The notes under the pieces were generated by a model. It worked only from the letters and a program-made list of their open reading frames with translations. It was not told where the DNA came from and made no database searches. Shown piece after piece: positions 1 through 64,000 of a stretch of DNA of 64,000 nt. Position 1 is the first letter of the stretch, and every line of letters starts with the position of its first letter. A program made the translations under genes and the position numbers. Origin of the DNA: Saprospira grandis str. Lewin (GTDB lineage: Bacteria > Bacteroidota > Bacteroidia > Chitinophagales > Saprospiraceae); contig NC_016940.1 in assembly GCF_000250635.1 (NCBI RefSeq), positions 2,914,501-2,978,500 on the forward strand, written 5' to 3'.

Positions 1-978
1 GCTTCTTTGGAGGTCTCTCTCTCTGACGGAAATGTGGAGGCTGCTCTAGATAGCCTTTCTCTAGATAATGCGATTGTGAACCTAACGGTAGGGGCCGATT
101 CTAAACTGACAGAAAACGGTTTCTATTTTAGTGAGGTCACTTTGGGCATTAGTGAGGATGCCGATTATGATACCCTCAAGGAGATGTTCCCTGCCTTTGG
201 TGGCTTGGGCGCTATGGCAATCAATGCGCTTAAAGGCTCTAATGTAGTGGCTACAGGCGTTAATGTGAGCCGAGCAAATGGCTTTGAGGCCCAAGATATT
301 TCTTTGGACTTTGCCAAGATCCCTTTCCAAGCTATGGGCATGGAGGGAGAACTAGATATCAATAATCTTTCGGCCAAATTGGGCGGCTCTAAGGAGTTCA
401 AATTAGAAGATTTTGGTATTCCGACTAGCGTGGGCATTTCGGTGCCTATTGTGGCTGGAATTAACGCTACTGGCGAAATTGGCATTGATGCCGGCATTAA
501 GCTAGGCGCCAATATTCAGGCCCAGGGCAATAAGGATAGCGATGTTTGGGAACTCATGGGCGGCATTGATGCCGATGGCGCTCTTTCTGTCTATATTCAG
601 GCCGGGGTAGAGGTAGATGCTTGGGTGGCTGGCGCTGGCGCCGCTATTCGCGCAGCCTTTAATACCGATCTCGATATTAGCGCAGGTATTGGTATGGCTA
701 TTACTTATAATCCCGATACCAAGTCTGTAGAGATGGTGCATGAGGGAATCACTTTTGATTACCGCGCCTTGGCCGAAATTTACACTAGCTTGAGCCTAGT
801 GCTACATGGCCATATTTTGGGCTGGGAAACTGAAGAAGTCATTGAGTTGGCCCGCTGGGATATTGGTATCTTAGATGCCAAAGGAGATACCGAAGGAAAC
901 TCTTTGGGCGAGTTGCTAGGTAACTTTAGCAATTCTGCCAAATTGATGACAGAAGACGATGAGTATAATTTAATTTAG
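1..978 (+). CDS. C-terminal part of a large unknown protein (truncated by window edge)
   Basis: The frame is open back to the first base of the window, so the gene begins upstream. The first possible start inside the window is a TTG at 7, which is unlikely to be the real one. At least 325 residues are visible. The segment is rich in Gly, Ala, Asp and Ile and has alternating hydrophobic residues, suggesting beta structure. There is a glycine/alanine-rich middle around residues 150-220 and a short acidic tail ending in YNLI. I see no signal peptide, catalytic motif or known domain in this part. A good terminator follows at 1007-1036, so this is the end of the transcript. Family not recognised. 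Confidence 0.8.
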   Translation, partial: ASLEVSLSDGNVEAALDSLSLDNAIVNLTVGADSKLTENGFYFSEVTLGISEDADYDTLKEMFPAFGGLGAMAINALKGSNVVATGVNVSRANGFEAQDISLDFAKIPFQAMGMEGELDINNLSAKLGGSKEFKLEDFGIPTSVGISVPIVAGINATGEIGIDAGIKLGANIQAQGNKDSDVWELMGGIDADGALSVYIQAGVEVDAWVAGAGAAIRAAFNTDLDISAGIGMAITYNPDTKSVEMVHEGITFDYRALAEIYTSLSLVLHGHILGWETEEVIELARWDIGILDAKGDTEGNSLGELLGNFSNSAKLMTEDDEYNLI

Positions 979-1006
979 TTTATTTTCTTTTCTTCAAAAT
1001 ATTTAA

Positions 1007-1036
1007 GGTCCAGAACTACGGTTTTGGGCCTTTTTT
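1007..1036 (+). terminator. Rho-independent terminator of the left-edge gene
   Basis: A ten-base-pair stem (GGTCCAGAAC with GTTTTGGGCC, two G-T pairs) and a TACG loop are followed by a T-run. It lies 29 bp after the stop codon at 978. Confidence 0.8.
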
Positions 1037-1043
1037 ATTTTTT

Positions 1044-1190
1044 GGGGCTGCCCCTTCGGCCTGCGGCCTTCGGGTCGGGCCATTGCGCAGCTCGCTCTCT
1101 GCTCGGCCCTGCAGCGGCTGCGCCGCTTTGGTCTGCCGCCTTCGGCGGCCCTGCTACAGCCCCTCAGCCTGCGGCGGCTTCGCCGCCTGC
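1044..1190 (-). repeat. GC-rich modular hairpin element, copy R1
   Basis: Reverse-oriented copy of the dispersed element described in the findings. In plus-strand order it has GGGGCTGCCCC, a GGCC/GGCC hairpin, the GTCGGGC linker, the GCTCGC...GCTCGGCCC core, hairpin 2 with stem AGCGGC/GCCGCT and loop TGC, the GGTCTG linker, hairpin 1 with stem GCCGCC/GGCGGC and loop TTC, and an outer hairpin GGCGGC/GCCGCC. Small open frames here come from composition, not genes. Confidence 0.85.
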
Positions 1191-1232
1191 AAGACGCAGA
1201 AAATAGGTATAGGCCCAAAAGATGTAAATCAA

Positions 1233-1306
1233 TGCGGGTTTAAACCCGCATGCTATAAAAAGATTGCACAGCAATACCGCCCTTGCTGTAGGTTTCAACC
1301 TACAGC
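1233..1306. repeat. Two GGGTT/AACCC palindrome modules
   Basis: 1233-1250 is a perfect palindrome, TGCGGGTTT followed by its complement AAACCCGCA. 1285-1306 is a hairpin with ten-base arms GCTGTAGGTT and AACCTACAGC around TC. They share the inner GGTT...AACC but have different outer bases that remain paired. They lie between GC-rich copies R1 and F1. The whole gene-free stretch 979-1486 therefore holds a terminator, R1, these palindromes, F1 and the minus-strand terminator at 1446-1478. Confidence 0.75.
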
Positions 1307-1310
1307 AAAC

Positions 1311-1445
1311 GGCCTAGCGATGTGCAGCAGTGGCCGCAGGCCAGACCGAGGCCGTTAGGCCGAAGGGCCGAGCAGACCTGCGAGCTGCGACAACCAGCCC
1401 CTATAGGGGCGCCAGTTCGACGACTGTAAGGAGTAACGCCCCCCC
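1311..1445 (+). repeat. GC-rich modular hairpin element, copy F1
   Basis: Forward copy. It starts with GGCCTAGCGATGTGCAGCAG. Hairpin 1 has stem TGGCC/GGCCA and loop GCA, then CAGACCGA. Hairpin 2 has stem GGCC/GGCC and loop GTTA, then CGAAGGGCCGAGC. The tail module carries CCCCTATAGGGG followed by the GCCAGTTCGACGAC motif. Confidence 0.85.
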
Positions 1446-1478
1446 AAAAAAAAAAGGCTCCTTCATCAAAGGAACCTT
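1446..1478 (-). terminator. Terminator of the 1487-4032 minus-strand operon
   Basis: Read on the minus strand, the hairpin AAAAGGTTCCTT / AAGGAGCCTT (one mismatch, loop TGATG or similar) is followed by a long T-run, seen as the A-run at 1446-1455 on plus. It begins 9 bp after the stop of the 158-aa gene. Confidence 0.75.
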
Positions 1479-1486
1479 TTAGGGCG

Positions 1487-1963
1487 TTAATAATGCTGCC
1501 TAATTTCATGCACAATAAAATCTAATGCGCCCGTATCGTAGAGTAAGCGGCGGCACATCTGAAAAAATAGCAGCTCCTCCCAAAGCCGATAATTTTCCTC
1601 ATCCACCAAAGGGTTGCCCGTAGAATGAAAGCGGGCATTTTGAGGCTGAGGCTCAATCTCGATAGCAAAACGGGCCTGAATCTGGCTGCTATCGGCTATT
1701 TGTAGGCCCAAAATGCGCTTTCGGCCCTCATGTCGGCTATAAATCTGCATAGGCAAGCTCATGATGGCCTCATTGAAAAAGGTATGTGAGGAAAATAAAC
1801 TGAATTTTCGGTTTTCTGGAAGCTGAATATGGGCCGCCAAAAAATCAATAATCCATTCATCAATGCTTTTTTCGCCCCGGGCCACATAATAGAAATAGGC
1901 CCGCTCCCAATCGGAAGAGGCAGAGGATTGAATCAGGCTATCGTAAGAGGAGCGAGTAGACAT
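1487..1963 (-). CDS. Hypothetical protein, 158 aa
   Basis: Soluble-looking, with no signal peptide or transmembrane segment. Aromatic and Glu-rich, with a Trp-Glu-Arg-Ala-Tyr-Phe-Tyr stretch near residue 20 and a C-terminal His-Tyr. I do not recognise the family. It is the last gene of a minus-strand operon, 23 bp after the lipoprotein gene 1987-2952, and is followed by a terminator at 1446-1478. Position after two lipoproteins suggests co-expression but does not reveal function. Confidence 0.75.
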   Translation of the reverse strand: MSTRSSYDSLIQSSASSDWERAYFYYVARGEKSIDEWIIDFLAAHIQLPENRKFSLFSSHTFFNEAIMSLPMQIYSRHEGRKRILGLQIADSSQIQARFAIEIEPQPQNARFHSTGNPLVDEENYRLWEELLFFQMCRRLLYDTGALDFIVHEIRQHY

Positions 1964-1986
1964 ATTATAGGGCTTGAGTACTTTGA

Positions 1987-2952
1987 TTAAAGGGCCGTTA
2001 GGCCTTGAGGGCTGATGCTAAAGCTTTGTTTAAAGGTTTCATCGGCGGGCTGCCCTTGCATGCTCGGAATATTGCTATCCCATTTGAGCTGAATGCTATT
2101 GGGGCTACTGATGTTCAGCTCCAGATTCACATAGTTTTCAAAAATAAGTGGAAGATTGCCCAGGGCGGCATTCCAAACACAACTTCCATCTTTGGCAATG
2201 AGGGCAAGCGTAAGCATCTGTTCAGGCGACACAATTTGCTGATCGTCCATAATTTCGGGGCAGGCCGCTTCTTGGACCTCCGCAGCAGTATAGAGCAGCA
2301 GGCTTTGTCCGTCTGCCTGCGGAATTTTGCCCCAAACTACAGCCGCATCCTGCTTGAGGATATCGCCTTTTGCCCCCAATAAGCTTTTTAGGTTGGGGAC
2401 CGCCAGACCAAAGTTTTTCTTTTCTGCATAATTGTTCAAGAGAGAGGCAACGGCCAAGCCTTTGTGGTAATCGGTCTTTAGCGGAAGCTGAAGTTGGGCC
2501 AAGTTGGCTAGCAAATCAGACAATTGCGTATATTTTTCATGGCTTTTGCCAGCTAGTTGAACCTTTGCGCCTTGGCCATCTTCTCCGCTTAATTGATCGC
2601 CACTAAGGCTAAGCGTCATTTTTTGGGCTTCATCGCCACTTTTTAGGCGCATATCGCTAGCCGAGCCTTCTCCCGAAAGAGAGAAGACTTTACCTTGCTG
2701 GCCATAATGCAGCTTATAGCGATAGCTGCCATCCTTGTTTTTTTCTAGCCGAGCCAGATAGGCCCAAATTGGCTGTCCGTTTAGGCTGCCTTCAAACCAT
2801 TGTCCAGAACGATGCAGGTCTTTCCAATACTCAGTTTGTGTTTTGTTTTGCTCTTTTGTGGGATTTTGCTCTGCTGTTTTTTCTGTAGAAGATGTACAAG
2901 CAAAGAGGCTAAAGGTCAAAGCGACCAAAAGCAATAGGGAAGTCTTTTTCAT
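1987..2952 (-). CDS. Lipoprotein, 321 aa (paralog of the neighbouring 352-aa lipoprotein)
   Basis: The N-terminus MKKTSLLLLVALTFSLFAC is a lipoprotein signal with Cys at about residue 19, followed by a Thr/Glu/Gln-rich linker. The mature domain begins with YWKDLHRSGQWFEG, then PIWAYLARL, and is shared with the upstream gene: both have YWK-L---GQWFEG-L---PIW-YL-R and later NFGL-VPN-KSLLG and AVVWGKI. No enzyme motif is visible. It lies 21 bp downstream of the paralog in one operon, so a tandem duplication is the simplest origin. Function unknown; likely anchored in a membrane of the envelope. Confidence 0.85.
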   Translation of the reverse strand: MKKTSLLLLVALTFSLFACTSSTEKTAEQNPTKEQNKTQTEYWKDLHRSGQWFEGSLNGQPIWAYLARLEKNKDGSYRYKLHYGQQGKVFSLSGEGSASDMRLKSGDEAQKMTLSLSGDQLSGEDGQGAKVQLAGKSHEKYTQLSDLLANLAQLQLPLKTDYHKGLAVASLLNNYAEKKNFGLAVPNLKSLLGAKGDILKQDAAVVWGKIPQADGQSLLLYTAAEVQEAACPEIMDDQQIVSPEQMLTLALIAKDGSCVWNAALGNLPLIFENYVNLELNISSPNSIQLKWDSNIPSMQGQPADETFKQSFSISPQGLTAL

Positions 2953-2973
2953 GGGATAAATATTAGGATTGAG

Positions 2974-4032
2974 TTAATCTAGGCCTTCTAGGCCCTTGCT
3001 ATTTACATCAAAAACTTGTTCAAATTCTTCGTCGATCATGCGGGCGCCTCTTTCGCCACGCATGTAGGTGGTCCATTTTACTCCAATGCGATTAACTTTT
3101 TTGATAGAGAAGCTAAAGTCCATATAATAGGGATCATCGCCAGCATTACCAATATTGCTATTCCAAAGACAGCGGCCTGTTTTATCAAAGAGCGCTGCAG
3201 CCAGCATATTTTTGGGGTCTTCTAGATAGGTCCCTGCAATAGATCGGCAGAACTCGGGCATAACTCCAGTGGCCGTATAAAGTAAGAGGGTTTCGCCATT
3301 GGGCTGAACAATTTTGCCCCAAACTACAGCCGATTCCTCCTCTAGGAGTTCTGTTTTATCGCCGAGTAGGCTTTTAAAGTTGGGGACCCATAGCCCAAAG
3401 TTTTTATTGACATAATGGGGCTTAATATGCTCCTCAATGTCTAGGCCTTCATAGTAGTTTTTATCTATAATAGGGAGCCGAAGGGCGGCCAAATTGGCAA
3501 TGAGGTCTTTGGCTTGGCTATATTTTTCATGGCCAACCGCCTTGAGCTGCATCGGAAAGCGTTTTCCTTCTACATTCGCCCATTCGCCAGTAAGTTGATC
3601 GCCATCTAGCTTTAGCTGCATGCGTTCGCCATCGACCAGTTCGCCAGCTTCAAATTTTTGAAGATCTACTTCTATATGGCTAGGTCCGCCTTTTCCTGTT
3701 AGGTAGATGCTAGCCCCTTGGCTAGAGTTGTAGCCATAATGAATGCCATAGGAGTGATCTCCATCGCTGTAGCTATCTACTCGGCTAAGGTATAGCCAGA
3801 TCGGAATATCTTTTAGGGTGCCTTCAAACCATTGTCCGCGGTGGTTCAGCTCTTTCCAGTATTCTTTGGGCGCTTCTTGCAGGGCCTCGGCTTGTAGGCT
3901 GCTTTCTTTTTCGGGAGTAGAAGAGGCGGCACTTTCTGCCTGACCGTCTTCGGCTGTTTTGGGGGCAGAAGATTGACAAGAAAATAGGCTTAGGGCCAAA
4001 GCGGCCAAAAGCAGTTTAGCATGCTTTTTCAT
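2974..4032 (-). CDS. Lipoprotein, 352 aa (paralog of 1987-2952)
   Basis: Lipoprotein signal MKKHAKLLLAALALSLFSC with Cys near residue 19, then a Ser/Glu/Ala-rich linker of about 40 residues. The mature part carries the YWKELNHRGQWFEGTL block, PIWLYLSRV, GDQLTGEW and NFGLWVPNFKSLLGDK, aligning along its whole length with the next gene. First gene of a three-gene minus-strand operon ending at the 1446-1478 terminator. I see no catalytic residues. The family was not recognised. Confidence 0.85.
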   Translation of the reverse strand: MKKHAKLLLAALALSLFSCQSSAPKTAEDGQAESAASSTPEKESSLQAEALQEAPKEYWKELNHRGQWFEGTLKDIPIWLYLSRVDSYSDGDHSYGIHYGYNSSQGASIYLTGKGGPSHIEVDLQKFEAGELVDGERMQLKLDGDQLTGEWANVEGKRFPMQLKAVGHEKYSQAKDLIANLAALRLPIIDKNYYEGLDIEEHIKPHYVNKNFGLWVPNFKSLLGDKTELLEEESAVVWGKIVQPNGETLLLYTATGVMPEFCRSIAGTYLEDPKNMLAAALFDKTGRCLWNSNIGNAGDDPYYMDFSFSIKKVNRIGVKWTTYMRGERGARMIDEEFEQVFDVNSKGLEGLD

Positions 4033-4090
4033 AGGGAGGTTTACGTTTAATGAGGATTATTGTCCTAAAATAAGCTTTCTTCCCTATAGG

Positions 4091-4126
4091 CCAAAAAAAA
4101 AGAGCTGTCTTCTAAAGACAGCTCTT
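4091..4126 (-). terminator. Terminator downstream of tRNA-fMet
   Basis: Strong hairpin with stem AGAGCTGTCTT / AAGACAGCTCT at 4101-4124, flanked by an A-run on one side and TTTT on the other, so it could work both ways. It lies 11 bp beyond the 3' end of the minus-strand tRNA. Confidence 0.85.
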
Positions 4127-4136
4127 TTGAACTTTG

Positions 4137-4208
<72 letters not shown>

Positions 4209-4211
4209 ATA

Positions 4212-4243
4212 CAAATATAAGGCGAGTATTTGGGTTTTCCAAA
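4212..4243 (-). promoter_or_regulatory. Bacteroidota-type promoter of tRNA-fMet
   Basis: On the minus strand ATTTGGA (TTTG at 4240-4243) is separated by 20 bp from TATATTTG (4212-4219), which starts 4 bp before the tRNA. This matches the Bacteroidota consensus TTTG, spacing 19-21, TAnnTTTG. The same -33 heptamer and -7 octamer recur before the other two tRNAs here. Confidence 0.8.
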
Positions 4244-4250
4244 TGCGAAT

Positions 4251-4286
4251 AAAAAAACAGGCTAAAGTAATTTTACTTTAGCCTGT
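4251..4286 (-). terminator. Terminator of the PpiC-type isomerase gene
   Basis: Perfect stem ACAGGCTAAAGTAA / TTACTTTAGCCTGT with a short TT loop, followed on the minus strand by seven T residues. It is 33 bp past the stop at 4320. Confidence 0.85.
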
Positions 4287-4319
4287 TAGCTTGCTTTAAA
4301 TCAATGGATTAGCCATCAA

Positions 4320-6311
4320 TTATTTTTTTACAATTTTATCAAGAACTTCTTTATTGATCTTGATTTCATATTCCTTACGCAAGCTAAGGATGAGGTCCTT
4401 TTCTAGCTGATCTTGGAAGTCGGCCACTACATAACCGCGGGCTTCGTCTAGACTTTTGTTGCTAGCGGGAATCACTTCCTCAATTTTGATAAAGTAGTAA
4501 GAGCCATCTTTGGTATAGCCTTTATTCATTTTGCGGGCTTTCCACTTGATTGCATCCACTTCTGCATTGCGTCCTTTTTCATAGGTGGCTTCGGTGGTTT
4601 GGACCAAGGCCTTATCGGCATTAAAGAGCTCCATGACTTCTTTGGCCGTTTTCTTTTTGGCCTTTTTGCGCAATTTCTTGATCTCTTTTTTGTCTACAGA
4701 ACGAAGAGTATAAAAGGTCACCTTGGCTCTTTCATTCCACTGATAGTCCTCCTTATGGCTTTCGTAAAAGGCTTTGAGGCCTTCCTCATCATTAGAGGCT
4801 TTATCCCAGATGAGCTGCTTTTTTACTTCAAAAAGCAAGATGCCCTCTTCATATTCGCGAAGCAAGGCCTTAAATTCTGGATATTTCTCTTCCAAACGAG
4901 TTTCTTCATAAGCCAAGCTTTTTTGGGCCACTAGTTTGTCCAATACTCGCTCTAGTGCATCTTCATGGCGGCGGGGACGCATGGCAAAGCGCTCGTTGGG
5001 CGAGCGTTGCGCCATCTGAATCAATTCTTTTACGGTTGCATTGAGGTTGCCTAAAGTAAAGACCACTTTCTCATTTTTGAGCAGCTCGGGCTTGGGGGTC
5101 CAACGGCCCTGAATAAAGGCTTGGTCCTGGCGCAAAGCCGCAATAACTTCCGCATAGACCTTTTCGTCTAGTTGGTAACCCGCTTCTTCCTTGATTTTAT
5201 TCACTAGGGAAGTTTCTACCAACTTAAAACGAGGATCTCTCTTGACCTTAGTCGTCAATTCGGCTTTCATCTGTGGGTAGCTGCTCTTATCCATAGATTT
5301 TACCCGACGCAAGATGTGCCAACCCGATTCAGATTTTACGGGCTCTCCATAAACGCCATCTTTGGGCAAACCAAAAGCCGCATTCTCAAAAGCCGCATCA
5401 AATTGATTGATGCCTACCCAGCCAATAATGCCCGCTCTTGTTTTTGAGCTGTTATCCTGAGAATACTTCGCCGCTAGCTCGGCAAAGGTCGCTTGACCCG
5501 CCTTGAGGACCCCATGCAAAGAGTCAATTTTTGCCTTGGCTTTTTCTTCTCCACCTTCCTTTTTGGGGCGGATGAGAATATGGGCCAACTGAATTTGGCC
5601 ATAAGCTGGACGAACTTCTGTTACTTTGAGCAAATGCAAACCGTATTTGCTCCGAACAATCTCCGATACAGCGCCCTTTTTAGTCGAATACAAGGCATTT
5701 TCTAAGGCATAAGGCAGTTGCAAAACCGTAAAAAAGCCCAAATCTCCCTTTTTACCCTTGCTGTAGCTGTCCTCAGAATACTTGCTCACCATGGCCTCAA
5801 AGTTCTCTGCAGTTACTTCTTGCTGCACTTTTTTCATCCGAGCATAAGCCTCTTTAACAGCCGTTTCTTCCGCATTTTCACCCAGTTTGATGAAAATCTG
5901 AGAAAAACGACGGTCTTCTTGCGCCCGATCAAAGGCTTCTTTGACCAGCTTTTCCGTAATCTCCCGATCCGTCAAATAACTGCTCGATAACTGCCGCTTG
6001 TACTGATTCTGCTCCCGCAAAACCTCCGGCTTTTTATCCAAGCCCATTTCTTGGCCCTTAACCACCTGCAACTTGAAGTTGATGTAAAGGTCTAGGTATT
6101 CTTCCAATGATTTTTTGCTGTAATCCGCCTTATCACCATTGGTTTTGTCATAGATATAGGTAAACTCAGAAAGACGAACTTCTACGCCTTTTACCGTAAA
6201 TAAAATAGGATCATCCTCCGAGGAGCGTACCCCAGAATTGGGTTGATGCGCCCAAACTTGCCCCGCCAAAAAAAATAGACAGAAGGCCATTATGCTATGC
6301 ATCTTCATCAT
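4320..6311 (-). CDS. Periplasmic peptidylprolyl isomerase with two PpiC/rotamase domains (SurA-like)
   Basis: 663 aa. The first about 22 residues form a Sec signal peptide ending in VWA. A SurA-type N-terminal helical region follows (about 35-125), with the E-L-Y-IN-KL family pattern. Two parvulin domains follow, roughly 130-232 and 237-345. Each has the family pattern: Ile-His/Phe-Ile at the start, F--LA-KYSQD or F-AMVSKYSED, GDLGFF or GIIGWVG, and G-Y-EPVKSESGWHILR near the end. The remaining 300 residues are charged and helical, as in Bacteroidota SurA homologs. Parvulins catalyse cis-trans isomerisation of prolyl bonds and help outer membrane proteins to fold. Monocistronic with its own terminator. 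Role as a SurA-like chaperone is inferred. Confidence 0.9.
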   Translation of the reverse strand: MMKMHSIMAFCLFFLAGQVWAHQPNSGVRSSEDDPILFTVKGVEVRLSEFTYIYDKTNGDKADYSKKSLEEYLDLYINFKLQVVKGQEMGLDKKPEVLREQNQYKRQLSSSYLTDREITEKLVKEAFDRAQEDRRFSQIFIKLGENAEETAVKEAYARMKKVQQEVTAENFEAMVSKYSEDSYSKGKKGDLGFFTVLQLPYALENALYSTKKGAVSEIVRSKYGLHLLKVTEVRPAYGQIQLAHILIRPKKEGGEEKAKAKIDSLHGVLKAGQATFAELAAKYSQDNSSKTRAGIIGWVGINQFDAAFENAAFGLPKDGVYGEPVKSESGWHILRRVKSMDKSSYPQMKAELTTKVKRDPRFKLVETSLVNKIKEEAGYQLDEKVYAEVIAALRQDQAFIQGRWTPKPELLKNEKVVFTLGNLNATVKELIQMAQRSPNERFAMRPRRHEDALERVLDKLVAQKSLAYEETRLEEKYPEFKALLREYEEGILLFEVKKQLIWDKASNDEEGLKAFYESHKEDYQWNERAKVTFYTLRSVDKKEIKKLRKKAKKKTAKEVMELFNADKALVQTTEATYEKGRNAEVDAIKWKARKMNKGYTKDGSYYFIKIEEVIPASNKSLDEARGYVVADFQDQLEKDLILSLRKEYEIKINKEVLDKIVKK

Positions 6312-6437
6312 AGGTCTTGAAATATATAATAGTTATGAACAAATTGAAACTCTTCTAGCTTCAGCCCCACAAAGTTAAAGGAGTTCTAGCAAAAAAAGAA
6401 TTTTCAGAAAATAGAACTATGTCTAGCTGTTGGTTTT

Positions 6438-6667
6438 GGGGCTGCCCCTTCCGCCGGGTTGAAACCCAGCGCAAAGCGGTATCGCTTTGCGAAGCTATAC
6501 AAAATGAGGGTTGAAACCCTCATGATATCGGGCGGGTCGGGCTGTTTCGCAGCTCGCTGTTCGCTCGGCCCTTCGCCGCTTTCAGCGGCTCGGTCTGGCC
6601 TGTGGCCACTGCTGTCCATCCCTCAGCCGAGGCGCTGCGCGCCTTAGCAGGCGGCAAGCCGCCTGCC
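6438..6667 (-). repeat. GC-rich modular hairpin element, copy R2, with inserted palindromes
   Basis: Reverse copy with GGGGCTGCCCC at the left end. The hairpin expected between GCCCC and GGGTCGGGC is interrupted by about 80 bp holding three other hairpins: GGGTT/AACCC at 6456-6468, CGCAAAGCG/CGCTTTGCG just after, and ATGAGGGTT/AACCCTCAT at 6504-6523. The rest is normal: hairpin 2 stem GCCGCT/AGCGGC with loop TTC, hairpin 1 GGCC/GGCC with loop TGT, outer hairpin GGCGGC/GCCGCC. It occupies most of the gene-free gap 6312-6675; the remainder has no visible feature. Confidence 0.8.
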
Positions 6668-6675
6668 TGGACCAA

Positions 6676-7395
6676 TTAGCGCAGACAATTCTTATAAAGC
6701 GGAATCACATTCTGAAAGCCCATATATAAAGCATCTACGGTCAAAGCATGCCCAATAGATACCTCTAGCAAATTAGGGATGTTTTGCTTAAAATAGGCCA
6801 AATTGACCAGGTTGAGGTCGTGCCCAGCATTGAGCTCAATGCCTACAGCCGCCGCCGCTTCTGCCGCCTTGATATAAGGGGCAATGGCCGCCGCCCGATC
6901 TGCCTTGTATTCATGGGCATAAGGCCCTGTATACAATTCTACCCGATCGGCCCCTAGCTTTTTGGCCCCCTCAATCATTTTGGGGTCGGGATCTACAAAA
7001 ATAGAAACTCTGGCCCCTAAGCTTTTTAGCTCTTCGGTCACCTCCTGCAAAAATGAGGCAAAAGCTAAAGTATCCCAACCCGAATCAGAAGTTAAGGCCT
7101 GAGCCGCATCGGGAACCAAAGTGACCTGATCAGAAGGATACTTCCGCAAAAGGTCCATAAATTCAGGAGTGGGATTGCCCTCAATATTAAACTCTGTGGC
7201 AATTTTTCCCCGCAACTCTGGAATATCATCATAGCGAATATGACGCTGGTCCGGACGAGGATGTACCGTGATTCCCTCCGCCCCAAATTTTTCGCAATCT
7301 AGGGCCACTTGCAATAAGTTAGGAAAATTAGCGCCCCGCGCATTGCGAATTAGCGCCACCTTGTTCAAATTTACGCTTAAGCGACAAGTTGACAT
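6676..7395 (-). CDS. pdxJ: Pyridoxine 5'-phosphate synthase PdxJ
   Basis: 239 aa, the usual length. It condenses 1-deoxy-D-xylulose 5-phosphate with 3-amino-2-oxopropyl phosphate to make pyridoxine 5'-phosphate in DXP-dependent vitamin B6 synthesis, in the cytosol. Visible family motifs are VNLNKVALIRNARG at about 8-21, GAEGITVHPRPDQRHI at about 38-53, EFNIEGNPTPEF, and the phosphate-binding region ELNAGHDLNLVNL near residue 192. The His of VHPRPDQRHI and of NAGHDL match active-site positions in the family. Single gene; the GC-rich element R2 lies directly beyond its stop codon. Confidence 0.95.
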   Translation of the reverse strand: MSTCRLSVNLNKVALIRNARGANFPNLLQVALDCEKFGAEGITVHPRPDQRHIRYDDIPELRGKIATEFNIEGNPTPEFMDLLRKYPSDQVTLVPDAAQALTSDSGWDTLAFASFLQEVTEELKSLGARVSIFVDPDPKMIEGAKKLGADRVELYTGPYAHEYKADRAAAIAPYIKAAEAAAAVGIELNAGHDLNLVNLAYFKQNIPNLLEVSIGHALTVDALYMGFQNVIPLYKNCLR

Positions 7396-7536
7396 ATTTT
7401 TTCTTTTTGGTCAATTAGATGGCGCAATATACAGAACTCATAGCAAAAGAACTTGACTGACTTAGGAAAGCTAAACGCCCTCTCTTTTCCCCAAAAGGCC
7501 TTAACGCTTTTTTAATAGAAAAGGAGAGGAGGAGAA

Positions 7537-7567
7537 TTTGGCCAAGAAAAAAATTAGCGTAAATTTG
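7537..7567 (+). promoter_or_regulatory. Promoter of the nitroreductase gene
   Basis: TTTG at 7537-7540 is 19 bp upstream of TAAATTTG at 7560-7567, a full match to the Bacteroidota promoter pattern. Transcription would start near 7575, giving a leader of about 200 nt that contains the whole GC-rich element F2. A small hairpin TATCGC/GCGATA follows at 7568-7581. Confidence 0.65.
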
Positions 7568-7586
7568 TATCGCAAGCGATAAGAGT

Positions 7587-7742
7587 GCCGAAGCTTGCTG
7601 CCTAGAGCAAGTTCTTTCGTTGAGCGGCCTAGCGATGGGAAGCAGTGCGGCGCAGCCGCAGACCCAGCGGGCGCAGCCCGCGCAGGGCCGAGCGAGCAGC
7701 GAGCTGCTGGACGTAGCGCCGCAGCTTTGCTGCGGAGGCCCC
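7587..7742 (+). repeat. GC-rich modular hairpin element, copy F2 (in a 5' leader)
   Basis: Forward copy with the extended left end TGCCGAAGC. Hairpin 1 stem TGCGGC/GCCGCA with loop GCA; hairpin 2 stem GCGGGC/GCCCGC with loop GCA; then the CGCAGGGCCGAGCG core and a terminal hairpin CCGCAG/CTGCGG followed by GAGGCCCC. It ends 40 bp before the nitroreductase start codon. Together with the promoter at 7537-7567 this accounts for the gap 7396-7782. Confidence 0.85.
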
Positions 7743-7782
7743 AAAAAAAATTACTAGATCAGAAAATCAAATTAACCATCCA

Positions 7783-8415
7783 ATGGAATTATTAGATAAG
7801 CTAAAATGGCGATATGCCGCCAAGGCCATGAATGGCCAAAAAGTGCCTGAAGAGCAAATTGACCAAATTATTGAGGCCATTTCTTTGTCGCCTACTTCTA
7901 GTGGCCTACAGCCTTTTGAGGTCTTCGTCATCACGGACCAAGAAGTGAAGGAAAAAATTAGACCAGTAGCTTGGAACCAGTCTATGGTGACCGATTGCTC
8001 GCATCTTTTTGTTTTTGCCGCTTGGGATACTTACACTGAAGATCGCATTAACTACATGTTTGATTTGACCAATGAGATTCGTGGTTTTAAGAATGAGGGT
8101 TGGGAAAATTACCGTCAGCAGTTGTTGCAGTTTTACCCTCAGAGAGAGGCAGAGTTGAATTTTCAGCATGCGGCCCGACAAGCTTATATTGCTTTTACCA
8201 ATGCGATTAACGCTGCTGCCTTTTTGGGCCTAGATGCTACGCCCATGGAAGGCTTTGAGCCCGAGGCGGTAGATGAAATCTTAGGCTTGAAAGAAAAGGG
8301 ATTGAGAAGTTGCGTGATGCTGCCTGTCGGCTACCGAGATGCAGAAAACGACTGGCTGGTCAATTTGAAAAAGGTCAGAAAGCCCCTAAATAAATTAGTC
8401 AATAGAATCGACTAA
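7783..8415 (+). CDS. NAD(P)H-dependent FMN nitroreductase family oxidoreductase
   Basis: 210 aa, typical for NfsB-like nitroreductases. The N-terminus MELLDKLKWRYAAKAMNG and ISLSPTSSGLQPFEVFVITD (about 32-51) are the family's FMN phosphate-binding Arg and Ser/Thr-rich segments. A later G-R-CVMLPVGYRD block corresponds to the C-terminal FMN contact. Members are cytosolic homodimeric flavoproteins that reduce nitro groups, quinones or other electron acceptors; the physiological substrate cannot be told. Monocistronic, with its own promoter and terminator (8437-8474). Confidence 0.9.
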   Translation: MELLDKLKWRYAAKAMNGQKVPEEQIDQIIEAISLSPTSSGLQPFEVFVITDQEVKEKIRPVAWNQSMVTDCSHLFVFAAWDTYTEDRINYMFDLTNEIRGFKNEGWENYRQQLLQFYPQREAELNFQHAARQAYIAFTNAINAAAFLGLDATPMEGFEPEAVDEILGLKEKGLRSCVMLPVGYRDAENDWLVNLKKVRKPLNKLVNRID

Positions 8416-8436
8416 GGGCTTTGGGCCAAAAAGATT

Positions 8437-8474
8437 TGCGCTATGGATACTTTTTTATCCATAGCGCATTTTTT
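8437..8474 (+). terminator. Terminator of the nitroreductase gene
   Basis: Stem TGCGCTATGGATA / TATCCATAGCGCA with a T-rich loop, then six T residues; 21 bp after the stop codon. Confidence 0.85.
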
Positions 8475-8492
8475 ATGCCCTGAAGTAGGGGC

Positions 8493-8527
8493 ATAAAAAA
8501 AGGACCAATGGAAAACCATTAGTCCTT
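8493..8527 (-). terminator. Terminator of tRNA-Met (elongator type)
   Basis: Read on minus, stem AAGGACTAATGG / CCATTGGTCCTT with an AAAA-complement loop is followed by a T-run, 6 bp beyond the tRNA 3' end. Confidence 0.8.
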
Positions 8528-8532
8528 TAAAG

Positions 8533-8606
<74 letters not shown>

Positions 8607-8624
8607 TTTTGCCCTAGTGCGATG

Positions 8625-8655
8625 CAAATATAGGGCAATATTTTCTTTCTCCAAA
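8625..8655 (-). promoter_or_regulatory. Bacteroidota-type promoter of tRNA-Met
   Basis: Minus strand: ATTTGGA with TTTG at 8652-8655, 19 bp, then TATATTTG at 8625-8632, placed 18 bp before the tRNA 5' end. Same elements as for the fMet and Cys tRNA genes. Confidence 0.8.
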
Positions 8656-8685
8656 TTTTTTCTAGAAAAAAGCTAACTTTTTTTC

Positions 8686-9819
8686 TTAGAAAGTAGGACA
8701 GCCAGTTCTTCTTCGGCCATTATCGCCAAAGTTATAGATTAGCGAAACCTCCATACCGCCGCGGCTATTATTGACCGTAGCAAGGGTAGACATAGTGGCA
8801 TCATAGCTAAAACCAAATTGGAATTGGTTGACATCTAGGCCAACAATAAAGATGATAGCATCTACGCCCAAGGAGCTAGAGTTATCGGTAACATATTGGT
8901 TGGCTAGGCGGTTCCATAGGCCAAAGCGGAAGGCAAAATCGTCATATTTGGGAGCTTGGTAGCGGAGGCTCACCCCAGTGCTAATTTCGGTAGAGGGGCC
9001 TTGAATCATGACTACAGCGCCAGGCAAAAGGCTCATTGCAGAGCGGCGGCCACCTAGGCGAACCTCTCCACCTGCGTGGATATTAAAGCGGCTGTAGAGC
9101 TTTTCGGTAGGTCCGGCAAAGGTATTTCCGGAAGTATCTACGGGAGAGCGGTCAAAGAGAGAGATATCGGGTTGGTTGAGGTGGAAAATGCTAATTCCGC
9201 CATAAGCAGACTGACGTTTTCCGAAGGTTCCGTACCACATTAGGCCAACATGAAGGTCGGCATAGATTCTAGAATCGCGAACGGCCAACATATTTTCGCC
9301 GCTATTGATATTGGGGTTATAGTAGCCATTGCCATACTCGTTATCATATTGGGTAGAGTAGGTATTTTGGTCCCAATCGATTGCTCTTTGTCCCAAACCG
9401 AGGTGACCTCCAGCAATGAGGTAAGAGCTGCGTTCTTTTCCTAGTCGGCCACGTCCTTGAGTAAGGAGTTTTTGGTAATTTACATCTAGGCCGATATCTG
9501 TAATAGAGTAGGAGGAGGCGCCAGCGACATCGCGCATTGCATTGAAGCCGACCCCAACGAAATCTTCTTTACCGACGGCAAACTTGCCTTCTGCGGTAAA
9601 AGAGGCGGTATTATAGGGTTTGTCCAAAACAGAGGACCATTGGCTGCGGTAATTGATACCTAAGCGGTATTGCGACTCCATAACGCCGGCTAGAGCGGGG
9701 CTCAGTCGGGCAGGGGCAGAATAATACTGCGAGTAGCGGGGGTCTTGGGCCTTAGCCTCCTGTAAGTTGCAAAAAAAGGCCAGGAGCAAGAGGGCCGAAA
9801 TAGGTCGGATAAGCTTCAT
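8686..9819 (-). CDS. Type IX secretion system membrane protein, PorP/SprF family
   Basis: 377 aa. A signal peptide ends at AKA near residue 24. It is followed by QDPRYSQYYSAPARLSPALAGV, the characteristic N-terminus of PorP/SprF proteins. The rest alternates Gly-rich beta segments, as expected for an outer membrane barrel (NYRSQWSSV, GVGFNAMRD, GGISIFHLNQPD). It ends in a short tail with a Cys. PorP-family proteins work with the type IX secretion and gliding machinery, often in the export of a partner cell-surface protein such as SprB. No such partner is next to it here, so this may be one of several paralogs. A TACTTTTG -7-like box is at 9892-9899 on minus. Confidence 0.92.
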   Translation of the reverse strand: MKLIRPISALLLLAFFCNLQEAKAQDPRYSQYYSAPARLSPALAGVMESQYRLGINYRSQWSSVLDKPYNTASFTAEGKFAVGKEDFVGVGFNAMRDVAGASSYSITDIGLDVNYQKLLTQGRGRLGKERSSYLIAGGHLGLGQRAIDWDQNTYSTQYDNEYGNGYYNPNINSGENMLAVRDSRIYADLHVGLMWYGTFGKRQSAYGGISIFHLNQPDISLFDRSPVDTSGNTFAGPTEKLYSRFNIHAGGEVRLGGRRSAMSLLPGAVVMIQGPSTEISTGVSLRYQAPKYDDFAFRFGLWNRLANQYVTDNSSSLGVDAIIFIVGLDVNQFQFGFSYDATMSTLATVNNSRGGMEVSLIYNFGDNGRRRTGCPTF

Positions 9820-9891
9820 GCGTCTCTTAAAATTTTATCGGTAAAACCTTTAAGGCTATTAGTCCTTAGATGGGTAGAATAAAATGGCCAA

Positions 9892-9899
9892 CAAAAGTA
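9892..9899 (-). promoter_or_regulatory. Possible -7 box upstream of the PorP-type gene
   Basis: Minus-strand TACTTTTG fits TAnnTTTG and lies about 73 bp before the start codon. No TTG is found at the right -33 spacing, so support is only partial. Confidence 0.4.
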
Positions 9900-10164
9900 C
9901 AAAAACTAATGTGGCTGAAAAATATTGTTTTCCTAGAGTGATTAAGATGTCTTAGACCTTAAAACGGAGATTTATACAAAATCTTGTAAGCGGCCTTAAA
10001 ATTCTTTTAAAGAAATGCCATTCTTTTAGGTCAAACGGCCATTCTAGCTAATTTGCTGCTAAAGATGGCTGCGGGCAATTGTTAAAAGCGGAATAAAGTC
10101 TGTAATTTGGGGCCGCAAAATAGGCGGTAGGGCTTTTTTTGTCTAGCGTTCATTTAATGGGTTT

Positions 10165-10375
10165 GGGCCATTTGGCCTAGCGATGTGAAGGGGTGGCCGT
10201 CAGGCCAGACCGAGCCGCAGCAGGCGGCGAAGGGCCGAGCGAGCAGCGAGCCCGACAACCAGCCCCTATAGGGGCGCCAGTTCGATGACCAACGGGAATA
10301 ACCGACAACAAGTCCTTTAGGACGCAGTTCGATGACCAAGGGGAATAACCGCCGCAGCTTGGCTGCGGAGGCCCC
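10165..10375 (+). repeat. GC-rich modular hairpin element, copy F3, with doubled tail module
   Basis: Forward copy ending 19 bp before the next start codon. Hairpin 1 TGGCC/GGCCA with loop GTCA; hairpin 2 GCCGC/GCGGC with a five-base loop. The tail module occurs twice in tandem (about 10255-10302 and 10303-10349). Both read ACAAC-AG, a hairpin, CGC-AGTTCGATGACCAA, GGGAATAACCG, but the hairpin is CCCCTATAGGGG in the first and TCCTTTAGGA in the second. It ends with CCGCAGC/GCTGCGG and GAGGCCCC. The rest of the 9820-10394 gap, about 9900-10164, shows no gene or clear signal. Confidence 0.85.
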
Positions 10376-10394
10376 AAAAAATAAGCATTAATAT

Positions 10395-11075
10395 ATGAGA
10401 ACACAATTAGCTATTCATTTTTTTATGTTTTTGCTCTTGGCGGCGGCTTGTCAGCCCAAGGCAGAGCCAGAAAGCCAAGAAGAGAAAACTGCTTTTACTG
10501 TAGATCGAACCTATTATTATGTTCGCTATTTAGAAGATAGCAAAGAGTTGCAGGCCGAGGCCCGCTTTCAGCAAGATACGGGCAGCTTGGTTCTGCCAGA
10601 TAAATTGTATTTTGAGGGGCAAGCTATGCAGCCCAAAAAGTTGCCTAAAATTGGTTGGGAATATCGTTATCATGAGCGCCCCGCTAAATTTAAGGGCTGT
10701 TATCACTTTAGTTATGCGGGCGCAAGCGATACGATTTGTTTCCCTAGCTATAGCAATTTTGCCCTAAAAACGCCAGCGATATCTTTGGCTACTGGCGGCT
10801 TGTTGGCCTGGGAAGGGCAGCCTTTGGGGCAGGCCGAAAGTTTGGTCCTTTTGTTTGAAGATAGCAAAGGGCAGTCGAAAACGGTGAATCATGTGGGCTT
10901 GACCCGCGGCAGCCAGTTTGAGATTCGCCCCGAACACCTAGAGGGCCTAAATGCGGGCCCGGCTAGCCTGCGCTTGGTACATAAAAGTACCCTGATTCAG
11001 AAAGTAGATGGGCAAGTAGAGGTGATTAAATTAGAATATTACCGCAAAGTGTTAAAAATTGAAATTGTAGACTGA
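10395..11075 (+). CDS. Hypothetical lipoprotein, 226 aa
   Basis: The N-terminus MRTQLAIHFFMFLLLAAAC gives a lipoprotein signal with Cys at about 19, then a Glu/Gln linker. The mature part is beta-rich (YYYVRYLEDSKELQAEARF, YFEGQAMQPKKL, YHFSYAG). I do not recognise a family. The stop codon overlaps the start of the DUF3109 gene by one base (TGATG), so the two are translationally coupled. An envelope function is inferred only from the signal. Confidence 0.8.
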   Translation: MRTQLAIHFFMFLLLAAACQPKAEPESQEEKTAFTVDRTYYYVRYLEDSKELQAEARFQQDTGSLVLPDKLYFEGQAMQPKKLPKIGWEYRYHERPAKFKGCYHFSYAGASDTICFPSYSNFALKTPAISLATGGLLAWEGQPLGQAESLVLLFEDSKGQSKTVNHVGLTRGSQFEIRPEHLEGLNAGPASLRLVHKSTLIQKVDGQVEVIKLEYYRKVLKIEIVD

Positions 11076-11665
11076 TGTATATAGTAGCAGAAAAATATTT
11101 GGTCACCTCGGATGTCTTCGATAAGCAGTTTGTCTGTAACCTAGATGCCTGCAAAGGCGCTTGTTGTTGGGAGGGCGACTTTGGTGCGCCTCTAGAAGAA
11201 GCCGAGGTAGAGACCCTCAAAGCCATTTACCCCCTCATTAAAGACCGCCTGACGCCTGCGGGCCAAGCCGCCATTGAAGAGCAGGGCGTGGCCACGCATA
11301 GCGAAGAGCAAGAGGGTTGGGCCACCGCTTTAATTGATGGCGGTCCCTGTGCCTTTATTCATTATGAGGAGGATGGCCGTGCCAGCTGCGGGATTGAAAA
11401 GGCCCATAAAGAGGGCATTATTGATTACCTCAAACCCGTCTCTTGCCACCTTTATCCTATTCGAACGAAGCAACTACCCGATTTTTTAGCCCTGAACTAT
11501 GACCACTGGGATATTTGCTCGGCTGCTTGTAGCTTGGGCGAAGAATTAAAAGTACCTGTTTATCAGTTTTTGAAAGAGCCTTTGACCAAAGCATTTGGTC
11601 CCCATTTTTATGAAGAACTAGAAGCTATGGCTGATTATCATGCCCAAACGGGCGAACAGACCTAG
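11075..11665 (+). CDS. DUF3109 family cysteine-cluster protein
   Basis: 196 aa, normal for DUF3109, a Bacteroidota family related to the YkgJ CxxCxxxCC group. Cysteines are visible in FVCNLDACKGACCWEGDFGAPL (about 22-43), GGPCAFI, ASCGIEKA, KPVSCHLYPIR and WDICSAAC. The pattern suggests a bound metal or Fe-S cluster, but the reaction is unknown. It has no signal peptide, so it is cytosolic. Its start overlaps the stop of the upstream lipoprotein gene, and the antiporter gene starts 21 bp later, so the three are probably one transcript. Confidence 0.9.
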   Translation: MYIVAEKYLVTSDVFDKQFVCNLDACKGACCWEGDFGAPLEEAEVETLKAIYPLIKDRLTPAGQAAIEEQGVATHSEEQEGWATALIDGGPCAFIHYEEDGRASCGIEKAHKEGIIDYLKPVSCHLYPIRTKQLPDFLALNYDHWDICSAACSLGEELKVPVYQFLKEPLTKAFGPHFYEELEAMADYHAQTGEQT

Positions 11666-11686
11666 CAATCTCTCACCTACTAATAT

Positions 11687-13600
11687 TTGCAAATGATTGC
11701 ACTAGCTGGAATTATTGTTTTGGGAATTTTGGCCCAATGGGTAGCTTGGCGCCTCCGCCTGCCCGCTATCCTCCCCCTGATTTTGATTGGCCTTTTGGTG
11801 GGCCCTATTGCCGAAATCTGGACCGGCCACAAGTTTATTGAACCCGTTTTTGATTACCTCTTTGAGGCCAATGGCAAAGATCTTTTGCTGGATGAACACG
11901 GACACCCACAAGGCAATGGGGGACTTTTTCCCTCTGATGTCCTGTTCTGGTTTGTCTCTTTGGCCATCGGGGTGATTCTCTTTGAAGGTGGACTGACCCT
12001 GAACCGCCATGAAGTAACAGGAGTAGGACCCGCCATCGGTAAATTAGTGACCCTAGGCTCGGCGATTACCTTTGTTGGTGCGGGCTTGGCCGCTAAGTTT
12101 ATTATCGGCCTGCCTTATGATATCGCCTTCCTCTTTGGGAGTTTGGTCATTGTGACTGGCCCTACGGTCATTGCGCCCATTTTGCGCAATGTGCCTCTGC
12201 GGCGAAATATCTCGACGGTCCTCAAATGGGAGGGAATTCTCATTGACCCCATTGGGGCTTTGGTGGCCGTTTTGGTCTTTGATTTTATTATCTCGCATGA
12301 GTCGGAGGGCTCTTTTGGAATAGAAGCCTTTAAGGAGTTTATGGGAATTATCTCGGTGGGCTTTACTTTTGGCATCGGTACGGGCTTTGGCTTTTATCAA
12401 TTGCTCAAAAGAGATATGATTCCGCATTATTTATTGAATGTGGTTTCTCTGGCCCTCGTACTGGGCGCTTTTGCCCTTTCCGATATTGTGGTGCATGAGT
12501 CGGGCCTATTAACCGTGGTGGTGATGGGCATGACCCTGGCCAACCTCAAGGTGCCGCACTTCAAAGAGCTGCTTTATTTTAAAGAGTCTTTGACCGTTTT
12601 GCTGATTTCGATTCTCTTTATTGTCCTTTCCGCAAATATTGATGGCGAGCAGCTATTGCTCTTGGCCGATTGGCGCTATTGGGCGCTCTTTGCGGTGGTG
12701 GTTTTGGTCCTTCGCCCCCTTTCTGTTTTTGCCTCTACGGCCAAAGGTGGCCTAGATCTCCGAGAAAAGCTCTTTATTTCTTGGGTAGGCCCTCGCGGAA
12801 TTGTGGCGGCGGGTATTGCCTCGCTTTTTGGGCTCAAATTGGCCAATTATGGTTATGAGGAGGCCGCACTAATTACGCCTTTGGTCTTTATGATTGTGAT
12901 GGGAACGGTTTTGCTGAATGCTACTACGGCCCGCTTGGTGGCTAGGTTGCTGGGCGTTACCCTACAGCAATCTAATGGGTTGCTCATTGTGGGGGCCAAC
13001 CCTGGCGCACGACTGATTGCCAACTATTTACAGAATCATGGGCGGCATGTGGTCTTGGTCGATCGCTCCCCAACTTTGGTCCAAGAAGCCCAAGATATGG
13101 GCCTCAAAGCCATTGAACAGGATATTATTGAGGGCAATCTGGAGGAGGAGCTAGAGCTCCTCGATATGGGCTATTTGTTGGCCCTTACCCCCAGCATGGC
13201 GGTCAATGATGTGGCCTGCAAACGCTATAAAGAGGTCTTTGGCGAAAATGGCACATTCCGCATTGTCTCTCAGGCCGAAAGTCAGGGACAAATCGAATTA
13301 GCCGATGAGGCCGCCTTTGATATCAAAACCGATTATATCAACTTTTTGGAGACGGCCCGAGACTACCCGAATATCCGAGAGTATGTTTTGCAGTCTCAAG
13401 AGCAGTTTGAACAAATTTGCCAACTGAGCTGCCGCAATACAATTCCGCTCTTTATCCGTAAACCCGATGGCGATTTCCATTTTGTGCGGGCCAACCAACC
13501 CCAAAATGAACAGATCGAAGCAGGCGATACGCTGATTTATATGGGCAAAGAAATTGAAGCCCCCAGCACCGAAATGGTCGAGGAGCTAGAGGAAGCTTAG
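11687..13600 (+). CDS. Cation:proton antiporter (CPA family) with C-terminal TrkA-N/TrkA-C-like regulatory region
   Basis: 637 aa. Residues about 1-420 form a polytopic domain of roughly 12 helices, with the CPA1-type stretches FEGGLTLNRHEV, FGSLVIVTGPTVIAPILRN, WEGILIDPIGALVAVLVF and FISWVGPRGIVAAGIASLFG. The conserved Asp of IDPIGA is the expected ion-binding position. The cytosolic part has a Rossmann-like segment, GLLIVGANPGARLIANYL...VVLVDRSP (about 434-467), similar to TrkA-N, then a C-terminal domain with DFHFVRANQ. It exchanges Na+ or K+ for protons at the inner membrane and serves pH and salt homeostasis; cation specificity is not readable. A terminator follows at 13624-13658. Confidence 0.9.
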   Translation: MQMIALAGIIVLGILAQWVAWRLRLPAILPLILIGLLVGPIAEIWTGHKFIEPVFDYLFEANGKDLLLDEHGHPQGNGGLFPSDVLFWFVSLAIGVILFEGGLTLNRHEVTGVGPAIGKLVTLGSAITFVGAGLAAKFIIGLPYDIAFLFGSLVIVTGPTVIAPILRNVPLRRNISTVLKWEGILIDPIGALVAVLVFDFIISHESEGSFGIEAFKEFMGIISVGFTFGIGTGFGFYQLLKRDMIPHYLLNVVSLALVLGAFALSDIVVHESGLLTVVVMGMTLANLKVPHFKELLYFKESLTVLLISILFIVLSANIDGEQLLLLADWRYWALFAVVVLVLRPLSVFASTAKGGLDLREKLFISWVGPRGIVAAGIASLFGLKLANYGYEEAALITPLVFMIVMGTVLLNATTARLVARLLGVTLQQSNGLLIVGANPGARLIANYLQNHGRHVVLVDRSPTLVQEAQDMGLKAIEQDIIEGNLEEELELLDMGYLLALTPSMAVNDVACKRYKEVFGENGTFRIVSQAESQGQIELADEAAFDIKTDYINFLETARDYPNIREYVLQSQEQFEQICQLSCRNTIPLFIRKPDGDFHFVRANQPQNEQIEAGDTLIYMGKEIEAPSTEMVEELEEA

Positions 13601-13623
13601 GCCATAAATTTACTGCAATACGA

Positions 13624-13658
13624 TAAAGACAGTCTCTGTTTAGGGACTGTCTTTTTTT
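13624..13658 (+). terminator. Terminator of the antiporter transcript
   Basis: Stem AAGACAGTC / GACTGTCTT with further partial pairing inside, then seven or more T residues; 24 bp after the stop. Confidence 0.8.
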
Positions 13659-13659
13659 T

Positions 13660-13788
13660 GGGGCCTCCCGCCTGCGGCGGGCGCTACGCTTCAGGGCTCG
13701 CAGGTCTGCTCGGCCCTGCGGCCTGACGGCCTTGGTCTGCGGCTGCGCCGCCCCCTTTCGCATCGCTAGGCCATTTGGCCTTCGGCCA
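13660..13788 (-). repeat. GC-rich modular hairpin element, copy R3
   Basis: Reverse copy: GGGGCCT, hairpin CCCGCC/GGCGGG, GCGCTACG, CTCGGCCCT core, hairpin 2 GGCC/GGCC with loop TGAC, GGTCTG, hairpin 1 GCGGC/GCCGC with loop TGC, then CATCGCTAGGCC and a GGCC/GGCC hairpin. Confidence 0.85.
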
Positions 13789-13791
13789 TCA

Positions 13792-13811
13792 CTGCGGGTT
13801 AAAACCCGCAG
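13792..13811. repeat. GGGTT/AACCC palindrome module
   Basis: Nine-base arms CTGCGGGTT and AACCCGCAG around AA, directly adjoining copy R3. In 13812-14010 several weaker hairpins with inner GCTT/AAGC occur (for example CAGGGGCTT/AAGCTCCTG near 13914-13933). No gene is seen from 13601 to 15131. Confidence 0.7.
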
Positions 13812-14060
13812 CCAGATTAGGTCCCAATGAGCCAGCTTTTAGCGGTCCCATGGCTTGCAGCTTAAAAGCCGCAAGACCTAAAAACCGAATGCTTTCGTCG
13901 ATCTTCAATGAAGCAGGGGCTTTTAAGCTCCTGCGGCGAGAAAGATAATGGCCCAAGCAGATTGTCTGCGGCCTTTTAGCTGCAGAAACAGTGATTTTTA
14001 CCCCAATTGTTAGGGTATTGTTAAAAATGAAAATAATGTAACAAAATCAAAAAAGGCAAA

Positions 14061-14360
14061 AGTTCGGTATTTTACCGAACTAGTTCACCTCCAGACCGAA
14101 CTAGTTCACCTCCAGACCGAAGCAGTTCACCTCCAGACCGAACTAGTTCACCTCCAGACCGAACTAGTTCACCTCCAGACCGAACTAGTTCACCTCCAGA
14201 CCGAACTAGTTCACCTCCAGACCGAACTAGTTTACCTCCAGACCGAAGCAGTTCACCTCCAGACCGAAGCAGTTCACCTCCAGACCGAACTAGTTCACCT
14301 CCAGACCGAACTAGTTCACCTCCAGACCGAAGCAGTTCACCTCCAGACCGAACTGATTTA
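14061..14360. repeat. 21-bp tandem array, 13 units plus a partial, with an opening hairpin
   Basis: Thirteen contiguous units of exactly 21 bp (14074-14346) and 14 bp of a further unit. The consensus is ACCGAACTAGTTCACCTCCA plus G. Ten... units carry GAACTAGTTC or its GTTT variant, a ten-base palindrome; units 3, 9, 10 and 13 carry GAAGCAGTTC, which breaks it. The array opens with hairpin AGTTCGGTA / TACCGAACT (14061-14081). There are no spacers, so it is not CRISPR. One plus-strand frame reads ELVHLQT repeatedly but has no ATG, GTG or TTG before the upstream stop. Confidence 0.9.
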
Positions 14361-14452
14361 CTAAACGCTAAAATGAAGAGAGGGACGGTTCAGAATTTTG
14401 TGTATTAGAATAAAATTTGGGCCTTTAGCTTGTTAGGATTTGGCCAGTAGTC

Positions 14453-14617
14453 GCCTAGGGACAAGCCCCTAGGCTAACCCAATGGAGTCAGCCCTAAAGG
14501 GCCTCAAAGGCTCATATACACGGCCTTGCTAAGTAGTTATTGCAGATAAGGTCCTTATCCAAAGGCCCTCTTTAGAGGGCTGTCTGAAAAAGCTAGCCTA
14601 GGGGCTTGTCCCTAGGC
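14453..14617. mobile_element. MITE-like element with 25-bp terminal inverted repeats, copy 1
   Basis: The left end GCCTAGGGACAAGCCCCTAG plus GCTAA (14453-14477) is matched by its reverse complement at 14593-14617 with one change. Inside are two more hairpins, GCCC/GGGC and GCCCTC/GAGGGC. Length is 165 bp and there is no coding capacity. Two further copies lie at 62595-62756 and 62949-63115. Non-autonomous mobility is inferred from the ends; no transposase is in the window and target duplications were not established. Confidence 0.7.
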
Positions 14618-14651
14618 AGCAAAAAGGAGAAACACAAAATTTTAAACAGAC

Positions 14652-14730
14652 TCGAATAAAATTTGGGCCTTTAGCTTAGCTTGCAAAAGTAGGATTTGGC
14701 CAATCATTGCCTAGGAGGCGCAGGAAAGGG
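14652..14730. repeat. Flank duplicate with an apparent deletion scar of the 165-bp element
   Basis: 14652-14704 repeats the sequence that precedes copy 1 (AATAAAATTTGGGCCTTTAG at 14409 and again near 14655). It is followed by ATTGCCTAGGAGGCGCAGGA, where the left tip GCCTAGG is joined to AGGCGCAGGAAAGG, the right flank seen after copies 2 and 3. This looks like an element reduced to its two tips. Confidence 0.6.
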
Positions 14731-14770
14731 GCGCAGACAAAATTTCAAACAGCGCCTTTTATGCGTGTAG

Positions 14771-14911
14771 AGGCGGCGAAGCCGCCGGCTGAGGGATGGA
14801 GAGGGTGGCCCGCAGGGCCAGACCGAGCAAAAATGCGCAGCATTTTTGCGAAGGGCCGAGCGAGTAGCGAGCCCGGAACAGCCCGACCCGACCGCAGGGA
14901 GGGGCAGCCCC
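14771..14911 (+). repeat. GC-rich modular hairpin element, copy F4, with an AT-rich stem
   Basis: Forward copy: outer hairpin GGCGGC/GCCGCC with loop GAA, hairpin 1 TGGCCC/GGGCCA with loop GCA, hairpin 2 GCAAAAATGC/GCATTTTTGC with loop GCA, the CGAAGGGCCGAGCGAGTAGC core, CAGCCCGACCCGACC and GGGGCAGCCCC. The AT-rich ten-base-pair stem is the clearest case of a changed but still paired sequence. Confidence 0.88.
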
Positions 14912-15131
14912 AAAAAAACAGCAGAAATAAAACTTAAAGAGAAATTGCTATTTGGCTTAGTTTTTGACTTTAAGAAATTAGTTTTTAATGGTTTAGTGAA
15001 AGGTTTTTTTCAAGAAAAGAGAGTTAAACAACTCGACTAAAGCGATTCGGTGGCCTCCCGAATCGCTTTTTTTTGTCTACTTTTTTATCTTAAGGGGCAA
15101 ATTTTATGATAAAATAAAATCAGGAACAACT

Positions 15132-16343
15132 ATGACGTATAGATGGACGGCCCTTTCGATCTTTATTTGGGCCCTATTGAGCTGCTCGACAATTTACGCT
15201 CAGGAGAATACCAAGCTGAGCAATAAAAAAGACGGGGGCTATATTTTTACGCTCCTCAATGACATTGAGGCGACCGAAGTGCAGAACCAAAACCGCACGG
15301 GGACCTGTTGGAGTTTTTCGGCTCTATCCTTTTTTGAGTCGGAATTGCTGCGGATGAAAAAGGGCAAGCACAATCTTTCTGAGATGTACATTGCTCGTCG
15401 GGCTTATTTGGATAAGGCCGTAAACTATGTGCGGATGCACGGCAACTTTAACTTTGGGCCAGGTGGTGCCTTTCATGACATTCCCTATGTGATTAAGCGT
15501 TATGGAATTGTGCCTCAGGAGGTTTATCAGGGCTTGGAGTATGGTATGGAAACGCACAACCACTCGGAGCTCAACAATATGTTGGAGGCCATGGTCAAGG
15601 AGGTAATTAAGGCGCCTCAGAAAAAGCTTACGCCCTCTTGGAAAAAGGCCATCAATGGGGTCTTGGATGCTTATTTGGGCGAAGTACCCGAAGAATTTGA
15701 GTATCAGGGCAAAACCTATACGCCGGAGTCTTATGCCAAAGAATTGGGTTTAGATATGGATGATTATGTGGTGATTACCTCTTTTACGCATCATCCGTTT
15801 TATGAGTCGTTTGTATTGGAGATTCCCGATAACTGGGCTTTTGGGTCTACCTATAATGTCCCTTTGGACGAGCTAGTAGAGATTACCAACAATGCTTTGG
15901 AAAAAGGCTTTGGGGTAGCTTGGGCCAGTGATGTATCGGAAAAAGGCTTTTCTTATCGCGATGGCTTGGCGATTGTGCCCAAAGATGAGCGCACAATTCG
16001 CATTAAGGGCCGTGACAACCGCAACTTTAGTGATGCGGGGGCAGAGAAAATTGGTTCTGCCTTTGATGAGCCCGTAGAAGAATTGGCTATTACGCAGGAA
16101 ATGCGTCAGGAGGCCTTTGACAACTACGAAACAACCGATGATCATGGCATGCACTTTACGGGTATGGTAGAAGATCAGCGGGGAACAAAGTACTACATTG
16201 TGAAAAACTCTTGGGGAAAAACCAATGATTGCGATGGCTACTTCTATGCTTCGGAGGCTTTCTTCCGTTATAAAACCACCAACATTATGGTGCATAAGGA
16301 TGGAATTCCGAAAAAGATCAAGAAGAAACTAGGCATCAAATAA
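15132..16343 (+). CDS. Exported C1-family (papain/bleomycin hydrolase-like) cysteine peptidase
   Basis: 403 aa. Signal peptide of about 23 residues ending in IYA. The papain-fold catalytic set is in place: oxyanion Gln53 in QNQNRTG, Cys59 in GTCWSF, His341 in GMHFTG and Asn359 in KNSWGK. The order and spacing fit the C1B group (PepC, bleomycin hydrolase), though it is shorter than the roughly 450-aa cytosolic enzymes and is exported. It likely cleaves or trims peptides in the periplasm or at the surface; specificity is unknown. Single gene with no close partner. Only a weak hairpin (16370-16397) follows. Confidence 0.88.
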   Translation: MTYRWTALSIFIWALLSCSTIYAQENTKLSNKKDGGYIFTLLNDIEATEVQNQNRTGTCWSFSALSFFESELLRMKKGKHNLSEMYIARRAYLDKAVNYVRMHGNFNFGPGGAFHDIPYVIKRYGIVPQEVYQGLEYGMETHNHSELNNMLEAMVKEVIKAPQKKLTPSWKKAINGVLDAYLGEVPEEFEYQGKTYTPESYAKELGLDMDDYVVITSFTHHPFYESFVLEIPDNWAFGSTYNVPLDELVEITNNALEKGFGVAWASDVSEKGFSYRDGLAIVPKDERTIRIKGRDNRNFSDAGAEKIGSAFDEPVEELAITQEMRQEAFDNYETTDDHGMHFTGMVEDQRGTKYYIVKNSWGKTNDCDGYFYASEAFFRYKTTNIMVHKDGIPKKIKKKLGIK

Positions 16344-16576
16344 AACTGTCTGGACAGGAACTATCTGCAGGCCCGAGCAAAATTGTTTGGGCCTCTTTTG
16401 GGTTAAAGGGGCTAGTTAATAGTTGCTTTGCCCTTAAATAGGACTTAAAAAAAAGGGGGGGCTTTTGCAAGCCCTAATAGTTTTACTAAATTTGCCAACT
16501 GATGAAACAGGTCTTAGGGCCTGTTTATCTGGATAAAACAGTTTATTTAGCATCCCTCAAACCTGCAAAACGCTAG

Positions 16577-16584
16577 TATTTTTG
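16577..16584 (+). promoter_or_regulatory. Possible -7 box before the DUF2723 gene
   Basis: TATTTTTG fits TAnnTTTG and lies 31 bp before the start codon. No TTG at correct -33 spacing is visible. A hairpin AAACAGG/CCTGTTT is at 16505-16527, just upstream. Confidence 0.4.
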
Positions 16585-16614
16585 CTAGAACATTGATTTT
16601 GCCAAACCAAAAAG

Positions 16615-19600
16615 ATGAATAATTTTAAGTTTTTGAACAACCTTACGGGTTGGCTCATGTTTGCTGTGGCTGCCACAGTTTACCTACTCACGGCCGAGCC
16701 CACGGGCAGTCTTTGGGATTGCGGTGAGTTTATTTCTGCCGCCTACAAACTGGAGGTGGTTCACCCACCCGGTGCTCCTTTATTTTTAATGATTGGGCGC
16801 ATGTTTGCTTTTGTGGCCGATACTTTTTCGGCGGATAAAGCCAATATTGCCTATGCCCTAAATGCGATGTCGGGCTTATCGACTGCGGCTTTGGTCTTAT
16901 TCATTTTTTGGTCCACTACCATTTTGGCCAAGCTCAGTTTGCTGGGCCATCGGGCGCAGGTGAGTAGCATGGGGGATAAGCTTGCTATTTTGGGTGCTGG
17001 TGTAGTGGCTGCCTTGTCTACTACTTTTGCCACCTCTGTTTGGTTTTCTGCCGTAGAGGGCGAGGTATATGCCATGTCTTCGGGCTTTACGGGCTTGGTG
17101 ATCTGGTCGGCTTTGCGTTGGTATGTGACCGACAATGCCCGTTCGGACCGCTGGTTGGTTTTTATTGCCTACATGATTGGCTTATCGATTGGGGTGCACT
17201 TATTGAGCTTGCTCGTGATTCCCTTTATTGCGCTTTTGTTTTACTACAAAAAGAGTCAGGTTCGGGAAACAGAGTTTAGCAGCAACATGATGTACAACGT
17301 CTTGGCTTTTGCGATTCTCGTTGGGGTGCAGTTTATTTCTACTTTGCCCGTTTGGTTGCATGTAATTTTTGCGCTTTGCGTACCTGCTATTTATATTTAT
17401 TCTGCGATTCAGGCGCCAGCAGCTGAGCGTAAGATTTGGCGGAATATGGGTCTTTCTTTTGCTATTGGCTTTGCGATTTTGATGTTTATGCAGGCCATAT
17501 TTATTCCGAAACTTCCTGAAATTGCGGCTGGTTTTGACTTTACTTTTGTCAATAATTTTGGCCTTCCTTTAGGCAGCGGAATGATCTTTTTTGTTTTGTT
17601 TTTGATTGGCCTAGTGGCTGCTGGAATTTACTATGCCGAAAGCAAAAAGAACTACTATCTACAGATGGGCGTCATGATGTTTGCGGTAGCCTTGATGGGT
17701 TTTTCTACCTATTCTTCTATCGTTATTCGCGCTGCGGCCAATACGCCGATCAACATGAACAAGCCCTCTGATCCTTATAGCTTGTTGTCTTATATCAACC
17801 GGGAACAATATGGAGAGCGTCCGCTTTCTTTTGGTCCTCACTTTGCCGCCGAAAATATTGGTTATGAAGCAGGGGATAAGGTCTATCGTCCTGTAGAAAA
17901 AGGCAATGGTTTCCGCTATGAGGTAGTGGCCGAAAAAGGAGGCTACAAATACAAGAAATCGGACCAAATGTTTTTCCCTCGTTTGGGCCATATGGACGAG
18001 GCGCGCAAAGCGCAGTATCGTCGCTGGCTCAATCTGGCCGATGGCGAAAAGCCCGATATGACGAACAACTTGGATTTCTTCTTCCGCTATCAGGTTGGTT
18101 GGATGTACTTCCGTTACTTTATGTGGAACTTTGCGGGCCGCCAAAATGCCAAGCAAGGGTTCTATGAAAATGATCCCACCAAAGGAAACTGGGTTTCTGG
18201 TATTGGTCCTCTAGATGGCATGCGCTTGATTCCGCAGTCTAATTTGCCCGAGTCGAGAAGTCAAGATAAAGGCCGCAATACTTATTATCTACTGCCCCTT
18301 ATTTTTGGTTTGATCGGTTTGGTCTTCCATATCCGCAGACGGCCACAAGATGCCCTAGCCTTGGGTATTCTTTTCCTCGTTACCGGTTTGGCGATTATCG
18401 TCTTCTCGAATCAGCCTCCTAGTGAGCCTCGTGAGCGGGATTACGTACTTGTAGGTTCTTTCTTTACCTTCTGTATGTGGATTGGCTTGGCCGTTCCCGC
18501 TATTTATAGCGAGCTCAAGCGAGTAATGGGTCAAGGACAGGCTGGCGCAGCTGTTGCCCTTGCCCTAGTTGTTACAGCGCCTATTATCATGGGCTTTGAG
18601 AACTGGGACGATCACTCTAGAGCAAAGCATACGGGAGCTCGTGATTATGCGACTAACTTCCTGATGTCTTGTGCGCCCAATGCTGTGATTTTCACTTATG
18701 GCGATAATGATACTTATCCACTTTGGTATGCTCAAGAAGTAGAAGGCATTCGGACCGATGTGCGGGTGGTTAACTTTAGTCTTTTGGCTGTAGATTGGTA
18801 CATTGACCAATTGCGCAGAACGATGAATGAGTCGCCTGCTATTGCCATGACAATTTCGCCAGCTGCTTATCGAGGAACGGCCAGAAATGCCCTGCCTATT
18901 CAAGCTTCTGGCCGCCCCATGAATTTGGTGGATGCTGTTCGCTTTATGGGCGAAAATCATCCTTCGGGTCAGGCGCCTAGCTATTTGCCTACGGATAATA
19001 TTGTGATTCCAGTAGACAAAAAAGCGGTGAGAGCCAATAAGGCTGTTTCTTCTACAGTAACGGATGAGCAAATTGCAGATCAGATTAGCTTCAAAATCAA
19101 TAAGCGCTTAGTTTTCAAGGATGAAATTGCGCTTTTGGATATTGTCGGAACCAATATGGCCAATGGCTGGACTCGTCCCATTTATTTTGCAGTGACTGTT
19201 CGCCCCGAAAAATTGGGCGGCTTTAAGGATTATCTGCAAATGGAAGGGATGGCGCTGCGCATTGTGCCCATCAAAACGCCTAGCCCCAACTCTTATGCGG
19301 GAGCTATGGGCATGGGCCGCATCGAGCTGGATAGTATGTACCGCAATGTAGTTGAACGCTTTAGCTGGGGTGGTTTTGATCAGCATGAGATGTTTGTAGA
19401 CGAAAGCTATGCGCCTAGTGTACAAACTACTCAGTTTGCCATGGTTCGCCTAGCTAGAGAATTGGCCGCTGCTGGCGATAAGGAAAGAGCATTGAATGTT
19501 TTGGATAAGCTCTTTGAAGGCTTTCCTCATATGAACTTCCCCTTAGACGAGGGCTACAGCCGCTTGCAGGCCCTAGAGATGTACGCCAACCTTCAAGCTG

Positions 19601-20133
19601 GCGATAAGGCCGTACCTCATTTGAAGGACCTCAGCCTTACTCTAGCCGATAAGATGGGGTATTATGCTCAGTTTGTGGCGCCTTACAGCCTTGGCGAATT
19701 TGCCCAGAAATTTGGCAGCCTACAGCAACAGTTTGATGCAAAACGGAATCAGTTGCAGCAAATGGTGCAGATGATGAACCAAGCGCCCGAAAATAGTCCG
19801 CAAAAGCAACAGCTTTATCAGCAGGCGGTACAATTGAACAATGAAGTAGGACAGTTGGAGGCTCAGAAAGAGGCCTTGCTAAAGGATACGGATAATCCAG
19901 AAATGGCCACCGTATTTAGCGATGAGCTTTCTTTGGCCATCTCACAAAGCAATTTGGTGAAGCGTCTAGCTGGCCAAATTGGGAACCAAGAGCTCCTCAA
20001 TACGTACAATGAACTCTTTACGCCTTTGGGCTTTGAGCAAGCTTCTGCTGGCGCTGCGCCGGCTCCAGCTCCTCAGCCTGCTCCTGAGCAAGACAAAGAG
20101 GAAGCTCCCGAATCTATTTCTGTAGATTCTTAG
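16615..20133 (+). CDS. DUF2723 family polytopic membrane protein (TMEM260-like, putative glycosyltransferase fold)
   Basis: 1172 aa. About a dozen transmembrane helices fill residues 10-390 and 545-670. The N-terminal signature TAEPTGSLWDCGEFISAAYKL and VHPPGAPLFLMIGRMFA (about 26-65) is diagnostic of DUF2723. A luminal or periplasmic region with SNQPPSEPRERDYVL and TYGDNDTYPLWYAQEVEGIRTDVRVVNFSLL follows, then a soluble C-terminal third with a Gln-rich coiled stretch and a Pro/Ala tail. DUF2723 is related to GT-C mannosyltransferases, and its eukaryotic relative TMEM260 is an O-mannosyltransferase. An envelope glycosylation role in Bacteroidota is therefore plausible but unproven for this protein. 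Terminator at 20153-20186. Confidence 0.92.
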   Translation: MNNFKFLNNLTGWLMFAVAATVYLLTAEPTGSLWDCGEFISAAYKLEVVHPPGAPLFLMIGRMFAFVADTFSADKANIAYALNAMSGLSTAALVLFIFWSTTILAKLSLLGHRAQVSSMGDKLAILGAGVVAALSTTFATSVWFSAVEGEVYAMSSGFTGLVIWSALRWYVTDNARSDRWLVFIAYMIGLSIGVHLLSLLVIPFIALLFYYKKSQVRETEFSSNMMYNVLAFAILVGVQFISTLPVWLHVIFALCVPAIYIYSAIQAPAAERKIWRNMGLSFAIGFAILMFMQAIFIPKLPEIAAGFDFTFVNNFGLPLGSGMIFFVLFLIGLVAAGIYYAESKKNYYLQMGVMMFAVALMGFSTYSSIVIRAAANTPINMNKPSDPYSLLSYINREQYGERPLSFGPHFAAENIGYEAGDKVYRPVEKGNGFRYEVVAEKGGYKYKKSDQMFFPRLGHMDEARKAQYRRWLNLADGEKPDMTNNLDFFFRYQVGWMYFRYFMWNFAGRQNAKQGFYENDPTKGNWVSGIGPLDGMRLIPQSNLPESRSQDKGRNTYYLLPLIFGLIGLVFHIRRRPQDALALGILFLVTGLAIIVFSNQPPSEPRERDYVLVGSFFTFCMWIGLAVPAIYSELKRVMGQGQAGAAVALALVVTAPIIMGFENWDDHSRAKHTGARDYATNFLMSCAPNAVIFTYGDNDTYPLWYAQEVEGIRTDVRVVNFSLLAVDWYIDQLRRTMNESPAIAMTISPAAYRGTARNALPIQASGRPMNLVDAVRFMGENHPSGQAPSYLPTDNIVIPVDKKAVRANKAVSSTVTDEQIADQISFKINKRLVFKDEIALLDIVGTNMANGWTRPIYFAVTVRPEKLGGFKDYLQMEGMALRIVPIKTPSPNSYAGAMGMGRIELDSMYRNVVERFSWGGFDQHEMFVDESYAPSVQTTQFAMVRLARELAAAGDKERALNVLDKLFEGFPHMNFPLDEGYSRLQALEMYANLQAGDKAVPHLKDLSLTLADKMGYYAQFVAPYSLGEFAQKFGSLQQQFDAKRNQLQQMVQMMNQAPENSPQKQQLYQQAVQLNNEVGQLEAQKEALLKDTDNPEMATVFSDELSLAISQSNLVKRLAGQIGNQELLNTYNELFTPLGFEQASAGAAPAPAPQPAPEQDKEEAPESISVDS

Positions 20134-20152
20134 GGCTTCTGCCATAGATGCA

Positions 20153-20186
20153 AAAAAGCCAGTCTCGCTAGAGGCTGGCTTTTTTA
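20153..20186 (+). terminator. Terminator of the DUF2723 gene
   Basis: Stem AAAAAGCCAG / CTGGCTTTTT with inner CTC/GAG pairing and a GCTA loop, then T residues. Confidence 0.85.
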
Positions 20187-20218
20187 TGCTCCTATAAGAA
20201 CTGTTTTACTGCGGTTTT

Positions 20219-20354
20219 GGGGCCCGCGGCCAGCAAGCTGGCCGCCGCTATGCTGCGGGGCTCACAGGTCTGTTCGGCCCTGCGCCGCCTTCGGCGGCTG
20301 GGTCTGGCCTTCGGCCACCCCTACGCAGCGCTGGGCCTGCGGCGGCTTCGCCGC
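20219..20354 (-). repeat. GC-rich modular hairpin element, copy R4
   Basis: Reverse copy: GGGGCCCGC, hairpin GGCCAGC/GCTGGCC, CGCTATGCTGCGGGGCTCAC, hairpin 2 GCCGCC/GGCGGC with loop TTC, GGTCTGG, hairpin 1 GGCC/GGCC with loop TTC, outer hairpin GGCGGC/GCCGCC. Confidence 0.85.
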
Positions 20355-20479
20355 CTTAAAATGGCATTTTGTTTAGACAGCCCTTTGGGCTGATTGGACC
20401 CGGCCGGCGGTAGGCGGCTGGCCACTTTTTTCTTTGCGCTTTAGCTAAAATTAGCCCTCAATATATTGCATTTCAGGCA

Positions 20480-20577
20480 AGGGGGTACCGCAAAGCCGCT
20501 TCCGCCTGGGGGCAGGCCTTGTTGGCCTTGGGGGCCAACAAAGCCTGCATGGCCTTCGGCCCTTCGGGCCTCAGCTT
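20480..20577. repeat. Diverged GC-rich hairpin block (R5) beyond gene A
   Basis: Contains a long hairpin around 20515-20547 (AGGCCTTGTTGGCC / GGCCAACAAAGCCT, one mismatch) and then GGCC/GGCC hairpins with TTC loops. It lacks the GGTCTGG and CTCGGCCC linkers of the main family. The end GGGCCTCAG-TTCTAATAATC is repeated at 22889-22911. The gap 20134-20577 otherwise holds the terminator and copy R4. Confidence 0.6.
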
Positions 20578-21141
20578 CTAATAATCAATATCATACAGCT
20601 TCATATCCCGACTACTTTTGGCTTTATCATTAACTAAGCAGAAATAATAAGCCGTATCTGCCAAATCAAAAAAGCCATATTCATAGAGATTATACTTAAA
20701 GGCATTGGGGCTATTGGGATAAGGAAAAGCCTCTCTTTGGTCCTCCTGAACTAATATAATTTCATCGCTCCAAGCCTCCTTAATGATTAGGTCTCCCTTT
20801 TGGGCCTTCCTCCAAAATTTTAGGGTATCCCCAGCAGGAGGTAAAATCAGTTGTTTAGGCGTCCCAAAGGAGTCGATCACAATAAAATGAATAGAGCTAC
20901 TAAACGGCCCTAGACTTCCCTCTTTTTTAGCTAAGAGCATCCCCTTAAAATGAATTTTGTTAATTACCAACTGTTCACAATCCTCCCTACTGATTAGATA
21001 ATCCCAATGGCCCAACAAAAAGAAAAGCAGAGCCGCTACAATAGCGATTACTATAACGGCTATTGTAAGGAAGGAATAGATGTTATACACCCAATCAAGG
21101 AGCTTGTTAATGATTTTGAATGGTTTTTTAGTTGAGGACAT
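20578..21141 (-). CDS. Hypothetical membrane-anchored protein, 187 aa (gene A)
   Basis: One transmembrane helix at about residues 15-45 (IYSFLTIAVIVIAIVAALLF), followed by a soluble domain of about 140 residues with a Cys near 56 and another near 170. No known motif. Its last codons (DIDY-stop) with adjoining sequence are repeated directly after gene B at 22905-22921. It belongs to the 20.5-24 kb cluster of small envelope genes with duplicated 3' ends. Confidence 0.7.
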   Translation of the reverse strand: MSSTKKPFKIINKLLDWVYNIYSFLTIAVIVIAIVAALLFFLLGHWDYLISREDCEQLVINKIHFKGMLLAKKEGSLGPFSSSIHFIVIDSFGTPKQLILPPAGDTLKFWRKAQKGDLIIKEAWSDEIILVQEDQREAFPYPNSPNAFKYNLYEYGFFDLADTAYYFCLVNDKAKSSRDMKLYDIDY

Positions 21142-21167
21142 ATTCTTTGTTTGATATTATGCTACAA

Positions 21168-21279
21168 TCACTCCTTTTCTGGACGGAAAGGCCAGGGCAG
21201 CTCCTCAGACAGTTTAAGTTTTAAGGTAAAGCGTGAAATAGAACCTCCATGCTCATAGATATAGTTTTTCTTCTCTTTG
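21168..21279 (-). pseudogene. 3' remnant of a paralog of gene B (22924-23424)
   Basis: Minus-strand reading gives KEKKNYIYEHGGSISRF, then the last 20 residues of gene B unchanged, and the same stop codon. The match to gene B is close over about 110 bp and continues about 18 bp beyond the stop. Upstream of 21279 similarity ends abruptly at the GC-rich element F5 and there is no start codon. It is a truncated duplicate left between gene A and F5. Confidence 0.8.
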
Positions 21280-21295
21280 CACAGCCTATATTTTG

Positions 21296-21534
21296 CTGCC
21301 GAAGCGGAAAGCCAAGAGCCGCACAACAGTTGAGCGGCCTAGCGATGTGCAGCAGTGGCCGTCAGGCCAGACCAAGGCGCTTTGCGCCGCAGGGCCGAGC
21401 AACCCGACCAACGGGAGCCGACGCAGCGAAGCAAGTAATAGCGAGCTGCGACAACCAGCCCCTATAGGGGCGCCAGTTCGACGACCATAGGGAGTAAACG
21501 TAGCGCCGCAAGGCGAAGCCGCAGCGGAGGCCCC
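21296..21534 (+). repeat. GC-rich modular hairpin element, copy F5
   Basis: Forward copy with the extended left end TGCCGAAGCGGAAAGCCAAG shared with F6. Hairpin 1 TGGCC/GGCCA with loop GTCA; hairpin 2 GGCGC/GCGCC with loop TTT; a short irregular insert in the core; tail hairpin CCCCTATAGGGG with GCCAGTTCGACGACCAT; final GCCGCAAGGCGAAGCCGC-type hairpins and GAGGCCCC. Most of the gap 21142-21565 is this element plus the gene B remnant. Confidence 0.85.
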
Positions 21535-21565
21535 AAAACATAGGCAAAAAAATAGAATTAAAAGG

Positions 21566-22087
21566 CTATTCTAAGGGAATAGGTTGATCAAGTGGTAGGT
21601 AGTCAGGACAAGCTTGCTGAAAAGAAATGCTCTTTCTTTTTATGCCCAAACTAGGGGCTGAAAAAATAAGCTGGTTTCCCAACAAACTAAAACTATGCTT
21701 AGGGTAAGGGCCAAGTAGATAGCGGCCAATCAGCTGATGCTGACTATTAAAAACAGAAAGGCTGCTGCTTCCAAGTTGAGTGCTTTGGCTAGCTATGCTA
21801 TGTATAAAGTGGAGCTTGTCTTGCCCCTGAATGCTCCCCAAATAATGGAAATACAAACTACTATCCTCAGTTTGAGGAATAAGGTACCACTTATTGGGGA
21901 TGCCCTCAGCCAGAACTTTTGCCCAAGGCCCTGAAGCAACAGTATCTAAACTAAAGGCCAGCTCAAATAACTCATTGTTTTCGCAAAAATGAGCGGGCAA
22001 CTCAACGGTTACGACTTTGGGTGGCTCCTTTTTAGGCTGACAAGCTGAAAAAGCCAAACAGAGACAAACTAGATTAAACCATTTCAT
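21566..22087 (-). CDS. Hypothetical lipoprotein, 173 aa (gene C, paralog of gene D)
   Basis: Lipoprotein signal MKWFNLVCLCLAFSAC (Cys at 16). The mature domain shares its framework with the upstream gene D: -LAE--PNKWY-I, then Y-YLG-I, -L-GRYLLG-YP, G-QLIF. Start overlaps gene D's stop by four bases, so the pair is translationally coupled and arose by duplication. Its 3' end (about 68 bp) is duplicated at 23445-23512. Function unknown. Confidence 0.8.
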   Translation of the reverse strand: MKWFNLVCLCLAFSACQPKKEPPKVVTVELPAHFCENNELFELAFSLDTVASGPWAKVLAEGIPNKWYLIPQTEDSSLYFHYLGSIQGQDKLHFIHSIASQSTQLGSSSLSVFNSQHQLIGRYLLGPYPKHSFSLLGNQLIFSAPSLGIKRKSISFQQACPDYLPLDQPIPLE

Positions 22088-22704
22088 TGGGCCAGATTTG
22101 AAGCAGGATGTAAAGGATAAAAACCAGAAAGTGAACAGCTGTCATAAATACCTCGCGAAGGAATCCCTTTCGCAAAACTGAGGCTGTAGTGCCCACAATC
22201 TTGCTCAAAAATTAGGGATTGGCCCAAAATGCCCTTGGGCAATAAATCAGTGTAATTTGATAGCTGATAATAGCCCAATAAGCGATTATCTGCAGCATAA
22301 CAATAAAGCGCTGCATAACTCCTATGCACCCTACACTCCATAGATGCAGACACCAGCCGCTGAACAAATTTAAAGGTATCTTGCTCTTCACTGACAATTT
22401 CCCCCAAGTAAGAGAGGTAGAAATGAGGAAAATCAGTTTGCTCAGTTGATATATAGTACCATTTATTAGGGAGGCTCTCGGCCAAAATTTCCAATTGAAA
22501 AGCCGCTAACTCCTGCTGATAATTATGCTGCTCTAGCGGCAGCTGCACACTATCTATAAAAACCGCTAGCCCTAAAACAGTATGCGGCTGGCAGTCTGCA
22601 GGAGAAACTTGTAAATAACGAATTGGACTTGCTTGCTTGGTCGGCTTTTCTTCGGTACAAGACAGCAGCAAAAGCAAAAAGAGTCCACTAAATAGAAATT
22701 TCAT
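22084..22704 (-). CDS. Hypothetical lipoprotein, 206 aa (gene D, paralog of gene C)
   Basis: Lipoprotein signal MKFLFSGLFLLLLLSC (Cys at 16) and a Lys/Glu/Thr linker. The conserved core has LAESLPNKWYYIS, FYLSYLGEIV, NRLLGYYQLSNY and GQSLIFEQ. It also has several extra cysteines (CRVHRSYAALYCY, DCGHYSL, DSCSL). First gene of a two-gene unit with gene C. No homologous family recognised. Confidence 0.8.
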   Translation of the reverse strand: MKFLFSGLFLLLLLSCTEEKPTKQASPIRYLQVSPADCQPHTVLGLAVFIDSVQLPLEQHNYQQELAAFQLEILAESLPNKWYYISTEQTDFPHFYLSYLGEIVSEEQDTFKFVQRLVSASMECRVHRSYAALYCYAADNRLLGYYQLSNYTDLLPKGILGQSLIFEQDCGHYSLSFAKGIPSRGIYDSCSLSGFYPLHPASNLAQ

Positions 22705-22727
22705 AGGCTAACTTTTACTGCGGTTTT

Positions 22728-22873
22728 GGGGCCCGCGGCCAGCAAGCTGGCCGCCGCTATGCTAAATTTAATGAGGGTTTCAACCCTCATCGATATATCA
22801 TCGCAAAGCGATACATACCATTGTTGCGGTGGGTTTTAAGCTACCGAAATGGGCCTGCGGCGGCTTCGCCGCC
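22728..22873 (-). repeat. GC-rich element copy R6 with its centre replaced
   Basis: It begins like R4 (GGGGCCCGCGGCCAGC/GCTGGCC...CGCCGCTATGCT). Where the GCTCGGCCC core and hairpins 1 and 2 should follow, there is ATGAGGGTTTC/AACCCTCAT (22771-22790) and ATCGC/GCGAT, the same palindromes that are inserted in R2. It ends with the usual GGCCTGCGGCGGC/GCCGCC. Confidence 0.75.
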
Positions 22874-22923
22874 TTAAAATGGCCTTCGGGCCTCAGTTTC
22901 TAATAATCAATATTATACTACGA

Positions 22924-23424
22924 TCACTCCTTTTCTGGACGAAAAGGCCAAGGCAGCTCCTCAGACAGCTTAAGTTTTAAGGTAAAGTCTGAAAAATTAT
23001 CTCCATGCTTATAGATATAGTTTTTCTTCTCTTTTTCTGAAGCCCATTCTAAGTCGAAATAAAATTTCTTATCTGCGAATACCTTGGCCAAAGACTGACC
23101 AAGAATATTACACTCTTTACAACTGATTTCCTCTTCACAGGACGGAATAATATTATAAACTCGATAAATAGAATCATTGGAGCTATTCTCTTTGACAAAG
23201 GCTATGTAAAAAAGTGGCTGCTGTTTTATCTTTGCCCAGTATTCTTCCGAGTTGTATTTTAGTACCTCTTCTTCTAGATTGAAATCAATATAAACATAAA
23301 CGTTCATGCTGCTTGGAAAAAGCCTAGGATAATATATAAACAAGCTCCTTGTACTATCCTGCTGCGCCTGAGCTAGCCAACTAAAAGAGAGCGAGAAAAA
23401 TAGAATCAAAAGGTAGTTATTCAT
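22924..23424 (-). CDS. Hypothetical secreted protein, 166 aa (gene B)
   Basis: Signal peptide of about 20 residues ending in AQA. Acidic and aromatic mature part, with two Cys pairs (SCEEEISCKECN). No known domain. A truncated copy of its 3' third lies at 21168-21279. It is preceded on the minus strand by the stub of gene C and followed by the stub of gene A, so it sits inside a rearranged segment. Confidence 0.7.
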   Translation of the reverse strand: MNNYLLILFFSLSFSWLAQAQQDSTRSLFIYYPRLFPSSMNVYVYIDFNLEEEVLKYNSEEYWAKIKQQPLFYIAFVKENSSNDSIYRVYNIIPSCEEEISCKECNILGQSLAKVFADKKFYFDLEWASEKEKKNYIYKHGDNFSDFTLKLKLSEELPWPFRPEKE

Positions 23425-23444
23425 TGCTAGAGGGAGTTAAAAGG

Positions 23445-23512
23445 CTATTGTAAGGGAATAGGTTGATCAAGTAGTAGGTAGTCAGGACAAGCTTGCTGAA
23501 AAGAAATGCTTT
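23445..23512 (-). pseudogene. Duplicated 3' stub of gene C
   Basis: Minus frame reads KSISFQQACPDYLLLDQPIP, then LQ and stop, nearly identical to the last 22 residues of gene C. It has no start and abuts the stop codon of the 162-aa gene at 23514. Similarity also continues about 8 bp past the stop. Confidence 0.8.
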
Positions 23513-23513
23513 T

Positions 23514-24002
23514 CTATTCTTCTATTTGTTGCTGATCACTTTTGCGGCCATACTTTTTAAAACAAACTTGTAGCCGCTCATAGGCAGTAGCATAACCTGG
23601 CAAACTACTACTAGCCAAGGCAGCCAGTAAGTGATAAACCAAACTACTTTGGCCATAGGCCTCACTGCCCACTAAGGCGGCACTATCCTTTAAGCGCTTC
23701 AATAACTGCTCTACCTGAATAATGAGCTGCTGCAACTGCTCATATAGAGCCAAATCTTTTGCAATTTCATCGGCGCCAATATGAGGCGGCAAAGGCAAAT
23801 CTACATAATTCATGACGGCTAGCGTCTCTTGTACAAAATTATGATGGTCCAAATTGATCCGCTTGAGCATTTTGAGCTCTTTGCTGTCTAGCTCTGTTAA
23901 AAAAGAAAGGATTTGTTGACAGTTGTCGAGCTGTTGTTTTAGGTCTTGCATCTCCTGATCTGTTAATACTCTGGAGATCCGATTGAGATTTAAATTCGCC
24001 AT
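23514..24002 (-). CDS. Hypothetical helical protein, 162 aa (gene E)
   Basis: No signal peptide. Sequence is strongly helical with Leu/Gln heptads (about 15-60 and 80-110: QEMQDLKQQLDNCQQILSFL and YEQLQQLIIQVEQLLKRLKD), suggesting a coiled coil. No catalytic motif. Its 3' end is directly joined to the gene C stub. Cytosolic by appearance, in contrast to its secreted neighbours. Family not recognised. Confidence 0.7.
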   Translation of the reverse strand: MANLNLNRISRVLTDQEMQDLKQQLDNCQQILSFLTELDSKELKMLKRINLDHHNFVQETLAVMNYVDLPLPPHIGADEIAKDLALYEQLQQLIIQVEQLLKRLKDSAALVGSEAYGQSSLVYHLLAALASSSLPGYATAYERLQVCFKKYGRKSDQQQIEE

Positions 24003-24129
24003 ATCGATCTGTTTTTTTGTAGTTTTTTTTAGTTAGAACTTTGTCTATATGCTATTTATGGCGAAAACTGGATTATTGTTACCTCTTTAGTCGGACTTTT
24101 TCTAAAAAAAGTAACTCTTCTGCTAAATG

Positions 24130-24486
24130 GAGCTAGCAGAAAGTTAGCTGGAGCTAATGAAAACCTAGGTCGAGCTAGTCGAAAGTTAGGTGGAGCTAAT
24201 GAAAACCTAGGTCGAGCTAGTCGAAAGTTAGGTCGAGCTAATGAGCGCCTAGCTCGAGCAAGTGGGAAGTTAGGTGGAGCTAATGAAAACCTAGGTCGAG
24301 CTAGTCGAAAGTTAGGTGGAGCTAATGAAAACCTAGGTCGAGCTAGTCGAAAGTTAGGTCGAGCTAACAAAAACCTAGCTCGAGCAAGTAGGAAGTTAGG
24401 TCGAGCTAATGAAAACCTAAGTCGAGCTAGTGGGAAGTTAGGTCGAGCTAATAAAAACCTAGCTCGAGCTAGCAAAAAGTTAGCTC
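24130..24486. repeat. 21-bp tandem array, 17 units, two alternating unit types
   Basis: Seventeen contiguous 21-bp units, each beginning GAGCTA or GAGCAA. Two types alternate: GAGCTAGTCGAAAGTTAGGT and GAGCTAATGAAAACCTAGGT, each plus one base. In one plus-strand frame they read A-S-R-K-L-G-G and A-N-E-N-L-G-R, placing Leu and Ala at coiled-coil a and d positions. That frame is open from 24033 to about 24560 but has no ATG, GTG or TTG start. The minus strand also has an open frame of 139 codons, starting with ATG inside the array. Coding status is unresolved. Confidence 0.9.
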
Positions 24487-24586
24487 ATGGAGGTTTTCTA
24501 TTAAGTTCAGTTAGTCTGTACTTTAACAAAAGTCTAACAAATCACCTAAGCCTCTGCCCCTAGACCGTAGAAAGAGCTACATTTAG

Positions 24587-24819
24587 TGCCGAAGCGGAAA
24601 GCCAAGAGCAGCACAGCAGTTGAGCGGCCTAGCGATGTGCAGCAGTGGCCGTCAGGCCAGACCAAGGAGCCGAAGACGACGCAGGGCCTCGCTCGCATCG
24701 GCCTAGCGATGCGAAAGGGGGCGGCGAAGCCGCAGACCCAGGCCGTCAGGCCGCAGGGCCGAGCAGACCTGCGAGCCCTGAAGCGTAGCGCCGCAAGGCG
24801 AAGCCGCAGCGGAGGCCCC
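24587..24819 (+). repeat. GC-rich modular hairpin element, copy F6 (two cores in tandem)
   Basis: Forward copy. The first core has hairpin 1 TGGCC/GGCCA with loop GTCA and an irregular hairpin 2. A second start, CGGCCTAGCGATGCGAAAGG, follows at about 24699 with hairpin 1 GCGGC/GCCGC (loop GAA), hairpin 2 GGCC/GGCC (loop GTCA), the GCAGGGCCGAGC core and the terminal hairpins. The gap 24003-24962 holds the 21-bp array and this element. Confidence 0.85.
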
Positions 24820-24912
24820 AAAAAAACAACTAAACAGAAGCGCTCTAAGTAGAAGCAGAAGATAAAAAGCAGCTTTCAAGCAGGAAGGCGATAATTTTTG
24901 AGCAAGTTCTTA

Positions 24913-24920
24913 TATATTTG
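24913..24920 (+). promoter_or_regulatory. Possible -7 box before the carboxylase gene
   Basis: TATATTTG, identical to the -7 box of the tRNA promoters, 42 bp before the start codon. The nearest TTG (24898-24900) is too close for a standard -33 element. Confidence 0.45.
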
Positions 24921-24962
24921 CCCCAAAGAAGAACGAAATTGCGAACCAATAAACGATAGTCT

Positions 24963-26597
24963 ATGACCAAATTGGATTTAGCCTTTAATAAAAATGAGGA
25001 CGATAATAAGTTAGAGGTCTCGCGAATGCGCCATTTGCTGGAGCGCATTTATGAGGGGGGAGGAAAAAAACGCATTGACAAATTGCATAGCAAAGGGAAA
25101 TTGACCGCTAGAGAGCGCATCAGTTACCTGATTGATAAAGATAGTGAGTTTTTGGAGCTAGGCGCTTTTGCTGGCTTTGAGATGTATGAAGAACATGGGG
25201 GGTGCCCTGCGGGAGGAGTTGTTGGTGGAATTGGATATGTGAAAGGCCGCCAATGTGTGATTGTGGCCAATGATGCGACCGTAAAAGCAGGCGCTTGGTT
25301 TCCGATTACGGGCAAGAAAAACCTTCGTTTTCAAGAAATCGCCATGGAAAACCGCCTACCAATTATCTATTTGGTAGATTCTGCGGGGGTATATTTGCCC
25401 ATGCAAGACGAGATTTTCCCTGATAAGGAGCATTTTGGGCGTATTTTCCGCAACAATGCCGTGATGTCGAGCATGGGCGTGCCTCAAATTGCGGCCATCA
25501 TGGGCAGTTGTGTAGCTGGTGGGGCCTATTTGCCCATCATGTCGGATGAGGCCCTTATTGTTGATGGCACGGGCTCTATCTTCTTGGCGGGTCCTTATTT
25601 GGTCAAGGCCGCTATTGGCGAGCAGGTGGATAAAGAGACCTTGGGTGGGGCTACTACCCAATGCGAAATCTCTGGAGTAACCGATTATAAGGTGCCCAAT
25701 GACCATGTTTGTCTGGATACCATCAAGGACCTGATTGACAAGCAGGGGGCCTTTGATAAAGCGGGTTTCAACCGAGCTGAATCGGCTCCTCCCGCCAAAG
25801 ATCCAGAAGATATTTACGGAATTTTCCCCTTCGATCGCAGTCGCCCTTATGATAGCCTAGAGCTGATTGAGCGCCTCGTTGACGACTCTAAACTGACGCA
25901 ATATAAAGAGGGTTATGGCAAAACCATGATCTGCGGTTATGCCCGTATAGATGGTTGGGCCGTGGGTATTGTCGCCAACAACCGCCAAGTGGTAAAGAAC
26001 GCCAAAGGAGAAGTGCAGTTTGGTGGCGTCATTTATTCTGATGGGGCCGATAAAGCGGCTCGGTTTATCATGAACTGTAACCAAAAGAAGATTCCCTTGG
26101 TCTTTTTGCATGATGTGACGGGCTTTATGGTCGGTAAGCGTTCGGAGCATGGTGGAATTATTAAGGATGGGGCCAAAATGGTTTCTGCCGTTTCTAATTC
26201 TACCGTACCCAAGTTCTCTATCGTGATGGGGAACTCGAATGGGGCTGGGAACTACGCCATGTGTGGCAAGGCCTATGATCCTCGTTTGATTGTGGCTTGG
26301 CCCAATGCCAAGATTTCAGTGATGGGTGGTTCGCAAGCCGCCAAAGTATTGCTCCAAATCGAGAAGAGTTCACTGGCTGCCAAGGGCGAAGAGCTCAGCG
26401 AAGAGAAAGAGCAGGAGTTGCTCGAGAAAATCGAGGCCCGCTACGAAAAGCAGAGCTCGGCCTATTATGCCGCCTCTCGCCTTTGGGTAGATGCTATCAT
26501 TGATCCCCTAGAAACTCGTCGTGTGATTTCGATGGGTATCGAGGCGGCGAACAATGCGCCTGTGGCTAAATTTAACCCTGGCATTATTCAGACATAA
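24963..26597 (+). CDS. Acyl-CoA carboxylase beta subunit (carboxyltransferase; methylcrotonyl-CoA type most likely)
   Basis: 544 aa. It transfers carboxyl from carboxybiotin to an acyl-CoA. The N-terminal carboxyltransferase half has KLTARERISYLIDKDSEFLE, GVVGGIGYVKGRQCVIVAND, the oxyanion region around DSAGVYLPMQ, and MGSCVAGGAYLPIMSDE. The C-terminal half has GFMVGKRSEHGGIIKDGAKM, GNSNGAGNYAMCGKAYDPR and MGGSQAAKVL. The segment YLVDSAGVYLPMQDEIFPDK with HFGRIFRNNAVMSS resembles methylcrotonyl-CoA carboxylase beta subunits (leucine breakdown) more than propionyl-CoA ones, but substrate is inferred. No biotin carboxylase alpha gene is adjacent. Terminator at 26624-26663. Confidence 0.9.
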   Translation: MTKLDLAFNKNEDDNKLEVSRMRHLLERIYEGGGKKRIDKLHSKGKLTARERISYLIDKDSEFLELGAFAGFEMYEEHGGCPAGGVVGGIGYVKGRQCVIVANDATVKAGAWFPITGKKNLRFQEIAMENRLPIIYLVDSAGVYLPMQDEIFPDKEHFGRIFRNNAVMSSMGVPQIAAIMGSCVAGGAYLPIMSDEALIVDGTGSIFLAGPYLVKAAIGEQVDKETLGGATTQCEISGVTDYKVPNDHVCLDTIKDLIDKQGAFDKAGFNRAESAPPAKDPEDIYGIFPFDRSRPYDSLELIERLVDDSKLTQYKEGYGKTMICGYARIDGWAVGIVANNRQVVKNAKGEVQFGGVIYSDGADKAARFIMNCNQKKIPLVFLHDVTGFMVGKRSEHGGIIKDGAKMVSAVSNSTVPKFSIVMGNSNGAGNYAMCGKAYDPRLIVAWPNAKISVMGGSQAAKVLLQIEKSSLAAKGEELSEEKEQELLEKIEARYEKQSSAYYAASRLWVDAIIDPLETRRVISMGIEAANNAPVAKFNPGIIQT

Positions 26598-26623
26598 TCC
26601 TTAGCTTAATATAGGAAATCATT

Positions 26624-26663
26624 AAATTTGCTGGCTCTCGACAAGAGAGTCAGCAAATTTTTT
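26624..26663 (+). terminator. Terminator of the carboxylase gene
   Basis: Stem AAATTTGCTG-G-CTCTC / GAGAG-T-CAGCAAATTT followed by Ts. It covers the TTG at 26628 that could open a longer channel frame, which argues for the ATG at 26700 as the channel start. Confidence 0.85.
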
Positions 26664-26699
26664 ACATACAGTACACCTCCTTCAATCGAAAAAAGCAAT

Positions 26700-27578
26700 A
26701 TGGGCACCGCCAAAAAAACCACTTTTTTTAGTCGTCTATTTCTCAATGATCGCAACATTTTGGCCCTGATTAGTCTCAATGCGGTGATTATCTTTTTTCA
26801 GGGGTTTCCCGATACGGGCTATGAGCAGCTTTTTACCTATTTGGACGATCTGCTCACGGTTCTTTTCCTAACCGAGCTGCTTGTTAAGGCCAGACATTAT
26901 GGCCTCAAAGAGTACCTAAGCACCAATTGGAACCGCTTTGACCTTACGCTGATTTTGCTCTCTTTGCCCTCCTTGTTGGTCCATATTATTCCGGACCTAA
27001 CGGATTATGTGAATGTGAGCTTTTTAATGGTGCTGCGGGTCTTGCGGGTCTTTAAGTTCTTCCGATTTATCCAGTTTTTTCCGCAGGTGGAGCATATTTT
27101 CCGCTCGATTAGCGAGGCCCTAAAGGCTTCTTTTATGGTCTTGGTCGGCTTTTTTGTTTTGGTCTTTATCATGGCCATTATTTCCACTTTTTTCTTCCAA
27201 GAAGCGGCGCCCAATATGTTTGGCAATCCGCTCAAGGCCTATTATGTCATCTTCCAAGTCTTTACGGTAGAGGGCTGGAACGGGGTGACCGACGCTTTGG
27301 TGGAGGAGGCCCAATTTTCGCCAGTGGCCGAGTTTTTTACCAAGGCTTATTTTATTTTCATGCTCATTATGGGGGGCGTTTTTGGCCTCTCTATCGTCAA
27401 CTCAATCTTTGTGGATGCCATGGTCAGTGACCATGATGAAACCGAGCAGCAATTTGAGGATGTGGAGCAGGAACTGAAAAAAATGCATAGTAAAATGGAC
27501 CGCCTACTCGCCCTTTTAGAGGCTAAGGGCGTTTTGCCAGAAGAGCTAGAGGATACCGATGAGGAGCAAAAGGATTAG
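26700..27578 (+). CDS. Single-domain voltage-gated cation channel (bacterial Nav/Cav type)
   Basis: 292 aa from the ATG at 26700; an earlier in-frame TTG (26628) lies in the upstream terminator and was rejected. Six transmembrane segments: S1 about 19-35, S2 45-63, S3 82-98, S4 about 108-127 with Arg113, Arg116, Lys119 and Arg122 at every third position, S5 145-165, S6 213-240. The pore loop has FTVEGWN (188-194), and the C-terminus has a coiled coil (about 247-275), as in NaChBac-type tetramers. The filter TVEGW resembles the T-x-EGW of eukaryotic calcium channel repeats rather than the TLESW of typical bacterial sodium channels. Ca2+ permeation is therefore possible but inferred. Confidence 0.9.
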   Translation: MGTAKKTTFFSRLFLNDRNILALISLNAVIIFFQGFPDTGYEQLFTYLDDLLTVLFLTELLVKARHYGLKEYLSTNWNRFDLTLILLSLPSLLVHIIPDLTDYVNVSFLMVLRVLRVFKFFRFIQFFPQVEHIFRSISEALKASFMVLVGFFVLVFIMAIISTFFFQEAAPNMFGNPLKAYYVIFQVFTVEGWNGVTDALVEEAQFSPVAEFFTKAYFIFMLIMGGVFGLSIVNSIFVDAMVSDHDETEQQFEDVEQELKKMHSKMDRLLALLEAKGVLPEELEDTDEEQKD

Positions 27579-27595
27579 GTGTTTTTTTGTTTTTT

Positions 27596-27862
27596 GGGGC
27601 GTTACTCCTTACAGTCGTCGAACTGCGGACTAAAGTCCTTGTTGTCGCTGCGGCTTCGCCTTGCGGCGCTACGTTTACTCCCTTTGGTCGTCGAACTGGC
27701 GCCCCTTTGGGGCTGGTTGTTGGGGCTCGCAGATGTTTTGGGGCCTCCGCTGCGGCTTCGCCTTGCGGCGCTACGTTCCGCAGCTCGCTATTCGCTCGGC
27801 CCTGCGGCGCAAAGCGCCTTGGTCTGGCCTGACGGCCACTGCTGCACATCGCTAGGCCAGGG
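27596..27862 (-). repeat. GC-rich modular hairpin element, copy R7 (composite)
   Basis: Reverse, about 270 bp. It holds two tail modules with different hairpins, GGACT/AGTCC and GCCCC/GGGGC, each beside the GTCGTCGAACTG motif, then a GGGGCCTCCGC end and a complete core: CTCGCTATTCGCTCGGCCC, hairpin 2 GGCGC/GCGCC with loop AAA, GGTCTGG, hairpin 1 GGCC/GGCC with loop TGAC, CACATCGCTAGGCC. It looks like two elements joined head to tail. Confidence 0.85.
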
Positions 27863-27972
27863 CCACTTCCTTTTTTGCGTTTAGGCGGTAGAAAAAAGAA
27901 AGATCTGTCACATTTCTTCTAAAAAGCTGTAACCTTTTTGCCCTTTCGGCCTTATAGGGGTAAGTTAGTTAG

Positions 27973-28047
27973 ATGACCAAAGAAAAATACAGACATAAAC
28001 GGCCCAATTCAAAGGCACAAAAACCAACTATATCAGGAAAGCTTTAG
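27973..28047 (+). CDS. Possible small basic peptide, 24 aa
   Basis: An ATG at 27973 opens 24 codons reading MTKEKYRHKRPNSKAQKPTI-SGKL, with ten or so basic residues. The stop codon lies inside the hairpin of a good terminator at 28036-28064, which has no other gene upstream to serve. No clear ribosome binding site. It may instead be a leader, or the transcript may be a small RNA. The gap 27579-28207 otherwise holds copy R7 and the mtaB promoter. Confidence 0.4.
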   Translation: MTKEKYRHKRPNSKAQKPTISGKL

Positions 28048-28064
28048 GGAGCTTTCCTTTTTTT
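28036..28064 (+). terminator. Terminator of an unidentified short transcript
   Basis: Stem GGAAAGCT / AGCTTTCC with a short loop, followed by seven T residues. The nearest recognised upstream gene ends at 27578, with copy R7 between, so it probably ends a short transcript from about 27900. Confidence 0.8.
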
Positions 28065-28096
28065 ATGCCTAGCTGCAAGGGGAGCGAATAGAAGGC

Positions 28097-28127
28097 TTGG
28101 CCGTTTTGCTCTACTTATGTATCTTTG
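28097..28127 (+). promoter_or_regulatory. Promoter of mtaB
   Basis: CTTGG (TTG at 28097-28099) is 20 bp from TATCTTTG at 28120-28127, matching the Bacteroidota consensus; expected start near 28135, about 73 nt before the coding region. Confidence 0.55.
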
Positions 28128-28207
28128 CGCTTGGCCCTGCGGCAAAGAGCGGGGCCCAAAAGGGTGCTCCTTTTGATTTCATTGGAAGATTATAAAACAT
28201 TTGCAGT

Positions 28208-29554
28208 TTGGCAACTCCAAGAACTGTAGCCTTTTATACCTTAGGTTGCAAACTTAACTACTCTGAAACGTCTAGCATTGGCCGTCTTTTTGAAGAGGCG
28301 GGCTATGGCGAAGTTCCCTTTAATGAGGGGGCGGATATTTATGTCATCAACACCTGTTCGGTGACTGATTTTGCCGATAAAAAGTGTCGGAAGGTGGTGC
28401 GTTCTGCTTTGCGCAAGGCGCCGCATGCCTTTGTGGTGGTCATTGGTTGTTATGCGCAGCTCAAGCCGCAGGAAATTGCCGATATTCCGGGGGTGGATTT
28501 GGTCCTTGGAGCCGCCCAAAAGTTTCGGATTCTCGATTATGTGAATGATTTGAGCAAGGCGCCAGAAAAAGGGATGGTTTATGCGGGAGAAGTGCAGGAA
28601 GCCAATGAATTTATAGATTCATTTTCTTTTGGCGACCGCACTCGTTCTTTTTTGAAGGTGCAAGATGGTTGTAATTATAAATGCTCATTTTGTACGATTC
28701 CGCAGGCTAGAGGAAAGAGCCGCAGCGATACAGTAGCGCAGGCGGTGGCCAATGCGCATAAAATTGCCGAGATGGGCATTAAGGAAATTGTGCTTACGGG
28801 GGTAAATTTAGGGGATTTTGGCAATGGCACCGAGGTCATTGAGGGGATGAAGCCTAAAAAAGAGGCCTTATTTATTGATTTGATCAAGGAATTGGACCAA
28901 GTAGAGGGCATTGATCGTTTTCGGATTTCTTCTATAGAGCCCAATCTTTTGACCGAAGAAATTATTGACTTTGTGGCCCAATCTAAGCGGTTTTTGCCAC
29001 ATTTTCATGTTCCCTTACAATCGGGAAACAACAAGCAGCTCAAGGCGATGCGTCGCCGTTACAAAAGAGAATTGTATGCGCAGCGAGTGGCTTGGATTCG
29101 GGAGAAAATGCCTCAGGCTTGTATTGGGGTAGATGTCATTGTGGGTTTTCCGGGAGAGACCGATGAAGACTTTAAGGAGACCTATGAATTTATTCGGAGT
29201 TTGCCTGTTTCTTATTTGCATGTTTTCACTTATTCGGAGCGGGCCAATACGCTAGCGGCGGAGATGGAGGGCAAAGTGCCGATGCATATTCGCAGAGAGC
29301 GCAATGAGATGCTTCGGATTTTGTCGGAGAAAAAGAAACTGGCCTTTTATCAGCAGCAATTGGGGCAGGAAGAGCTGGTCCTATTGGAGGCCAAGGAGCA
29401 AGCGGGAAAAATGTTTGGATTTACCCGCAACTACGTCAAAGTGGCCTTGCCTTATAAAGAAGAGTGGATCAACAGCTTGCAGCCGATTAAATTGAAGAAA
29501 GAGGAATACCTAGCCGATGAATTGGTGGTAGAGGCAGAACTGCTTCCCGCCTAA
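28208..29554 (+). CDS. mtaB: tRNA t6A37 methylthiotransferase MtaB
   Basis: 448 aa; a TTG start at 28208 gives MATPRTVAFYTLGCKLNYSE, the usual N-terminus, and no ATG is near. The UPF0004 domain has GCKLN (about 14), CSVTD (about 49) and GCYAQ (about 82), whose cysteines bind the auxiliary 4Fe-4S cluster. The radical SAM motif CNYKCSFC is at about 156-163, followed by IPQARGKSRS, GVNLGDFG, HFHVPLQSG and VGFPGETDEDF. The C-terminal TRAM-like part ends the protein. It adds the methylthio group to N6-threonylcarbamoyl-A37 in tRNAs reading ANN codons. The GCKLN form separates MtaB from MiaB. Terminator at 29576-29613. Confidence 0.92.
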   Translation: MATPRTVAFYTLGCKLNYSETSSIGRLFEEAGYGEVPFNEGADIYVINTCSVTDFADKKCRKVVRSALRKAPHAFVVVIGCYAQLKPQEIADIPGVDLVLGAAQKFRILDYVNDLSKAPEKGMVYAGEVQEANEFIDSFSFGDRTRSFLKVQDGCNYKCSFCTIPQARGKSRSDTVAQAVANAHKIAEMGIKEIVLTGVNLGDFGNGTEVIEGMKPKKEALFIDLIKELDQVEGIDRFRISSIEPNLLTEEIIDFVAQSKRFLPHFHVPLQSGNNKQLKAMRRRYKRELYAQRVAWIREKMPQACIGVDVIVGFPGETDEDFKETYEFIRSLPVSYLHVFTYSERANTLAAEMEGKVPMHIRRERNEMLRILSEKKKLAFYQQQLGQEELVLLEAKEQAGKMFGFTRNYVKVALPYKEEWINSLQPIKLKKEEYLADELVVEAELLPA

Positions 29555-29575
29555 TAAATATGGGTCCATATTGCT

Positions 29576-29613
29576 AAATGGCTAGTCGTAATTTACGGCT
29601 AGCCATTTTTTTG
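29576..29613 (+). terminator. Terminator of mtaB
   Basis: Stem AAATGGCTAG / CTAGCCATTT with inner CGTAA/TTACG pairing, then seven Ts; 21 bp past the stop. Confidence 0.85.
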
Positions 29614-29637
29614 TGAAGGGCCAATTTTGGATGGGAC

Positions 29638-29784
29638 AGGCCCGGAGGGCCGCAGGCTGAGGGATGGGCAGCAGGGCGGCGAAGCCGCAGACCGAGCAAA
29701 ATGAGCGTAGCGAAATTTTGCGCAGGGCCGAGCGAATAGCGAGCTGCGAGACAGCCCGACCCGCCTGCAGGGCGGGGCAGCCCC
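29638..29784 (+). repeat. GC-rich modular hairpin element, copy F7
   Basis: Forward copy: outer hairpin GGCCC/GGGCC with loop GGA, hairpin 1 GCGGC/GCCGC with loop GAA, CAGACCGA, hairpin 2 GCAAAAT/ATTTTGC with an 11-12 base loop containing GAGCGTAGC, GCAGGGCCGAGCGAATAGC core, CAGCCCGACCCGCC/GGGCGGGG and CAGCCCC. A second AT-rich hairpin 2. The remaining part of the gap 29555-29977 has no visible gene; a weak hairpin CTGCAG-type repeat is near 29936-29962. Confidence 0.85.
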
Positions 29785-29977
29785 AAATCAAAAAGAAAAC
29801 AGCAGCAGAATAGCATAACTTTTGGGCCAGTTGGCTGGATGGAGAAAATAACTGGCCATCTTATTGCGCTTAAGAAGAGGCGAAGACATTTATTTTTACG
29901 TTTAGTGGATGAGGAAGAAGTAAATTATCAAATCGGTTGCAGGGCTTAGTTTCCTGCAGTTGTGAGTAAAAAAAAGT

Positions 29978-30697
29978 ATGATGTATAAGTATATTTTAGT
30001 GTGTTTTTTGGTCTTGCCCTATTATTTGGGGGCACAGAGCGACAGCAGCCGATTGGCCTTGACGAGCGAATACAGCTTAGTTTCTGTAAAGGGGGGCGAC
30101 AGTTTATTTTTGCGCAAGATGTACAATGCAGACACCTTAGTAGAGGAAGTGTATATACAGGGCGGGAAAATCATTGGGCAGTACAAAAGCTACTATAGTG
30201 ATGGGAGTCGGAAGCGGATAGGGACCTATGACCGTTATGGGCGAGCGAGGGGGCAGTGGAAGAGTTGGCATTCGGGCGGAAACATGTCTAGTGAACTGCA
30301 TTATAAAGATGGCGGCTTGAATGGGGCGGCCAAATTTTACTATCCCTCGGGGCGTTTGCGAGAAGAGGGGCGTTTTATGAGTCGCAAGACCCAGATGATT
30401 ATATCGGGGAAGATTGTGGAGCAGCAGCTAGAGGCTCGGATAGGGAAGTGGAAGAGTTATCATCCGAATGGGAAGATCAAGAGCGAGGGGGACTATTGGT
30501 GGCCGGGCATCAAGGACCGTAGTTATGAAGACTATTGGGAAGAGCAGGGGAGCATGGAAAGCGGGGAATTTATACAGGCCTGGGAGGGCGACTTGCGTCA
30601 TGGTGAGTGGAAATTTTATAATGAGTCGGGAGTTTTGGAAAAGGTAGAATACTACCATAAGGGGGAATTGACGGAGCGCAATGTGGGGGGAAATTGA
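29978..30697 (+). CDS. MORN-repeat (YwqK-like) secreted protein, 239 aa
   Basis: Signal peptide of about 18 residues ending in LGA. At least five MORN_2-type repeats follow, each with G-W or G-Y and Y--G: GQYKSYYSDGSRKRIGTYD, ARGQWKSWHSGGNMSSELHY, GLNGAAKFYYPSGRLREEG, GKWKSYHPNGKIKSEGDY and HGEWKFYNESGVLEKVEYY. Proteins of this kind are common in Bacteroidota and are often labelled YwqK antitoxin family, but no toxin gene is adjacent, so that label should not be read as function. Likely periplasmic or surface exposed. The repeats fold into beta hairpins. Confidence 0.85.
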   Translation: MMYKYILVCFLVLPYYLGAQSDSSRLALTSEYSLVSVKGGDSLFLRKMYNADTLVEEVYIQGGKIIGQYKSYYSDGSRKRIGTYDRYGRARGQWKSWHSGGNMSSELHYKDGGLNGAAKFYYPSGRLREEGRFMSRKTQMIISGKIVEQQLEARIGKWKSYHPNGKIKSEGDYWWPGIKDRSYEDYWEEQGSMESGEFIQAWEGDLRHGEWKFYNESGVLEKVEYYHKGELTERNVGGN

Positions 30698-30795
30698 GAC
30701 TACTAAAATAATGTTAATGTAGTTGATAATTGTGACTTGGCTTGTTTTTTTCGCTCTCTAGTTTAAAGTTGCCCAAACCACTAAAAAAAAATACT

Positions 30796-31728
30796 ATGAA
30801 AAACTTACTAAAAATGGCCCTATTGCTAGCTGTATCGATTGTAGGCCTATCTAGCTGCGAAAAAGAAGAGACTGCTAAAGGGACCGTATCGGTAGAAATG
30901 ACGGATGCGCCCATTGATAATGCCAATGTATCGGCAGCTGTTGTGACAGTAGCTGATGTACAGATTGGGGGCCAATCGATAGAGGGCTTTCAGAAAACGA
31001 CCATTGATTTGATGGCCTATCAGAATGGCTTGACGGCTGTTTTGGGGCAACTAGATGTAGAAGCTCGTGCCTACAATCAGATCACCTTAGTATTGGACCA
31101 GGCGGAAGATGCTTCGGGCAATGCGCCGGGTTGTTATGTACAGACCGTAGATGGAACAAAGCATGCTTTAGTGGCGGCTTCTAACCGCATTGATGTTTCG
31201 GGTTATATTGATGTAGCTGAAAATCAGACGACCACTTTGGTGGCTGACTTTGACCTACGCAAATCGATTGTGGCCAGTAGCAATGCCAATGACAACTATG
31301 ACTTTGTGACGGCATCGGAATTGAACTCGGCGGTACGTTTTGTTCAAAAGGACCGTACAGCAGATATGGATGGGCAGCTATCTAACGACCCTTCTAATGG
31401 AGACCGATTGGTGGCCTATGCTTATGTAAAGGGCAGTTATGATCGGGCGACAGAAGTGCAGGGTAGTGGCGCCTCAGAAATTCAGTTTGCCAATGCTGTG
31501 AGTAGTTCGGTAGTGGATCAAAACGGCAACTTTCAGCTTTCTTTTTTGGAAGAGGGCGACTATGAGCTACATATTGCTTCTTATACAGAAGACAGCAATG
31601 GTAATTTAGAGTTGGCGGGAACTTTAGAGCTTTCTGCGGGTTTGGGCGTATTGCTGAACAACCTTGGGCTTTCTGCAGGGGCCGACCTCAGTTTGTCTCT
31701 AACGGCCACAGCCTTTGTTCCTTTATAA
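30796..31728 (+). CDS. DUF4382 domain lipoprotein, 310 aa
   Basis: The ATG at 30796 gives MKNLLKMALLLAVSIVGLSS-C, a lipoprotein signal with Cys near residue 21; the longer upstream frame uses a TTG start and is not credible. Residues about 30-170 form the DUF4382 domain: GTVSVEMTDAPIDNANVSAA, VTVADVQIGG, TIDLMAYQNGLTAVLGQLDV and YNQITLVLDQ. A second region (about 190-300) looks like a carboxypeptidase-regulatory type beta sandwich, with FQLSFLEEGDYELHIASY. Probably a cell-surface or periplasmic lipoprotein; ligand unknown. Terminator at 31756-31790. Confidence 0.88.
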   Translation: MKNLLKMALLLAVSIVGLSSCEKEETAKGTVSVEMTDAPIDNANVSAAVVTVADVQIGGQSIEGFQKTTIDLMAYQNGLTAVLGQLDVEARAYNQITLVLDQAEDASGNAPGCYVQTVDGTKHALVAASNRIDVSGYIDVAENQTTTLVADFDLRKSIVASSNANDNYDFVTASELNSAVRFVQKDRTADMDGQLSNDPSNGDRLVAYAYVKGSYDRATEVQGSGASEIQFANAVSSSVVDQNGNFQLSFLEEGDYELHIASYTEDSNGNLELAGTLELSAGLGVLLNNLGLSAGADLSLSLTATAFVPL

Positions 31729-31755
31729 GCTAGAAGGCCGATAAACAAGAAGTTG

Positions 31756-31790
31756 AGCAGCAGTCTATGCGTATAGACTGCTGCTTTTTT
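31756..31790 (+). terminator. Terminator of the DUF4382 gene
   Basis: Stem AGCAGCAGTCTA / TAGACTGCTGCT with loop TGCG-type, then six Ts. Confidence 0.85.
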
Positions 31791-31922
31791 ATGGGCTTAT
31801 GGCTGCTGACCTTATTGTTTTTAGAAGGGTTCATTGAATAAGGCAAAAAAAATAGTTAGCTTTAAGAACCTAAACAGAAAGCAATTGGCTTTACTGTCTT
31901 TTGTATTACAAATATCCCCCTC

Positions 31923-33797
31923 ATGCGTGAGACCAAATTTATAGAAAAGAATAAGGATAAGTGGATAGAGTTTGAGGAAGTATTGGCTTCTAAGGACCAA
32001 GACCCTGAAAAGCTGAGTGAGCTATTTACGGAGTTGACCGATGACTTATCTTATTCTCGGACCTTTTACCCCAACCGTTCGGTGCGGGTATATCTCAACA
32101 ATATATCGCAGGCTGTATTTGACAGCATCTATAAGAACCGGAAGAGTCGCTGGAAGCGATTTCTACAGTTTTGGTCCAAGGACCTGCCACAGCTCATTTA
32201 TGAGTCTAGAGTTGATTTTCTATTGTCTTTTGCCATCTTTATTTTGGCGGTGGGCATTGGGGTATTTTCTTCTATTATGGATCCGGACTTCCCTAGAGTC
32301 ATCTTGGGCGATGGTTATGTTGAGATGACCTATGAGAACATCCGTAAGGGCGAGCCGATGTCTGTCTATCAGGATGAGGATCAGACGGGCATGTTTATGC
32401 GGATTGCTTGGAACAACCTGCGGGTAGCTTTTGGGACCTTTATACTGGGATTACTTTTTGGTGTGGGGACCATCTACATTCTCATTCAGAATGGGATTAT
32501 GGTGGGTGCTTTTCAGTTTTTATTTATTCGGGAGGGCATTTATTGGGACTCTATCCTGACCATTTGGCTGCATGGGGCCGTAGAAATTTCTTGTATTATC
32601 ATTGCTGGAGCGGCGGGTCTACATTTGGGCCGGGCCTTATTATTTCCGGGTACTTACAGTCGCTTGCAATCCTTGCAATTGGCGGCTAGGCGGGCCTTAA
32701 GTATCTATATGGCCATTGTGCCTTTGATTATATTAGCGGCCTTTATTGAGGGCTATATCACCCGATATAGCGATGCCTCTTATGTGGTTCGGGCCATTTT
32801 GATTATTGCCTCTTTTGTATTTATGGGGGGCTACTTTGTTTGGTACCCTTGGCGGCTTGGTCGTCGACAGCAGACAGCGGAGGAAGATGAGCTAGAGTTG
32901 CCGGTGGCCAAGGAGGTTCCGATCAACCTCAAAATGATTAAGAATCAGGGCCAAGTATTTATGGATGCCTTCAAGCTATATCGTCAGCAACTGCTTCGTT
33001 TGGCTTTGGGCTCGGCGGCTATGGCCTTTGTTTATACGGCTGTGAGTATTAAGATGGAGTACTACTTTGAGTTTCATCAGGCTGGATTCCTATTCTCATT
33101 TTTTGAGGCATTGGCCTATACGGGCTACCATATTGCTCAATTTTTATTTCTAGAAGAATTGGGGCTGCGTTGGTTGCTCAATGTTGGGGCCATGTCGGTT
33201 ATTTTGCACATTGCACTTTCTGGCGTTTCGGCTAAGGCCAATGGGCCAATGAGTTGGGCCAAACATGCCTTGCTATACCCCAATGCTTTATTAGCAAGTG
33301 CACTAATGAACTTCTTGTTTATTAGTTATGGCAATGAGGACTACTACATCATGATTTTCCTTTATCTGCTCTTTGTCATTCCCATTTTGGCCCATGGCTT
33401 AGCGGTTAGTTATAATGAGCAGAAGAACCTGATTGTGAGCATTCCGCTTTGGTTTAAGCATTTGGGCAAAAACTACCTCTCGATGATGGGGAATTATGTA
33501 GTGGGCGTACTGATGAGCTTTATTTTTCTTTTTCTCACAACAGCTCCCTTGGTCGATTTTTACTTTAACTCTTTTATGACGCTACTGCCTATCTCTGAGG
33601 AGGGGGCACAGCTCTACTATACCAGTTTTAATCTCTTTTTGCATGCCTTTTCGCTCTGCTTTATGTTCCCCTTGGTCTTTTTGGTGATGAGCATTGGCGA
33701 GCGAAGCTATAAGCAGACCGTGGCCGCAGAAGATTTATTTGATCATATTGGCCAATTGGGCCAGCAAAAGAAAAGTTATGGAATGGAAAGAGAGTAG
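31923..33797 (+). CDS. SpoIIM (stage II sporulation protein M)-like membrane protein, 624 aa
   Basis: A soluble N-terminus of about 90 residues (MRETKFIEKNKDKWIEFE, typical for the Bacteroidota form) leads into the SpoIIM/DUF95 membrane domain (about 100-330). That domain carries WNNLRVAFGTFILGLLFGVGT, IQNGIMVGAF and HGAVEISCIIIAGAAGLHLGRAL. A second half with six or more helices extends to residue 610. First gene of a four-gene unit: the DUF4129 gene begins inside its last codons. Related clusters in Bacteroidota hold MoxR and DUF58 and are thought to act on the envelope or in complex assembly. It is not evidence of sporulation. Confidence 0.88.
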   Translation: MRETKFIEKNKDKWIEFEEVLASKDQDPEKLSELFTELTDDLSYSRTFYPNRSVRVYLNNISQAVFDSIYKNRKSRWKRFLQFWSKDLPQLIYESRVDFLLSFAIFILAVGIGVFSSIMDPDFPRVILGDGYVEMTYENIRKGEPMSVYQDEDQTGMFMRIAWNNLRVAFGTFILGLLFGVGTIYILIQNGIMVGAFQFLFIREGIYWDSILTIWLHGAVEISCIIIAGAAGLHLGRALLFPGTYSRLQSLQLAARRALSIYMAIVPLIILAAFIEGYITRYSDASYVVRAILIIASFVFMGGYFVWYPWRLGRRQQTAEEDELELPVAKEVPINLKMIKNQGQVFMDAFKLYRQQLLRLALGSAAMAFVYTAVSIKMEYYFEFHQAGFLFSFFEALAYTGYHIAQFLFLEELGLRWLLNVGAMSVILHIALSGVSAKANGPMSWAKHALLYPNALLASALMNFLFISYGNEDYYIMIFLYLLFVIPILAHGLAVSYNEQKNLIVSIPLWFKHLGKNYLSMMGNYVVGVLMSFIFLFLTTAPLVDFYFNSFMTLLPISEEGAQLYYTSFNLFLHAFSLCFMFPLVFLVMSIGERSYKQTVAAEDLFDHIGQLGQQKKSYGMERE

Positions 33798-34500
33798 CTG
33801 GCTGTATCGCCTATTGCTTTTGGGGGCTTTCTTTTGCCTAAGTCCCAATTTTGGACAAGCACAGGATCTAGACCGAGCCGATTGGGAGCGAATTTCTAAG
33901 CAATACGACTACAATAAAGAAAAGGTAAAAGAAGAAGCAGAAGAAGAGGAGCCTGAGGATGAGCTATATGCAGATAGGCCTGAGAAAAGCCCCTCTATGT
34001 CCGCCTCTACCAAAAATGTCTTAAAGTATAGTCTCTTTGCAGTAGTGATTGGTCTATTGGTCTTTATTGTCTTCCGCCTAGTGGGCGGTGGCCTTTTAGG
34101 CGCCAACCAAAAAATTAGTAAAGATGAGGCTTATCTCCTAGAAGAGATAGAAGATAACCTGGAAGAGGCCAATATTAAAACGCCTTTGGAGGATGCCGTA
34201 CAGGCCGAAAACTATTCTTTGGCCCTCCGCCTCTACTATTTGAGCATTTTGCAGGCCTTGTTGCATGCCGGACATATTGTCTGGAAGAAGGAAAAAACAA
34301 ATGGAGCCTATATCCGAGAGATTTGGTCGCATCCCGCCCGCCCTTTGCTCCAAAAAGTAACCCGAATTTATGAGTATTTCTGGTTCGCTAAGGGCGCAAA
34401 ATTAGACCGAACAGAGTTTAGTCGCATCCGCCCCCTATTTGATGATATGCTGCAAAAGGCAAGCGCGCCTAAGGCTAAGCAACAAAAGACGAATGCCTAA
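33778..34500 (+). CDS. DUF4129 domain protein, 240 aa
   Basis: The ATG at 33778 gives MEWKESSWLYRLLLLGAFFC, a signal peptide ending at AQA near residue 33; longer upstream frames lack this. An acidic stretch EEAEEEEPEDE (about 52-62) precedes a transmembrane helix (about 83-105). The DUF4129 region (about 140-225) reads YSLALRLYYLSILQALLHAG, HIVWKKEKTNGAYIREI. It overlaps the SpoIIM-like gene by 20 bp and its stop shares a base with the next start, so expression is coupled. DUF4129 often accompanies transglutaminase or MoxR/DUF58 genes. Confidence 0.85.
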   Translation: MEWKESSWLYRLLLLGAFFCLSPNFGQAQDLDRADWERISKQYDYNKEKVKEEAEEEEPEDELYADRPEKSPSMSASTKNVLKYSLFAVVIGLLVFIVFRLVGGGLLGANQKISKDEAYLLEEIEDNLEEANIKTPLEDAVQAENYSLALRLYYLSILQALLHAGHIVWKKEKTNGAYIREIWSHPARPLLQKVTRIYEYFWFAKGAKLDRTEFSRIRPLFDDMLQKASAPKAKQQKTNA

Positions 34501-35870
34501 TGGAACAAAAGAAAAATTCGAGCCTGCTCTATATTGTTATTGCTGTCTTGCTGCTGGGCGTTCTAGCCTACTTCTTTGCCTCTTCTAGAGAAGTAAAGTA
34601 CCAATGGTGGCCCAGTATGGAGCATGCCGAAGCAGAACCCTATGATTTTAAACTGCTAGAAGAACTCCTTAAAACAAGCGTGGATAGCTTTGAACGCTAT
34701 GAAAATAAACGCATAGAAGAACAGCTGTCTACCGCCAATGCAGAAAATAGCCTTTATGTTTTTGTTGGCGCCGGAGAACCCTATTATTCTGCCCAAGATG
34801 CCGAAAAACTAAAAGCCTTTTTGGAAGCCGGAGGAAACGCCCTGATTGTGGCGATCGAACCCTCCGATAGCTTGTTTTATACCCTCTTTGAAAGCTATCA
34901 TTGCTTTTATAGCCTGGCTACAGATTATCGCCACAGTAGCATGAGCAGCAAGCAAGTGCTAGCCGGCTTTTATGCCGATGAATATGACGAGGGCGAAAAT
35001 GCAGAACTTTATCCCTTTGCCTATAAAACAGGCGTAAAGGATACCGGAGAGTATTATTGGACCTATATCCCCGACTATAATATCTGCTCGGGCGATGAAC
35101 CCGCCGTTGTCGAAGCGGGCTTCTATCAATTAGAGGCTGGCATAAGCGATATGCGCTATCCCTACCTCTTTGCTATGGAAGTAGGAGAGGGGCGCCTCTA
35201 TTGGCATAGCAACCCAATTATGCTGACCAATCTCTATCTCTCGCAAAAAACAAATGGAACTATAGGCTATAATTATCTTCAACGCCTATTAGAACCCTTT
35301 TCGGCCAAAAAAATTATCTGGGATTACGCAAGTACCACCCCCAGACCCTACGAATACCCCCGCAGCCCACAACGATATGACAAACCCCCAACCCCAATGG
35401 AGTATGTCTTCTCGCAAACCGCTCTGCGCTGGGCTTGGTTGCTGCTCGTAGCTGGCGCCTTTAGCTATGCCCTTTTTGGTGCCAAAAGAAGACAGCAACA
35501 AATTGAGGTCTTGCCCAAAAATCATAATACCTCTTTGGGATTTGTCAAAACAATTAGCCGACTCTATTTCCAACGACAAAGCCATGGACTGATTTTCGAG
35601 AAAATTATGCAAATCTTCCATAGCCACCTCAGAAAACGATATGGCCTAAATATTAAAGATTGGGATAATCTAGCTGCTCAACAAATCGCACAACGTAGCG
35701 AAGTGGACTATAAAATTATTGAAGAAATTCTAGAACGATATAATAGCCTTTCTTCTCAATTGGCAAAACCCAATGTGACGATGTCGCCAGAAACACTCAA
35801 TAATTTTTATCTGCTGGTCCAAAAATTCTATGAAGCAGAAGAAGCCCGAAGAAAACAACCCTCGGCCTAA
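34500..35870 (+). CDS. DUF4350 domain protein, 456 aa
   Basis: N-terminal transmembrane helix at about residues 8-27, then a periplasmic DUF4350 domain with YVFVGAGEPYYSAQDAEKLK and FLEAGGNALIVAIEPSDSLF (about 79-118), a glutamine-amidotransferase-like fold that usually lacks catalysis. A second helix lies at about 312-328 (WAWLLLVAGAFSYALFG), followed by a cytosolic tail. The start codon overlaps the DUF4129 stop by one base (TAATG). Third member of the SpoIIM/DUF4129/DUF4350/MoxR operon. Molecular role unknown. Confidence 0.85.
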   Translation: MEQKKNSSLLYIVIAVLLLGVLAYFFASSREVKYQWWPSMEHAEAEPYDFKLLEELLKTSVDSFERYENKRIEEQLSTANAENSLYVFVGAGEPYYSAQDAEKLKAFLEAGGNALIVAIEPSDSLFYTLFESYHCFYSLATDYRHSSMSSKQVLAGFYADEYDEGENAELYPFAYKTGVKDTGEYYWTYIPDYNICSGDEPAVVEAGFYQLEAGISDMRYPYLFAMEVGEGRLYWHSNPIMLTNLYLSQKTNGTIGYNYLQRLLEPFSAKKIIWDYASTTPRPYEYPRSPQRYDKPPTPMEYVFSQTALRWAWLLLVAGAFSYALFGAKRRQQQIEVLPKNHNTSLGFVKTISRLYFQRQSHGLIFEKIMQIFHSHLRKRYGLNIKDWDNLAAQQIAQRSEVDYKIIEEILERYNSLSSQLAKPNVTMSPETLNNFYLLVQKFYEAEEARRKQPSA

Positions 35871-35928
35871 ACCAAAAGATAATTGCCCATTTTACTCATC
35901 TCCTAAGTCCATAACTTAAGAACTAAAT

Positions 35929-36960
35929 ATGCAAGAATTTCCAGAACAAGAACAACCCGCTAAAGAGGAAGAACATAGCCCCAGCATGCAAAGCTGGGAA
36001 CAAGACGATAGCCAAAGCCTGAAGATTCAAGAGGCTGTCCAAAAAGTAAAACAAGAGGTCCAAAAAGTAATTATCGGACAAGATGAAATGATTGATCTCA
36101 TCCTCATCGCACTCTTCTCTGGTGGACATGTACTGCTAGAAGGGGTGCCCGGTATCGCCAAAACACTTACCGCCAAGCTCTTGGCCCAAAGTATGAAGGT
36201 GGACTTTAACCGGATTCAGTTTACTCCAGACCTCATGCCCTCGGATGTGACCGGTACGACGATTTTTAATATGAAATCTTCGGATTTTGTCTTTACCCAA
36301 GGACCCATTTTCTCCAATTTGGTCCTTATCGATGAAATTAACCGAGCCCCAGCCAAAACTCAAGCCTCGCTCTTTGAGGTGATGGAGGAAAAACAAATTT
36401 CTGTAGACGGAAAGACCTATAAGATGAATTTCCCCTTTATGGTCCTCGCTACCCAAAACCCTATCGAGCAAGAAGGGACCTATAAGCTGCCCGAGGCCCA
36501 ATTGGACCGCTTCCTCTTCCGCATTCTCCTAGAATATCCCTCTCTGAAAGAAGAACAACAGATTCTCTATCGCTTTAAGGATGATTTTAGTAAACGTCAG
36601 GCCGAAGATGTAAAAGCCGTGCTCTCCGCTCAAGATATCAAAGAGTGCCAAGAGATTATCGAACAGGTCCATATCAAAACCGAATTACTCGATTATATCG
36701 CCGAATTGGTCCACCGTAGCCGCTCTCATGCCGACCTTTTCTTGGGCGCTTCGCCTCGGGCCTCTCTGGCCATTATGCAAACGGCCAAGGCCCTGGCCGC
36801 CATGAATGGCCGCGGATTTGTCACTCCCGATGATATCCAATATGTGGCTTATCCGGTCCTCAATCACCGAATTATCCTTACCCCCGAAAGAGAAATGGAG
36901 GGGATGCAGATTAGTGATGTTGTCGCCGATATTATCGCTAAGGTCGAGGTGCCTCGCTAA
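35929..36960 (+). CDS. MoxR-family AAA+ ATPase
   Basis: 343 aa. Walker A is GVPGIAKT (72-79), Walker B LVLIDEINR (131-139), followed by the MoxR signature APAKTQASLFEVMEEKQIS. Sensor and lid regions have LATQNPIEQEGTYKLPEAQLDRFLF and GASPRASLAIMQTAKALAAM. MoxR ATPases act as chaperones in maturation of protein complexes, usually with a DUF58 or VWA partner. Here the gene ends the operon 58 bp after the DUF4350 gene, and no DUF58 gene follows. The terminator at 36988-37010 closes the unit. Confidence 0.93.
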   Translation: MQEFPEQEQPAKEEEHSPSMQSWEQDDSQSLKIQEAVQKVKQEVQKVIIGQDEMIDLILIALFSGGHVLLEGVPGIAKTLTAKLLAQSMKVDFNRIQFTPDLMPSDVTGTTIFNMKSSDFVFTQGPIFSNLVLIDEINRAPAKTQASLFEVMEEKQISVDGKTYKMNFPFMVLATQNPIEQEGTYKLPEAQLDRFLFRILLEYPSLKEEQQILYRFKDDFSKRQAEDVKAVLSAQDIKECQEIIEQVHIKTELLDYIAELVHRSRSHADLFLGASPRASLAIMQTAKALAAMNGRGFVTPDDIQYVAYPVLNHRIILTPEREMEGMQISDVVADIIAKVEVPR

Positions 36961-36987
36961 TTTTTTTTGATGATAATAATAAAAATA

Positions 36988-37010
36988 ATGGGGCCCTAGG
37001 CCCCATTTTT
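36988..37010 (+). terminator. Terminator of the SpoIIM-MoxR operon
   Basis: Stem ATGGGGCC / GGCCCCAT with loop CTA, followed by Ts, 28 bp after the moxR stop. Confidence 0.8.
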
Positions 37011-37021
37011 ACTTTTTCGAT

Positions 37022-37471
37022 ATGCCTAGCTTTTCTTCTAATTTAGCCAAACGCTTCGGCTTTTGGCTCCTCCTTTTGCTGCCTAGCTATCTGCTTAGCC
37101 TTCAGCTAAAAACGATTTATCAAGGACAACAATTGCAGTTGCATGGCCAAAAGGTCAATGCAAAGGTGGTCAGCGTCCAAACTCATACTAGCTATGACGA
37201 TGATGGGGATCAGTCGATCAGCTATAGCGCTACTTTTGAGTACAAAGACAAAAATGGCCGAATTTATAAACGCAAAGTCGAAAATATGCAGACCTATTAT
37301 TATGAGGGCCAATCTGTCGAAATGGTTCATGAAAAAGGTCAACCCAGTTCAGCTGTCCCCAATACCTTCGAAATGATTTATCAAGATGCCGTTATGTTTA
37401 GCGTCATTATTTTGGGAACTACCTTTATGCTGGGCCTATTTTTGTACGTCGCTTTTCTCAGAACGTCTTAA
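37022..37471 (+). CDS. DUF3592-like membrane protein, 149 aa
   Basis: Helices at about residues 10-28 and 122-145 enclose a soluble beta domain. The segment VNAKVVSVQTHTSYDDDGDQ, followed by YSATFEYKDKNGRIYKRKV and YEGQSVEMVHEKGQPSSA, matches the DUF3592 pattern. Family function is unknown; it probably sits in the inner membrane with the small domain exported. Single gene directly after the MoxR terminator. Confidence 0.75.
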   Translation: MPSFSSNLAKRFGFWLLLLLPSYLLSLQLKTIYQGQQLQLHGQKVNAKVVSVQTHTSYDDDGDQSISYSATFEYKDKNGRIYKRKVENMQTYYYEGQSVEMVHEKGQPSSAVPNTFEMIYQDAVMFSVIILGTTFMLGLFLYVAFLRTS

Positions 37472-37492
37472 CCTTTATCAGTATTTATAATA

Positions 37493-37612
37493 GGGGCTGT
37501 CCCGCCCTTCGGGCGGGTCGCTATGCTGCGGGGCTCGCAGGTCTGCTCGGCCCTGCAGGCAGGCTGCGCCTGCCTTTGGTCTGCCCCTTCGGGGCACCCG
37601 CTCCGCAGCGCT
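37493..37612 (-). repeat. GC-rich modular hairpin element, copy R8
   Basis: Reverse copy: GGGGCTGT, hairpin CCCGCCC/GGGCGGG with loop TTC, GGTCGCTATGCTGCGGGGCT, CTCGGCCCT core, hairpin 2 GGCAGGC/GCCTGCC with loop TGC, GGTCTG, hairpin 1 GCCCC/GGGGC with loop TTC. Confidence 0.85.
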
Positions 37613-37659
37613 CATCCGCTCCACTCTTTTGTCCCGGCCCAACAAAGATCTCCGGCCCG

Positions 37660-38181
37660 CTAATTCTTTTTATCCTTGGTGGTTTCAAAGTAACCCGTAG
37701 AGCGATTCTTGCGCACATTGTCCCAATTGAAGTACTCGCCATGCATGGCAATATAAACGCCAGGAGGCAAGGTTTGCACAAAGGCAATTGCACTGCCCAA
37801 ATTGAAAAACCCATCGGAAGACATGCCAAAGGTGTAGGGAATCATGGCCCCCAATAAAACAATGGTTTTTCCCTCAATTTTTCCAGCCTTGGCAATGGCC
37901 GCCGCCGTAACTTCCATGGTATCGGTGCCATGGGTAATCAAAATTTGCTGCTCCTCGGTGCTCTGACAATGCTTAATGATGATGTCTCGGTCCAAATCCG
38001 TCATCTCTAAACTATCAACCATCATTAAGGTGCGCACCTTAATATCTAAGGTGGCCCGCCCCCGCTTGAAAATCTCCGAAAGGTGGGTGTCTTTAAAAAA
38101 GAGCTTGCCCGTAATCATATCGTACTCCTTGTCAAAGGTGCCTCCCGTTACTAGGGCCAAAATGCTTTTGTTCTTTTTCAT
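37660..38181 (-). CDS. Short asparaginase-domain protein, 173 aa
   Basis: It matches only the N-terminal domain of L-asparaginases, with TGGTFDKEYD (about 13-22) and ITHGTDTMEVTA (about 83-94), the two threonine-bearing active-site motifs, and a later GAMIPYTFGMSSDGFFNLGSA. Full enzymes have about 330 residues and use a C-terminal domain for the neighbouring active site. Standalone versions of this length exist as a family of unknown activity. The gene is intact, with normal start and stop, so it is not an obvious truncation. No signal peptide. Whether it hydrolyses asparagine is open. Confidence 0.85.
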   Translation of the reverse strand: MKKNKSILALVTGGTFDKEYDMITGKLFFKDTHLSEIFKRGRATLDIKVRTLMMVDSLEMTDLDRDIIIKHCQSTEEQQILITHGTDTMEVTAAAIAKAGKIEGKTIVLLGAMIPYTFGMSSDGFFNLGSAIAFVQTLPPGVYIAMHGEYFNWDNVRKNRSTGYFETTKDKKN

Positions 38182-38203
38182 GCTCGCTGTGGTTTAAAAA
38201 GTA

Positions 38204-38233
38204 AAGCTCCTTTTTTTGAATAAAAAGGAGCTT
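38204..38233 (-). terminator. Hairpin, possible terminator of the 38439-39548 transcript
   Basis: Stem AAGCTCCTTTTT / AAAAAGGAGCTT, followed on minus by a T-rich stretch. If it ends the upstream minus-strand gene, GC-rich copy F8 lies within that 3' untranslated region. Confidence 0.55.
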
Positions 38234-38291
38234 CGCAATGATAGCCATATCCCTGCATATTTAGAAAAGGCTAGGGCCGTTTTTTGCGTTT

Positions 38292-38430
38292 TGCAGGCCC
38301 GAAGGGCCGCAGGCTGAGGGATGGGCAGCAGTGGCGCAAAGCGCCAGACCAAAGCGCTGAAAGCGCTGCAGGGCCGAGCGAATAGCGAGCTGCGAGACAG
38401 CCCGACCCGCCCGCAGGGCGGGGCAGCCCC
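38292..38430 (+). repeat. GC-rich modular hairpin element, copy F8 (clean reference copy)
   Basis: Forward copy with all modules in order: outer hairpin GGCCC/GGGCC with loop GAA, CTGAGGGATGGGCAGCAG, hairpin 1 TGGCGC/GCGCCA with loop AAA, GACCA, hairpin 2 AGCGCT/AGCGCT with loop GAA, GCAGGGCCGAGCGAATAGCG, AGCTGCGAGACAGCCCGA, hairpin CCCGCC/GGCGGG with loop CGCAG-type, GGGGCAGCCCC. It ends 8 bp before the stop of the zinc-ribbon gene. Confidence 0.9.
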
Positions 38431-38438
38431 AAAAAATC

Positions 38439-39548
38439 CTAATTTCCCTCGCCTCCAGAAGACAAGAAAATAATGAGCCCAATAATGGCCACAACAATCA
38501 AAACCGTAATAATCACCTTGATGGTCGAAATGGGTTTTTCGCCATTAATGCGGCCCGTTTGCCCATTCACAGCAAACTGATAAGACTTGCCATTGTACTG
38601 ATAACTGCAGAGCCAAACTGGCAAAATCAGATGCTTGAAGGTCTGCTCGAAAAAGTCGCTGTCTACACGCAAACTGCGCTGTTCATCGCCCCCCAACTCT
38701 CGGCGGGCCCGATTGCGGAGGTCCTCCATCATTTTCTGCTCGGCCTTTTGGTAGCCCTGCTGCACATCTACGCTGTAAATTTCAGACTCCCAACCGACCA
38801 CCAATTCATTTTGGTAGTTGATGGTCTCCTCTAGGCGATAAGGAAAAATGCGCTCGATGATTTTTTCGGGCAAGCCCTTAGAGGCCACCACCAAAACATC
38901 GTCAAAGGGTTGGCGAAAACGGCCCGACTTTGATTCCCAGCGGGTTTTACGTACCCGTTTGGTCTTTTGCTCGCCATTTTCATAAACCGTTTGGTTTTCA
39001 TAATAATGATAACCCGCCTGCCCCTGCCATTCGGTGTAGGTCTGGGCGTCAAAGGTCCAAAAAGGGACATAAATGCCATGCACATCGCCCAGTGCAGCCA
39101 GTTTTTTCAGCTTGTTGGGATGAAACCAGCCTTTTTTAATCCAATCCTTAAATTTCTCGCTGGCCTGACGTTTTGTGACCACAAAAGGCAAGATGCCCTG
39201 CGGCTGAATGAGGTTTTGCTCAAAAGCCTTTTCATTCACTTTTTCCGAGCCACAAAAATTACAACGCAGCGAAACCTCACTGCTATCGACCATGAGTTGG
39301 GCCCCACAGCCCCCACAATTCATGACCTTTTTGCCCAAATCTTTGGGCTTATATTGGTTTTGCTGGCTGGCCGCTCGGGCCAAAGATTGCTCCCGAACAA
39401 GGTCGTTGGCCTTGTCAAAATCTTTAGAAAAACCACAATGCCCACAGCTAATTAGCTGTTTTTCTGCCGAATAGCTCAACTGGTTGCCGCAGGTTGGGCA
39501 GGGCAACTTGAGGATGCTATTCCGAATGTCGTCGTTTTCTGCTAACAT
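38439..39548 (-). CDS. Zinc-ribbon membrane protein, 369 aa
   Basis: Two zinc ribbons open the protein: CPTCGNQLSYSAEKQLISCG plus HC (about 16-37) and CGGCGAQLMVDSSEVSLRCN plus FC (about 78-99). A central domain carries FPYRLEETINYQNELVVGWE and a Trp/Tyr-rich block at about 165-195. It ends with one transmembrane helix (about 343-362) and an acidic-Gly tail. This layout recurs in proteins often annotated as replication factor Y or primosomal N'-like, but no helicase motif is present, so that name is not adopted. A membrane-tethered cytosolic zinc protein of unknown role. Confidence 0.8.
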   Translation of the reverse strand: MLAENDDIRNSILKLPCPTCGNQLSYSAEKQLISCGHCGFSKDFDKANDLVREQSLARAASQQNQYKPKDLGKKVMNCGGCGAQLMVDSSEVSLRCNFCGSEKVNEKAFEQNLIQPQGILPFVVTKRQASEKFKDWIKKGWFHPNKLKKLAALGDVHGIYVPFWTFDAQTYTEWQGQAGYHYYENQTVYENGEQKTKRVRKTRWESKSGRFRQPFDDVLVVASKGLPEKIIERIFPYRLEETINYQNELVVGWESEIYSVDVQQGYQKAEQKMMEDLRNRARRELGGDEQRSLRVDSDFFEQTFKHLILPVWLCSYQYNGKSYQFAVNGQTGRINGEKPISTIKVIITVLIVVAIIGLIIFLSSGGEGN

Positions 39549-39715
39549 ATCTCTGTTGTTTGGAGATTACTTAAAAGGGTCTACATAAGCAATATACTTA
39601 TTTATAACGGAAAAGTAAACCCTAAAAAAGGAAAAAAGAAAACAGGTGATAAATATTGGTAGCTCATTTAAGAATCCTTATTTTGGCGCTTGTTTTAGCT
39701 CCAAAAACCGTGATC

Positions 39716-41074
39716 ATGCAACCTCTAACCGAGCAGCTCTGGAAAAAACTTCGCTCCGCCAATCCCGAACAGGTGGAGATGGCCCTGTTGCGCGCCCGCG
39801 CCCAAGGCTTCAATCTAAAACCCTGGGAACAGGAATATGCCGAGCTTCGGCAGTATATTCCCCTGCCTTATTATGCCGAACAGCATGAGGCAGTGGCGGC
39901 TTGCTATGCGGTCCAAGAGCTAGATTTATCGGAACGAGAGCTGAGCAGCCTGCCGGCTGTCCTCGCTAATTTGCGTCATGTAGAAGTGCTGGACCTTCGG
40001 AATAATGAACTGACAGCCCTGCCTACTTGGCTCAATGCATGGAGCAATCTCAAGGAGGTTTATCTAGAAAATAATCAGATTTCAGCCCTCTCGGCCGATT
40101 TTCTGGCCCACAGCCGTTTGGAGTTACTGCAGCTTTCCAATAACCAGCTCAAGGCTTTGCCCGCGGCTATTTTGGGCCTGCCTAGCCTGCAGCGCCTAGA
40201 CCTCAGCCACAATAATATTAGTAGTTTGCCCAATTTGGAGGAGGAGCAGCTGCCCAATCTGAGCTTTTTGGCCCTCAACGATAACCCTATTAGCCAAATT
40301 TGGGTCAATATTGGCCAACTCACTAAGCTGCAAACCCTACAGCTCCAAAATTGCTTGCTGCAGCAGTTGCCCGAAAGTATTTGCTCTCTTTTTGCCTTGC
40401 AAAATCTCTGGCTACAAAATAATCAGCTTCGCCATCTGCCCGCTCAAATTGGCCAGCTCCGTAGCCTAGAGCTTTTGCAGTTGGCCCAAAATGAACTGCA
40501 AGAGTTGCCCGATAGCCTAGACCGCCTAGCTAGCCTCAAACAACTCAACCTGAAAGAAAATGCCCTCCAACATCTGCCCAAGTTGGAAGGCCTGGCCTCT
40601 TTGGAGCTGCTCCATCTAGAACATAACCAACTCCAACACCTCCCTTCCGATTTTGCCCGCCTTGGCCGCCTGAAAATGGCCTATTTGCAAGGCAATGATT
40701 TGGACCGCCTGCCGCTCATTCTAGACGCTCTCCGCGCCCTAGAGGTTTTGCATATCGAGAGCAATCCTATCGAGCAATTGCCCGATAGCCTGGTCGATTT
40801 GCCCAATCTACAACGCTTGTTTGCCGCCCATACGCAGATCAAAAGCTTGCCCAGAAGACTCAGACAGAAGTTGGAGCAACTCGATATTGAAGGTACACCC
40901 CTAGCCAATGGAGAACCCCAAGAGGAAACCGAACAAGAGGCCTTCTCTCACCATCCTACGGCCCAAGAAAATGAAGAAGGGCCCAGCCATAGCCCCAAAG
41001 GTTGTATGCTGCCCGGATTAGGCATTGTCCTTCTCCTCATTATCGCCCTCATTTATGGCGTAACCTTGTTCTGA
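39716..41074 (+). CDS. Leucine-rich repeat protein with C-terminal membrane anchor, 452 aa
   Basis: Start chosen at ATG 39716 (MQPLTEQLWKKLRSANPE); a longer frame from TTG 39656 would add a hydrophobic stretch and cannot be excluded. After about 65 helical residues come roughly 14 LRRs of about 23 residues with the bacterial pattern L--L-L--N-L--LP---- (for example LEVLDLRNNELTALPTWLNA). A Glu/Ser/Pro linker and a C-terminal helix (about 430-450, LGIVLLLIIALIYGVTLF) follow. LRRs bind proteins; tail anchoring suggests a cytosol-facing scaffold. Its 3' end overlaps the end of mscS by 22 bp on opposite strands. Confidence 0.88.
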   Translation: MQPLTEQLWKKLRSANPEQVEMALLRARAQGFNLKPWEQEYAELRQYIPLPYYAEQHEAVAACYAVQELDLSERELSSLPAVLANLRHVEVLDLRNNELTALPTWLNAWSNLKEVYLENNQISALSADFLAHSRLELLQLSNNQLKALPAAILGLPSLQRLDLSHNNISSLPNLEEEQLPNLSFLALNDNPISQIWVNIGQLTKLQTLQLQNCLLQQLPESICSLFALQNLWLQNNQLRHLPAQIGQLRSLELLQLAQNELQELPDSLDRLASLKQLNLKENALQHLPKLEGLASLELLHLEHNQLQHLPSDFARLGRLKMAYLQGNDLDRLPLILDALRALEVLHIESNPIEQLPDSLVDLPNLQRLFAAHTQIKSLPRRLRQKLEQLDIEGTPLANGEPQEETEQEAFSHHPTAQENEEGPSHSPKGCMLPGLGIVLLLIIALIYGVTLF

Positions 41075-41907
41075 TGCTCTTTGACAATATGAACAATATG
41101 ACGAATCATCAAACGGCGAATGTCTTGCTCTAATTTGCGATTCGGCTCCTTCAAAATGTACTGAAATTTAAATATTACCGCATCCCGCTTGAGCTCTTCC
41201 ACTTTCAGGATGAAGCTGTCTTCTTGTATCCATTCATGATAGTTCGCAATGGCCGTAATCAGGTCTTGCTCTAGGTTCGGTATGCGCCGAACATACTGCA
41301 AATCCATCTCAAACTCAATGCTGGTTTTCTTGATGTCTCGCTTGGTGTAATTGACAATCTCACTCAGAAAAACGGTATTGTTTGGGATGTAAATCAGATC
41401 GTCATCATCATTCAAAATAACTAGTTTTGACAAGCTCAAACTCATCACTTTGCCCTTCTGCTCCCCAATTTTTACCACATCGCCCAAGTCTACCTCATTC
41501 GAAAAGGCAATCATCATCCCACTAATAATGTTCGAGATGTAGTCCTTGCTCAAAATGGCCAAGGCGGCCGCAAAAATACTAATCGAGGTCAATAAACTAC
41601 TCAAATTGATCCCAAATAGACTCAAAACGGTCATGAATAGGGCCAAGAGCATCACCAAATAGTAAATGTTGTGGCTGCCCGCAATAATGTTGTCTTTCTG
41701 CTCTGCCCCCAGCTTTTTCCGCCTCCGATAAATGTATTGCAAAAATTGCATCAGGCTACTAAAGCCCATAAAAAAGAAGTAGAAGCCCGCAAAGCTATTG
41801 AGGTAGCGCAAAAAAGGCGCTTTGACCAAATTTAACCATTCCGTTTCTACCAAAAACCAAAGGCCAATAAAGACTAACCAGCCGACTAGTTGTAATAAAA
41901 TTTTCAT
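41053..41907 (-). CDS. MscS-family mechanosensitive ion channel, 284 aa
   Basis: Start set at ATG 41907 (MKILLQLVGWLVFIGLW); the longer frame reaching 41973 runs into the GC-rich element R9 and is rejected. Four or so helices fill about 1-140; the last, pore-lining TM3 has SLLTSISIFAAALAILSKDY and ISNIISGMMIAFSNEVDLGD (about 105-155). The beta domain follows: VVKIGEQKGKVMSLSLSKLV and IYIPNNTVFLSEIVNYTK, matching the MscS vestibule. It opens under membrane tension to release solutes during hypo-osmotic shock. Convergent overlap of 22 bp with the LRR gene. Confidence 0.92.
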   Translation of the reverse strand: MKILLQLVGWLVFIGLWFLVETEWLNLVKAPFLRYLNSFAGFYFFFMGFSSLMQFLQYIYRRRKKLGAEQKDNIIAGSHNIYYLVMLLALFMTVLSLFGINLSSLLTSISIFAAALAILSKDYISNIISGMMIAFSNEVDLGDVVKIGEQKGKVMSLSLSKLVILNDDDDLIYIPNNTVFLSEIVNYTKRDIKKTSIEFEMDLQYVRRIPNLEQDLITAIANYHEWIQEDSFILKVEELKRDAVIFKFQYILKEPNRKLEQDIRRLMIRHIVHIVKEHQNKVTP

Positions 41908-41939
41908 TGTTCTTTTTTCTTGTTCTATCCTAATTTTTT

Positions 41940-42089
41940 GGGGCCTGCCGCCTTCGGCGGCCGGGCTGTGCACGGGCTCGCTCTTCGCTCGGCCCTTCGC
42001 CGCTTTCAGCGGCTCGGTCTGGCCTGACGGCCACCCGTTACCATCCCTAGGCCGCGTCGCTTCGCTCCTTTGCGGCGGCTGCGCCGCCT
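41940..42089 (-). repeat. GC-rich modular hairpin element, copy R9
   Basis: Reverse copy: GGGGCCT, hairpin GCCGCC/GGCGGC with loop TTC, GGGCTGTGCACGGGCTCGC, GCTCGGCCC core, hairpin 2 GCCGCT/AGCGGC with loop TTC, GGTCTGG, hairpin 1 GGCC/GGCC with loop TGAC, CATCCCTAGGCC, outer hairpin GGCGGC/GCCGCC with loop TGC. Confidence 0.85.
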
Positions 42090-42110
42090 AAAAACAGCCC
42101 TTGGCCCACT

Positions 42111-43397
42111 TTAGTTCGCCAAAGGGAGCAGCCAGGGCCCAAATGGGGCCGCTTGGACCAAATTAACTTCGGGATCAATAATTCTTTGACTCGGCCGAGC
42201 GTTCAAACTGACAAAAGCATCTACATATACCGCCAGTTTTTGCCCTGCTTTGGCCTCTTGCTGGGCCAAAAATACAGCAAACTCCCGAATCGCCTCGGGC
42301 TGTACGCTCATCCGCTTTATCTGATAGGGCTTGAGGTATTTACTAGCAGATACCTCCCAACGATTCCCTTTTTGGTCCGCCAATTCAAAACGAACCTGCC
42401 CCTGATGCTCTACGAGCATTACCCGCCAACCATAACGATAATAACGCTGCGACCAAATAATATCCTTGGCCCCAAAGAAATGATGCCGCAAGGGGAGAAT
42501 AAATTGCCAAGCAAAATAAAGCAGCAAAATGGGCCCAAACCAGCTTTTATAAGCCGTCTTTTCTCCCTTAAAATAAGGAAGGGGCAGCTTTTTCCAACTT
42601 TTAGGCGGAAAAAAAGCTAAGGTCATCCCAATCATCAAGGGCGGAAAAAGACCAATGTTAAACAGGTAGCCCGTGAGCCCATGAAAAATGAGCACTCCCA
42701 AATAAGCCCAAGGCCTCGTTCTACTCCAACTCAACCAAATGAAGATGCTCAGGTCGTAGCAGGCCGCCAAACGACCTCCCCAAACAGCTGTTTCGGCTAA
42801 GGCCAAAAATTGCCCAATCAAGGGCGTATCCTGGGCCTGTAGCAGCCAAATGCGCAAGGGCCGCCCAGCCCACCAATCTGTACTCAATTTGGCCCAACCC
42901 GCAAAAAAATAAACTAGCGCAATTTGTAAGCGCAAGCAAAAAAGCCAAAAGAAAGGATGCTGCTCTAGCCGTATCTTGGGCCGCCGATAGGCATCCCAAC
43001 TGCTGTTGCGATGCGCCGGCGCAAAAAAGAAAAATAAGGCCAATAACTCAATCAAGTAGTAATGATTGATAAAGTTGCTAGCATCTAAACGATGTAAGTA
43101 CCCAAAACAACAGGCAAATAAAAGCACCGAAAAACGATAGTAAGCCCCCAAACTGATCCCAATAGCCCCCAATAGCCCAAAAAGATAGATGTAGGGAATG
43201 GCCGCATCGCCTAAAGAGGGAAGGGTATAGCCCGACCAACTAAAGCGATAGGCCAAGTCCTGAAAACGCTCCGCCGCTTCTCCCTTCATCCAAGAGCTGA
43301 TGAAGCCATAGGCGCCAATGCCGCCAAAAAGAATGCGCAAAAGCACTAAAGAACGAATATCAATGGCTTGTCCCAGGTAGTGTTGGACCTTTTTCAT
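42111..43397 (-). CDS. HTTM domain (vitamin K-dependent gamma-carboxylase-like) membrane protein, 428 aa
   Basis: About eight transmembrane helices in residues 1-300, then a soluble tail. HTTM features seen are SLVLLRILFGGIGAYGFI at the start, YFFAGWAKLSTDWWAGRPLR (about 163-182) and LWLL-type helices after it; the W-AG-P pattern is characteristic. The tail has YRYGWRVMLVEHQGQVRFEL, as in bacterial gamma-carboxylase-like proteins. Those homologs need not carboxylate glutamate, so activity is open. Monocistronic on the minus strand. Confidence 0.87.
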   Translation of the reverse strand: MKKVQHYLGQAIDIRSLVLLRILFGGIGAYGFISSWMKGEAAERFQDLAYRFSWSGYTLPSLGDAAIPYIYLFGLLGAIGISLGAYYRFSVLLFACCFGYLHRLDASNFINHYYLIELLALFFFFAPAHRNSSWDAYRRPKIRLEQHPFFWLFCLRLQIALVYFFAGWAKLSTDWWAGRPLRIWLLQAQDTPLIGQFLALAETAVWGGRLAACYDLSIFIWLSWSRTRPWAYLGVLIFHGLTGYLFNIGLFPPLMIGMTLAFFPPKSWKKLPLPYFKGEKTAYKSWFGPILLLYFAWQFILPLRHHFFGAKDIIWSQRYYRYGWRVMLVEHQGQVRFELADQKGNRWEVSASKYLKPYQIKRMSVQPEAIREFAVFLAQQEAKAGQKLAVYVDAFVSLNARPSQRIIDPEVNLVQAAPFGPWLLPLAN

Positions 43398-43505
43398 AGA
43401 ACGCTAAAGCTTGTGGAGAATAAAGGGCAAAAGCCTGATTGAGCAGCAAACCCCAAAAAATAATAAGCCTCAAAAAAATCATTATCTTTAGCCCAAAATT
43501 AGCAG

Positions 43506-44177
43506 ATGAAAGCACATTATCCAATCCTATGCTTAGCTCTTTTTTTACTCTTGGCCTGCCAACATCGAAAAGAAGAACGTGCCTGGCAAGAACGACTCCG
43601 CCAAGCCGATGAACAAGCCGAGGCCAGAAAAGCCCGAGAGCAGGCCATAGCCGCCAAATCATTGGCTGATTCTGCCCGGCAAATGCAGGCTTACCGCCAA
43701 TCTCGAGAGGGAAGAATAAAGATAGAGCAAGAAACAGGCTTAGGCAGCCAATTTGGTAAGGGGCTCCTGCCCAGCAGCCTGAAAAATAACCAACCCCTAA
43801 TTAGCTTTATGACTGGCCCCTGCTATGGAGAATGTCCACAATATCACCTATATTTTTGGGCGAATGGAGATGTTCTCTATGAAGGCCTCGCCTTTGCCGA
43901 ACCCATGGGCAAAAGAGAATGCAAAATAGACCCCAAAAAATTAAAGACCTTATTAGCCAATTGGACCCCCGCTTTTGAAACCTGGCAACGGTATTACCCC
44001 CAAGAAGAAGAACCCCTAGAGGGCTTCCCTTTTAAAGCTATTTCACTAAAATTGCCCCAAGGACAAAAAATAATTTTAGATTATCACGATGCCCCTAAAG
44101 GCTTGATTCAGTTGGAGAAAAGTATCGATTCACTGGCCAAAGCTAGCTTTGATTCCCCTATGAAAACCATTTTTTAG
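43506..44177 (+). CDS. DUF6438 domain lipoprotein, 223 aa
   Basis: Lipoprotein signal MKAHYPILCLALFLLLAC (Cys at 18). A highly charged helical linker (about 20-75, RKEERAWQERLRQADEQAEA and on) precedes the DUF6438 core: ISFMTGPCYGECPQYHLYFW, ANGDVLYEGLAFAEPMGKRE (about 98-138). The GPC-G-CP-Y pattern is diagnostic. Function of the family is unknown. Divergent from the HTTM gene, with a 108-bp gap that must hold both promoters; ATTATCTTTAG near 43480 is a weak -7 candidate. Confidence 0.87.
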   Translation: MKAHYPILCLALFLLLACQHRKEERAWQERLRQADEQAEARKAREQAIAAKSLADSARQMQAYRQSREGRIKIEQETGLGSQFGKGLLPSSLKNNQPLISFMTGPCYGECPQYHLYFWANGDVLYEGLAFAEPMGKRECKIDPKKLKTLLANWTPAFETWQRYYPQEEEPLEGFPFKAISLKLPQGQKIILDYHDAPKGLIQLEKSIDSLAKASFDSPMKTIF

Positions 44178-44186
44178 GCAAAAAGA

Positions 44187-44218
44187 TTTGGATAATCCAA
44201 AGCCCTGCCCTATATTTG
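44187..44218 (+). promoter_or_regulatory. Bacteroidota-type promoter of tRNA-Cys
   Basis: ATTTGGA (TTTG at 44187-44190), 20 bp, TATATTTG (44211-44218). Same two boxes and spacing as the other two tRNA promoters in the window. Confidence 0.8.
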
Positions 44219-44253
44219 CAATCGCTTCGACAGAGAAGCATACCCCTTAAAAA

Positions 44254-44327
44254 GGTCGCGTGGCCGAGTGGCTAGGCAGAGGTCTGCAAAACCTTGTACG
44301 GCGGTTCGAATCCGCCCGCGACCTCCA
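44254..44327 (+). tRNA. tRNA-Cys (GCA), with encoded CCA
   Basis: Cloverleaf with acceptor GGTCGCG/CGCGACC, D-arm GCCGAGTGGCTAGGC, anticodon loop CTGCAAA with GCA, T-arm GGCGG TTCGAAT CCGCC, discriminator T. CCA is present at 44325-44327, unlike the two CAT tRNAs in this window. Confidence 0.95.
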
Positions 44328-44328
44328 A

Positions 44329-44362
44329 AACAGTTAGCATTTTTGCTGACTGTTTTTTTTTT
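44329..44362 (+). terminator. Terminator of tRNA-Cys
   Basis: Stem CAGTTAGCA / TGCTGACTG (one G-T pair) with a T loop, then ten or more Ts, immediately after the CCA. Confidence 0.9.
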
Positions 44363-44380
44363 GCCCCTAGGCAGTTGGGC

Positions 44381-44418
44381 CAAAAAAAGGGCAGCTGGAA
44401 ACTCCAGCTGCCCTTTTT
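44381..44418 (-). terminator. Terminator of the smpB operon
   Basis: Stem AAAGGGCAGCTGG / CCAGCTGCCCTTT with loop AAACT-type and T-runs on both sides; 16 bp beyond the stop at 44434. Confidence 0.85.
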
Positions 44419-44433
44419 CGCTTTAACGGCTCG

Positions 44434-45099
44434 CTATTTAGCAAAGAGGCCCAAGTTCTCGACCAGCTCATAGCTGGCCACCGCCTTGAGCTGCTGCTCT
44501 TGCTCCGCCGAAAGCATGCCCGTGATTTCTACGGCTTCTATCTTGCCAATATTATCGGGTAGGGCAATTTTGGCCAGCTCTCTTTCGCTATTCTCTTCTT
44601 TTAGATAAAAGCGACTTTCACTAATGGCATTGCGCCGCTCCAAACGGCCAATATCTCGGCCACGCTCGTCGACCAACTGACCATTGGGGCGGAGCAGCCC
44701 AACTAGGCGCTCATCTCGCCGAATTTCGGTCCCTTTGGTGCTGGTCCGAAAGACATACTCATGCTCTAGCGTAAGCACATAGACCAAATTGTTTTTCCCC
44801 GGACCAATATAGCTGCGAAAAGCATAGGCAAAAACAGGCTGCCCCTCCGGAGAGAGAAAAACACCCTTGCCCTGCCGCTGATTGCTCTTTTCAACCACCT
44901 GGTCTACCTCTTTGGCAGAAATGCCCGCAGACCAAGGAACAAAGCCGCCCTTAAAGCTAGCAATAGCCTCCTTAAGGCTGGCTAAGTCTTCTTCTAACTC
45001 GCCTTCATCGGGCTGTACATTGCGCAAAAAGCGAAGCAGGAAGAAAATACCCGCAATCAAGAGTAATACAACAAGGGCAATTATGGCAAAAATATTCAT
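44434..45099 (-). CDS. Hypothetical membrane-anchored protein, 221 aa
   Basis: One N-terminal transmembrane helix (about 3-25), then a charged soluble domain. It has AYAFRSYIGPGKNNLVYVLT, EYVFRTSTKGTEIRRDERLV and GLLRPNGQLVDERGRDIGRL, beta-rich with no catalytic motif. Last gene of the smpB operon, 17 bp after the CxxC protein gene. No family recognised. Confidence 0.75.
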   Translation of the reverse strand: MNIFAIIALVVLLLIAGIFFLLRFLRNVQPDEGELEEDLASLKEAIASFKGGFVPWSAGISAKEVDQVVEKSNQRQGKGVFLSPEGQPVFAYAFRSYIGPGKNNLVYVLTLEHEYVFRTSTKGTEIRRDERLVGLLRPNGQLVDERGRDIGRLERRNAISESRFYLKEENSERELAKIALPDNIGKIEAVEITGMLSAEQEQQLKAVASYELVENLGLFAK

Positions 45100-45116
45100 A
45101 GGAGAGGGATTAAAAG

Positions 45117-45602
45117 TTATTCTTCATCTTTGTAGCGAATGCGATAGACCTTAGAGCAGACCCGGCAGTAAAAACGGCCCATGTACTGCTTGGCGTTGAT
45201 GATGTCCTCATCCCGTTTTTCGTTTTTTACCGATTTTACAGAAGAAAACTCTGGATTGGTCTTCATAAATTTATTATGGACCATGCAACGCTGCATGCTG
45301 GCCTTGTTTCCACGAGCACGCTCCTCTGCCGCAAATTGCTTTTCTTCTTTGGTCAGCAACTTGGTGCAAACCGAGCAATAACGACGATAATTGAGCTGAT
45401 AGGCAAATGGATAGGCCTCACTACGGCGAAAATCAGAGGCATTGGCCCGATAATTATCGCTGAGTTTCATCTTCTTTTTGTGCAAAGGACATTTGCGCAT
45501 GGTGTTTTTCTCCTCACGACTGAGGTTTTCCAAATCGGGCTGGGCCCAGCTAGCTACGGCTAGCAAAAGAAAGCAAAAGCTTAAAAAATAAGAGAGTTTC
45601 AT
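45117..45602 (-). CDS. Secreted protein with paired Cys/His motifs, 161 aa
   Basis: The ATG at 45602 gives MKLSYFLSFCFLLLAVASWA, a signal peptide; a longer frame upstream overlaps the VanX gene and is rejected. The mature protein is an internal duplication: KCPLHKKKMKL ... YRRYCSVCTKLLTKEE, then RCMVHNKFMKT ... GRFYCRVCSKVYRI. Each half has C-x2-H-x3-M followed by C-x2-C, which suggests two metal (zinc or copper) sites. Family not recognised. It lies between the vanX-like gene and the 221-aa gene in the smpB operon. Confidence 0.8.
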   Translation of the reverse strand: MKLSYFLSFCFLLLAVASWAQPDLENLSREEKNTMRKCPLHKKKMKLSDNYRANASDFRRSEAYPFAYQLNYRRYCSVCTKLLTKEEKQFAAEERARGNKASMQRCMVHNKFMKTNPEFSSVKSVKNEKRDEDIINAKQYMGRFYCRVCSKVYRIRYKDEE

Positions 45603-45651
45603 AAATGTCGTTTTGTTAAGTTCTTGGCCAATTCTGCAAGAATTGTGCATT

Positions 45652-46428
45652 TTAGCCCTTTGGCTCCAAACTATCTGTGGGGCAAGACCATTGCCAATTA
45701 GATAAGGGAAAGCGTTGGGCTTTATAAACAAAATGCCACCACTCGGTCCGAATGGTAGAAAAACCAGCCGCCTGCATCTGCTGCCGCAACAATTTACGGT
45801 TTTTATTGACTTCTTCCGAATGTTGGGTATAGGACCAATAGGCTTCTTTGCCAAAATAATCAAAGGGAGTGCCCATATCCAATTCCCGACCCAAACTATC
45901 CACCAAACTGAGATCTAAGGCGTTGCCACGGCTGTGCATAGAGCCCTGCTTGGGCGGATGCACATAACGAGGGTCTGGCGTTTTCTTCCAAAGGGCCCAC
46001 TGCGCCGAAGAGGGCCGGTAGCAATCAAAGAATTTAAGACTTAGGCCTATACTATCCAAATTCTGCTGCACTTTCATTAAGGATTTGGCCACCGCCAAAC
46101 GACTATAACAGCCCGGACAATCATAGACCTGCAATTCCATAAAGTTGTTGCTCGTCGCATAACGGATTTCATATTCCGCCTGCGGAATCAATTGCTGCAA
46201 ATCTACCCAGGCACTATCCTCCAAAGAAAGTAAGGAGTCCCGAATTTCTAATTGCCGAAGCCGACGAGCTTCTGCGTATAAAAATGCTGTATCTTCGGCC
46301 GGAGCCAAAGATACAGCACTGTCTGTTTTTTCTTCTGAACTAGGCTCCGCTTTTTCTTCTACAACCTCGCCTTGACAGGCAAGCAAAAAAAGCAAACTCA
46401 GCAGTAAAAAAGGGCTAAACTTATCCAT
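45652..46428 (-). CDS. D-Ala-D-Ala dipeptidase, VanX/DdpX type (peptidase M15D), lipoprotein
   Basis: 258 aa. Lipoprotein signal MDKFSPFLLLSLLFLLAC with Cys18, then a Glu/Ser linker. Zinc ligands are His165 and Asp172 in SMHSRGNALD and His232 in EWWHFVY, with catalytic Glu229; FFDCYRPSSAQ supplies the usual Arg. VanX-type enzymes split D-alanyl-D-alanine. In a genome without vanA-type genes this serves peptidoglycan turnover, not glycopeptide resistance; no vanH or vanA gene is nearby. Start overlaps the smpB end by 8 bp. Confidence 0.9.
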   Translation of the reverse strand: MDKFSPFLLLSLLFLLACQGEVVEEKAEPSSEEKTDSAVSLAPAEDTAFLYAEARRLRQLEIRDSLLSLEDSAWVDLQQLIPQAEYEIRYATSNNFMELQVYDCPGCYSRLAVAKSLMKVQQNLDSIGLSLKFFDCYRPSSAQWALWKKTPDPRYVHPPKQGSMHSRGNALDLSLVDSLGRELDMGTPFDYFGKEAYWSYTQHSEEVNKNRKLLRQQMQAAGFSTIRTEWWHFVYKAQRFPLSNWQWSCPTDSLEPKG

Positions 46429-46879
46429 ATTTTAAATTGCGGTCCATATCGCGCTTGAGGTCCTTTTGCTTCAGACTGTCGCGCTTATCAAAACTCTTTT
46501 TACCACGGGCCAAGGCAATTTCTAACTTTACCTTCCCCCGCTCATTTAAATAAAGGCGATAAGGTACAATAGAAAATCCTTTTTCCTTTACTCGACCCAG
46601 CAATTTCTTAATTTCTTGTTTGTGGGCCAAGAGCTTACGAGGCCGCAAAGGCTCATGATTGTTGTAGGTCCCTAGCTCATAAACCGAAATGTGCAGCTTT
46701 TCCAACAAAAGCTCGCCCTCTACTACCCGACAAAAAGCATCGCCCATATTGACTTTGCCCTGACGAATAGACTTAATTTCGGTCCCTTGCAATACAATCC
46801 CCACTTCTAGGGTGTACACAAATTCATATAAATGCCGCGCTTTGCGGTTGACGATTTCGATTTTATTCTTAAATTCCAT
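46421..46879 (-). CDS. smpB: SsrA-binding protein SmpB
   Basis: 152 aa, normal length. SmpB binds tmRNA and delivers it to stalled ribosomes for trans-translation. Family motifs: NRKARHLYEFVYTLEVGIVL, QGTEIKSIRQGKVNM, D-F---GE, SVYELGTYNNHEPLRPRKLL, GKVKLEIALARGKKSFDKRD and the basic tail KQKDLKRDMDRNLKYG. First gene of a minus-strand operon of four; the next gene overlaps its end. GC-rich copy R10 lies 16 bp before its start codon. The tmRNA gene itself was not found in the window. Confidence 0.96.
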   Translation of the reverse strand: MEFKNKIEIVNRKARHLYEFVYTLEVGIVLQGTEIKSIRQGKVNMGDAFCRVVEGELLLEKLHISVYELGTYNNHEPLRPRKLLAHKQEIKKLLGRVKEKGFSIVPYRLYLNERGKVKLEIALARGKKSFDKRDSLKQKDLKRDMDRNLKYG

Positions 46880-46895
46880 GAGTTGTTATTTTTTT

Positions 46896-47035
46896 GGGGC
46901 TTCCCCTCGCTTCGCTCGGGTCGGGCTGTTTCGCAGCTCGCTGTTCGCTCGGCCCTGCGCCGCCTTTGGCGGCTGGGTCTGGCCCTGCGGGCCACTGCTG
47001 TCCATCCCTAAGCCTGCGGCGGCTTCGCCGCCTGC
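46896..47035 (-). repeat. GC-rich modular hairpin element, copy R10
   Basis: Reverse copy: GGGGCTTCCCCTCGCTTCG, CTCGGGTCGGGCTGTTTCGC, GCTCGGCCCTG core, hairpin 2 GCCGCC/GGCGGC with loop TTT, GGTCTGG, hairpin 1 GGCCC/GGGCC with loop TGC, CCATCCCTAAGCC, outer hairpin GGCGGC/GCCGCC. Located between smpB and the DtxR-type gene. Confidence 0.85.
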
Positions 47036-47105
47036 AAAACCCAGAAGAAAGCCTTTTTCTTGATTTCGGGGGCATAACTTTTTTGCCTTCGGCAAAGTTC
47101 CAACT

Positions 47106-47777
47106 TTAGCAAAGGCGAACAAAAAGGTGCTGCCCCAATTTTTTGCTCAGTTGCAGTTGTGTGCCATCTTTTTTCTGGACCAACAAGCTGCCATCAAAGC
47201 TAAAGTGCTTAATGAGCTGCAGCTCTACGCCTAGTTGTAGGCCCAATTCTTCTAAGTAGCGGAGAAAGTCGGCATCATCCTCTTTGACGCCCACAATGCG
47301 AGCGCATTGCCCCTCTTTTAGCTCGGCCAAAATGATATGCTCTAGCACATGAAAATTGCCCTCTGCATCTGGAATGGGGTCGCCATGTGGGTCTACTTTG
47401 GGGTAGCCCAAAAAAGCATCTAGACGGTCCACCAATTCTATAGAGCGAATATGCTCGAGCTGTTCGGCTAGAGGGTGGACCTCATCCCAGCTAAAGTCTA
47501 GTTTTTCTACCAAAAAGGTTTCCCAAAGGCGGTGCTTTCGGATAAGGGCCAAGGCCTGCTGCTTGCCTTGGGGGTTGAGGCGCACCCCCTTATATTTTTC
47601 ATAAACAATTAGCTCTTTTTCAGATAGGCGGCGGAGCATATCGCTGACCGAGGCGGCAGAAATCTGTACCTCCTGAGCAATGGCGTTGGTAGATACTGGC
47701 CCAGGGGCGAGGTCGGCCAATTTATAGATGGCCTTTAGGTAGTTTTCTTCTGTGATGGAGAGGTCTAGCTCATTCAT
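47106..47777 (-). CDS. DtxR/MntR-family metal-dependent transcriptional repressor
   Basis: 223 aa. N-terminal winged helix LDLSITEENYLKAIYKLADL with the recognition helix ISAASVSDMLRRLSEKELIV (about 37-56). The dimerisation/metal domain has HRLWETFLVEKLDFSWDEVH, AEQLEHIRSIELVDRLDAFL and YPKVDPHGDPIPD; His/Glu residues there are the expected Mn2+ or Fe2+ ligands. A C-terminal FeoA-like SH3 domain (about 150-222) includes GQCARIVGVKEDDADFLRYL. Such proteins repress metal-uptake genes when metal is replete. No transporter gene is adjacent. Targets and metal are unknown. Confidence 0.93.
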   Translation of the reverse strand: MNELDLSITEENYLKAIYKLADLAPGPVSTNAIAQEVQISAASVSDMLRRLSEKELIVYEKYKGVRLNPQGKQQALALIRKHRLWETFLVEKLDFSWDEVHPLAEQLEHIRSIELVDRLDAFLGYPKVDPHGDPIPDAEGNFHVLEHIILAELKEGQCARIVGVKEDDADFLRYLEELGLQLGVELQLIKHFSFDGSLLVQKKDGTQLQLSKKLGQHLFVRLC

Positions 47778-47794
47778 AGATTTTGTAGCGTCTA

Positions 47795-47933
47795 GAAGCG
47801 GGCGCAGCCCGCTGGCTTAGGGATGGTAACTGTTGGCCGTCAGGCCAGACCGAGGCGGCGAAGCTGCCGAAGGGCCGAGCGAACAGCGAGACAGTGCACA
47901 GCCCGACCCGGAGCGAAGCGAAGGGAAAGCCCC
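47795..47933 (+). repeat. GC-rich modular hairpin element, copy F9
   Basis: Forward copy: outer hairpin AGCGGGC/GCCCGCT with loop GCA, TTAGGGATGG, hairpin 1 TTGGCC/GGCCAG with loop GTCA, GACCGA, hairpin 2 GGCGGC/GCTGCC with loop GAA and one G-T pair, CGAAGGGCCGAGCGAACAGC, CAGCCCGACCCGG and AAGCCCC. Confidence 0.85.
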
Positions 47934-47964
47934 TAAAAAAACACTTCTGCTCCTCCTTTAGGCT

Positions 47965-49134
47965 CTATTGTATGGCATTTCGCCAGTTGAGGACTTCGGC
48001 ATTCCAGGCGCTGCGGTATTGGCTGCTACGTTGGAGTATCCATTGGCCCTCATAGGCACTAAAGGTAAAATGGACGGGATAGCGGCCGCGACTGCTGCCA
48101 TAGTACCAGTGCAATTCCTTATTGGTTTGTCGAATAAGTTGTGGCGGCCCAAAGATAGTATAAATTATTCCTCTATCCGTTTTCCAGCCTTCTTTATAGC
48201 TGCTAAAGCTCTGGTTGGCGTACTCCATGCGGCCATAATAGCTTTTGATGAGTTTTCGGGCCACGGCTTCTTTTCGGCTTCGGGCCAGCCAAAATTCGTC
48301 TAGGGCCTTTTTGGGACTTTCGGCCTTATTCATCTTATTATACTCTATATTTTTCGTGATATATCGGCTACCGAGAATAAGGTCTTTGATGCGGTTAATT
48401 TTGGGGAAATCCTCGCCAAAGTAGTTGAGATAAATGCCCTGGCTGGCGTTGCTATCGCTCCGAATCCAGTAGAGTCCCTCTTGGCTGAGTTGTAGCTCTT
48501 GGCCCTTTTTGACCCAAAATCGGGCTTTGGCGCTTTGGTTTTGGCCCAAAAAGATGCCGCTATTATTGCTGTATGGGGGAGGGGCGGGGGCTTGAGATTT
48601 TGGAAAAAAATCGATACAAAAGAGCTGTATAGAGTCGGCGGCGCTAGCCAACTGTAAAATATCAGCGGCTTTGGCGTAGCTGCCCAGAAAGGGGCGGTCA
48701 TCGCTATGTTCTAGGTAAATCTCTTGGCCAATTTGTCGCTCCGGACCATTGAGGTAGAAGAGTTGGGTGCTCAGCAGCTTCTTTTGGGGCGAAGCAATTT
48801 GTAATTTGAGGACCAATGGCTGGCCCCCCACCTTAAAATCGCCTAACTTTAGGCTTTGGGCCTGCCCCAACTCCACGGCCTGAAAATCGAGGACCTCATG
48901 ATACAAAAGGGTCTCTTTGCTCTGATGTGGATAGACTTGAACATCAAGGATGTAGTTGCTTTTGGGGTGCTCCCAGCGCAGATAAAAATGCTGCCCTTTT
49001 TGGATGCAGTCGGTCCGTAAAACCATCGCTTTATCATACTGCTGATACTCTAGCTTATAGAAGGGACTATAATGGCTGGGGGCGCAGGCTTGTAGACCAA
49101 AAATGAGAAGAAAAAGAATGGGAGAGAGGCGCAT
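47965..49134 (-). CDS. GWxTD domain lipoprotein, 389 aa
   Basis: The ATG at 49134 gives MRLSPILFLLIFGLQAC, a lipoprotein signal with Cys17; an extra eight residues from a TTG upstream are unlikely. The N-terminal two thirds are beta-rich with VYPHQSKETLLYHEV. The C-terminal GWxTD domain (about 275-380) reads ALDEFWLARS, GRMEYANQSFSSYKEGWKTD, RGIIYTIFGPPQLI and HWYYGSSRG. GWxTD proteins are common in Bacteroidota; role unknown, location envelope. Confidence 0.9.
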   Translation of the reverse strand: MRLSPILFLLIFGLQACAPSHYSPFYKLEYQQYDKAMVLRTDCIQKGQHFYLRWEHPKSNYILDVQVYPHQSKETLLYHEVLDFQAVELGQAQSLKLGDFKVGGQPLVLKLQIASPQKKLLSTQLFYLNGPERQIGQEIYLEHSDDRPFLGSYAKAADILQLASAADSIQLFCIDFFPKSQAPAPPPYSNNSGIFLGQNQSAKARFWVKKGQELQLSQEGLYWIRSDSNASQGIYLNYFGEDFPKINRIKDLILGSRYITKNIEYNKMNKAESPKKALDEFWLARSRKEAVARKLIKSYYGRMEYANQSFSSYKEGWKTDRGIIYTIFGPPQLIRQTNKELHWYYGSSRGRYPVHFTFSAYEGQWILQRSSQYRSAWNAEVLNWRNAIQ

Positions 49135-49271
49135 ATTTGTGAATTTGTTGTCTATCAAAATTAAGAAATATCTCTGTGTTTGCTGCTGCTTTGGCCTTTT
49201 TGCCTAAGCCATCGATTTGAACTTTTTGTGCTATTTTGGCTTTAGCCCATCAAATAAAAAAAGCAAAACTA

Positions 49272-49745
49272 ATGAAAAAGACCAATGCCATGCGGCTATT
49301 AGCAGCGGCAAAAATTCCCTATAAAAGCATTTTATATCAGTACGATAGCGAGAACCTAGATGTGGCCAAAATTGCCGAAGAAAACGGATTGCCCCTGGCC
49401 CAGATTTACAAAAGTTTGGTCCTGCAGGGCAGCAATAAGCAGCTCTTAATGGCTTTGGTGCCTGGCGATCGGCAATTGGACCTCAAAGGGCTCAAAAAAA
49501 GTTTGGGCATTAAGCAACTAGAGCTTTTACCTCAAGCTCAGCTACAAGCTAAAACAGGCTACATCCGTGGAGGTTGTAGCCCCTTGGGCCTCAAGCAGCC
49601 TATACCCATTTATATGGACCAAAAGGCGCTAGATTTGCCCCTATTTGCCATCAATGCAGGCAAAAGAGGGATTTTGCTAGAACTCTCCCCCTTGGCCCTT
49701 AAGGAGCTCTTGCAAATAGAAGTTTTGCCGCTTTCTAAGGCTTAG
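49272..49745 (+). CDS. YbaK/EbsC-type aminoacyl-tRNA deacylase
   Basis: 157 aa from ATG 49272; the longer frame starts at a TTG at 49236. It matches YbaK-type Cys-tRNA(Pro) deacylases: MKKTNAMRLLAAAKIPYKSI, AEENGLPLAQIYKSLVLQG with the conserved Lys, MALVPGDRQLDLKGLKKSLG, TGYIRGGCSPLGLKQPIPIY with the GGCSP active-site loop, and AINAGKRGILLELSP. It hydrolyses mischarged Cys-tRNA(Pro) made by prolyl-tRNA synthetase, in the cytosol. Bidirectional terminator shared with tatC at 49754-49788. Confidence 0.92.
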   Translation: MKKTNAMRLLAAAKIPYKSILYQYDSENLDVAKIAEENGLPLAQIYKSLVLQGSNKQLLMALVPGDRQLDLKGLKKSLGIKQLELLPQAQLQAKTGYIRGGCSPLGLKQPIPIYMDQKALDLPLFAINAGKRGILLELSPLALKELLQIEVLPLSKA

Positions 49746-49753
49746 GGCCATAG

Positions 49754-49788
49754 AAAAAGGGCAATCGGAATTCTCCGATTGCCCTTTT
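49754..49788. terminator. Bidirectional terminator between ybaK-type gene and tatC
   Basis: Perfect stem AAAAGGGCAATCGGA / TCCGATTGCCCTTTT with loop ATTC-type. Both genes end within 10 bp of it. Confidence 0.9.
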
Positions 49789-49793
49789 GTCAT

Positions 49794-50675
49794 TTAGGCC
49801 TGATCTTCAAGCATGCCCAATTCTTCATTTCGTTTTTTCTCTTGCTTTTTCGCAATGTTAATGCTTAGCTCATAGAGAATGTAAACGGGAATAGAAACAA
49901 TAATTTGCGTCATGACATCTGGGGGCGTAATCATTGCCGAAAGCAAAAGAATCCCAATGATGGAATGCCGACGATATTGCCGCATTCCCGCAGAGGTGAC
50001 AATCCCCATACGGGCCAAATAGTACACAATAATAGGCAGTTCGAAAATAAGGCCAGCAGGCAAGGTGAACATAATCATATAGTTCACAAAAGACTTGGCC
50101 TTAATAATGCTTTGGCCCTCATTGACCATAGGTAGCTGATAGCCCACCAAAAAGTTGATCGCAAAAGGCGATAAAATGAAGTAGCCAAAAGCTACCCCCA
50201 ACAAAAAGAGCAAACTCCCCACGCCCACTACGCCACGAGTGGCGCTCACCTCGCTATTATAGAGGCCTGGACGAACAAATTTCCAGAACTCATAAAGCAC
50301 ATAAGGAAAAGAGACAATCAATCCCCCAATTAAGCAGACTTTGATGTGGAGCAAAAAGGCTTCCCCCATATCAAAGGTTTGTAGCTCGGGGTTAACTGGC
50401 GTATAGCAAAGGGCTTTGGTCCCTAGCTGTTCCGAAATGCCACAAAATAACTTGTAGGTAATGAAGTTGGGGTCTAGCGGACCAAAAATGACATATTTAA
50501 AGACCAGCTCTGTGGCAAAGAACATCACAATAGCCGCTGCACTAATGCCGATAAAGGCGCGAATGAGGTGCATCCGCAGCTCATCCAAATGCTCGACAAA
50601 GCTCATTTCGGCCCCCTCGCCATCTTGTTCTTGTTGGCGCTGGGCCCTTCGCTTGATGAAAGAAAGTAAGGCCAT
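49794..50675 (-). CDS. tatC: Twin-arginine translocase subunit TatC
   Basis: 293 aa. TatC recognises twin-arginine signal peptides and with TatA moves folded proteins over the inner membrane. Family features: MSFVEHLDELRMHLIRAFIG (about 24-43) with the conserved E-L-R, PYVLYEFWKFVRPGLYNSE (about 128-146), a block of six helices, FELPIIVYYLARMGIV, and ITPPDVMTQIIVSIPVYILY. The middle periplasmic loop is slightly long, as in Bacteroidota. No tatA gene is next to it. Confidence 0.95.
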   Translation of the reverse strand: MALLSFIKRRAQRQQEQDGEGAEMSFVEHLDELRMHLIRAFIGISAAAIVMFFATELVFKYVIFGPLDPNFITYKLFCGISEQLGTKALCYTPVNPELQTFDMGEAFLLHIKVCLIGGLIVSFPYVLYEFWKFVRPGLYNSEVSATRGVVGVGSLLFLLGVAFGYFILSPFAINFLVGYQLPMVNEGQSIIKAKSFVNYMIMFTLPAGLIFELPIIVYYLARMGIVTSAGMRQYRRHSIIGILLLSAMITPPDVMTQIIVSIPVYILYELSINIAKKQEKKRNEELGMLEDQA

Positions 50676-50712
50676 GAATTAGTAGTTAGCAGGGGCAAAT
50701 ATACCCCCTAAA

Positions 50713-50747
50713 GAAAAAAAGTCCCAAGGGAGAAGACTCCCTTGGGC
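50713..50747 (-). terminator. Terminator of the 145-aa gene
   Basis: Stem CCCAAGGGAG / CTCCCTTGGG with loop AAGA-type, followed on minus by seven Ts; 10 bp past the stop at 50757. Confidence 0.85.
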
Positions 50748-50756
50748 CAAAAAGGT

Positions 50757-51194
50757 TTAGGCTTCTTCTGTATTCTCTTCAGTGGCTTCCTCTTCTTCTT
50801 CATCATCGGCGCCAGGACGAAACTCTACCTCTTCCCCTTTTAAGGTCGCTTTGAGGTAGTCGTTGAGCTCGCGAATCTCTTCGCGGTTGTATTTATTGCC
50901 CGGGTTGGTCAAAAGGTCTAGATAGTACTCTAGGCTAGAGATATCATTCTCTTCCTCCCAAGCCGCTAGGCTGAATGTCCAATCTTTCGATTCGGCATAT
51001 TCATAAACTAAGCGAAGAGACTTAACCAAGGTAGGCTGCTCTAACTCAATGTACATTTGACGAAGCGCCTTCATTTTATCGACCATGGGCTCGCTAAAGC
51101 CGTTTTGGTCCAAGTACATTTGACGAATCGCTTCAATCGGCTTCTGAATAGCCGCCTCTCTTAGGCGGGGATCATCCATGTTGTTTCTACGCAT
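50757..51194 (-). CDS. Hypothetical acidic helical protein, 145 aa
   Basis: No signal peptide. Helical, with KALRQMYIELEQPTLVKSLR and VYEYAESKDWTFSLAAWEEE, and an extremely acidic C-terminus of about 20 residues (DDEEEEEATEENTEE). No recognised domain. Monocistronic with a clear terminator and the tatC gene 81 bp downstream. Two in-frame Met residues (1 and 6) could start the protein. Confidence 0.78.
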   Translation of the reverse strand: MRRNNMDDPRLREAAIQKPIEAIRQMYLDQNGFSEPMVDKMKALRQMYIELEQPTLVKSLRLVYEYAESKDWTFSLAAWEEENDISSLEYYLDLLTNPGNKYNREEIRELNDYLKATLKGEEVEFRPGADDEEEEEATEENTEEA

Positions 51195-51254
51195 GATGTA
51201 AACTTCTTTCTAAAGATTGGAATAATTTCAAGCCACAAACTTACAAAAAATAGC

Positions 51255-52412
51255 CTACTTTTTCAGCAGCTTAATTTGAATGCGCTCATTTTTCGCCCGA
51301 CCCGCCGAACTATCATTCAAGGCAATGGGCCGCGCCTGTCCATATCCCCGATATTTTAAGCGACTGCGATGCACTCCAGAGGCCACCAAATAGTCATATA
51401 CGGCCTTGGCCCGCTTCTTCGATAGAAAATGATTTTCTCTGGGATCCCCTTTGTTGCTGGTGTGCCCCGATATCTCAATCTCGTAGCTGGGGTTCATCTC
51501 CATGATCTTGGCCAAATTATCCAACTCTTCTTTGGCCCCCTCCAAAAATATCGCATTGCCCCGCTCAAATTGAACCTGCTCCAAAATATCTACCTGATTG
51601 AGGCGGTATTCTTTGCGATTCAAACGAACATCCAAGACAATTTTTTCCCGCCGCTGCGTATTGAGCATCTCAAAACTCCCACAATTACATGTGAAATTTG
51701 ACTTCTGACTGGTCAAACAAACATCATCTATAAAGTAGTAGGCAAAGTCTACATGCGGATTGCGAAAAGAATCCACTTCTATCGCTCCAGTCACTTTGGT
51801 CGAACGATCATCCTGAAAATTTCCCAAAATTAAGAAGTTTTCTCCCCCCTCTGCTACATAGTCTCCCTGCACTTCTACCCACTGCCGCTGGTCCAAGGGC
51901 GAACGGTCCTGATTGAATAAATAAGTGAATTTTATATTCTGCAAAACGGCCTCGTCTTCCTGCTCCATCGGAAAACGACTGGCCCCAGCCCCAAATGCCC
52001 CCAATGCCCGATTAGAGGCCTCGGCCAAATAGAGCTGCGCCTTGATGCAGTAGGTCTCGCCCCGCTTGAGCGGATGCTTGAGCTTGACCTGAACATATTC
52101 CCGATAATCTCTTTTACTATAGCGACTAGTATAGGCATATACTCCCGCATATCCCCGCCCCGTCTTGGCCTTGGTCCGCCCCATTTTGTTCCGAGGCACC
52201 GCTACATTACTGCCCTCCGATCGCTCATGGTAGTAGTCGGCTCCGGCCAAATTAGCCCCACCCCAATAGGTCGATAAACTGATCTGCCCCAGGTCTTTAG
52301 GGTACTGCTTCCGATATTGCTCAAAACTAGGATTGCGCACTATATTTTGTAATACCTGCGCCTGCAAACTGCCAAAAAGGACCAAAAACAAAAGACTAAA
52401 GTTGTATTTCAT
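51255..52412 (-). CDS. OmpA-family outer membrane protein, 385 aa
   Basis: Signal peptide of about 18 residues ending in LQA. A first domain (about 25-235) resembles a carbohydrate-binding-like beta sandwich: NPSFEQYRKQYPKDLGQIS, RGETYCIKAQLYLAEAS and FYFIDDVCL-type end. The OmpA peptidoglycan-binding domain fills about 270-385, with LDNLAKIMEMNPSYEIEISG, HTSNKGDPRENHFLSKKRAK and GYGQARPIALNDSSAGRAKN; the Asp and Arg that bind diaminopimelate are at the expected places. It anchors the outer membrane or a surface ligand to the wall. Confidence 0.9.
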   Translation of the reverse strand: MKYNFSLLFLVLFGSLQAQVLQNIVRNPSFEQYRKQYPKDLGQISLSTYWGGANLAGADYYHERSEGSNVAVPRNKMGRTKAKTGRGYAGVYAYTSRYSKRDYREYVQVKLKHPLKRGETYCIKAQLYLAEASNRALGAFGAGASRFPMEQEDEAVLQNIKFTYLFNQDRSPLDQRQWVEVQGDYVAEGGENFLILGNFQDDRSTKVTGAIEVDSFRNPHVDFAYYFIDDVCLTSQKSNFTCNCGSFEMLNTQRREKIVLDVRLNRKEYRLNQVDILEQVQFERGNAIFLEGAKEELDNLAKIMEMNPSYEIEISGHTSNKGDPRENHFLSKKRAKAVYDYLVASGVHRSRLKYRGYGQARPIALNDSSAGRAKNERIQIKLLKK

Positions 52413-52485
52413 CTGATTTTCTGCTTTTTATAGCCCCAAAGATACAGAAGCAGACGGAATATGCCTTGAAGATGTTCGATATTTT

Positions 52486-52633
52486 GGGGCTGCCCCGCCC
52501 TGCGGGCGGGTCGGGCTGTGTCGTGGCTCGCAGGTCTGCTCGGCCCTGCAGTTTTTCGCTACGCTCAAAAACTTTGGTCTGCGGCTTCGCCGCACCACTT
52601 TCCATCCCTCAGCCTGCGGGCCTTCGGCCCTGC
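52486..52633 (-). repeat. GC-rich modular hairpin element, copy R11, with an AT-rich stem
   Basis: Reverse copy: GGGGCTG, hairpin CCCGCCC/GGGCGGG with loop TGC, GTCGGGCTGTGTCGTGGCTC, GCTCGGCCCTG core, hairpin 2 AGTTTTT/AAAAACT with a ten-base loop containing GCTACGC, GGTCTG, hairpin 1 GCGGC/GCCGC with loop TTC, CCATCCCTCAGCC, outer hairpin GGGCC/GGCCC. Most of the gap 52413-52743; a TAACTTTG -7-like box is at 52716-52723. Confidence 0.87.
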
Positions 52634-52743
52634 AAAACCGCAGTAAATACAAGCTCTAAGCCATAAAGAAGCAGGCCCAAAAGGGAAAAAAAGCCGTATT
52701 TTCCTCAAAAAAAATTAACTTTGGTCAAAGTCAAAACAAAGCT

Positions 52744-53841
52744 ATGAACTACCTGAAAAAATATGCAAAACTCTTGGTCGGCTACTCCCTAAGTGTACAG
52801 CTCGGCGAAAGAGTATATATCGCTTCTACCACTCTGGCCGAAGATTTAGTCCGTGAGGTGTATGCCGAGGTGCTCAAAGCCGGAGGCATTCCTTATGTTA
52901 GCCTTAGCTTTAGAGAACAAGGCCGCCTGCTCAACCAATACGGCGAAACCCCTCAGCTAGAAGCTATTGACCCTATCTATGCACAGGCTATGCAGGAGTT
53001 TGAATGCTATCTCTATATTAGAGCGCCCTTCTATGGCCAACTCTGCTATAGCCCCAATGGCGATAAACAAAAACTCAGAGCCCTAGCGCATGCGCCTTAT
53101 CGCAAATTATATAGCGAACGAACAGCCGACCTGCGCCTAAAACGCAGCCTTTGCGAATATCCCACTATGGCCCATGCCCAAAATGCTGGCCTAAGCCTAG
53201 ATGAATATACCGATTTTATCTATACCGCCTGCCGCTTAGATGCAGCAGACCCCAAAGCCGCTTGGGAGGCCCTAAGCAGAGAGCAGCAAGGCATTGTGGA
53301 CCACCTCAATGCTTGTAGCCAAATTCACTATAAAGGCGAAGGAATCGATATTCAGTTTAGTACAGCTGGCCGCAAATGGATCAACTCCGACGGAAAAACA
53401 AATATGCCTTCCGGAGAGGTCTATACCGCCCCCGTAGAAGATTCCGTAGAAGGCCAAATCCATTTCGCTTATCCCTCCATTTTTCAAGGCCAAGAGGTCG
53501 AAGGAATTACGCTTTGGGTTAAAGCTGGAGAAATTCAACGTTGGGAGGCCAAAAAAGGACAAAAACTATTGGACCAAATCTTTGAAATCCCCGGCGCCCG
53601 CCGCTTCGGCGAGGCCGCTATCGGCACCAACCGAGATATTCAACGCCCCGTCAAAAATATTCTCTTCGATGAGAAGATTGGCGGAACGGTACATATGGCC
53701 GTGGGACAAACCTATATGCAGTGTGGGGGCAAAAATCAATCTGCTATCCATTGGGATATGATCGCCGAAATGAAAAATGGCGGAGAAATCTGGGCCGATG
53801 GCGAAAAGATTTATGACTCTGGCCAGTTTTTATTAGGCTAA
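52744..53841 (+). CDS. Aminopeptidase, M29 (AmpS/AmpT) family
   Basis: 365 aa, cytosolic. The N-terminal domain has KYAKLLVGYSLSVQLGERVY and EVLKAGGIPYVSLSFREQGR. Metal-binding residues are recognisable in the C-terminal domain: GEVYTAPVEDSVEGQIHFAY (Glu), RRFGEAAIGTNRDI (Glu), KIGGTVHMAVGQTYMQCGGK (His, Tyr) and SAIHWDMIAE (His, Asp). M29 enzymes use two metal ions (Zn2+ or Co2+) to remove N-terminal residues from peptides. Single gene. Confidence 0.92.
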   Translation: MNYLKKYAKLLVGYSLSVQLGERVYIASTTLAEDLVREVYAEVLKAGGIPYVSLSFREQGRLLNQYGETPQLEAIDPIYAQAMQEFECYLYIRAPFYGQLCYSPNGDKQKLRALAHAPYRKLYSERTADLRLKRSLCEYPTMAHAQNAGLSLDEYTDFIYTACRLDAADPKAAWEALSREQQGIVDHLNACSQIHYKGEGIDIQFSTAGRKWINSDGKTNMPSGEVYTAPVEDSVEGQIHFAYPSIFQGQEVEGITLWVKAGEIQRWEAKKGQKLLDQIFEIPGARRFGEAAIGTNRDIQRPVKNILFDEKIGGTVHMAVGQTYMQCGGKNQSAIHWDMIAEMKNGGEIWADGEKIYDSGQFLLG

Positions 53842-53883
53842 ATAATTAAAAATCAGTTTAACAGAACTAAATAAAGTATTCAA

Positions 53884-54774
53884 ATGAAAAATGTTGTTGT
53901 GATAGGTGCAGGAACTATGGGAAATGGAATTGCCCACGTTTTTGCCATGCAGGGCTATAAGGTCCAATTGGTAGATGTATCTGAACAAGCACTAAGCAAA
54001 GCCATGGCGACCATCGAAAAGAATTTGGACCGCATGCTGCGCAAAGAGAAAATTGATGAGGCCGGCAAAACAGCTACTCTCGCTAATATTACTCCCGGCG
54101 CTGATCTCACTAAGGCCGCAGCCAATGCCGACCTAATCGTAGAGGCCGCTACAGAAAATGTAGATCTCAAACTCAAGATCTTTAAGCAAATGGATGAGGC
54201 CGCTCCCGAAGGCTGTATTTTGGCCACAAATACCTCTTCTATTTCTATTACAAAGATCGCCGCCGTGACTAGCCGCCCCGAATTGGTCATCGGTATGCAC
54301 TTTATGAACCCCGTACCCGTCATGAAACTGGTCGAGGTCATCCGTGGATATGCCACCTCCGATGAGACTCTAAATACCATTATGGAGCTCTCTAAAAACC
54401 TGAAGAAGGTCCCTGTAGAAGTGAATGATTATCCCGGCTTCATTGCTAACCGTATCCTCATGCCGATGATTAACGAGGCCATTTATAGCCTTTATGAGTC
54501 GGTAGCTGGTGTAGAAGAAATTGATACCGTGATGAAGTTAGGCATGGCGCATCCTATGGGCCCCTTGCAACTAGCCGACTTTATCGGACTAGATGTTTGT
54601 TTGTCTATTCTCAATGTTCTCTATGATGGCTTTGGCCAAGATAAATATGCTCCCTGTCCCTTGCTGGTCAATATGGTCACTGCAGGTAAACTAGGCGCCA
54701 AAACAGGCGAAGGCTTCTACCGCTATACACCTGGCAGCAAAGATAAAGAAGTGGCTCCCTTCTTTAAGAAATAG
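53884..54774 (+). CDS. 3-hydroxyacyl-CoA (3-hydroxybutyryl-CoA) dehydrogenase
   Basis: 296 aa, the length of stand-alone HBD/PaaH enzymes. NAD-binding GAGTMGNGIAHVFAMQGYK at 8-26, Asp at 31 favouring NAD over NADP, ATNTSSISITKIA (about 114-126), catalytic His in GMHFMNPVPVMKLVEVI, VNDYPGFIANRILMPMINEA and HPMGPLQLADFIGLDV. It oxidises L-3-hydroxyacyl-CoA to the 3-keto form in fatty-acid or short-chain acyl-CoA metabolism. Not fused to a crotonase. Terminator at 54786-54816. Confidence 0.93.
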   Translation: MKNVVVIGAGTMGNGIAHVFAMQGYKVQLVDVSEQALSKAMATIEKNLDRMLRKEKIDEAGKTATLANITPGADLTKAAANADLIVEAATENVDLKLKIFKQMDEAAPEGCILATNTSSISITKIAAVTSRPELVIGMHFMNPVPVMKLVEVIRGYATSDETLNTIMELSKNLKKVPVEVNDYPGFIANRILMPMINEAIYSLYESVAGVEEIDTVMKLGMAHPMGPLQLADFIGLDVCLSILNVLYDGFGQDKYAPCPLLVNMVTAGKLGAKTGEGFYRYTPGSKDKEVAPFFKK

Positions 54775-54785
54775 ACTATTTCCTT

Positions 54786-54816
54786 AGGCAGTGGGCTTGC
54801 CCACTGCCTCTTTTTC
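54786..54816 (+). terminator. Terminator of the hydroxyacyl-CoA dehydrogenase gene
   Basis: Stem AGGCAGTGGG / CCCACTGCCT with loop CTTG, then TTTTT; it ends 9 bp before the K+ channel start codon. Confidence 0.85.
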
Positions 54817-54824
54817 CTCTTGCC

Positions 54825-55928
54825 ATGCTCACGAATAAATTTAAGGTTAGAAAACATAAAAATAAAACTCGCTCTACTTCTCAACAGCATTATCAGCGAG
54901 TGAGTAAGTACCTGCGCAATATTGCTTTAGCTGCAGGCTTACTGGTCCTTACGGTCCTTATTGGGGTCGTGGGCTTTATGTTTATTGATAACTATAGCCT
55001 TTCCGATGCGTTTTATATGACCATCATTACTTTATCGACGGTGGGCTATGGCGAGATTCAGCCGCTTTCTTTTAATGGGCGCCTGTTTACCTCTTTCATC
55101 ATTATTTTCAATATCGGAATTTTTGCCTATGCTATTTCGGTCCTTTCTTCTTTTATCATTGAAGGGGACCTGCGGAAATTCATGAAAGATTATCGTATGT
55201 ATCAGAAAATACAATCTTTGCATAACCACACGATTATTTGTGGCTTTGGGCGACACGGTCGGGAGATTTCTCAGGAGCTGACCAAAAATAAGTTGCCCTA
55301 TGTTATTATTGAAAGCGATGAGGAAAAGGTGGAGGAGCTCCGCAAAGGCGGCTATGCCTTTATTGAGGGAGATGCGGCTATGGACCAAACTCTTTTGGAT
55401 GCGGGCATTGAGCATGCCATGTCTATTGTGGTCACTTTTGGCGATGATGCCTTAAATGTATATACGGTACTTACCGCCCGAGAACTAAATAAGTTGGTCC
55501 GAGTGATTGCCCGGGCCTCTAACCATTCGGTAGAGCGAAAACTCTTGCGCGCTGGGGCCGATTATGCCGTTTTATCAGAGGTGATTGGAGGCTTTTATAT
55601 GGCCACTCTTATTTATCAGCCCCGAATGGTGGAGTTTCTCAACCTCTTGTCCAATTTGGGCAATGATGTCTCTATGAGCTTTAAGGAGGTAGATTATAAA
55701 GATTTGCGGCCAGAGTTTAAAGATAAACAGATTAGAGACCTGAATCTGCGCTCCCAAACTGGGGTAAATATCATTGGGGCCCGCTTGGCCAATGGTAAGT
55801 ATATTATTAACCCTGGACCAGATACGGCGATTATCAAAGGGATGAGTCTGGTTATTCTAGGCGATGAGGAGCAGGTAGAAACCTTTGAGCGGGTAGTCAT
55901 GCATCCCAAACATCGCCCACTTGCGTAG
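54825..55928 (+). CDS. Two-helix potassium channel with RCK (TrkA-N/TrkA-C) domain
   Basis: 367 aa. A basic N-terminus of about 30 residues, TM1 at about 32-52, pore helix and selectivity filter TVGYGE (72-77), TM2 at about 87-110. Cytosolic RCK domain begins HTIICGFGRHGREISQELTK (about 134-153), a Rossmann GFGRHG nucleotide site, and continues with IEGDAAMDQTLLDAGIEHAM. A C-terminal TrkA-C lobe fills about 290-355. K+ conductance is gated by ligands bound to the RCK ring. The next gene begins inside its last codons (8-bp overlap). Confidence 0.92.
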   Translation: MLTNKFKVRKHKNKTRSTSQQHYQRVSKYLRNIALAAGLLVLTVLIGVVGFMFIDNYSLSDAFYMTIITLSTVGYGEIQPLSFNGRLFTSFIIIFNIGIFAYAISVLSSFIIEGDLRKFMKDYRMYQKIQSLHNHTIICGFGRHGREISQELTKNKLPYVIIESDEEKVEELRKGGYAFIEGDAAMDQTLLDAGIEHAMSIVVTFGDDALNVYTVLTARELNKLVRVIARASNHSVERKLLRAGADYAVLSEVIGGFYMATLIYQPRMVEFLNLLSNLGNDVSMSFKEVDYKDLRPEFKDKQIRDLNLRSQTGVNIIGARLANGKYIINPGPDTAIIKGMSLVILGDEEQVETFERVVMHPKHRPLA

Positions 55929-56580
55929 CTGGGTCATTTTGTTGTATGAAGGGCTGTTTCCTAGGCCTCTTCAACTGACTCAAGCGGAGGAGCAACTGCT
56001 TGAGCAGCTCTTCCCTGAGTTGCAAGGGGCCAAGATTGAATTATACGAGCAGCTGCCTTGGTTTATGCTGGGGAGTTTTGCCGTGGGGGTGGCCTTGCCG
56101 CATAGTTTTAGCCGCCGAAAAATTAGGCTGTACATTGATAAGCCCGAAGGCCCTTTGGGCCTGAATAATTTAGCCACTATTGTGCATGAGCTTTGCCATG
56201 CGCAGCAATATGCTTTATTGGCCCGCAAGCATTGGGGCTTTGGTTTTTTTAGGCCGTTTATGGGCTATTATTTTGGGCATTTTATGGCCCAGTTTTTCAA
56301 CTTACTGTTTAGAGAGGGCTGGCGCAAAGCGGCCTATCTGGCTTATCGAGAACATCCTTTGGAGCGCTTACCTTATGCCTATGAGGCCGATTTTATGGCC
56401 CATTATCCTCAGTTAGCCTCGCTTTCTCCTTTTCGGCAGCCGATGCCTAAGCGCCCGCCTTTATGGGCCCATGCTCTGGGCTTGTTCTTTGCCTTTATAC
56501 TGGCCCTGATTCGCCCATGTTTAGAGGGCTTGTTATTATTGAGCGTTTTTCCACTCTATCATTTGCTTCGACGGTTATAG
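55921..56580 (+). CDS. Hypothetical membrane protein with HExxH zinc-protease-like motif, 219 aa
   Basis: The frame starts with a TTG at 55921, overlapping the K+ channel end by 8 bp; no earlier or near ATG exists. HELCH at residues 89-93 (TIVHELCHAQQYALL) is a gluzincin-type metal motif. YEADFMAH at about 152-159 offers a Glu as possible third ligand. C-terminal hydrophobic helices lie at about 184-205. I do not recognise the family; it could be a peptidase or a DUF with zinc-binding structure. Coupling to the channel gene suggests joint expression. Confidence 0.75.
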   Translation: MRSWVILLYEGLFPRPLQLTQAEEQLLEQLFPELQGAKIELYEQLPWFMLGSFAVGVALPHSFSRRKIRLYIDKPEGPLGLNNLATIVHELCHAQQYALLARKHWGFGFFRPFMGYYFGHFMAQFFNLLFREGWRKAAYLAYREHPLERLPYAYEADFMAHYPQLASLSPFRQPMPKRPPLWAHALGLFFAFILALIRPCLEGLLLLSVFPLYHLLRRL

Positions 56581-56589
56581 CGGAAAGCA

Positions 56590-56626
56590 AAAAGGGAGCA
56601 ACAGCCTAAGCTGTTGCTCCCTTTTT
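56590..56626. terminator. Bidirectional terminator between 55921-56580 and the SDR gene
   Basis: Perfect stem AAAAAGGGAGCAACAGC / GCTGTTGCTCCCTTTTT with loop CTAA. Confidence 0.9.
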
Positions 56627-56641
56627 GCGCTGCGGTCCCGA

Positions 56642-57343
56642 TTAAAACGGATTAGTGGCCCAGACGGTGAGTTCTGGAATAAAGCCGCGGTCGTCCATTT
56701 CTAGGGCAGAGGCAATGGCGTGTGCAATCTCTTGGCTGCGGAGCTTTTTGGCCTCTTCTGCTCGCTCGACCCGATCTTTTTGGTTAAAGGCCGTAGTGAC
56801 CTCTGAGGGGTTGACCAACTGCACCCGAATATTGTGGGGGCGGAGTTCGGCCTGCCAGCATTGGGTGAGTCCACGAAGGGCAAATTTAGAAGAAGCATAG
56901 ATAGAGCCGGTGGCAAAGCCTTTGAGGCCAGCGGTAGAAGCAATATTAACAATATTGCCCTTTTGGGCCTTGAGTTGAGGCAAAAAGGCTTGGGTGAGTA
57001 AGCTAAGGCCAAAGACATTGGTCATATAGACCTTTTGGAACTGCTCTAGGCTGAGCTCGCCCAAGGGGGCAAACTCTCCGATGCCCGCATTATTGATGAG
57101 GACATCAATGGGGGCGCCCATAATATCCTGGACCTTTTGAGCGGCTGTAGCAAACTGCTCGCTATCGGCCATGTCTAGGGCGAGGGCTGTAGCGCCAATT
57201 TCTTGGGCCACCTTTTCGAGCTTTTCGGCATTGCGGCCTGTGATGAGGACCTTGGCCCCTTTTTCAATGAGTAGTTGAGCCGTGGCTTTTCCGATTCCCG
57301 AGCTTCCGCCCGTAACGACTACTGTTGCATTTTGGAGTTGCAT
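56642..57343 (-). CDS. Short-chain dehydrogenase/reductase
   Basis: 233 aa, classical SDR. Cofactor motif TGGSSGIG (about 11-18), with Arg at about 37 in ITGRNAEKL suggesting NADP(H). NNAG at about 84-87, catalytic Ser in NIASTAG (about 136-142), and Tyr and Lys in YASSKFA (about 149-155). C-terminal RSQEIAHAIASALEMDDRGF is typical. The substrate cannot be named. Single gene between a bidirectional terminator and GC-rich copy F10. Confidence 0.92.
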   Translation of the reverse strand: MQLQNATVVVTGGSSGIGKATAQLLIEKGAKVLITGRNAEKLEKVAQEIGATALALDMADSEQFATAAQKVQDIMGAPIDVLINNAGIGEFAPLGELSLEQFQKVYMTNVFGLSLLTQAFLPQLKAQKGNIVNIASTAGLKGFATGSIYASSKFALRGLTQCWQAELRPHNIRVQLVNPSEVTTAFNQKDRVERAEEAKKLRSQEIAHAIASALEMDDRGFIPELTVWATNPF

Positions 57344-57380
57344 ATTCTAATTTTATAATGGTGATTAATGGCGTTCTACA

Positions 57381-57511
57381 GGGCCGAAGGCCCGCAGGCC
57401 TAGCGATGTGAAAGGGGGGGCGTTAGGCCAGACCGAGCCAGCTTGCTGGCGAAGGGCCGAGCGAATAGCGAGCCCTGAAACGTAGCGCCGCAGCTTTGCT
57501 GCGGAGGCCCC
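57381..57511 (+). repeat. GC-rich modular hairpin element, copy F10
   Basis: Forward copy: outer hairpin GGGCC/GGCCC with loop GAA, GGCCTAGCGATGTGAAAGG, a degenerate hairpin 1 (GGGC/GGCC, loop GTTA), CAGACCGA, hairpin 2 GCCAGC/GCTGGC with loop TT, GAAGGGCCGAGCGAATAGCG, terminal hairpin CCGCAG/CTGCGG and GAGGCCCC. It separates the SDR gene start from the PD40 gene end. Confidence 0.85.
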
Positions 57512-57552
57512 AAATCAATATAACAGCAGAACAAAAAAAAGTTGAGCGAGCA

Positions 57553-57582
57553 TAAAAAAAGCAGCCGAAAAAATCGACTGCT
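57553..57582 (-). terminator. Probable terminator of the first PD40 gene
   Basis: Hairpin GCAG-C-CGA / TCG-A-CTGC with one mismatch, followed on minus by seven Ts, 7 bp beyond the stop at 57589. Confidence 0.65.
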
Positions 57583-57588
57583 TAGGGC

Positions 57589-59853
57589 TTAATTCTTATC
57601 AATAAGTCCGGCATCTTCATCTAGGCCACGGAAGCCTTCTCCGACCCGTTCTCCATTTTCGTAGCGGCCCACAAAAGCCGTTTTGAAGCGGCTATGGTCC
57701 AGAATATAAGAGAGTACATTGAGGGCTTCTGACTTGGTTTTGAAGCCTTCGGAGCCGTCTGCATTGCTTTCTAGGGGCAGAATCATGACTCGGGTAATGC
57801 CGCCATCAATGGGTTCGAAGCCCAGGCGATAATCGAGTAGAGGGCCCTCTTGCAGTTCCTCGAAGCGGTAGGCGCGATATTTACGAACGGCGGCCACTTG
57901 GATTTGGTAGGCCACGCCTTCTTCGGCTTCGGGAGTGGGGGCATAGAGTTCAAAAATACCTGCTTCTTCGGGCGTTTCTTCGGGCTCGGTATTGGCGGTA
58001 GTTTCGCTCATATAAGGGACGAGGACCTCATCTTGCCAGTAGACCTCTCCGGTCATAGAGAGTTTGGCCACTTCTTGGGCTTTGATGAAGAGGTCATAGA
58101 CCTCGCTATCCTCGGCATAGGGCTCGCCAGTGCTTTCATTTAGGGGCACTTCATCGGGTAGGAGGTAGGCCATGTCTCGGTCCGAAAACTCCTCGGGGAC
58201 CACAATAAAGCGGGCCTCTATTTGGGGGGCTTCGGGAGTGATTTCTGGAACGGCGGCTACCTTGGCCTTGGGCAAAACGAAGTTGCGTTGTTTCTTTTCA
58301 TTGGGTTGGGTGTCCTCTGTAGAGAGAGTTTTGAGGAGTTTGGGATAGCCCTCCGCGCTAATTTCAAAGAGATATTCCTTTTTGGTTTTGAGGTCAAACT
58401 TATACTCGCCCACGGCCAGCATTTTGTCGCTAATGAGTTCTTCATTGCCATCAATAACCTCAAAGAGTTTGATATTGACATCTTCTAGGGGGCCTTCTTT
58501 GCCCTCTCCCATAATTTTACCCGAGAGGAAGAAGCGGCTTCCTTCTTGGCCAAAATGGAAAATATCATCATTGGTGGTGGTCACTTTATGAGGGTCAAAG
58601 GTGCGGTTAGAGACCAAATAGCCGCCTTTGTGGGCTTCATTGATGATAAAATAGAGGTCGTCCGCTGCCGAGTTGAGGGGGAAGCCTACATTTTGGGCCA
58701 CCTCCCATTTGAGCATTTCGCCCTTAGACTTAAAGATATCAAAGCCCCCTGCGCTAATTCTGCCATTGGTAGAAAAGTAGAGCGTTTGGGAGGGAAAGTG
58801 ATAGAAGGGGGTGATTTCATCGCCTGCGGTATTGATATTGGGGCCTAGGTTTTTGGGCAAAGAGAATTTGGCCTCCTTATCCTTTAGGTCTCGGCTGGCA
58901 TACCAAAGGTCGAGGCCGCCCTTGCCGCCTTCTCGGTCAGAGGCAAAGTAGAGAATTTCCTTATCCTCTTTGGTGATTACAAAGGGGTGAGTGGTATTGC
59001 TTTCGGGAGCATTGATATAATCGGCTAGGGCTTGGGGATTGGCCCAGCTGCCATCCTCATTTTGCGACATGATATAGATCATGCACTGTAGTTCTCCGGC
59101 TTTCACAAAATCACATTCGGTAAAATAAAAGCGTTTGCCATCGGCCGAAAAGCTACCGTTTCCATAATGGGGCTTTTCCATTTTGCCTGCAAATAGGGTA
59201 GGGACCTGTCGGCTGCTCCAGCTATCTTCGCCTGTTTTTTGGCTGCGGTAAATCTTAGAGACCCCACTAATAGAAGAAGAAAAATAGAGCACATTATTGC
59301 TAAAGGGGATGGGCGCAAACTCGGTTTTCTCTGTGTTGATATTGAGGGCCAAGTGATTGAGCGAAATATTGGGGTTGGTATACTCCTGCGCCTTAAGGGC
59401 AAAGTTACAGCCTTGAATTTCGGTAGTAATTTTAGCCTGCATCTCTGCCTGATCGCTACCTTTATAGACCTTCAAAAATTCATTAAAGGCATCTTTGGCA
59501 GCCTGATATTGCCCCGTTTGCTTTAGGGCTAGGGCGTATTGGTAGCCGGGCTTATCATAGTTTTTCTCATTATTCTTATCCTTTACATCGGCCAAGCATT
59601 TTACGGCATTGGCATAATCGCGGACCTTGAGATAGCAAACCCCAGCCATATAGAGCAATTCTGGTTTAGAGCTCTTTTGCGTATAGGCAGATTCATAGTA
59701 GAGCGCTGCTCGACTATTATCGCCCAGCTTTTCAAATTCTGCAGCTTCTCGCTTTAGCTTTTTCCAGCTTTTCTGTGGAGCTCTTTGAGCGTCAAGCATA
59801 AAAGGAAGGAGCAGTAATCCGAGAGAGAGTAAAAGGTAATTTGTTCGTTTCAT
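57589..59853 (-). CDS. Large TPR / PD40 / SPOR-like envelope protein, 754 aa (paralog of next)
   Basis: Signal peptide of about 22 residues. TPR-like helices (about 28-155) carry EFEKLGDNSRAALYYESAY and ALALKQTGQYQAAKDAFNEF. WD40-like PD40 strands (about 170-440) include ILYFASDREGGKGGLDLWYA and LYFSTNGRISAGGFDIFKSK. A carboxypeptidase-regulatory-like domain is near 455-535. A C-terminal SPOR-like domain (about 650-740) has YQIQVAAVRKYRAYRFEEL and FVGRYENGERVGEGF. Many PD40 relatives, such as those of the type IX secretion/gliding system, end in OmpA instead. A peptidoglycan-linked surface role is inferred. Downstream gene of a two-gene unit with its paralog. Confidence 0.88.
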   Translation of the reverse strand: MKRTNYLLLSLGLLLLPFMLDAQRAPQKSWKKLKREAAEFEKLGDNSRAALYYESAYTQKSSKPELLYMAGVCYLKVRDYANAVKCLADVKDKNNEKNYDKPGYQYALALKQTGQYQAAKDAFNEFLKVYKGSDQAEMQAKITTEIQGCNFALKAQEYTNPNISLNHLALNINTEKTEFAPIPFSNNVLYFSSSISGVSKIYRSQKTGEDSWSSRQVPTLFAGKMEKPHYGNGSFSADGKRFYFTECDFVKAGELQCMIYIMSQNEDGSWANPQALADYINAPESNTTHPFVITKEDKEILYFASDREGGKGGLDLWYASRDLKDKEAKFSLPKNLGPNINTAGDEITPFYHFPSQTLYFSTNGRISAGGFDIFKSKGEMLKWEVAQNVGFPLNSAADDLYFIINEAHKGGYLVSNRTFDPHKVTTTNDDIFHFGQEGSRFFLSGKIMGEGKEGPLEDVNIKLFEVIDGNEELISDKMLAVGEYKFDLKTKKEYLFEISAEGYPKLLKTLSTEDTQPNEKKQRNFVLPKAKVAAVPEITPEAPQIEARFIVVPEEFSDRDMAYLLPDEVPLNESTGEPYAEDSEVYDLFIKAQEVAKLSMTGEVYWQDEVLVPYMSETTANTEPEETPEEAGIFELYAPTPEAEEGVAYQIQVAAVRKYRAYRFEELQEGPLLDYRLGFEPIDGGITRVMILPLESNADGSEGFKTKSEALNVLSYILDHSRFKTAFVGRYENGERVGEGFRGLDEDAGLIDKN

Positions 59854-59895
59854 TCTAATTAGTCGTGGTTAGTTCTATTGACCGCTTAGGCCCAT

Positions 59896-62142
59896 TTAGA
59901 TTTCATCATCTTGGCTCAGGCCTCTAAAGCCCTTACCTACGCGTTCGCCATCTTTATATTCAACGACAAAGGCTTTGGTAAATTGAGTAGAGTTGATAAT
60001 ATGATATAAGATGTTTAGTGCTTCCGTTTTCTTTTTAAAGCCAATGCTGCCGTCTATATTGCGGCCCGGCGGCACCACCAACACCCGAGTAATATTGAGC
60101 TCGATGGTCTCAAAGCTCAGTTCATAGTCGCCCAAGGGGCCTTCTTGTAGCTCTTCGTATTTAGCGGCCTTGTATCGGCGCACGGCAGAGACCTGAATGA
60201 CATAAGAAACGCCTTCTTCGGCTGCATCTTCTTGGCTTTCGTCATAGTGTTTATGTAGGCCTTTGCCTAGCTTTTTATTGTTGCTGGGCGTTTCTTCTTT
60301 GGGTTCTTCCTTGGGGGGCGTATTGGCCACAATAGGCTCTTCCTCTTCCATCAGTGGCAAGAGGTTGTTTTTGGCCCAATAGACTTTATTGGAGGGCGAG
60401 CGGGCGGCAATTTTAGCCACTCGTTCATAGAGCTCGGCCTCGGTACTGCCTGCTGGATAAGCCTTGCCCGTTTGAGGGTCTTCTGCTCGCTTGGGCAATT
60501 TAAAGGCCTTTTCTTCTCCAATATATTCTTGAGGAACAATGGCAAAGAAGGGGCTCTTAAATTCCTTTTTGGGAGCTTGAGCAACAAGCTCCGCTGCTCT
60601 TAAAGCAATGGGGTTGTTCTGCGTCTCCGATCGCTTAATGTCTAGGGTGGCCAGCTCAAAACTAGCCGTTTGATAGCCTTCTGCGGTGAGTAGGACCAAA
60701 TAGCGCTTGTTGGCGTCTAGGCTGATGCTATAGCCCTGAGCAGTAAGTTTGGCACTATAAACCAGTTCTTCATTGCCTGCGGTTTGCTCAAAAAGCTGTA
60801 GTTGTACGCCTTCAATTGGCGTCTTTTTGGGGTCGTTCTCGGCATAGATAATTCCCTCCACTTTGAGCTCGATATTTTTAGCGGCTCCCAGATAGTAGAT
60901 GTTTTCGTTGGCTGGAGCGGTCTGTCCTTCTATGCTGCGGTTAGATACAAAGAAACTCCCTTTGGCCCCTTCTGTATAATAGAGCTCATCGGCGGGAGAG
61001 TTGATGGGGAAGCCCAGGTTTTGGGCCAGCTCCCAACCCTTGCCCGTAGATTGGGCCTTGAAAAGGTCTAGACCGCCCGCACTCAAATGCCCATTAGAGC
61101 TAAAGTAAAGCGCCTGATCTTTTTCCGAATAGTAGGGACTCAATTCATCGGCAAAGGTGTTAATATTGGGTCCTAGATTTTGGGGCAAAGAGAAGTTGAA
61201 GGACTTGCTTTCTGCCTGTCGAATCGACCGCCAGATGTCATAACCGCCCTTGCTACCTGGACGATCCGAGGCAAAGTATAGGATTTCTTTCCCATCTTGC
61301 TCAACCACAAAGGGGTAGCTACTATTATAGTCGCTTCCATTGATATAAATGGGCAGCGGAATGGGGTTGGACCAGCGCCCACTTTCCTGCACGAGTAGAT
61401 AGATGGCATATTTCCCCTTATTATTTTTCATCGAAAAATAGAAGCGGCGACCATCTGCGGTAAAGCTTCCCCCGGCAAAGTCGCCATTGATTTTGGCATT
61501 GCCATCAAAGGGGGCGGCCTTGCTCCAGCTATCTATATCGCCTGTTTTTTCACTGCTATAAAGCACCGTTTTGCGGTCTCTGCTCGAGCTAAAATAAAGC
61601 TGTCCATTTAACCAAATGGGGGCAAACTCATTCTTTTCGCCGTTAATCTGGCTCGACAAGAGCTGTAGGGGCAGCTCTTTGGCCTGTTCTGCGGCCTTGA
61701 TTCCAAACTGGCAGCCATCAATTTCATGGCTAGCCCGCTCCTTCCAATAATCGGCTTGGGGACCATCATACTGTCCAATAAACTGTCGAAATGCCGATTC
61801 TGCCTGTTTATACTCTCCAGTTTGCTTTAGGGCCAAGGCATATTTCATCCCCACCAATTCATAATCTTTTTTGTCTTCGGCCTTGGCAATGACCAAATAC
61901 TTTAGGGCCTGGGAATAATCTCTGGCCTTCAAAAAATAGTCTCCAGCCAGATAGGCGAGGTCTAGTTGGCTGCGCTTAAGCTCAAAAGCTTGTCCATAAC
62001 GGATGCCGGCCAGGGCAAAGTCTCTGTCGGCCGCTGCGGCCTCGGCTTCTTTCTTTAGGTCTTTCCAATTTGTCTGTGCAGACAAACTCCCCCATCCCAA
62101 ACACAATAGAAGCAAAAAAATAGAAGTGGTTCGTAGTATCAT
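59896..62142 (-). CDS. Large TPR / PD40 / SPOR-like envelope protein, 748 aa (paralog of previous)
   Basis: Same order of parts as the gene after it: signal peptide (about 1-22), TPR-like helices with NWKDLKKEAEAAAADRDFAL and YALALKQTGEYKQAESAFRQ, PD40 strands with EILYFASDRPGSKGGYDIWR and ALYFSSNGHLSAGGLDLFKA, a carboxypeptidase-regulatory-like domain, and a C-terminal SPOR-like region YVIQVSAVRRYKAAKYEELQ with AFVVEYKDGERVGKGFRGL. The pair align along their whole lengths and are separated by 42 bp, so they are a tandem duplication read as one operon. Their differences concentrate in the linker before the SPOR-like domain. Confidence 0.88.
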   Translation of the reverse strand: MILRTTSIFLLLLCLGWGSLSAQTNWKDLKKEAEAAAADRDFALAGIRYGQAFELKRSQLDLAYLAGDYFLKARDYSQALKYLVIAKAEDKKDYELVGMKYALALKQTGEYKQAESAFRQFIGQYDGPQADYWKERASHEIDGCQFGIKAAEQAKELPLQLLSSQINGEKNEFAPIWLNGQLYFSSSRDRKTVLYSSEKTGDIDSWSKAAPFDGNAKINGDFAGGSFTADGRRFYFSMKNNKGKYAIYLLVQESGRWSNPIPLPIYINGSDYNSSYPFVVEQDGKEILYFASDRPGSKGGYDIWRSIRQAESKSFNFSLPQNLGPNINTFADELSPYYSEKDQALYFSSNGHLSAGGLDLFKAQSTGKGWELAQNLGFPINSPADELYYTEGAKGSFFVSNRSIEGQTAPANENIYYLGAAKNIELKVEGIIYAENDPKKTPIEGVQLQLFEQTAGNEELVYSAKLTAQGYSISLDANKRYLVLLTAEGYQTASFELATLDIKRSETQNNPIALRAAELVAQAPKKEFKSPFFAIVPQEYIGEEKAFKLPKRAEDPQTGKAYPAGSTEAELYERVAKIAARSPSNKVYWAKNNLLPLMEEEEPIVANTPPKEEPKEETPSNNKKLGKGLHKHYDESQEDAAEEGVSYVIQVSAVRRYKAAKYEELQEGPLGDYELSFETIELNITRVLVVPPGRNIDGSIGFKKKTEALNILYHIINSTQFTKAFVVEYKDGERVGKGFRGLSQDDEI

Positions 62143-62352
62143 TATTTACACCTTTTAGCGCGCCTTTTAGCAAAAGAAATTCCTAACTGGCACTTTAATC
62201 AAACTTTTTTTGGGGGCTAATTATTTCCTCAAGCAGAATTTTGCTGCCTACAAAAATACAGCTTTTAATCATAATGAGCACTGCCCCTATAGTTTAGAAT
62301 CGCTTTTTTTGTCTTTTGATGCGGCCTTTAGGTCCTTATAGTGAGTGGTTTT

Positions 62353-62520
62353 GGGGCCCGCGGCCGGCTAGCCTTTGGCTAGCTCGGCCGCCGCTATGCT
62401 TTGGGGCTCGCTATTCGCTCGGCCCTTCAGGCTTCACTTCGTTTCGCCTTTGGTCTGGCCTTCGGCCACCCCTCCGCAGCGCTGGGCCGTTTGGCCTTCG
62501 GCCATGGCGGCTTTGCCGCC
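62353..62520 (-). repeat. GC-rich modular hairpin element, copy R12
   Basis: Reverse copy: GGGGCCC, very long hairpin GCGGCCGGCTAGCC / GGCTAGCTCGGCCGC (one extra T), CGCTATGCTTTGGGGCTCGC, GCTCGGCCC core, hairpin 2 AGGC/GCCT with a long TTCACTTCGTTTC loop, GGTCTGG, hairpin 1 GGCC/GGCC with loop TTC, CACCCCTCCGCAGCGC, then GGCC/GGCC and GGCGGC/GCCGCC hairpins. First part of the gene-free block 62143-63268; 62143-62350 shows nothing else. Confidence 0.85.
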
Positions 62521-62594
62521 TGCTACTTATGGCTTAGGGGCTTGGCCCTAGGGTAAATGGATGTAGAGGAGTAAAACAGGAGCAGCCAATCATC

Positions 62595-62756
62595 GCCTAG
62601 GGACAAGCCCCTAGGTTAATCTAATGGGGTCAGCCCTAAAGGGCCTCAACTGCTAAATAAGGCTTGGCTCAATCATTATAGCAAAGAAGGGCCTGAACCA
62701 AAGGCCCTCTTTAGAGGGCTGTCTAAAAAAGTTAGCCTAGGGGCTTGTCCCTAGGC
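62595..62756. mobile_element. MITE-like element with 25-bp terminal inverted repeats, copy 2
   Basis: Left end GCCTAGGGACAAGCCCCTAG plus GTTAA and right end at 62732-62756 are inverted repeats (one change). Internal GCCC/GGGC and GCCCTC/GAGGGC hairpins match copy 1. It is part of a longer direct repeat with copy 3: GATGTAGAGGAGTAAAA before and GCAGGAAAGGGCTGTGGGTT after. Confidence 0.7.
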
Positions 62757-62876
62757 GCAGGAAAGGGCTGTGGGTTTCCCCCATAATTAAAAAAGGTAGG
62801 GTGTTTTAGCTAATTGATTATAGCTAGGGAGCAATTGTTTTTCTTTGCACATCAGGTTGTTGCTGGGGTAAACAGA

Positions 62877-62902
62877 AAATCCCCTCGGATGAGGGGATGC
62901 TG
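62877..62902. terminator. Terminator-like hairpin between repeat copies
   Basis: Stem ATCCCCTC / GAGGGGAT with loop GGAT, flanked by AAAA and a nearby TTTT. No gene next to it is a clear client. Confidence 0.45.
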
Positions 62903-62948
62903 TTTTGGGGGTAGATGTAGAGGAGTAAAAAAGGAGCGGCTAATCATC

Positions 62949-63115
62949 GCCTAGGGACAAGCCCCCAGGCTAATCCAATGGGGGCAGCCCTGACAAGGGC
63001 CTCAAATACTAAAATATAGGGCTTGGCTTAATCATTACAGCAAAGAAGGACCTGAATCAAAGGCCCTCTTTAGAGGGCTGTCTGAAAAAGTTAGCCTAGG
63101 GGCTTGTCCCTAGGC
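62949..63115. mobile_element. MITE-like element with 25-bp terminal inverted repeats, copy 3
   Basis: Left end GCCTAGGGACAAGCCCCCAG plus GCTAA (one change) and right end 63091-63115. Central part is the same as copy 2 with scattered substitutions. The direct repeat including flanks spans about 62912-63140 against 62558-62781, so the second probably arose by duplication of a segment rather than an independent insertion. Confidence 0.7.
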
Positions 63116-63194
63116 GCAGGAAAGGGCTGTGGGTTTCAACCCAGAGGTATTATAATTTCTAACAATTAAAGCAAGTGTGTGGCCAATAGGGATG

Positions 63195-63230
63195 ATAAAA
63201 AAGTAGCCAAGGGGGTATTCCTCGGCTACT
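63195..63230 (-). terminator. Terminator of the 171-aa gene
   Basis: Hairpin AGTAGCC-A-AGG / CCT-C-GGCTACT followed on minus by a T-run, 39 bp past the stop. Confidence 0.7.
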
Positions 63231-63268
63231 AATTAAAGGCTTTATGCCTTTTCCATTTTCCAACAATC

Positions 63269-63784
63269 CTAATCCTCTTGTTCTGCAGTATTATCCACAT
63301 CTTCTTCTTCGGCCATGGCCTCTAGGTTGATGCGGCTACGTTTGAAGAACTGGGCCATTTCGGCTACCCAAAAATCAACACCAGGTACGCCAGATTCGCT
63401 CATGTTCTTTGCCTGCTTATACATTTGAGAAGAAAAGCGCATAGAGTCATAATCAAGTAGGGTGCGGGTATCGCGAAGCTTTTCATAAAGCTCATTGGTG
63501 CGACCTTCTAGACCCTCAAAAACCTGACGAGCATTAAAGTCTTTTTCGTACTCCACTCGATCAAAGTAGCTAGGAAGCAATTGCCCCTTTGCTTGATAAA
63601 AGCTGTGTGCTTTGAGGATAAAGAGCTTGTTCTGCTCATTGATGCTTCCATAACGTTGACGGTCGCTGGGGCTGAGGTTAATGACCTTGCCATCTAGAAG
63701 CTGATCAATTAGGTCAAAAGCGCCGTTAATCTGCTGAATAGCAGTCGCTAGCAATTCAATGCTAATCATATTGTTTTTAGCCAT
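63269..63784 (-). CDS. Hypothetical helical protein, 171 aa
   Basis: Soluble, no signal peptide, mostly helical: ISIELLATAIQQINGAFDLI, KLFILKAHSFYQAKGQLLPS, VFEGLEGRTNELYEKLRDTR. An acidic C-terminus (AEEEDVDNTAEQED) closes it. No known motif. Its own terminator and an AT-rich upstream region (63785-64000), which contains the hairpin CATAGC-CTAAAA-GCTATG at 63848-63865 but no gene I can support, indicate a single-gene unit. Confidence 0.75.
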   Translation of the reverse strand: MAKNNMISIELLATAIQQINGAFDLIDQLLDGKVINLSPSDRQRYGSINEQNKLFILKAHSFYQAKGQLLPSYFDRVEYEKDFNARQVFEGLEGRTNELYEKLRDTRTLLDYDSMRFSSQMYKQAKNMSESGVPGVDFWVAEMAQFFKRSRINLEAMAEEEDVDNTAEQED

Positions 63785-64000
63785 AACTAAAAAAGATTTA
63801 AGTAATTAAAAATAAACAGTAGAGACTAGGTAGAGCAATCATAGCCTAAAAGCTATGGGGGAACTCCTGTCTTTTGTTTATATATTGTGTTATAGTTATA
63901 AATGTAGGGGTAACTTTTTGTAAATGCAAGTTATAACTAAATTTATTTACGCATTTGCTTTAAAAAAGCATCTATTTTAACGTTTTAGTTAGTTTTTGGG

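Follow-up and report, generated by a model that had tools for sequence, protein, structure and literature searches.

The repeat that begins at position 14453 of the window (the whole 64,000-nucleotide stretch of DNA analysed here) is best explained, with a probability of about 0.83, as the inner part of a non-autonomous IS256-family MITE with an unstable palindrome section. The window, G000:C1:2914501-2978500, belongs to a Saprospira grandis genome (G000; 4,400,185 bases, two contigs), whose source we take to be a cultivated predatory bacterium. The MITE family shares its ends with a full insertion sequence (IS) of the same genome, carries 8-bp duplications in part of its members, has empty sites in another genome of the species, and occurs as nested insertions and in long and short forms. 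From the sequences, we infer that the MITE is mobilised in trans: the IS transposase would act on the outer 22-bp repeats common to MITE and IS, and insertion would make an 8-bp target duplication. Two inverted hairpin palindromes bracket a self-complementary interior, and this section would be unstable, such that deletion between short direct repeats in the palindromes would turn the element into a 129-bp form with a single palindrome, and additional loss would leave stubs such as the "scar" described below.

The window copy lies within a 272-bp MITE

A preliminary description of the window had reported three copies of a 165-bp MITE-like element with near-perfect 25-bp inverted ends and two internal hairpins. 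The copies lie where it placed them, at 14453-14617, 62595-62756, and 62949-63115; in the first, 24 of the 25 end bases match as inverted repeats, and the two internal hairpins are present and can also pair with each other. We rejected the 25-bp repeats as transposon ends, as the flanks align past them and finish in another inverted repeat. In an alignment of 53 paired copies, many share flanks beyond the palindromes that end in this outer repeat, and in the window the 22-bp outer terminal repeats bound a MITE of 272 bp with the following parts.

14382..14653, plus strand: whole 272-bp MITE of the long form, made up of a 71-bp left arm, a 22-bp palindrome, a 121-bp interior, a second 22-bp palindrome, and a 36-bp right arm
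14382..14403, plus strand: outer terminal inverted repeat of the type at the right end of the IS, differing from GGGACTGTTCAGGATTTTGTGT at 2 positions
14453..14474, plus strand: inner palindrome 1, 22 nt, self-pairing
14475..14595, plus strand: MITE interior with the two small, mutually pairing hairpins
14596..14617, minus strand: inner palindrome 2, loop inverted
14632..14653, minus strand: outer terminal inverted repeat of the type at the left end of the IS, differing from GAGACTGTTTAAAATTTTGTGT at 1 position

The 25-bp repeats lie 71 and 36 bp inward of the true MITE ends and are internal palindromes; each contains a 22-nt hairpin with an 8-bp stem and a 6-nt loop. The suggestion that the spreading unit is larger than the inverted-repeat part proved right, the unit of the first copy being 14382-14653. 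The MITE-like character also held, on the strength of IS-shared outer ends, 8-bp duplications in some family members, and an empty site; the placement of the element's ends at the 25-bp repeats did not. No ORF of at least 80 amino acids overlaps 14382-14653, and the window MITE is short and non-coding. An exact 8-bp duplication is absent at this MITE; its left duplication would have gone with the end of an older MITE next to it.

Several other repeats are present. A 21-bp minisatellite of the CCGAACTAGTTCACCTCCAGA type occupies window 14011-14424, and similar arrays adjoin some other MITEs; a different minisatellite stands at the orthologous place in G061, a genome of the same species. Direct repeats in 21-bp steps at window 24081-24542 (15 registers of 168 nt) overlap the mechanical ORF 24056-24475, and GC-rich repeats of, for example, the GGGCCGAGCGARYAGCGAGC and GGTCTGGCC types occur at many places in window 1040-62480, in both orientations and up to 131 nt long. 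A second palindrome, GCCTAGGGCCTTGGCCCTAGGG, has a CCCCTCGAATGAGGGG-like hairpin close upstream (L107 2330-2351, L102 1620-1641, and L105 1611-1632).

An IS256-family insertion sequence shares the outer ends

The outer ends of the MITE are the ends of a full IS256-family insertion sequence in the same genome, a transposase-bearing element of the sort that the preliminary description had proposed to look for. Elsewhere in the genome, outer ends flank a 403-aa transposase in pairs spaced by about 1.36 kb. G000 contains nine full copies of this IS (1358-1359 bp) and one copy split by a MITE, with seven intact 403-aa transposase frames. The transposase scores 399.7 bits against the IS256 model NF033543 (cut-off, 150) and 364 bits against Pfam PF00872 (cut-off, 21). 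IS256-family elements duplicate 8 to 9 bp of their target, and exact 8-bp duplications flank seven of the nine full copies. Among the matches listed, the nearest protein relatives of the transposase are 55% identical in genome_contigs and 44.8% in plasmids; the plasmid collection, searched with the MITE, gave no match.

DNA and protein searches found the IS in one of six genus genomes and in none of the five others, G061 among them, of which G062 and G064 are fragmented (90 and 63% complete). Sites of the outer-end motif number 52 in G000 (a count that takes in the IS copies), 23 in G061, 29 in G057, and 15 in G063, and 0 in G062 and in G064. The presence of outer ends in G061, G057, and G063 with no detected transposase relative counts against our explanation: the mover there would be either gone or one that these searches did not pick up. 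A query of window 14400-14660 matched 2 of 61 genomes sampled from the taxonomic family, G000 and G057, both of this genus.

MITE insertions are polymorphic and have empty sites

Exact 8-bp duplications flank 6 of the 37 TIR-delimited small elements of up to 300 bp (a set that includes two overlapping duplicates), and 0.19 would be expected from shuffled flanks of the same elements (375 exact duplications in 74,000 pairs). The remaining 31, the window copy among them, have no exact duplication, a point against our explanation. Of 23 rows for elements sampled in relatives (two nested alternatives among them), 3 have exact duplications; it is therefore probable that the family moved in those genomes as well.

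The preliminary description had also proposed looking for empty sites and target duplications in related strains, and both exist, the duplications in part of the family. G061 has the empty site of IS 1685712, AAGATAAG, and that of MITE 1684907, CAGATAGT. Because its right end is partly doubled, MITE 1684907 is not one of the six elements with exact duplications. MITE 3486254 sits inside an IS transposase gene and has an exact duplication, and a duplication inside a palindrome, GACAAGCC, is common to two insertions at different loci of two strains. Long MITEs occupy the same locus in G061 at 2491035, 2979117, and 2987298 and are shortened there at 1478626 and 1571231; those at 2928882 (the window copy), 1684907, 1880212, and 2517928, and probably that at 1749899, are absent from their G061 loci. 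MITE insertions are therefore polymorphic between these genomes, with empty sites.

The family has long and short forms with constrained palindromes

The 22-nt palindrome has 100 forward and 107 reverse sites at up to three mismatches in the whole of G000, where a reversed-pattern control gave 0 and 0 sites. Core and MITE counts refer to fetched G000 stretches (296,938 bases when merged), picked by a match to the MITE, the palindrome, or the outer end among the matches listed; these hold 169 palindrome matches at up to four mismatches. TIR-delimited elements in the fetched stretches take a long form (27 elements of 255-290 bp, 25 of which carry both palindromes with at most one mismatch) and a short form of 129 bp (8 copies, with one palindrome each).

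Mean divergence from the consensus is lowest in the palindromes (0.035 and 0.020), followed by the outer ends (0.056 and 0.059), the left arm (0.133), and the core middle (0.159). The sample, 27 long elements, was chosen by outer ends and length; because this choice favours the outer ends, the palindromes are at least as constrained as those ends. Simple decay of a MITE predicts otherwise, and the low divergence of the inner palindromes is a further point against our explanation. Compensatory changes numbered 0 in 38 pairs across 54 distinct sequences (core 1374458 was left out beforehand), a set in which nearly all pairs are invariant, so that little was tested.

The "scar" and probable collapse at the palindromes

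The odd join noted beside the window copy is present as described, at 14709-14729, and is the sole match in the genome when up to three mismatches are allowed. It lies in the remains of another MITE.

14654..14756, plus strand: older short MITE with its left end missing, hit by the MITE 14382-14653; single palindrome reduced to 11 nt
14709..14719, plus strand: "scar" GCCTAGGAGGC

The sequence to the right of the long MITE, GAATAAAA, is left-arm sequence of the older MITE, so the 272-bp MITE probably jumped into the short one. The left part of the older MITE would then have been lost, perhaps by recombination between two like left ends. At the orthologous locus, G061 carries one short MITE (128 bp) whose only palindrome is whole and lacks the long MITE, G063 has no MITE, and G057 has an end-like remnant and no MITE at up to four mismatches. 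Relative to G061, the scar palindrome is missing 11 nt. The last change at the scar was probably the removal of these 11 nt from one palindrome rather than the disappearance of a 165-bp element; the idea that the join is the empty site of such an element therefore probably does not apply here, while loss between palindromes is suggested at three other loci (below). We also considered that the scar preserves an ancestral, palindrome-free state of the MITE rather than a collapsed palindrome. The right end of the IS carries CTAGGAGGCG at the corresponding place, like the scar, and the scar unit and the G061 MITE differ in the type of their right arms (AGCAAAAGAGG versus GCAGGAAAGGG), which makes simple descent of the scar unit from the G061 form uncertain. 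An ancestral scar is nonetheless unlikely, given the whole palindrome at the orthologous G061 locus and the single palindrome in each of the eight 129-bp MITEs of the fetched stretches.

Comparisons at three other loci suggest collapse between palindromes. At 1478626, a MITE that is long in G000 is shortened in G061, with a nearly identical right junction and a different left flank. At 1571231, the left junction is shared and the rest is missing in G061, the deletion reaching beyond the MITE. At 2016458, a MITE that is short in G000 is long in G057, with orthology on one side only. The differing left flank, the larger deletion, and this one-sided orthology count against our explanation. We did not count 1981548, where the long MITE of G057 lies about 95 bp from the short one of G000 and G061 and is perhaps a separate insertion. 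Once oriented alike, the lone palindromes of the eight short MITEs comprise five of type 1 and three of type 2, the kind of mixture that deletion through one or the other of two short direct repeats should produce. Change would run from long to short.

Cores also occur outside MITEs

The two remaining copies of the preliminary description are cores (palindrome-interior-palindrome) of a group we call class C.

62595..62756, plus strand: core copy, class C, without outer MITE ends
62949..63115, plus strand: second core copy, class C, without outer MITE ends

G000 has 58 paired cores: 24 with both MITE flanks, 12 with one flank, 12 of class B (left flank GC-rich, or TTAGTCCCTCAAC present in the right flank), 5 of class C, 2 beside a Y1 gene, and 3 others. 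That 22 of the 58 lie outside recognisable MITE flanks weighs against our explanation. A second MITE family behind the class B cores was rejected: in the stretches examined, GTTGAGGGACTAATATT lacks an inverted counterpart within 1.5 kb. In a tree of 89 cores (row G61_3435000_28596 dropped), whose bootstrap had not settled, class C forms one clade (100/98), the two Y1-side cores group together (100/74), and MITE cores are spread throughout. Cores without outer ends are probably descendants of MITE cores that would have lost their ends or been copied along with neighbouring repeats.

Both 62-kb cores occupy the place where G061 and G063 carry a Y1 gene in arrays of other hairpins. This second hairpin family, of the GGTTTYAACC type (window 62555-63180; L088; L083), surrounds the Y1 gene in G061 and G063, and the Y1 gene of this locus has seemingly been lost from G000.

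Alternative explanations

The paired palindromes of the core stand in inverted orientation, as in a REPIN or BIME, and the core could accordingly be a pair of REP palindromes moved by a RAYT-type Y1 transposase and hitch-hiking in the MITE. The same core is found in several flank contexts, and the sole Y1 match of G000, an IS200-like gene (L092 2155-2616 = G000:C1:3525154-3525615) between hsdR- and hsdM-like genes (named by eye from their reading frames), has palindrome arrays on both sides. G061, however, has neither the Y1 gene nor the array at this locus and yet has at least 25 full matches to the 165-base core query; the missing Y1 gene makes a RAYT mover unlikely. We examined 9 of 11 Y1 loci in five other genus genomes and found palindromes at up to two mismatches in the examined flanks of 0 of the 9, with a degenerate palindrome (3 to 5 mismatches) at 4. 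For the G000 Y1 protein, the RAYT model gives 17.3 bits (cut-off, 80) and the IS200 model 55.6 bits (cut-off, 55), and all four Y1 proteins searched with the RAYT model fall far below its cut-off, leaving no cognate RAYT among them. The Y1-side cores, with a third core, also form one small clade within the tree of MITE cores. Together, these results make a RAYT mover improbable. A conserved structural RNA or regulatory DNA element under selection would account for palindromes that lie 2.0 and 3.5% from the consensus when the core middle lies at 15.9% (27 elements), and convergent ORFs enclose 14 of the 31 elements that have an ORF on each side, a count that includes an overlapping duplicate and rests on crude ORF calls. 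Against this stand a core with no Rfam match at gathering scores and the 0 compensatory changes in 38 pairs. The preliminary description had named conserved positions with no empty sites as the pattern pointing to such an element; G061 has empty sites, and positions are polymorphic. We consider this explanation highly improbable.

The IS256-family MITE remains our preferred reading, and a tentative extension of it is less likely true than not: a resident MITE population, which in related strains was left with no transposase, may have been re-mobilised in this strain by a recently arrived or revived IS256-family element, with the inner palindromes kept by a function in transposition, target choice, or transcription protection while the rest drifts. 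An intact IS, long, short, and collapsed MITEs, and relatives with MITE ends and no detected IS form a natural set-up for studying whether a new transposase wakes dormant MITEs, and the same set-up bears on whether a MITE needs the palindromes inside it. The system also points to a route by which REP-like palindromes could arise, as the remains of a MITE.

Comparison with known systems

Elements of this kind are already known, and the S. grandis repeat is a new example. We found no report of it in literature on Saprospira repeats, genome, IS, and MITE, on IS256 MITEs, and on RAYT/REPIN, judged by titles and abstract openings with incomplete coverage. The S. grandis system has the transposase family, terminal repeats, and 8-bp duplications of IS256-family insertion sequences. 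Cardinium belongs to the same phylum as Saprospira grandis. Its MITECca01, a MITE of about 240 bp, is likewise derived from a resident IS, of the IS982 family rather than IS256 as in S. grandis (PMC9769881). MITEPsy1 of Pseudomonas syringae (100 nt, ISPsy2-like ends, 4-nt duplication), whose movement was shown by trapping, also has ends like those of a resident IS; the cited passages describe no paired palindromes (PMC3189936). In the IS256 family itself, ISRm5 is associated with REP palindromes in five of seven copies; there the IS is associated with REPs, whereas in S. grandis the palindromes lie inside MITEs with IS ends (PMC1525189). QMITE2 of Coxiella burnetii, a MITE of 150-190 bp, resembles the S. 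grandis element in carrying a REP palindrome into which another element inserts; the cited passages name no parent IS for it, whereas S. grandis has an IS with the same ends and a palindrome that is paired and inverted (PMC5896051).
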